Of a stretch of DNA of 22,027 nucleotides, positions 1 through 22,027 are shown in pieces. This DNA comes from a virus. The notes under the pieces were generated by a model that did not search any database, was not told the origin of the DNA, and saw nothing but the letters and a program-made list of their open reading frames with translations. The stretch covers positions 1 through 22,027 of IMG/VR virus record IMGVR_UViG_3300031975_000149. One strand, 5' to 3'. Position 1 is the first letter of the stretch. Each line of letters begins with the position of its first letter. The position numbers and the translations under genes were made by a program.

Positions 1-2
1 AC

Positions 3-1265
3 ATTACATTAAAGAATGATGCAGACGCTGTAGTGTTTAGCGTACCTACTGGAACTGATGACATATTGTTTCCTGACAATGCTAAAGCCATATTTGGTGC
101 TGGCTCTGACCTCCAGATTTATCATGATGGGTCTAATAGCTACGTTGATGATGCAGGTACAGGTCGCCTTTATTTAAGGGGAAATGATAGAGTACAAATA
201 CAGAAGTACACTGGCGAGGATATGATTACTGCTAATGCAGACGGTGCAGTGAATTTATACCACAACAACTCTAAAAAGTTTGAGACTAGCAGCACAGGCG
301 GAACTATATCTGGAACATCAGGTGCTGCATTAGTAATACAAGCAACAGATGCTAATACTTATCCGGGCATTAATTTAATCAATGATGCACAACGCTATGA
401 TTTACAAATTGATGGTTCTAGTGACAGTTTTAGAATATATGACAATACAAACTCAACAACTCGTGTTGTATTAGATACAAGCGGAAATTTGCTGGTGGGT
501 TCCACAAATAACTCACCCGCAACAAACAATGTAGCTGGTAGTTCGCACGGATCACTTGGCAATATCCAAGCAAGTGTTGACGGAAACCCATGTCTTTTTG
601 TTAATAGAAAAAGCAGTGATGGTGACATTATTTCGATCCGCCAAGACGGCTCTGCGGTGGGGAGTATTGGGACACCTTATAATAATGAACTATACATAAC
701 CGCAAGTGGAACTAACTCTTCGGGTATTTTACTTAGCTCTTCTAACCAAGTAAGGCCAATGAAAAACGGGTCAACTTCTGATTCAACTCAAGACCTTGGT
801 GCAAGCAACGGTAAATGGAAAGACCTCTACCTCTCAGGCGGTGTTTACCTTGGCGGCACTGGTGCGGCTAATAAGCTGGATGACTATGAAGAAGGTACGT
901 TCACAGCAACTCTGACATCAGCCACTCCACCATCAACGCCACCAACGGTAACAGGTCTTTACACAAAAATAGGGCGGTCAGTAACAGTTAGTATGTTTTT
1001 TGAAAGCGTTAATACCTCAGGCGGCTCTGGCTCTATGGTTGTCACAGGGCTTCCTTTTGCGGCTGGAAGTGCTACTGGAAACAGAGGTTCAGGCGCAGTT
1101 CAATTCTATTCAATGACTTTTTCCGGAGAGTACGCTGTTGCTGAAGCATCATCTTCACAAATAAATTTTAGGGGGATAGCCTCAAATGCTGCTTGGCAAG
1201 ATATTAGTATTACGGCTGGTACTGGAAGATATTTACAAACAACACTGACTTATACAACAGCATAA
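3..1265 (+). CDS. Tail fibre-like structural protein, 5' partial
   Basis: The frame is open to the left edge, so the N-terminus is missing; a GTG at 33 is inside the gene and is unlikely to be the start. At least 420 residues are present. Near the start is a segment DLQIYHDGSNSYVDD, which I recognise as common in fibre-like proteins of marine phages. It is followed by beta-rich Gly/Ser/Thr/Asn sequence with no catalytic motif. From about residue 290 (YEEGTFTATLT) onward there is a separate beta-rich C-terminal domain ending in TLTYTTA. The role as a receptor-binding or fibre subunit is inferred from composition, family resemblance and the second fibre-like gene that follows at 1721. The phrase NNSPATNN here resembles NNSLATQN in that second protein, so the two may share modules. 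Confidence 0.75.
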   Translation: MTLKNDADAVVFSVPTGTDDILFPDNAKAIFGAGSDLQIYHDGSNSYVDDAGTGRLYLRGNDRVQIQKYTGEDMITANADGAVNLYHNNSKKFETSSTGGTISGTSGAALVIQATDANTYPGINLINDAQRYDLQIDGSSDSFRIYDNTNSTTRVVLDTSGNLLVGSTNNSPATNNVAGSSHGSLGNIQASVDGNPCLFVNRKSSDGDIISIRQDGSAVGSIGTPYNNELYITASGTNSSGILLSSSNQVRPMKNGSTSDSTQDLGASNGKWKDLYLSGGVYLGGTGAANKLDDYEEGTFTATLTSATPPSTPPTVTGLYTKIGRSVTVSMFFESVNTSGGSGSMVVTGLPFAAGSATGNRGSGAVQFYSMTFSGEYAVAEASSSQINFRGIASNAAWQDISITAGTGRYLQTTLTYTTA

Positions 1266-1296
1266 CCTTAGTGGATTCTAAGGTTGGACAGTCCAA
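1264..1296 (+). repeat. Two overlapping inverted repeats after the first fibre gene
   Basis: AACCTTAG (1264-1271) is the exact reverse complement of CTAAGGTT (1278-1285), with a 6-nt loop. It is followed at once by TTGGAC-A-GTCCAA (1284-1296), a perfect palindrome around one base. The two share bases 1284-1285, so only one can form fully at a time. There is no T-run, so this is not a standard intrinsic terminator. It could be an RNA processing or stability structure between the fibre gene and the next gene. Confidence 0.5.
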
Positions 1297-1315
1297 ACCA
1301 TAAAGGAGATAAAAT

Positions 1316-1714
1316 ATGGCAAATGGCGATATAACTAAAGAAACAGAGTACGACAAAATAGAAGTCGTAAGCACTTGGAACATACAAGTTCGCAAGGCAA
1401 CTAAGATCATGGAAGAACAGGCAGACGGTTCTAAGACAGAACTTAGTCGTGGTTTCCACAGGCACGTTCTTCAGCCATTTAACTCAGTCTACACACCAGC
1501 AGTAGTTGCTGTTGAGGCTGTATCTGAAGAAAAAGACAGTGACGGCAATGTAACCAGAGAAGCAGTAGAGGCAGTATCGGCTGTTGCTGCAAGTTGGGCG
1601 CACACAGCCACAGACATCTCAGGTGAAGCTGCAAGTGTACAAGCTATAGCTAATGCTGCTTGGACTGACGATGTTAAGGCTGCATACAAAGCAATGCGTG
1701 AAGCACAAGGATAA
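1316..1714 (+). CDS. Conserved phage protein of unknown function, between two fibre-like genes
   Basis: This gene encodes 132 residues and starts at an ATG with a clear ribosome binding site (AAAGGAG at about 1302-1308). I do not recognise a named family. The N-terminal half is charged and beta-like, with a segment WNIQVRKATKIMEE. The middle repeats the phrase AVEAVS (VVAVEAVSEE, then EAVEAVSAVAA), and the C-terminal third is Ala-rich and helical. The protein has no membrane segment and no catalytic motif. Its place between two fibre-like genes suggests a fibre accessory or assembly protein, but that is context only. It ends 6 nt before the next gene. Confidence 0.7.
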   Translation: MANGDITKETEYDKIEVVSTWNIQVRKATKIMEEQADGSKTELSRGFHRHVLQPFNSVYTPAVVAVEAVSEEKDSDGNVTREAVEAVSAVAASWAHTATDISGEAASVQAIANAAWTDDVKAAYKAMREAQG

Positions 1715-1720
1715 ACAAAC

Positions 1721-3673
1721 ATGGCAGGATATTTAGGATCAGTACCAGTACCACAGGCTACCCAACATAGGGAAACCTTTACTGCTACTGCTGGTCAGAC
1801 TACGTTTAACACGGCAGGTTATACACCTCTGTTTGTAGATGTGTACCTCAATGGTGTCCATCTAAGTCCTGCCGATATTACAGCTACTAATGGGAGTGAC
1901 GTTGTACTAGCTGAATGTGTAGTCAATGACATTGTAGATGTTGTAAGCTACACACCCTTTGAGGTAGCTAACCAGACGTTCACTGGTACGACTACTATGA
2001 CTGACGTTGTAGCTGCAACATTAGACATATCAGGTAATATTGATATTGATGGAACAACTAACTTAGACGCAGTAGATATTGATGGTGCTTTAACTCAAGA
2101 TGGTGGAGCAGTCTTTAACGAGGCTAGTGCTGATGTAGACTTTCGTGTTGAGAGTAACGGTAATCAACATATGCTCTTCGTTGATGGTGGTAATGACCAT
2201 GTAAACATTGGGACATCTACTGACTTAGGTGGAGTATTTAATGTAAGTGGAGCTACATCAAGTCAGTTTCACTCTACGGACAGACATTTAATGAGCCTTG
2301 TTTCTACAGAAGCAGGGGCAAGTGATGGTCCAAGACTTATTTTACAGAGAGACAGTGGCACTCCTGCTGATAATGACCAACTAGGCATACTAGAATTTTA
2401 TGGTGACAATGATGCTGGTACGGCTACTGAATATGCCAGAATTAATGCGTCTATTATTGATGCAAGTAATGGCGCAGAAGGTGGGGCTTTTGCTATAAAC
2501 ACAAGAATAGCAGGTGCAAATGTAAATAGACTATATATGCCTCCGACGGAAACTGTTTTTAATGAAAATAGTGCAAATGTAGACTTCCGTATTGAAACTG
2601 ATGCACAAGCGAATGCATTTGTTCTTGATGCCGCTGATGATACGCTTACGATACAAAATGTTCTTACAACAATGACACATGGCGGTAATGGATTTCAGTT
2701 AAAACTTGAGTCTACTGATGCAGATGGAATTCGAGGACCTGTTTTAGATTTATCTAGAAATAATAGCAACGCAGAAAATGATGACCATGTTGGGTGCATA
2801 GTATTTAATGCAGATGATTCAGCAAACAATCAAACAGAATATGCTGCTATTACTGGTTTTTTAACCGAAGTTACAAATACCTCTGAGGCTGGTGGACTTA
2901 TATTTGATACGGCTACAGGAGGAAATCCAGCCATAGAAAAACTAAGGCTTGGTCCAACGTCTGCTGTTTTTAATGAAGATAGTGCAGACGTAGACTTCCG
3001 TGTTGAGAGTAACGGCAACGCCAATATGCTGTTTGTTGATGCTTCTGCGGATACTGTTTGTTTTGGGACTACTAACAATTCTTTAGCTACACAAAATACA
3101 GAAACAGGTGTTAATCTTACCGCAACAGGAAGAATTTATTCTACTACTACAGATCATCACGATTTTAATATGATAGATGATGGAGAAATATTTAGATTTA
3201 GAAGTGCAACTACGGCTGAAGGAAATATATCTGTATCAGGATCTACAGTATCTTATAATGGATTTTCAGGAACACACGAAAGTTCAGGTATTGCTACAAA
3301 TACAGCAGTCGGAACTGTTGTTAGTACGATTGATGAATTAGATGTATATGCTGCAGATGGTAGCCCTAAAGCTGGGCAGACAAGAGCAGATCACGCAAAA
3401 GTAAAAGTGTCAGATTCTGTAGGAGATAAAAGAGTCTATGGGGTTGTTACAAGTTTTAATGGGTATGATAAACCCATAATAGCTGCTGTAGGTATTGGCT
3501 CAGTAAAAGTAACAGGTGCTTGTGTAGGGGGAGATCTCCTTGAAAGTAATGGTGATGGCACAGCTAAAGTGCAGTCAGATGACATTATGAGAAGTAAAAC
3601 AATCGGAAAAGTAACAATCGGCAATAGCAACACAGGTGTAAAACTTGTGTCTTGCGTTATGTATTGCGGATAA
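1721..3673 (+). CDS. Tail fibre-like protein with three internal repeats
   Basis: This is a complete 650-residue protein. Residues about 17-70 form an N-terminal domain (TFTATAGQTTF...VDVYLNGVHL...DIVDVVSYTPF) of a kind I recognise at the head of tail-fibre proteins in marine phages; it probably anchors the fibre to the virion. The body has three copies of the phrase VFNExSAxVDFRxE, at residues 131, 279 and 416, each followed by xxFVxDxxxDxxxI-like sequence. The C-terminal part, about 540-650, differs. It runs LDVYAADGSPKAGQTRADHAKV, then IGSVKVTGACVGGDLLESNGDG and ends VSCVMYCG. Such a tail may be a trimerisation or self-cleaving chaperone domain, but no cleavage site is proven here. The start has a modest AAGGA 9 nt upstream. 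Host recognition is inferred from family resemblance. Confidence 0.8.
   Translation: MAGYLGSVPVPQATQHRETFTATAGQTTFNTAGYTPLFVDVYLNGVHLSPADITATNGSDVVLAECVVNDIVDVVSYTPFEVANQTFTGTTTMTDVVAATLDISGNIDIDGTTNLDAVDIDGALTQDGGAVFNEASADVDFRVESNGNQHMLFVDGGNDHVNIGTSTDLGGVFNVSGATSSQFHSTDRHLMSLVSTEAGASDGPRLILQRDSGTPADNDQLGILEFYGDNDAGTATEYARINASIIDASNGAEGGAFAINTRIAGANVNRLYMPPTETVFNENSANVDFRIETDAQANAFVLDAADDTLTIQNVLTTMTHGGNGFQLKLESTDADGIRGPVLDLSRNNSNAENDDHVGCIVFNADDSANNQTEYAAITGFLTEVTNTSEAGGLIFDTATGGNPAIEKLRLGPTSAVFNEDSADVDFRVESNGNANMLFVDASADTVCFGTTNNSLATQNTETGVNLTATGRIYSTTTDHHDFNMIDDGEIFRFRSATTAEGNISVSGSTVSYNGFSGTHESSGIATNTAVGTVVSTIDELDVYAADGSPKAGQTRADHAKVKVSDSVGDKRVYGVVTSFNGYDKPIIAAVGIGSVKVTGACVGGDLLESNGDGTAKVQSDDIMRSKTIGKVTIGNSNTGVKLVSCVMYCG
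2111..3015 (+). repeat. Three-copy internal repeat in the fibre gene
   Basis: Copies begin at 2111, 2555 and 2966 and each encodes VFNExSAxVDFRxE. Copies one and three are closest in DNA, both ending in GTTGAGAGTAACGG. The spacing is 148 and then 137 residues, so these mark repeated structural modules of unequal length rather than simple tandem repeats. Confidence 0.75.
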
Positions 3674-3700
3674 CCCACTGTCATAAAGGAGAAACAAACA

Positions 3701-4036
3701 ATGGCAATAACTACAACTTGGAGCATCAGTAACATGACGCATAAAGACTCAGACGGTGGTGTATTCCTTGTTTACTGGTCACTAACCGCAACTGACGGTA
3801 CATACTCAGCACAAGAAGGTGGCAAGTTACGATGCACTGCTGACCCTTCTGCATCAGACTACATTGCATACGCAGACCTAAAAGAAAGTGACGTTCTTGG
3901 GTGGGTGTATGACAGCCTTAAAGTAGGTGATGAAACAGCCGCTGAAGCTAAGAAGCGTATTGAAGATGAACGTACAGCAAAAGTACAAGGTCAGATAGAT
4001 CGTGCCGCTGCTAACTCTAATGGAGTGCCTTGGTAA
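3701..4036 (+). CDS. Conserved small phage protein of unknown function
   Basis: The gene encodes 111 residues and has a strong ribosome binding site (AAAGGAG at about 3685-3691). The N-terminal part is beta-rich (TTTWSISNMTHKDSDGGVFLVYWSLTATDG). The C-terminal part is helical, with VLGWVYDSL, then a charged helix KKRIEDERTAKVQGQIDRAA, and ends in GVPW. I have seen this overall pattern in small proteins next to fibre genes in marine phages, but no function is known to me. It lies directly after the second fibre-like gene, and its stop codon overlaps the next start (TAATG), so the two are probably made together. A fibre-assembly or virion role is possible but unproven. Confidence 0.7.
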   Translation: MAITTTWSISNMTHKDSDGGVFLVYWSLTATDGTYSAQEGGKLRCTADPSASDYIAYADLKESDVLGWVYDSLKVGDETAAEAKKRIEDERTAKVQGQIDRAAANSNGVPW

Positions 4037-4305
4037 TGGCGCAAGAATGGCATCTATCTAAGTCTATACCTCTTACATTTGTACTCGCTATCGTTGTACA
4101 AACTATAGGTCTTGTGTGGTATATGTCATCACTAGACGCAAACGTAACAAGCAATGCCCGTGAAATAGCTAGGCATGAGATACGAATAAACGAAATAGAA
4201 AAAACATCACAACTACAGGCTGTAATGTTAGGACGCATTGATGAAAACATAAAGGCAATACGGGATGCAGTAGATAAGATGCAAGCCGCAAATTCTGCTA
4301 GATAA
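4036..4305 (+). CDS. Small membrane protein with coiled coil, candidate holin or spanin-like
   Basis: The ATG at 4036 overlaps the previous stop codon by one base, which is a better start than the TTG six bases upstream. The protein has 89 residues. Residues about 11-30 (SIPLTFVLAIVVQTIGLVWY) form one hydrophobic segment. Residues about 35-85 are a long amphipathic helix with regular hydrophobic spacing, probably a coiled coil. This is the shape of an inner-membrane spanin subunit, some holins, or a virion membrane protein. No lipoprotein partner or endolysin is visible nearby, so a lysis role is only a suggestion. The next gene also has one membrane segment. Confidence 0.6.
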   Translation: MAQEWHLSKSIPLTFVLAIVVQTIGLVWYMSSLDANVTSNAREIARHEIRINEIEKTSQLQAVMLGRIDENIKAIRDAVDKMQAANSAR

Positions 4306-4319
4306 TAAGGTAGTTTACT

Positions 4320-4790
4320 ATGGACCCTTTTACAGCAATGGCTGCAGCTACGGCTGCTTTCAAAGGAATAAAGAAAGCTGTTGATGTAGGGAAAGACATC
4401 TCATCTATGGGCCAAACATTATCTCAATGGTCTAAGGCGGTAAGTGACTTAGACTTCTTAGAGAAAAAAGCTCAGAAGCCGCCAATGTATAAGATGTTTA
4501 GTGACACTCAAGCTACTGCCTTAGAGATCTGGACACAAAAGCAGAAGCTCAAAGAGATGAGAGAAGAGCTAAAGGAATACATCTCTTTTGTTTATGGACC
4601 GTCAGCTTGGAAAGAGATAGTAAGAATAGAGGGTCAACAACGTAAGGCACAAAGAGATGCAGTGTACGCACAAAAAGAGTTTATAGATAACTGTATTAAT
4701 GGTGTTATAATAGGGTTAATGCTACTGGCAGGTGTAGGGGCATTGTTAGTTGTCCTGTACTTAGTAGGTGCTAAACAAGGTAAATGGTAA
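4320..4790 (+). CDS. C-terminally anchored small membrane protein, unknown function
   Basis: The protein has 156 residues. It opens with MDPFTAMAAATAAFKGIKKAV, a start I recognise from conserved hypothetical proteins of marine phages. The middle (about 30-125) is a charged helical region, probably coiled coil. Residues about 126-149 form one strong membrane segment rich in Gly, Leu and Val, followed by a short basic tail GAKQGKW. The ribosome binding site is a modest AAGGTAG before the ATG. Together with the preceding membrane protein it may act in lysis or in DNA entry through the envelope. No enzymatic motif is seen. Confidence 0.6.
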   Translation: MDPFTAMAAATAAFKGIKKAVDVGKDISSMGQTLSQWSKAVSDLDFLEKKAQKPPMYKMFSDTQATALEIWTQKQKLKEMREELKEYISFVYGPSAWKEIVRIEGQQRKAQRDAVYAQKEFIDNCINGVIIGLMLLAGVGALLVVLYLVGAKQGKW

Positions 4791-4808
4791 CAAAAGAAAG
4801 ATAAACGA

Positions 4809-6680
4809 ATGATTCAGTTTCAAGGATTCAAACCAGACGCACAGAAGCGTATTGCAGGTAAGCTAGGTTACACTGGTGACATGTCTAACTTTGACGGGTA
4901 CTTAGAACAAAACCCTGAAGCAAAGCAACAGATGGATATGTACAAGCAACAAGCTGTAAAGATGATGCAAGGTGGTATGGTACGTAAAAACTATCAAGAG
5001 GGTGGAACTGTACCGCAAATTAAAAAAGATACTATTGATCGTATGGCTACAGGTGCTATACCTGCAGGTGCAGAAATTAAAGCTGTAGGTACAGAAGCAG
5101 ATATGATGAATAAAGGTGTGCAACTTGGTCTTTCCCAAGTTACTAGTGATGATCCTCGTGCAGATCAAACAAAAGCCGTTGCCAGTACTACAGATATATC
5201 TGATGAAGATGAAGTTAGAATCCAAACACCATCTACTGTAGCTACAACTGATCTTGCAAAAGCAGGAGATACTGTAGATGATGTAGTTGATAAAACTAAA
5301 GCACAAACAGGAACTGTAACAAAAGAAGTAGACGCACAAGAAACTAAAGAAACTATGGTTAGTGACTTAGAGGCTGCACAAAGTAAGTCTGTAGAAGTAG
5401 CTGAAACTCAAAAACGTGTTATGGATATTAAAGAAGAAGTTAATCCTGTTGCAGATGCAGCAAGTGCCGCTAAGTTTACAGAAGAAATACAGGCAGCAAC
5501 GGCTACACCTACAGAAAAAGCTACAGTACAGGGACAACTTGAAGATTTAATGCAGGACTTTGAGGGTGGTGCTACACCGCCTTGGGCTGCAGGAGCAATG
5601 AGAAATGTATCTGCACAAATGGCGGCACGTGGTCTTGGTGCAAGCAGCATGGCAGGTATGGCTCTTGTACAGGCAGCTATGGAGTCTTCACTACCTATTG
5701 CGATGGCAGATGCACAAACAGTTGCAGGGTTTGAGATGGCTAACCTTAGTAACAGACAGGCACGTGCAATGCAATCTGCAGAGCAAAGAGCTAAGTTTTT
5801 AGGACAAGAGTTTGACCAAGCATTTCAAGCACGAGTAATGAACGCAGCTAAGGTTAGTGATATAGCTAACATGAACTTTACTGCAGAACAAACTATTGCA
5901 ATTGAAAATAGTCGTGCCGCTAATACTATGGAGATGGCTAACCTATCTAATAAGCAAGGTCTTATTATGGCAGAAGCTGCAGCACTTTCACAATTAGACA
6001 TGGCTAATCTTAACAATCGTCAACAAACACAAGTAGAAAATGCTAAATCTTTCTTGGCTATGGACATGGCTAACCTATCTAACAAACAACAAACAGAATT
6101 GTTTAAAGGGCAAGAACGTAGCAAGGCATTGTTTAGTGATACTGCAGCAGAAAATGCAGCACTACAGTTTAACGCTACATCTGAAAATCAAGCAGATCAA
6201 TTCTTTGTAAATTTAAAAACTCAAAACAATCAGTTTAATGATGCACAAAAAAATGCCATAGAGCAATCTAATGCAGGTGAAGCTAATGCACTATCAAAAT
6301 TTAATTCCGAAATACAAAATCAACGTGATCAATTTAATGCAAGCAATGCTTTAGTAGTTGCTCAATCTAATGCAGGTTGGAGAAGAGAAATAGCAACTGC
6401 TGAAACTGCAGCTATAAATAGAGCTAATGAAATAAATGCAACTAATGTACTAGGAATATCTAATCAAGCATACTCTAATCTGTGGCAAGAACATGGTGAT
6501 CTTATGGAATGGGCATGGACATCTTCTGATAATGAACGTGACAGACAAAACGCAATAACATTAAGTCATTTAGCTGCAGACCAATCAAGAACACAAGCTG
6601 AAATGGAAGCTGATCTTGCTGCATCAAATGCTATGGGTGACTTTGTGGGTCAACTATTTATGAGTGTAGCTGGATTTTAA
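4809..6680 (+). CDS. Large helical virion-associated protein with 22-residue repeats
   Basis: The protein has 623 residues and is rich in Ala, Asn, Gln, Glu and Met. Residues 1-65 include GGMVRKNYQEGGTV, a Gly-rich patch. Residues about 70-230 are acidic, low-complexity and Thr/Val/Asp/Glu-rich, probably flexible. A central part (AGAMRNVSAQMAARGLGASSMAGMALVQAAMESS) looks helical and perhaps membrane-active. From residue 310 a 22-residue repeat starts, with MANLSNRQ or MANLSNKQ at each unit head. After it comes more Asn/Gln-rich helix to about residue 550. There is no catalytic motif. The location beside other virion-like genes suggests an internal or tail-tube structural protein. The ribosome binding site before the ATG at 4809 is weak (AAAGATAAACGA). 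Confidence 0.65.
   Translation: MIQFQGFKPDAQKRIAGKLGYTGDMSNFDGYLEQNPEAKQQMDMYKQQAVKMMQGGMVRKNYQEGGTVPQIKKDTIDRMATGAIPAGAEIKAVGTEADMMNKGVQLGLSQVTSDDPRADQTKAVASTTDISDEDEVRIQTPSTVATTDLAKAGDTVDDVVDKTKAQTGTVTKEVDAQETKETMVSDLEAAQSKSVEVAETQKRVMDIKEEVNPVADAASAAKFTEEIQAATATPTEKATVQGQLEDLMQDFEGGATPPWAAGAMRNVSAQMAARGLGASSMAGMALVQAAMESSLPIAMADAQTVAGFEMANLSNRQARAMQSAEQRAKFLGQEFDQAFQARVMNAAKVSDIANMNFTAEQTIAIENSRAANTMEMANLSNKQGLIMAEAAALSQLDMANLNNRQQTQVENAKSFLAMDMANLSNKQQTELFKGQERSKALFSDTAAENAALQFNATSENQADQFFVNLKTQNNQFNDAQKNAIEQSNAGEANALSKFNSEIQNQRDQFNASNALVVAQSNAGWRREIATAETAAINRANEINATNVLGISNQAYSNLWQEHGDLMEWAWTSSDNERDRQNAITLSHLAADQSRTQAEMEADLAASNAMGDFVGQLFMSVAGF
5736..6197 (+). repeat. 22-residue (66-nt) tandem repeat array
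   Basis: The phrase MANL(S/N)N(R/K)Q begins at 5736, 5934, 6000 and 6066. The last three are exactly 66 nt apart, and the first is exactly 3 x 66 nt before the second. The two units between them and one after (5802, 5868, 6132) keep the length but have diverged. Twenty-two residues is two 11-residue turns, the period of a hendecad coiled coil. Confidence 0.8.
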
Positions 6681-6696
6681 TATATAGGAAAACAAT

Positions 6697-6906
6697 ATGG
6701 CGTTAAATGGACAAGCGTTAACAGCGTATAAAAATTATTTAAATAAAAGTATGACAGACACACCTGAAATAGAAGAATCTATGTCGGGTGGTTTAATGAA
6801 TAGAAATAGACCAGTACAAAATAAAACTAGTGACACTAAACCAGACTATCTGTTAGATCAATTTAAACAGTTACAAAAATTAAGGGCAGGTTTAAACAAT
6901 GGCTGA
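6697..6906 (+). CDS. Small protein of unknown function
   Basis: The gene encodes 69 residues, starts at an ATG after a weak AGGAAA site, and ends inside the next gene with an 8-nt overlap (ATGGCTGA). It is hydrophilic and has no membrane segment. Residues 29-36 read MSGGLMNR, a motif that resembles Gly-Gly phrases in the genes on either side. The C-terminal part (YLLDQFKQLQKLRAGL) is a short amphipathic helix. I do not recognise a family. The tight coupling to the next gene argues that it is real. Confidence 0.6.
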   Translation: MALNGQALTAYKNYLNKSMTDTPEIEESMSGGLMNRNRPVQNKTSDTKPDYLLDQFKQLQKLRAGLNNG

Positions 6907-7408
6907 AGATAATAAACTTTTTGATGCACCAATACCGGGGCAGTCTTTAACTGCAGAAGTAGGTGCTAGACCTTGGCAGCAACCTGCACAGTATACTACT
7001 GTTGAGGATGCATTTGAATTTTATGCAACAAAAATTACCGATCCAGAAATTAATGAATCTTTATTAGACACTCTTGAGATGGGTACTCCTGTAACATCTT
7101 TAGCTGAAGTAATTGTTCAAAGTGGGGCAATGGAAGGTAAACATACAATTGATGTATCTATTCAGTTACTTCCTGTAATTATGGAACTTATAGCATATGT
7201 AGCAGAAAGTTCAAGTATAGAATATAATATGGGAATTGAAAAACAAATTGATCAAGACAAAATACCTGAAAGTAAAATTGAATTAGCTGCAAAAAGAATA
7301 AAAGATAAAATGCCAAAAGAAACTACAGAAGAAATGCCTATGGTTGAACCTGAAACTATGCCTGAAGAAAGTCCACAAGAAGGTGGCATTATGTCAAGGA
7401 GAATATAA
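6899..7408 (+). CDS. Conserved phage protein of unknown function (PIPGQSLT N-terminus)
   Basis: The protein has 169 residues. The N-terminal part (APIPGQSLTAEVGARPWQQPAQYTTVEDAF) resembles conserved hypothetical proteins I recall from several groups of marine phages. The centre is predicted helical and includes a hydrophobic stretch (IQLLPVIMELIAYVAE, about 93-108) that may pack inside a bundle rather than cross a membrane. The C-terminal 40 residues are Glu, Met and Pro-rich (EEMPMVEPETMPEESPQ) and end in GGIMSRRI. It overlaps the gene before by 8 nt and the gene after by 1 nt. The function is unknown; a minor virion component is plausible from its position. Confidence 0.65.
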   Translation: MAEDNKLFDAPIPGQSLTAEVGARPWQQPAQYTTVEDAFEFYATKITDPEINESLLDTLEMGTPVTSLAEVIVQSGAMEGKHTIDVSIQLLPVIMELIAYVAESSSIEYNMGIEKQIDQDKIPESKIELAAKRIKDKMPKETTEEMPMVEPETMPEESPQEGGIMSRRI

Positions 7409-8490
7409 TGGCTATTAATATAACTTCTTTTTTAGGTGGTATGGCTAGAGGTGGTAGCAGAGTACTACAAGAAAATAGAGAACAAGCAAGAAAAGACAAG
7501 ACAACAGCAGAGCAACGTCAATGGCAAATTGCTACAGAAGCTAGGCAATATGACTTAAATAAAAAAGTAAGACAAGATATAAAAACTGAACAGGCTGAAG
7601 AATATATTAGTCAGTTAGTTGCTATGGGTATGGAATTACCTGTAGCAAAAGAACTAGCTAAAGGTGGAAAAGGTGCAATAGAAGATGTTATTACTAATAT
7701 ACAGTTTGGTAGAGAAAATGGCGTTGATACAGCAGGTTTTTATACATTACAAACTAAAGGTACAGTTCCAATAACCGCTGGAGAAATTTCAGAAATATCT
7801 AAACAACCTAGCCTTGTAATTGACTCTGATGCAATAAGTGCTATGTATGGTGGAGTAAATTCTAAAGTAAGTAATCACAATGAAGCAATAATGAAATTAA
7901 GTAATCAACAGATAGATTTAGATTTAACTACAGAAAAAGGTCAGGAAAAATATGACAAAATAGAAGCTAAAAAAATGCTGTTTATGCAAGACATTAATCT
8001 TATTGCACAAGCTGAAGATACTAGTGGTGGTGATAGTAGATCATTTAGTGAAAGCACTGTATCTAGGCATATAGCATCTCATAGAAATAGACATTTAGGT
8101 GTATACGAAGCAGGAATAGATTTACAAACTGGATTTAACAGGGGCATGAAAGGAGATAAACTTGGTATAAATGTTGCAGATTTAAAAGCTGTAAACTCTT
8201 TAAGAAAAGGTACTAAATCCTTAGGTGATAAATTTATGGATGATGAAATTGCGTCATTAGAAAGTGACACAATAGGAAATTTACAATCTTATGCTGCTGG
8301 TATAATGAGAACGCAAGGTTTTAATTATACTAATCAGTATTCTTCTTTTGAAGAAATTAAAAAAGCAGAAGAAACAAGAAACGTAGGAGATATTATTACT
8401 TATAGAAAAGATAATAATATTATTCAAGTAATGTGGGTTGGCGTACCGGGAAATGAATATGTACCTTTAGGTACAGTTCCGGTAACATAG
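7408..8490 (+). CDS. Probable virion-associated protein of unknown function
   Basis: The protein has 360 residues and starts at the ATG that shares one base with the previous stop codon. Residues 1-20 are hydrophobic and Gly-rich (ITSFLGGMARGGSRVL). Residues about 20-75 form a highly charged helix rich in Arg, Gln, Glu and Lys, followed by shorter helices (QLVAMGMELPVAKELAKGGK). The last 60 residues look beta-rich (IITYRKDNNIIQVMWVGVPG). I see no enzymatic motif. Its place between the helical repeat protein and the 1276-residue protein is like the internal core protein cluster of T7-like phages, so an internal virion or ejection component is a reasonable guess. Codon use is strongly A/T-ending. 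Confidence 0.6.
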   Translation: MAINITSFLGGMARGGSRVLQENREQARKDKTTAEQRQWQIATEARQYDLNKKVRQDIKTEQAEEYISQLVAMGMELPVAKELAKGGKGAIEDVITNIQFGRENGVDTAGFYTLQTKGTVPITAGEISEISKQPSLVIDSDAISAMYGGVNSKVSNHNEAIMKLSNQQIDLDLTTEKGQEKYDKIEAKKMLFMQDINLIAQAEDTSGGDSRSFSESTVSRHIASHRNRHLGVYEAGIDLQTGFNRGMKGDKLGINVADLKAVNSLRKGTKSLGDKFMDDEIASLESDTIGNLQSYAAGIMRTQGFNYTNQYSSFEEIKKAEETRNVGDIITYRKDNNIIQVMWVGVPGNEYVPLGTVPVT

Positions 8491-8499
8491 GTTAATTAT

Positions 8500-11400
8500 A
8501 TGAGTAATTTAAAAGACATTGAAAATTTGTTGCTTGGAAAAAGTAGTACTTTAAAAAAAGAAAAAGAAGAACTACAAACAGACAATACAAGCACAGAAAG
8601 TAATCTTCGTCGCATAGAAGAAGATGCAAGTAATGTACTTTTAATACCACCTATACCAGACACTAGTGTAAGCAATCCTGTTTCAAGTAGTAGCATAACA
8701 ATAGATACAGAAAAAGAAAGCACTGATTCTAGTGGTATATCTAACAGATTACAACAGGCATTTAAAAATTTAACAGGTCCAGTAGAAGATCAACCTATAG
8801 CCAGTTCAAACCTTAGAGGTTTTTTTGATCCATTTTCTCAAATGCCGGGATTCTTTAAAGGTGATAATGAAGGAGAGCGCAGGGCAGAACTCCGTGAAAC
8901 AGCTAAAGTAGGTGAGGCTAGAGAAAATAAATTAATACAAGATGCAAAAGATGCAGGTTATGAAGATGTAGATAAGTACATAGAGGAAATAGTTTCACCT
9001 ACATTAATAAAAGATTTTAGATCACCTACTAATAAATTTGAAAGACCTGCACCAATACTAGCAAAGATGTTAGAGATAGCACCTGTTTGGGGTTATAATT
9101 CTCTTATGGTTGCATCTGATGCAATAAGTATTGGCGTTGCTAATACAGTAGATTTAATAGAAGATAAAGTAACTGAGTTACAAAAAGATGATCCTAAAGC
9201 ATATAACTTACTTAACAAAGCAGTAGCTGGAAGAAGTAGAGTAGATCAAACACCTGAACTATTAGCTGAAAGTATTGCTGATGTTATTGGTGGTGCATTA
9301 GAATTTGCAGAGCAACTTCCTTTTGTGGGAGCAATAGGAAGAATAACTGGTTCAGCAGAAAAGGCATATAAGGCTGCAGCTAAAAATATAAAAACAATGG
9401 AAAAGATAGATGCCATTGATGCAAGAAGAAAAAATTATGCTGGTGCTGAGATAGCTACAAGAGAAGCACTTGAAACTGCAAGGATGTTAGCTGCATCTGT
9501 AGCAAATTCTAAAGCAGGTAAAGTAATTACAGAGGATATGATAGATCAGTTTGAAGAAAAAATAAATGTAGGACGAGCAAAAGATAAACGTTTTGTTATA
9601 CATAAGCTAGACAAAGATGGTAAAAAAATATTAGATGATGATGCTGCCCGTGAGGTAGGAGATGTATTAGCAGAAGAAACTTATACATTACAGAAAGGCA
9701 CTGTCGGAAACTTTTTAAAAAGACTTGAAGAAACTGAAGTGATGTCTAGTGAATTTGCACACTTAGCTACTGGTAGTGATACTATAATGAAGCCTCTTTT
9801 AGACTCTAGTAAGTTTGAAGGTATTATAGCTGTAGCAACTAAGTTAAAAGAAAAATATCCTACTGCATTTAATAATAAAAGAACTGTTATAGATAATTTA
9901 TATAGACTAACTGTTTCAAAAGACATGATGGCAGGAGAAGAGTTAGTAGATATGTTAAATAAATATGGATTATCTTTTGAAGATTATGTTTTAACGGTAG
10001 TTGGATCAGGTAGTGAAGCAGGAAAAATACTACAAAAACTTTCTACTATTAGTAGATCAAGACCTGCATCAGAAAAAAGAGATGGTCAACAAAAAGCACT
10101 GCTAGAAGCACAAAATAGGATTCGTAATATTGGAATGAGAATAGAAGGTGTTAGACGGGGTTTATTAGTATCTCAATTAGCTACTGCATCCCGTAACCTT
10201 ACGTCTGCATATATACGTGCGCCAATGGAAGGGTTGGGCAATGTTATGGATGAGGCTCTTTTTCAAACTACTCAAGGTAATTACGGTCAAGCTGTAAAGT
10301 CACTGAGTCCTATAACAATAAAAGGAATTGAAGCAGGAAAAGGTATAAAAGGATACTCACCTATAGCTGCATCAGATAGTTGGAAGGATAGTTTTCGTCA
10401 CTTAAAATATATGTTTGCTGATCCTGATACAGCTAAAGGATATACAGATTTAATATTAGGTCAACCTCAACTTGCAAAACAATTTGATCTTATGTACAAT
10501 AATTTAAATGAGATACAAAAATCTACGGGTAGAGGAAGCGGTGGTATATCTGATAAAATATTATCTGCGTTGGAAGATACTTCAGATATTTTAAATACAC
10601 CTAACCGTTGGCAAGAATATCTTATTCGTAGAGGGCAATTTTTTGGAGAGCTTCAAAGACTTACTAGGCGTGAGTATGGAATTGATTTAATTGATACACT
10701 ACAAGATGGTAAACTACGTGATCTATTAAATGATGCAGGTGGATTAAAACCAGAAGGAGGTCGTTCTTTCTTAGATCTAGTAGATGATTCAACTAGAAGA
10801 GCATTAGATGTAACCTACGCAAAACAACCAGAGGTAAAGGTATTTCGTGATGTAAGTAATTTTATTACACGTAACGGTCTTACTGTTGCTATACCCTTTC
10901 CAAGATTTATGTTTAACAGTATGGAATTAATGGGACAGGCTGCTGGTGGTGCATCTATTCCATTAGCAAAAAAAGTTAGCGCACTTGTACGTATAGAGCT
11001 TGAACAAAAAATACCTAAAAAACAATGGGAAAGTTTAAAGAAAGAAGGTACTTTACCACCAGAAGCATTTAGAACCAGAATAGAAAATGGTAAAAAACAA
11101 TACTTTGTTCAAAAAGAAAAAGATACTAGCTCACCATTAACAGCTAAAGATAGACAAAGAATTTCTCGTAACCTGATAGGTTTTGCGGCAATAGGTGCTG
11201 CTATTATGTACAGAACAAGTGGTGATGCACCAGTAGATTACAAAAATATTAATGCTGCCGATGGTGATCTTGATACTACACCACAGTTTCCATTAAGACA
11301 GTTTTTGTGGATAGGTGAAGCAATTAAACGACTTGCAGAAGGTACGTTTGGTTTGTGGTATGATTCTAAAGAAGCTAGTGAAACTTTTATAGGTACAAAT

Positions 11401-12330
11401 ATAAGAACAGGTTCTTCTAATGCTATCATAGAAGAAGTAGCTGCATTAATACAAGGTGAAACTGATTTAACTACAGGTGAATCTTTAGGTAAGGCGGCTG
11501 GTGGTGCAGTAGGAAACTATCTTTCTACTTGGGGTACACCTTACAATCAATTAATAGAGGCACAAAGAGCAGGAATATCTTTGGATGGCACACGTGGACT
11601 TGCCTTTAAAGATGCTAGTAAAGATCCTGTGTTATCTTTTGGATCTGCCTTTATGTCAGCTACTAAAAAACCACTTGCTAAGTACATTACATCACCAGAA
11701 GAAGAGGCAAAGTTACCTGATAGAGTTAGTATGTTTGGTGGTACAAAAGAAAGAGTTAAACCTCTAGCAAAAGTACTTTTAGGTTTAAACATTACTAGTA
11801 AAGACAAAGCTGATGGTGAGTACTTAGAAAATCTAGGGTTTAAAGATTGGAAACTAGGAAGTACTTCAAGAGTAAGCTCTATAAGAAATGCAGAAAATGT
11901 TTATTTAACAGACATGATGCCTTTAGTAGTCAACGCACTTAGAAGTAGAGAAGAACAGTTACGTAAGGAGTACAAAAATTTTGATGAAGATAGTGAGATA
12001 AAGAAAAAATTTAGCGGCCTATTTACAACAGGAGAGGATGCTTATGTTGCTAAAAAGTTAAGGGCATTAACAAAGTCTCAGTTTAGTAAATTAAAAACTA
12101 ACATAGCAAAACCGGGGGGTTTAGCAGGTGCAAGTCCTTACGTAAGAGCTATGTTAAAGTATCGAAGAATACCCCCAGACCTTAGATCAGAAGCAACAAT
12201 AGAGTTTATGAAAATTAAACGAAAAGAAGATGGTAAAAATATTACACGTTCACCTGACGCTACAAATGCTAGAGACTTACAAGAGTTAGTTATAATAGCA
12301 GAACAATTAAGAAAAGCATATAACAGATAA
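8500..12330 (+). CDS. Very large virion protein, probable internal/ejection protein
   Basis: This is the largest gene in the window, with 1276 residues. The first 100 residues are acidic, Ser-rich and low in complexity. From about 194 there is a hydrophobic helical part (APVWGYNSLMVASDAISIGVA) and another at about 270-290 (LPFVGAIGRITGSAEK). Residues about 890-905 (NLIGFAAIGAAIMYR) look membrane-active. The rest is long charged helix. I see no lysozyme or transglycosylase motif. Length, helical content, membrane-active patches and last position in the late block match the ejected core proteins of podoviruses such as T7 gp16, but this is analogy, not recognised homology. The start at 8500 has no clear ribosome binding site. 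A strong terminator follows 8 nt after the stop. Confidence 0.65.
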   Translation: MSNLKDIENLLLGKSSTLKKEKEELQTDNTSTESNLRRIEEDASNVLLIPPIPDTSVSNPVSSSSITIDTEKESTDSSGISNRLQQAFKNLTGPVEDQPIASSNLRGFFDPFSQMPGFFKGDNEGERRAELRETAKVGEARENKLIQDAKDAGYEDVDKYIEEIVSPTLIKDFRSPTNKFERPAPILAKMLEIAPVWGYNSLMVASDAISIGVANTVDLIEDKVTELQKDDPKAYNLLNKAVAGRSRVDQTPELLAESIADVIGGALEFAEQLPFVGAIGRITGSAEKAYKAAAKNIKTMEKIDAIDARRKNYAGAEIATREALETARMLAASVANSKAGKVITEDMIDQFEEKINVGRAKDKRFVIHKLDKDGKKILDDDAAREVGDVLAEETYTLQKGTVGNFLKRLEETEVMSSEFAHLATGSDTIMKPLLDSSKFEGIIAVATKLKEKYPTAFNNKRTVIDNLYRLTVSKDMMAGEELVDMLNKYGLSFEDYVLTVVGSGSEAGKILQKLSTISRSRPASEKRDGQQKALLEAQNRIRNIGMRIEGVRRGLLVSQLATASRNLTSAYIRAPMEGLGNVMDEALFQTTQGNYGQAVKSLSPITIKGIEAGKGIKGYSPIAASDSWKDSFRHLKYMFADPDTAKGYTDLILGQPQLAKQFDLMYNNLNEIQKSTGRGSGGISDKILSALEDTSDILNTPNRWQEYLIRRGQFFGELQRLTRREYGIDLIDTLQDGKLRDLLNDAGGLKPEGGRSFLDLVDDSTRRALDVTYAKQPEVKVFRDVSNFITRNGLTVAIPFPRFMFNSMELMGQAAGGASIPLAKKVSALVRIELEQKIPKKQWESLKKEGTLPPEAFRTRIENGKKQYFVQKEKDTSSPLTAKDRQRISRNLIGFAAIGAAIMYRTSGDAPVDYKNINAADGDLDTTPQFPLRQFLWIGEAIKRLAEGTFGLWYDSKEASETFIGTNIRTGSSNAIIEEVAALIQGETDLTTGESLGKAAGGAVGNYLSTWGTPYNQLIEAQRAGISLDGTRGLAFKDASKDPVLSFGSAFMSATKKPLAKYITSPEEEAKLPDRVSMFGGTKERVKPLAKVLLGLNITSKDKADGEYLENLGFKDWKLGSTSRVSSIRNAENVYLTDMMPLVVNALRSREEQLRKEYKNFDEDSEIKKKFSGLFTTGEDAYVAKKLRALTKSQFSKLKTNIAKPGGLAGASPYVRAMLKYRRIPPDLRSEATIEFMKIKRKEDGKNITRSPDATNARDLQELVIIAEQLRKAYNR

Positions 12331-12338
12331 TAACAAAA

Positions 12339-12366
12339 GGGGGCAGTTAAGCCCCCTATTTTTTTT
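12339..12366 (+). terminator. Intrinsic terminator between convergent gene blocks
   Basis: GGGGGC (12339-12344) pairs with GCCCCC (12351-12356) around a 6-nt loop, AGTTAA. TATTTTTTTT follows at 12357-12366. This is a textbook rho-independent terminator for the late plus-strand genes. Read from the other strand, the same hairpin is followed by TTTTG, so it may also stop the minus-strand operon, whose last gene ends at 12369. One short element probably keeps the two transcripts apart. Confidence 0.92.
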
Positions 12367-12368
12367 GT

Positions 12369-12698
12369 TTATCGTTTGTCTCCATCACCGCCTATTGTAC
12401 CTGCATCTTTTCTTGCTGACAGTTTTACCTCATTCTGTGCAGCTATCATACCTAATGTAAGATTAAGATCAGTAGCAAGTGCGGCACAGTACCATAGTAC
12501 ATCACCTATCTCACTGGCTATTTGTTCTCGCCAATCTTCTGGCCTGTTTTCTATGCCATCACGTACAAGTTTCTTTACTTTGTTTGCTACCTCACCTGCC
12601 TCACCTGCCAAGCCTAGTGCTGGATATAGTATACGGTGTTCGTCTGGATAAATTGCAGTCCTAGATGCACTACGTTGATATGCATTAAAGTCTGACAT
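12369..12698 (-). CDS. mazG: MazG-like nucleoside triphosphate pyrophosphohydrolase
   Basis: MazG-type enzymes cut NTPs or dNTPs to the monophosphate and pyrophosphate. Phage MazG has been linked to changes in host nucleotide or alarmone pools. The all-alpha family signature is present: GLAGEAGEVANKVKKLV gives the first metal-binding ExxE, and EIGDVLWYCAALA gives the second, ExxD. I set the start at the ATG at 12698 (109 residues), because AAAGGAG lies 9 nt upstream. The longer frame from 12746 would overlap the previous gene by 47 nt and has no such site. The gene is the last of the operon. Substrate cannot be read from sequence. Confidence 0.85.
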   Translation of the reverse strand: MSDFNAYQRSASRTAIYPDEHRILYPALGLAGEAGEVANKVKKLVRDGIENRPEDWREQIASEIGDVLWYCAALATDLNLTLGMIAAQNEVKLSARKDAGTIGGDGDKR

Positions 12699-12699
12699 A

Positions 12700-12942
12700 C
12701 TATACTTCTCCTTTAGAAATTGCTCTGCTTCTTGCTTTAGCCTCATTTTCTTTTACCCGTTTCAAGTTATCAAAGTAGGCTTTGTTAAAGCCCCTATTCC
12801 ATTCACGATACTGCATAGTATCTTGGTGAAAAGGATTAGCCTGACGGTTATATTTAAACCCATCAAAGCCCATACTGTACTGTACACGTAATGGTGCATC
12901 GTACTTACCTAAACCACGTGCGGCTCTACTCTTCTTTATCAT
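12700..12942 (-). CDS. Small basic protein, possible RMF/CrpP-like fold
   Basis: The gene encodes 80 residues behind a strong AAGGAG site. The N-terminus is basic (MIKKSRAARGLGKYD). Residues about 25-62 follow the pattern GFDGF...NPF....Q.REWNRGFNKAYFDN. This resembles the ribosome modulation factor pattern G-x-x-G...CPY...W-x-x-GW-x-x-A, which binds and silences 70S ribosomes, and the related CrpP-like small proteins. The match is weak and made by eye, with Phe in place of Tyr and Asn in place of Cys in NPF. It ends 1 nt before the mazG start. If the resemblance holds, it might act on ribosomes or as a small nucleic-acid binder. Otherwise it is an unknown phage protein. Confidence 0.6.
   Translation of the reverse strand: MIKKSRAARGLGKYDAPLRVQYSMGFDGFKYNRQANPFHQDTMQYREWNRGFNKAYFDNLKRVKENEAKARSRAISKGEV
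12708..12714 (-). promoter_or_regulatory. Ribosome binding site that fixes the mazG start
   Basis: AAAGGAG on the minus strand lies 9 nt before the ATG at 12698 and inside the last codons of the upstream gene, whose stop codon TAG is at 12700-12702. This favours the 109-residue MazG over the longer frame, and implies coupled translation. Confidence 0.75.
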
Positions 12943-12954
12943 AGGGTTATCTCC

Positions 12955-13395
12955 TTATGCTACGTTAATTAACTGTGCTTCTTTGTAGGGTACATGATAG
13001 AACTGTTCCCCGTTGTAGATGTTTCTTCCCTTTGCTTCCTTGAGTTTATCGTCTGTAAGTTGTGTACTATCAATACACCATGCCTTAGATAAGTCACCAC
13101 TAAAAATGTAGAACTTTAGATTGCCACTGTGCTTAGACAACAAACGTTTCTTGCGTTCTGGTATACGTATTTCTTCCCAATGAGTAGGCCAATCGCCTCT
13201 CCATGCAGTCTTTACTTCTGCCTCATTGTGATATTGTACACCGTCTTTACTTGTTACTACGTCTGCATTGTAGGACTCCGTTGTATCTACAATGTCATGT
13301 CCCTCACCCTTGAGGTGAGAGATCAATGTCTGTTTAGCTACGCCATCATACTTACCATATAGGCCACGTGAAAAAGGTTTTCTGTATGCAGTCAT
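12955..13395 (-). CDS. PD-(D/E)XK family nuclease
   Basis: The protein has 146 residues. Residues 12-27 (LYGKYDGVAKQTLISH) resemble the N-terminal helix of small PD-(D/E)XK nucleases. The active-site pattern is visible as D45 (in YNADVV), then E60-V61-K62 (NEAEVKTAW), which fits D-x14-ExK. This core binds a divalent metal and cuts DNA; substrates vary from resolvase junctions to double-strand ends. An 80-residue C-terminal part (RIPERKKRLL...FYIFSGDLSKAW) completes the fold. The start at 13395 has a GGAG site. It differs from the T7-type endonuclease I at 16333. Its likely roles are host DNA breakdown or repair, and the exact one is not readable. Confidence 0.7.
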   Translation of the reverse strand: MTAYRKPFSRGLYGKYDGVAKQTLISHLKGEGHDIVDTTESYNADVVTSKDGVQYHNEAEVKTAWRGDWPTHWEEIRIPERKKRLLSKHSGNLKFYIFSGDLSKAWCIDSTQLTDDKLKEAKGRNIYNGEQFYHVPYKEAQLINVA

Positions 13396-13400
13396 GTGTA

Positions 13401-13616
13401 CTACTCCGATTCTGGTTTTGTTTCTTCTGGTTTGTTTGTTAGTTCATCCTTCAGTTTTCCTACTAGAATATTTGCAGTAGTTCTTACACTCTGCAACTGA
13501 TAGTTCAATTGCGTTTGAACATTGTTATTGTAATTAATCTCTGACAACAGATTATTCTGTAGGTCATTAAAGTTTTCTGATTCGTATTCAACTTCGTCTA
13601 ATGTTATCTTAGTCAT
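13401..13616 (-). CDS. Small coiled-coil protein, DUF6447-like
   Basis: The gene encodes 71 residues with AAGGAG 10 nt upstream of the ATG. The start ITLDEVEYESENFNDLQNNLL and the following heptad-like helix (LNYQLQSVRTTANILVGKL) resemble the small DUF6447 proteins I recall from T4-like and other marine phages. Those begin with a short beta hairpin and end with a helix. The last 12 residues are Lys, Pro and Glu-rich. No function is known for the family. It lies between nrdJ and the nuclease gene and ends 5 nt before the latter starts. Confidence 0.6.
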   Translation of the reverse strand: MTKITLDEVEYESENFNDLQNNLLSEINYNNNVQTQLNYQLQSVRTTANILVGKLKDELTNKPEETKPESE

Positions 13617-13642
13617 GCTATAGTTCTCCTTTTCTACACTAT

Positions 13643-15547
13643 CTATGAGATGTCTACTATCTCACATGAGTCACCACTGCAAGCTAGTGTCTGCATTGCA
13701 TTGGTGTTATCGTCTTTCTCGTACTCAGACAGCCCAGCCCAATCAATCTTCTTAGGCATAGACTTTAATACCACATTATATATGTCCTTGTCTACCTCTT
13801 GATAAGGTGCTTGCTGATAACTATGATCAGAGTGTGGTAAAAATGACACACCTGACATCTCATCAAAGTGTTCATATACAAACGCACCCACTGCCATCCA
13901 TTCACTGTCCCGTACTGTGCATGTAATACTAGGTTTGTGTTCACACCAATGTCTCTGGTACATAAGCCATGTCTCTAGCTGTTGAATAGCAGTCATGTCA
14001 TTACGTGTGATAGAGTTTTTAGGTGCAACAATAGGAAAGCTAAACACTGTGGTAGTGTCAGGCTTCATTGCACATGGCTCTGATGGTACACCTTGATCCT
14101 TCATAAACTGTGTAAGTCCATCTTTATTGTCACCACGTACAGTCCTGATGTAATGTTTACTGTGTCTTGCATGTATGCCCGATGCACTGTCTACTAATTG
14201 TGATACGGTTCCTGACGGTTTAACACAGGAGATAGCAGTAGAGACAGGTATGCCAAGTAGTTCTGCCCACTCTTGGTTTGTACTAACTGCAACTTGTTTA
14301 AGATGCTCAAGTGTCTTGTCGAGTCCTTTGTTCTTTAATGTCATCAATGGATTATCCATCAACCCTGTGAGTGACACACCCAACAGACGTTCTTCATCTG
14401 TATTCTTCTGCCATATCTTACGTAGGTAAGGGAACTTGGTTAGGCTAGACTGTATTGTACCAAGGATAGTAGCCATGCGTACCTTATCTGACAATGAGTC
14501 AAGGTCATCTGTTGCTCGTACTACTACTTCTGTTAGGTTACAAAATTGATATGGCCTAAGTATTATCTCACTGCATGGGTTAGTACCAAACTCATAGTCT
14601 GCATCACGCCTACCATTCTTTGCTGCCTGTTTCTTAGATGCTACACGATTAAAGATGCCACGTTCACCTGACTTGCTTTCTACAAGAGAGATCCACTCAC
14701 GCATGAATGTCTCCATGTCAGGTTTCTCTGTATAACATACTGAGTTGTTAGCCAATGCCCTATGTGCTGCAGTCTCCCACCACTGTCCTGACTTAGCGTG
14801 ACGCATACGATCATCACTCAAGTTAGACAGAGAGATCATGGCACTACGTCTTACGCCACCTACAACTACAATCTGACCAATGAAGCACATAAGATCGTGA
14901 CACTCCATACTAGATAGCTTACGTCCTTGTGCAGCTTTGAATGTAGATACTGCAAAGTTAAACAACTCTACCAATGGAGCAGGTCCACTAGCCCTACCAC
15001 CAAATGTCTTGAGCCTTGCACCTGCAGGACGTACTTGACTTATATCCCACTTAGGTATCTCACCTGCCCATAGTAGTGCAAGTACTTGACGTAATGCTTT
15101 AGCCCAACCTTCCTTACTGTCCTTAACTACAACGGTAGTCTCACTGTCGTACAACTCAGGTACTTCTGGTAGCTTCTGTATTGACTGACGCTCTACACTA
15201 AAACCTACCCCTGTGCCACACAGTAAGATGTACATAGCTTCATCAAAAGATTTAGGATCATCTACTGGTAGGTAGCTACAGTTAAATCCTGCAGTGTTAT
15301 CTCTGTCTAGTGCAGGTCCAGCAGACATCATTGCCCTCATAGATGGCATAACATCTAACGATAGTATGGCCTCTTCAATGTCATTGAATTGTTTGTATGG
15401 TATCTGTGTAGATTTACGAACTACATTATTCATGTAACGTGTCACTGTCTCAGGCCATGTCTCTCTGCGTCCTTCATCGTCAAGCCAACGGGCATATCGT
15501 GACGTATGTATAAATGCTTGGTAATCTGTTGGTAAGTAATTGTTCAT
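13643..15547 (-). CDS. nrdJ: Class II (adenosylcobalamin-dependent) ribonucleotide reductase
   Basis: The enzyme makes deoxyribonucleotides from ribonucleotides with a B12-derived radical and needs no oxygen or second subunit. It resembles the monomeric ribonucleoside-triphosphate reductase of Lactobacillus leichmannii. Key residues are in place: redox pair C90 (AGFNCSYL) and C336 (FCNLTEV), radical C325 with N323 and E327 (NPCSEI), and a C-terminal shuttle pair C623 and C628. The spacings C325 to C336 and C623 to C628 equal those known from the Lactobacillus enzyme. At 634 residues it is shorter than that 739-residue enzyme. The ATG at 15547 has a GGAG site lying inside the upstream small gene. 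It supplies dNTPs for phage replication and depends on host cobalamin. Confidence 0.93.
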   Translation of the reverse strand: MNNYLPTDYQAFIHTSRYARWLDDEGRRETWPETVTRYMNNVVRKSTQIPYKQFNDIEEAILSLDVMPSMRAMMSAGPALDRDNTAGFNCSYLPVDDPKSFDEAMYILLCGTGVGFSVERQSIQKLPEVPELYDSETTVVVKDSKEGWAKALRQVLALLWAGEIPKWDISQVRPAGARLKTFGGRASGPAPLVELFNFAVSTFKAAQGRKLSSMECHDLMCFIGQIVVVGGVRRSAMISLSNLSDDRMRHAKSGQWWETAAHRALANNSVCYTEKPDMETFMREWISLVESKSGERGIFNRVASKKQAAKNGRRDADYEFGTNPCSEIILRPYQFCNLTEVVVRATDDLDSLSDKVRMATILGTIQSSLTKFPYLRKIWQKNTDEERLLGVSLTGLMDNPLMTLKNKGLDKTLEHLKQVAVSTNQEWAELLGIPVSTAISCVKPSGTVSQLVDSASGIHARHSKHYIRTVRGDNKDGLTQFMKDQGVPSEPCAMKPDTTTVFSFPIVAPKNSITRNDMTAIQQLETWLMYQRHWCEHKPSITCTVRDSEWMAVGAFVYEHFDEMSGVSFLPHSDHSYQQAPYQEVDKDIYNVVLKSMPKKIDWAGLSEYEKDDNTNAMQTLACSGDSCEIVDIS

Positions 15548-15553
15548 ATCTAT

Positions 15554-15712
15554 CTACTCCGCTATTGTTCTAATTGATTTAATTGTCATACCATCTACAT
15601 CGTAGATAAATTCTTGTAACGCCTCTCTTACCTCATCATTTAGGAAGTTGTCAACAGGCATCTGATATTCTTCCTCATCTATGTCAAGAACTAGAAAGAC
15701 TTTAACTATCAT
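15554..15712 (-). CDS. Small protein of unknown function, 52 residues
   Basis: I found this gene by translating the gap between nrdJ and the DUF3310 gene. It encodes MIVKVFLVLDIDEEEY, then a helix (NFLNDEVREALQEFIYDV) and a short strand (GMTIKSIRTI). This looks like a small alpha/beta protein. It overlaps the end of the upstream gene by 11 nt and has only a weak GAAG site. Its last codons carry the GGAG that serves nrdJ. An open frame that fills the gap exactly, with both overlaps typical of this operon, argues for a real gene. I do not recognise a family. Confidence 0.65.
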   Translation of the reverse strand: MIVKVFLVLDIDEEEYQMPVDNFLNDEVREALQEFIYDVDGMTIKSIRTIAE

Positions 15713-15977
15713 CTTGATCTTCAATGAGTACGTTAAGATACCACTGAGCCTTTCTCAGATCCTCTACACCATTCTTATACTTAAAACGCCATAGATACTT
15801 CATTACATTTCCTTGTAAGTAGAAAGAGAAACCTTCTTCACCTGTGGCTGCACGTATTGCATCAATACATTCTACACCTGCAAAGTTATAATGGGCAGGA
15901 GAGTTTACCATGTCCTCTTCTTCTTCTAATGCACTGTCTAATATACTTGCTGCCTCTGCAAACTTAGTTACATTCAT
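15702..15977 (-). CDS. DUF3310 family protein
   Basis: The protein has 91 residues. After an Ala/Glu-rich N-terminus it carries the DUF3310 signature: NSPAHYN at 25-31, VECIDAI, FYLQGNVMKYLWRF and KNGVEDLRKAQWYLNVL. The family is common in phages, including near nucleotide-metabolism genes, but its function is not established. The start at 15977 has AAGGAG upstream, so I prefer it to the internal Met at 23. Proximity to nrdJ suggests a role linked to nucleotide supply, which is inference only. Confidence 0.85.
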   Translation of the reverse strand: MNVTKFAEAASILDSALEEEEDMVNSPAHYNFAGVECIDAIRAATGEEGFSFYLQGNVMKYLWRFKYKNGVEDLRKAQWYLNVLIEDQDDS

Positions 15978-15990
15978 TGCCTATTCTCCT

Positions 15991-16329
15991 TCAATTAAAG
16001 TTAACACTAATAACATTTTCTTTTACTTCTTTTACCTTTGATGTAGGTTTCTTAGTTTCTTCTTCTTCTGCTTCGACACGTTCAGCTATACTAATTAATG
16101 TCTCACGTACACTCTTATCTTCTTCTATTGCTGGCACTGCAGCGCATACCATCTTTGTAATCTGCATAAGATTGTAATGATCGTCATCTGACATTTCATT
16201 CTCATCTGTAGTTACAGTACCTACAAGTAGTTCTCCTGTCCATGCACCATTCTTATCTAAGAAAGGAGTTAGTCGTACAACGTAATCATTTGGATCAAAC
16301 TCAATAAATATTCTATCATCTACTATCAT
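15991..16329 (-). CDS. Acidic protein of unknown function
   Basis: The gene encodes 112 residues with an AAGGAG site just before the ATG. The first 45 residues look beta-rich (RIFIEFDPNDYVVRLTPFLD...WTGELLVGTVTT). The middle is helical, and residues about 70-105 are strongly charged (ERVEAEEEETKKPTSKVKEVKE), ending in ISVNFN. I do not recognise a family and see no catalytic motif. It lies between endonuclease I (4 nt upstream) and the DUF3310 gene, so it is made with the replication genes. It could be a regulatory or partner protein. Confidence 0.65.
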   Translation of the reverse strand: MIVDDRIFIEFDPNDYVVRLTPFLDKNGAWTGELLVGTVTTDENEMSDDDHYNLMQITKMVCAAVPAIEEDKSVRETLISIAERVEAEEEETKKPTSKVKEVKENVISVNFN

Positions 16330-16332
16330 AGG

Positions 16333-16785
16333 CTATCTCCTTTTTACTTTCTTGTATGGACAGTGTATCATCTTAGGATGCATGTCCTTTCCTTTTTCTT
16401 TTAACCATTCTTCAGGAATGATCCTGTCACAGAAAGGTATATCATGTTTCGTACACCATTGTCCATAGGTAGTTTTAGCACCCTTACTTAATTTTCTTCT
16501 ACTGCTAGTAAATACAAAGCGTATGTCTAGCTTGGGATGCTGTACCTTAACAGCCAGATGTTTACGTCTATCGTCTGCAGTAAACAATCCTTTTGTTTCA
16601 ATTATTATACCATTACCTAATACAAAGTCAGGAGTATAGGTGCGGTACATAAGATCTTCCCATTCAATTTTGACTTCCTCATACTTGAACTTCATCTTGT
16701 GTTCAACGAGATAGTCTTTGGTTCTAATCTCTAGTCCACTCCTATACCCATGTTTCATGGCGGCAGAAAACTGCTTGCCATTCAT
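16333..16785 (-). CDS. T7-type endonuclease I (Holliday junction resolvase)
   Basis: The protein has 150 residues, near the length of T7 gp3 (149). The active site fits: E19 (YRSGLEIRT), D53 (YTPDFVL), and E63 with K65 (GIIIETKG). The spacing (34, 10, 2) is close to E20, D55, E65, K67 in T7. T7 gp3 acts as a dimer that cuts branched DNA such as Holliday junctions and helps degrade host DNA. The C-terminal domain includes QHPKLDIRFVF and a basic end KKVKRR that may bind DNA. It starts 1 nt after the stop of the exonuclease gene, with only a weak site (GAGGA), so it is probably coupled. Together with that exonuclease it likely supplies host nucleotides and resolves replication intermediates. 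Confidence 0.9.
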   Translation of the reverse strand: MNGKQFSAAMKHGYRSGLEIRTKDYLVEHKMKFKYEEVKIEWEDLMYRTYTPDFVLGNGIIIETKGLFTADDRRKHLAVKVQHPKLDIRFVFTSSRRKLSKGAKTTYGQWCTKHDIPFCDRIIPEEWLKEKGKDMHPKMIHCPYKKVKRR

Positions 16786-16786
16786 G

Positions 16787-17575
16787 TTATGCTACGTCCT
16801 CTATTTTTAAAGTGGAGTGTTCACCCCAACCAGTATCAAATACACCTTTAGCATTTGCTTCCGCTATAGATTCAAGTGTTTCTTTTACTGTTTTTATTGA
16901 TGCCTTTAGTAACTCAGGACTTACCTTGTGCAAGTGTGCAATGTAAGGTGTAGACTTTTCTACTGCAATAAAGCTAAAGTTCTTAGCCTTTAACCCTGCC
17001 ATATTACAAGTGTGTACATAGAACGCAGCCTGTATGTGGTATGCATATTTTTTTACCTGTGCCGCAAAGCCTGTAGGCGATGCATCTACTGTAGTCTTGA
17101 TGTCAAATATCTCACCTGTCTCTGGAATGTACAGGTCAGGTCTGGTCTTTAAATTTAAACCAGTATCTTTATCCACTACAAAGATGCTACTCTCTGTAAC
17201 TCTACGCTTATCTTTTAGTATCTTACTACACGTAGTATTGTCTAGTGCAGACTGACACATCTTGTTATGAACATAGTATTCTACTTCTGTCAGAACAACT
17301 TCATCATCCTTTCTATTCTTATACAAGTCCTTAAACATCTTAGATGTCCTTGTCTTTGGACCTTTTATAACTAAGTCACGATCTGGTTCTAACAACGTAG
17401 CATGTACGGCAGAGCCAAGCGCAAATGCTGGGCTATCGCCTAATGGTTTCTGTGCCATGTAGTGCGCAAGCGATTGCTTGCACACCGTTTTAATGGCAGA
17501 CGAGGAGTACCCTACACGTTTGTGATACTCCTCATTTGACATGTCATAGACAATGCCTGACAATGGCATATCCAT
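16787..17575 (-). CDS. RecE-like exonuclease (PD-(D/E)XK)
   Basis: The protein has 262 residues. The N-terminal signature YHKRVGYSSSAIKTV matches exodeoxyribonuclease VIII (RecE)-type nucleases. It is followed by ALGSAVHATLLEP with H58, then RPD with D147, then DIKT with D158 and K160, and later a helix YHIQAAFYVH with Q182. D147 to D158 to K160 has the same spacing as the RecE catalytic residues D748, D759 and K761. Such enzymes digest linear double-stranded DNA from 5' ends. The start at 17575 overlaps the stop of the upstream gene (TAATG). In a phage of this type it probably takes the part of T7 gp6, both in host DNA breakdown and in recombination. A recombinase partner is not obvious, unless it is the neighbour at 17575-18468. 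Confidence 0.85.
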   Translation of the reverse strand: MDMPLSGIVYDMSNEEYHKRVGYSSSAIKTVCKQSLAHYMAQKPLGDSPAFALGSAVHATLLEPDRDLVIKGPKTRTSKMFKDLYKNRKDDEVVLTEVEYYVHNKMCQSALDNTTCSKILKDKRRVTESSIFVVDKDTGLNLKTRPDLYIPETGEIFDIKTTVDASPTGFAAQVKKYAYHIQAAFYVHTCNMAGLKAKNFSFIAVEKSTPYIAHLHKVSPELLKASIKTVKETLESIAEANAKGVFDTGWGEHSTLKIEDVA

Positions 17576-18468
17576 TACACAAAGTCTTCTTCGTTAATGT
17601 CCACAAACTCTTCTACTGTGTTTGTGTCTACGTCCTCATTCTTATGCATGTTGTCATTCCATGCGTTAAGGATGTATGTATTGTAGTTCTCAATCCATGC
17701 CATGAAGTTAGCAAATACTTCTTGAGAACTATTGTCCATGTCAATTGTAGTACCTAAGTCAAGTTCTATCTCTGGTACATAGAAGCTGCTACCGTTTGGT
17801 AGTGGTACTTCTTTTGTCTTACATGACATGTTATGTTGAGGTGGAAGTCGTTGCATCTTAGACAACTTGTTGAACTGATCACCCATAGTCTTAAAGGCAT
17901 CACGGTTATCAATCTCCCAGATAAACGGTGTAGCCTCTACGTCTACTGCATTACCATTCTCATCCGTTGCATTAACCAACTCAACGACACCAAACAATGC
18001 ACGAACACGTTTGATAGACTTGATTAATTCCTTCATGGTATCAGGCAATGCCGCCCAATCCTTGATGAACCCTGCAGGTTTACCACAGTTGAAGCCACCT
18101 TCGTTGTCCTTCATGTCACTGTTAAGATCATTAGCCATAACAGTCTTGAGAAAACGATTCGGTGTATGGTCATTACCCTTGATAAACTTCTTGTACATAA
18201 ACCGCTGAAGGAATGGCCTTATGATTGCACCCTCTGCATAGTATGTAGGATTGTCTGGTATCTCTAGTTTGTATGTACCCCCTGAGATAACCTCTACGTT
18301 CTTCATCTTACCCTTGACTTCTTGCTGGCCCATGAGTGGTGTGTGATGAATACGTAAACGTGCAAGTGTACTTGCCTTGCTTGTACTCTGTGGTGCTTCT
18401 GCGTTCATGCCCATTGCTTGAGCCATAGCTGCGAAGTTGTTTGTGTCTATTGTTGTAACTTGATTCAT
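17575..18468 (-). CDS. Candidate single-stranded DNA-binding protein
   Basis: The protein has 297 residues and I do not recognise a sure family match. It starts with a flexible segment, followed by a beta-rich middle (LARLRIHHTPLMGQQEVKG, then VEVISGGTYKLEIPDN) and a charged helical part. It ends in an acidic tail (NTVEEFVDINEEDFV) of the kind used by phage gp2.5 and bacterial SSB proteins to hold other replication proteins. The gene lies directly between DNA polymerase and exonuclease, and no other SSB is seen. These points favour an ssDNA-binding or annealing protein, but they are inference. AAGGAG precedes the start by 9 nt. It overlaps the exonuclease start by 1 nt. Confidence 0.6.
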   Translation of the reverse strand: MNQVTTIDTNNFAAMAQAMGMNAEAPQSTSKASTLARLRIHHTPLMGQQEVKGKMKNVEVISGGTYKLEIPDNPTYYAEGAIIRPFLQRFMYKKFIKGNDHTPNRFLKTVMANDLNSDMKDNEGGFNCGKPAGFIKDWAALPDTMKELIKSIKRVRALFGVVELVNATDENGNAVDVEATPFIWEIDNRDAFKTMGDQFNKLSKMQRLPPQHNMSCKTKEVPLPNGSSFYVPEIELDLGTTIDMDNSSQEVFANFMAWIENYNTYILNAWNDNMHKNEDVDTNTVEEFVDINEEDFV

Positions 18469-18499
18469 ATGTAAAGTCTCCTTGTTTTTGATCAGGTGA

Positions 18500-18515
18500 G
18501 TGATAGTTATATCAC
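18500..18515 (-). repeat. Small inverted repeat at the end of the polymerase gene
   Basis: GTGATA and TATCAC form a perfect 6-nt stem around a 4-nt loop, and include the stop codon of DNA polymerase. The gap to the next gene (43 nt) is among the longest in the operon. There is no T-run right after it, so it is not a clear terminator. An operator or RNA-processing site is possible. Confidence 0.35.
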
Positions 18516-20560
18516 GCTACGTCTTTTGTGTCAAGCCAGTTTGGACCTATTTTTGCCTCTAATAGTAGAGGGATGTTAAAATCTATGTCCCACTTGCGAT
18601 TGACGATTGCTATTAGTTTGTCATTTGCTGCTTCTATTACTCGTAATACTTTCCTTTCCTCTTCTGGGTGTACGTCAATTACTATTGAGTCATGCACCGT
18701 GTTGACTACGCAACTGCGTAACTTGTTTGCTGTTAGTAGCTTATCTATGTATATCAGAGATATGGGTACAATGTCAGCAGTTGCAAACGATTGAACAGGA
18801 TAATTTTTAATCTGTGTGAAATATGTCACACCCCCGAACCTTCGCCTTGCTACATCAGGGAACGCAAACTCACGCCCCGATGGTGTAGTTATCTTACCAG
18901 TGTTCAATGCTTCACTGGCTAATGCCTTGTGCCAGTTAGCTACACCAGAATACTTTGTCGTAAACTGTTGGTAGTATGCCGCTTCTGCAGGACTACGACC
19001 AAACCCTGACGCTCCATACAAAGGAGCAAAGGTATGTGCCTTGGCATCTTGTCGTGACATAGGCTGACCTGCATCAGATATAACCTTTGCAGTATAACTA
19101 TGCACATCAAATCCTGTGGTTACTTCATCAATGGCAGTCATGTCCTGTGACAGAAAGGCAGCGACACGAAATTCAAGCTGTGCAAAGTCAGCTTCCATAA
19201 TTTTACCACCCTTCCATCGTGATACGAACACCTTTTTGACAGGAAACGTACCGCCACGTGGCATGTTCTGCATATTGGGGTCTGCCCCTGACAAACGGCC
19301 TGTTCCAGTACGATGTTGAAGTAATCTTACGTGCAGCATACCGTCAGGTTTTACATGCGTTGCTATGCCCTCTACGAAGCTGCTGAGATATGTCTCAACT
19401 GCAGACAATCTACGTACATTTTGTAGAAATACAACTGCATCTCTCATGCCCTTGGAACGTGCTACACCTTCAAGGAATACAAGGTTGTCTTTACCCGTAC
19501 CAAAACCATTGGCACTAATCCACTTGGAATTAGGTGGTGTAAACTTTAGCCCCGCAAGGCTAGTAGATATATTCCTATAAGTAAAACCTGTAGAATTACA
19601 TGTGCTGCATCTATTTGATCTGGCATATCGTGTCCCATCCTTCTTTTGTTTCCATATCTGTCCAGTACCATTACACTCACGGCATTGATACGCTTTTTGT
19701 TTGTACAACTTCTCGCTGTATCTACTTACGTTACGTCTGTACTCTGCATCAGGCATACGTTCATCAAACATATCTGCCCATATCTTTTTGTCATGTGGCT
19801 TACGGCTGTAGATAACCCATGACAATTGCTCTGGACTGTTGAGGTTGATAGGTCTGTCACCCATAAGATCACTGGCCTGTTCTTCAAGTGCCATCGTCAA
19901 GGCATTACGTTCATGTTCAAACTCAGTACGCACTTGAGACAGTGCATCTACGTCAACCTTAAACCCACGTTGATATATACGTGCAAGGTGTACGGCTAAC
20001 TGGTTGGTCAACTGTACCGTTGGTACTAGTGAACTGCATCCCTCGTATGATGTCTGCAAAACATTATACAATTGCTGAGTAGCATGTAGATCGTGCGATA
20101 GATACTCTGATAGTTCAGCATGAGGTATATCACGTGTGGAATATCCATCTTTAAAGTACTCCTTTAATGTGTCTTGTTTCTTTGTGTCTAACTCGTACCG
20201 TTCAGCACATGCCTCAAGGGATAGTGGCTGCTTCTGTCCACGCTGCAGTACGTACTCACCCAACAGGGTATCAAATACCTCACCGTCATACTCAAAGCCT
20301 GACTCCCATAGCCAGAGCAAGTCATGCGGTGCGTTGTGTGCAATAAGTAGAGGGGCAGCATCCAATGCGTCTTGCACTATTTGCCGACCCTCTGTGGTAG
20401 GTTGTTGCTCTGCGTGATCGAAAGTTATAATGTTTTCGTTCCCAAGATCATCTAGCATCCCTACCATAACCAATGTATTCTCTGGCTCAAACGGATCAAG
20501 ATGTAACTTGCCATTGCGTTTGACCACTGTGTTCTCTACGTCTAGGGTTAGGTGTTTCAT
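18512..20560 (-). CDS. Family A DNA polymerase with DnaJ-type zinc motif
   Basis: The protein has 682 residues. The 3'-5' exonuclease is seen as D7-V-E9 (LDVENT), N76 to D80 (NAPHD) and Y153 to D157 (YLSHD). The polymerase has motif A with D458 (EADFAQLEFR), motif B with R503 and K507 through YGASG, and motif C with H623-D624 (TVHDSI). Between them are C293-x2-C296-x-G-x-G and C318-x2-C321, matching two of the four CxxCxGxG repeats of DnaJ. I recall this partial DnaJ domain in polymerases of HMO-2011-type marine phages. I set the start at 20560, behind AAAGGGGA, rather than the longer frame at 20599, which overlaps the upstream gene. It replicates phage DNA, probably with a primase-helicase outside the window. 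Confidence 0.95.
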   Translation of the reverse strand: MKHLTLDVENTVVKRNGKLHLDPFEPENTLVMVGMLDDLGNENIITFDHAEQQPTTEGRQIVQDALDAAPLLIAHNAPHDLLWLWESGFEYDGEVFDTLLGEYVLQRGQKQPLSLEACAERYELDTKKQDTLKEYFKDGYSTRDIPHAELSEYLSHDLHATQQLYNVLQTSYEGCSSLVPTVQLTNQLAVHLARIYQRGFKVDVDALSQVRTEFEHERNALTMALEEQASDLMGDRPINLNSPEQLSWVIYSRKPHDKKIWADMFDERMPDAEYRRNVSRYSEKLYKQKAYQCRECNGTGQIWKQKKDGTRYARSNRCSTCNSTGFTYRNISTSLAGLKFTPPNSKWISANGFGTGKDNLVFLEGVARSKGMRDAVVFLQNVRRLSAVETYLSSFVEGIATHVKPDGMLHVRLLQHRTGTGRLSGADPNMQNMPRGGTFPVKKVFVSRWKGGKIMEADFAQLEFRVAAFLSQDMTAIDEVTTGFDVHSYTAKVISDAGQPMSRQDAKAHTFAPLYGASGFGRSPAEAAYYQQFTTKYSGVANWHKALASEALNTGKITTPSGREFAFPDVARRRFGGVTYFTQIKNYPVQSFATADIVPISLIYIDKLLTANKLRSCVVNTVHDSIVIDVHPEEERKVLRVIEAANDKLIAIVNRKWDIDFNIPLLLEAKIGPNWLDTKDVA

Positions 20561-20570
20561 GTCGGTATTA

Positions 20571-20578
20571 TCCCCTTT
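20571..20578 (-). promoter_or_regulatory. Ribosome binding site that fixes the polymerase start
   Basis: AAAGGGGA on the minus strand lies 10 nt before the ATG at 20560. The next upstream ATG in frame, at 20599, is inside the previous gene and adds 13 residues before the conserved LDVENT exonuclease motif. The shorter protein puts that motif at the expected place close to the N-terminus. Confidence 0.7.
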
Positions 20579-20580
20579 AC

Positions 20581-20793
20581 TTAGGACCATCTGTCCCAAT
20601 CATCTAGTATTGTGAAGTCGTTATCGTATATCTTGGCACGATTGTCAACCCCTTCATTATGTACTTCAAGACTTTCTGTGGTTAAGTTATCTCTAAATAG
20701 TTCCATTGCAATGATTGCCTCGTCAATTGTAAGGTTGTTATCTATCATTGCCCTGTGTAGTCGTATCTCTATGCTTGATGTAGCGTGTGTCAT
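20581..20793 (-). CDS. Small acidic protein of unknown function
   Basis: The gene encodes 70 residues. The first part is helical (SSIEIRLHRAMIDNNLTIDEAIIAMELFRDNL) and the last 15 residues are acidic with aromatics (YDNDFTILDDWDRWS). The ribosome binding site is AAAGGGA before the ATG at 20793, which overlaps the stop of the upstream gene (ATGA). I do not recognise a family. It lies directly before DNA polymerase and is likely translated with it. Confidence 0.6.
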   Translation of the reverse strand: MTHATSSIEIRLHRAMIDNNLTIDEAIIAMELFRDNLTTESLEVHNEGVDNRAKIYDNDFTILDDWDRWS

Positions 20794-21005
20794 AGGTATC
20801 CCTTTCTCTGTATAGAACGTTTGCGTTCATCATCTGTCATTGGTTTAATGTATGGTACTACTACACCAGTGTTCCACTTGTCTGCACGTTTCTGTGCTTC
20901 TTTTTTATTGGTAAAATATATAGCAGGATCAGATGGTGTAAAGCAGTCCTTACCTGTATCATATACAAACTCATATTTTTCTATCTCAAACATCACTGCG
21001 TACAT
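20790..21005 (-). CDS. Small conserved phage protein of unknown function
   Basis: The gene encodes 71 residues behind a strong GAGGAG site. The N-terminal part is beta-rich (YAVMFEIEKYEFVYD), followed by PAIYFTNKKEAQKRADKWNTGVVV and a basic end (ERKRSIQRKGYL). This pattern, a strand, then FT-x-K-x-EA helix, then WNTG-xVV, is one I recall from small phage proteins of unknown function. Its binding site is inside the last codons of the zinc-ribbon gene, and it overlaps the next gene by 4 nt. Confidence 0.65.
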   Translation of the reverse strand: MYAVMFEIEKYEFVYDTGKDCFTPSDPAIYFTNKKEAQKRADKWNTGVVVPYIKPMTDDERKRSIQRKGYL

Positions 21006-21006
21006 A

Positions 21007-21174
21007 TTATTTCTCCTCTTCTTTTGGATAGTATACTAACACAAAACTATTACATGTAGGACAGGAAAGATTTGTTACCATAGAGTAGTCATCGGACTCT
21101 TCAATGTCGTGGGATTTTTTAATGTCATCATCCCCACCCCATATTAATTCTGATTTACAATGCCAACAATTCAT
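21007..21174 (-). CDS. Small zinc-ribbon protein, 55 residues
   Basis: I found this gene by translating the gap upstream of 21005. It encodes MNCWHCKSELIWGGDDD, an acidic linker, and MVTNLSCPTCNSFVLVYYP, then a charged tail. C3-x2-C6 and C38-x2-C41 make a typical zinc-ribbon pair. GGAG lies 8 nt before the ATG at 21174, and the stop is 1 nt before the next gene's ATG. I recall similar MNCWHC-type small proteins in marine phages. Zinc ribbons of this size often bind nucleic acid or another protein; the role here is unknown. Confidence 0.8.
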   Translation of the reverse strand: MNCWHCKSELIWGGDDDIKKSHDIEESDDYSMVTNLSCPTCNSFVLVYYPKEEEK

Positions 21175-21175
21175 C

Positions 21176-21883
21176 CTACTTCTCCAATCTTAATGCCAAC
21201 CATGACACAGGAAACAATCCTTTCATGCTATTGCATATTCTATTTGCTACTAGTCTCGTCTCGTATTGTGTATCTCCTGCACATCTAAGGTTGCACATAT
21301 CTGCAAAGGCGTCAAGGCTACCTGACCAGTACCATTCAGTCATGGTGCTTTGTGGCAACACCATACGTGCTTGCTCTGGTGCTACTCCATTATGCACAAG
21401 AGTTTTATATGTCTCAAGTAACCATTCAGATATTTCTATAACATGACCATCCATGTTTCCAGAACCAAGTATGGCAGTATTGTACGGTGAGTCTTCTATA
21501 GTAGACAAGTCTATAACACCTTCGCTACCCTGCTTCTTGTCAATACTACGGCCTCTCCATTTATCAGGGTAGTAGTAAGTTGGTTTATCGTCTACATACC
21601 TACGGCTTATCTCATTCCAACGTAGGAACTTATGCTTCACTAACTGTCGAGCTACAAAAATGGGAGCCTTGACATGAAAGGATGCAAAGCAATGACCAAA
21701 GGGTGAGGTGTGTTTGTGTTCTGCTAAGTAGTGGATTAACTTACTATCATTATCCTTCAAGATATACTGATCTGTTTCACTATCATGGTCATGCCATGTA
21801 GATACTTTACCAAAGGATACACGTGCCGCATTAACTACAGACAGGTCACTGCCCATGTGATCTATGTATGTTACTTTAATCAT
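21176..21883 (-). CDS. thyX: Flavin-dependent thymidylate synthase ThyX
   Basis: ThyX makes dTMP from dUMP with FAD, NADPH and methylenetetrahydrofolate, so it provides thymidine for phage DNA. The protein has 235 residues, a normal length for the family. The signature RHR-x7-S appears as K83-H84-K85-x7-S93 (VKHKFLRWNEISRRY), with both Arg replaced by Lys. HTSPFGH at 58-64, LPQSTMTEWYWS and LRCAGDTQYETR also match. The start at 21883 has AAAGGAG 7 nt upstream, and it overlaps the end of the upstream gene by 8 nt. It works with nrdJ in the same operon to raise dNTP supply. The Lys variant still has the conserved His and Ser, so activity is likely but not proven. Confidence 0.93.
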   Translation of the reverse strand: MIKVTYIDHMGSDLSVVNAARVSFGKVSTWHDHDSETDQYILKDNDSKLIHYLAEHKHTSPFGHCFASFHVKAPIFVARQLVKHKFLRWNEISRRYVDDKPTYYYPDKWRGRSIDKKQGSEGVIDLSTIEDSPYNTAILGSGNMDGHVIEISEWLLETYKTLVHNGVAPEQARMVLPQSTMTEWYWSGSLDAFADMCNLRCAGDTQYETRLVANRICNSMKGLFPVSWLALRLEK

Positions 21884-22027
21884 CTGTAATCTCCTTTAGT
21901 ATTTCTATTGCCTGTTGTTGTGTCAATTTAAACCACTCACCATTGTCATGCTTGTTCCAAGGGTGTGCAGTTCTAGTTGCCGCAAGTAGGTGTGCCTTAC
22001 GCTCTGCTTCGTTACGATCCTCAAAGT
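21876..22027 (-). CDS. Unknown protein, 5' partial
   Basis: An open frame of 49 residues runs from the right edge and stops at 21876, overlapping the thyX start by 8 nt. The visible part is FEDRNEAERKAHLLAATRTA, then HPWNKHDNGEWFKL and a helix TQQQAIEILKEITDD. It is hydrophilic and has no motif I recognise. Most of the gene lies outside the window, so no function can be given. It carries the ribosome binding site of thyX inside its last codons. Confidence 0.55.
   Translation of the reverse strand, partial: FEDRNEAERKAHLLAATRTAHPWNKHDNGEWFKLTQQQAIEILKEITDD

Follow-up and report, generated by a model that had tools for sequence, protein, structure and literature searches.

The family A DNA polymerase encoded in the window, by which we mean the whole 22,027-nucleotide stretch of viral DNA analysed here, a virus record in its own right, carries two CxxCxGxG motifs with invariant cysteines within an insertion of about 94 residues, which by sequence alignment belongs to the thumb and follows immediately on the motif of helix H1. 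We hold with moderate confidence that this insertion acts as a thumb hairpin that is stiffened by zinc and grips duplex DNA, the tail of an SSB, or both, which is its most likely role; the contact with DNA and the effect on processivity are what we infer. The original prediction, that the polymerase has a partial DnaJ-type zinc domain and that such a domain is a mark of HMO-2011-type phages, is correct and had been published earlier, both in a GenBank note and in the passages of three papers that describe the group (PMC6918029, PMC9038755, PMC8528129). In these passages, a "partial DnaJ domain" that separates exonuclease from polymerase is the group's hallmark, and the two CXXCXGXG motifs are a criterion of membership, with 207 metagenomic genomes included; the GenBank entry of HMO-2011 names Pfam PF00684 in its polymerase (ADW08435). 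The domain is therefore already known as the HMO-2011 hallmark, and what is added here is its position in the thumb and a mechanistic reading. As to what the domain does, we found nothing in these passages except a reference to DnaJ in the replication of lambda. The features, with coordinates in the window, are as follows.

18512..20560, minus strand: family A DNA polymerase of HMO-2011 type, 682 aa, 3'-5' exonuclease plus polymerase (ORF translation, Pfam, tblastn)
20036..20560, minus strand: 3'-5' exonuclease domain, aa 1-175, with D7, E9, D80 and D157 (PF01612 match and residue conservation)
19520..19801, minus strand: thumb insertion, aa 254-347, not in bacterial Pol I, net charge +11 (Bst Pol I alignment, translation, charge)
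19556..19705, minus strand: putative zinc module, aa 286-335, predicted as strand 286-292, knuckle, hairpin, knuckle, strand 326-335 (AlphaFold2, pLDDT 87-91)
19661..19684, minus strand: first motif CRECNGTG, aa 293-300, with C293 and C296 (translation; Cys 100% conserved)
19610..19660, minus strand: basic hairpin between the knuckles, aa 301-317, with the KQKKDG turn (charge; G309 invariant)
19586..19609, minus strand: second motif CSTCNSTG, aa 318-325, with C318 and C321 (translation; Cys 100% conserved)
18533..19420, minus strand: polymerase domain, aa 381-676, with D458, R503/K507/F511/Y515 and H623-D624-S625 (PF00476 and residue conservation)
17575..18468, minus strand: next gene downstream of the polymerase, probable SSB, 297 aa, disordered acidic C-terminus (tail charge, model, Foldseek)

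The polymerase reading frame runs from an ATG start at 20560 to 18512 on the minus strand. Pfam detects PF00476 at residues 381-676 (E = 3e-50) and PF01612 at residues 67-170, the latter with 21.6 bits, slightly below the cut-off of 23.6, and the catalytic motifs of the polymerase are intact in 72-73 of 73 relatives. As had been claimed, C293/C296 and C318/C321 lie between the exonuclease and polymerase matches, the first repeat is perfect, and the second has Ser at its first Gly, a column that holds A, G, S or T across the HMO-2011-type group in our 89-sequence alignment. Two other positions of the enzyme may be recorded here. Motif C of family A polymerases is usually VHDE; in the window polymerase (residues 623-625) it reads VHDS, with the Ser invariant in 73/73 relatives, and the split Zobellviridae-like polymerases described below have VHDS too. 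At residue 511, the equivalent of E. coli Pol I F762, all 73 relatives have Phe; published work has connected this position with phage lifestyle.

Loss of the cysteines in close relatives would have spoken against the domain; all four are 100% conserved in the 89 aligned relatives, where A290, G298, G309, G325 and G337 are invariant as well, in a stretch that otherwise varies more than the remainder of the protein (mean entropy 1.43 bits for the insertion versus 0.67 for the polymerase domain). The motif pair is kept in 197 of 197 relatives covering the region, at a spacing of 17 residues in 194 and 29 in the other 3; the remaining ten of the 207 related loci are fragments without the region (L199, L210), outgroup polymerases or their split halves. 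The suggested search with the DnaJ central domain, PF00684, matched the zinc region (residues 288-329) at E = 9.7e-5 and 23.0 bits, below the Pfam cut-off of 32.7 bits, and matched 69 of 73 diverse members, with a best E of 2.4e-6. The match covers profile positions 13-55 of 65, which we take to be DnaJ repeats 2 and 3 in the numbering of that protein. Since the cysteines are invariant, the pair is kept in all relatives covering the region, and PF00684 is found in 69/73, the motif pair is not a chance occurrence.

From the phmmer alignment with Bst Pol I, the polymerase segment 'INLNSPEQLSWVIYSR' (residues 238-253) pairs with 'FNINSPKQLGVILFEK', and the alignment resumes at residue 381, leaving residues 254-380 (127 aa) opposite 31 aa of Bst Pol I. 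Because the alignment runs through 'INLNSPEQLSWVIYSR' before resuming at 381, we place the insertion, residues 254-347, in the thumb directly after the H1 motif.

The fold of the module is predicted. An AlphaFold2 model built from 73 sequences has a mean pLDDT of 91.7 (87-91 over the module), and gives strands 286-292/326-335, short strands 301-302/316-317 and bridges 305/311, a pattern symmetric about residue 309, as for one antiparallel hairpin. It follows from this symmetry that the CxxC knuckles 293-300 and 318-325 would face each other across the beta-hairpin, with their cysteines close together. A model with the four cysteines far apart would have counted against the original prediction; the strands are symmetric beside the CxxC turns, and the closeness implied by this strand pattern is compatible with it. 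The module presumably binds one zinc ion, as a single-zinc, half-DnaJ-type finger, judging from the motif. In a PDB fold search with the polymerase, the best 50 matches were all family A polymerases and uninformative on the finger.

The segment between the knuckles is basic. Residues 299-317 have a mean charge of +4.9 (range 0 to +9) in 73 relatives, and in the window polymerase the insertion has a net charge of +11 versus -19 for the exonuclease domain. The tip itself is conserved, with K/R at 304 in 67/73, K/R at 306 in 70/73 and G309 in 73/73. We propose the following picture for this replicative family A polymerase of an HMO-2011-type marine podovirus. The ~94 residues inserted at the thumb tip, just after helix H1, would have as their core the two CxxC knuckles facing across the beta-hairpin, with one zinc ion presumably bound. 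The zinc would stiffen the hairpin, whose K-x-K-K-D-G tip is conserved and basic, and the hairpin would lie against the backbone of the new duplex leaving the thumb, giving more grip and processivity; it may also dock the acidic tail of the co-encoded SSB. There are precedents: in the polymerases of T7 and human mitochondria a processivity factor sits on a thumb insertion, and the plant organellar enzymes have thumb insertions that were modelled beside duplex DNA (PMC7699545). Against a grip on DNA it can be said that the conserved lysines may be there for a protein partner.

The Zobellviridae-like polymerases (MEP401, ICP2/Saratov-12) have a basic hairpin inserted at the same place after helix H1, but this insert is shorter and without Cys, and the polymerase is encoded in two genes. 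It carries a conserved basic turn, GHYKTGxRxGEVKYKW, with no CxxC there in 18/18 representatives, and its alignment with the zinc insert is below statistical support. Because this sister clade has a Cys-free yet basic KTG-turn hairpin at the same site, we infer, short of proof, that what is constant in function is the basic thumb hairpin and not zinc alone; in the HMO-2011 lineage, zinc would serve to stiffen it. In every locus examined, the break between the two frames of the Zobellviridae-like enzyme falls shortly before motif A, mostly following 'LFxSRYGE', and the spacer between them differs in length (L091 601-2711; L090 553-2646; L215, L226, L233, L249, L251, L254). StenR_269 and L201 have no comparable insert, and in StenR_269 a thioredoxin-domain gene (L092 135-401) lies close upstream of the insert-less polymerase gene.

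The distribution of the zinc-bearing form is restricted. Among 50,697 phage records, the top tblastn matches of the window polymerase are HMO-2011-type isolates, namely CRP-345 (79%), CRP-1 (78%) and HMO-2011 (68.5%), with the rest down to 36%. The polymerases of this type (HMO-2011 ADW08435, CRP-1/2/3, CRP-345, HTVC033P and others) have an identical domain order and the two CXXCXGXG motifs, at 36-79% full-length identity between the window polymerase and the named isolates. Nothing essential differs, and the window polymerase is one more of that kind, closest to CRP-345: it is a family A enzyme with a 3'-5' exonuclease, it has the two motifs given as a criterion of the group in the relevant passage of PMC9038755, and it falls in the clade. 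The gene order of the window (thymidylate synthase, polymerase, unknown protein, exonuclease, endonuclease, ribonucleotide reductase, MazG) is that of CRP-345 and largely that of HMO-2011. With the zinc columns left out of the tree, the window polymerase groups with L018, CRP-345 and others, and the 32 zinc-bearing polymerases form one side of a branch with a support of 97, a value from a quick search with long outgroup branches. The distribution on this tree can thus be explained by a single gain of the module, with no need for a loss. Searching the same 50,697 records with two inserts gave significant tblastn matches only in HMO-2011-type isolates. A megaphage match to the insert (E = 0.01) was rejected, being to a Cys-repeat protein and not a polymerase; that protein (L212 1268-2959, LR756504.1) has a long C-terminal run of CxxCxGxG-like repeats and is unrelated to the polymerase. 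When 84,980 species genomes were scanned, the 9 loci obtained all lay on marine MAG or single-cell contigs, which we took as phage contigs binned with their hosts, and a cellular origin of the insert was set aside.

Could the insertion correspond to the thioredoxin-binding domain of T7 and bring in a thioredoxin-like processivity factor from the host? The T7 domain, which binds thioredoxin, is likewise a thumb insertion with basic residues; both insertions are roughly 70-95 residues long, and MAFFT and hhalign superpose them, though we think that these aligners were misled by the similar length. A small H1-motif profile did not find the FNPSS of T7, but BLAST of T7 polymerase with Klenow (E = 3e-18) identified FNPSS at 334 as its homologous H1 motif, and the extra residues of T7 polymerase, which we take to be the thioredoxin-binding domain, precede this motif and helix H1. 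The T7 type is defined by an insertion between thumb helices H and H1. The zinc insert comes after the H1 motif, and by alignment the two are therefore in adjacent, not identical, loops of the thumb tip; the T7-Klenow and query-Bst alignments place them on opposite sides of H1, and on this basis their identity was rejected. Thus, of the suggestion that the insertion sits in the thumb region where T7 polymerase holds thioredoxin, the thumb holds and the T7 loop does not. The T7 domain also lacks a zinc motif, the window shows no recognisable thioredoxin gene, and StenR_269, with its nearby thioredoxin-domain gene, is without the insert; a thioredoxin-recruiting role is very unlikely. We give hardly any credence to a chaperone-related insert that recruits host DnaK/DnaJ or aids folding during replication, although PF00684 similarity favours it, and a passage of PMC9038755 (2022) points to the critical part that E. 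coli DnaJ plays in lambda replication. The polymerase insert has the CxxCxGxG knuckle pairs in common with the DnaJ central domain; DnaJ, however, has four repeats and a J domain, while the polymerase has two repeats, set in its thumb, and no Pfam match to a J domain at E up to 10. A DnaJ/Hsp40 assignment calls for four CxxCxGxG repeats and PF00684 above cut-off, as against two repeats and 23.0 versus 32.7 bits here. The finger type also scores equally in non-chaperones such as anti-TRAP and the lambda Q-type antiterminator phrog_6060, which the polymerase matches at E = 1.7e-5; the best PDB sequence match, 7ubj, is of the same antiterminator type but non-significant (E = 0.8). The finger of these antiterminators (CRDCHGTG...CGRCKGVG) has a spacing similar to that of the polymerase motifs, but it is part of a transcription factor and shows no homology to the polymerase beyond the finger; for the lambda Q finger, a part in recognising DNA has been proposed (PMC9371919). 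Because only two of four repeats are present, there is no J domain, and antiterminators and anti-TRAP score as well, a chaperone role is unlikely.

The 297-aa product of the next gene bears on a further alternative. Pfam gave no match for it and PHROG none of significance; its acidic, predicted-disordered tail ends in ...EEFVDINEEDFV, and its model is beta-rich with residues 279-297 disordered. A similar-sized ORF lies downstream of the polymerase in most relatives, most with an acidic C-terminus, the charge of which is -9 or -10 in the window's subgroup and weaker or absent in some others. Foldseek against viral models gave 37 matches below E = 0.001, most of them unnamed; the functionally named ones are SSBs (A0A8D9C9R8, E = 2.2e-5; A0A1B4XWR7, C1KFR2 and A0A8S5VTG1; range E = 2e-5 to 8e-4). 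A PDB fold search gave no significant match, the support coming from the viral library only. From position, tail and fold, this protein is probably the unannotated SSB of HMO-2011-type phages. In T7 polymerase, basic patches of the thumb insert bind the acidic tails of gp2.5 and gp4. Such tail docking in T7 is noted in PMC7699545, and a lambda Q zinc finger of similar type was docked onto the acidic NusA N-terminal domain (PMC7171158). By analogy, the insert could be mainly a protein-docking site, its basic zinc hairpin binding the acidic C-terminal tail of the neighbouring SSB (or a helicase), which would be compatible with a grip on DNA. The acidic tails of the window protein and most of its counterparts, the SSB matches among many unnamed ones, and an anticorrelation between insert and tail charge (Spearman -0.44 over 154 pairs, with kinship ignored, and not used as proof) all favour docking as the main role, which we regard as possible, if rather doubtful: the tails in L157, L158, L161 and L167 are neutral or slightly basic (0 to +2) while the basic zinc hairpin is kept, and the neighbour is itself a probable SSB, with no significant PDB match. 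A purely structural part for the zinc module, as a staple or redox-sensitive brace of the thumb that touches neither DNA nor a partner directly, is unlikely. The Cys and Gly are indeed the most conserved positions and many surface positions vary, but the tip, at 304, 306 and 309, is conserved too, more than a staple needs, and nearly every member has a positive charge between its knuckles.

Taken together, we suggest tentatively that these abundant marine phages may have solved polymerase processivity and/or SSB coupling independently, by a zinc-stiffened basic hairpin at the thumb tip, at a site unlike that of T7 and with an SSB encoded by the next gene. Bioinformatically, the domain has long served to recognise a phage group that is among the most abundant in the sea. 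Its position at the thumb tip, off the thioredoxin loop of T7, its basic tip and the adjoining gene for a probable SSB make the "partial DnaJ domain" biochemically testable.
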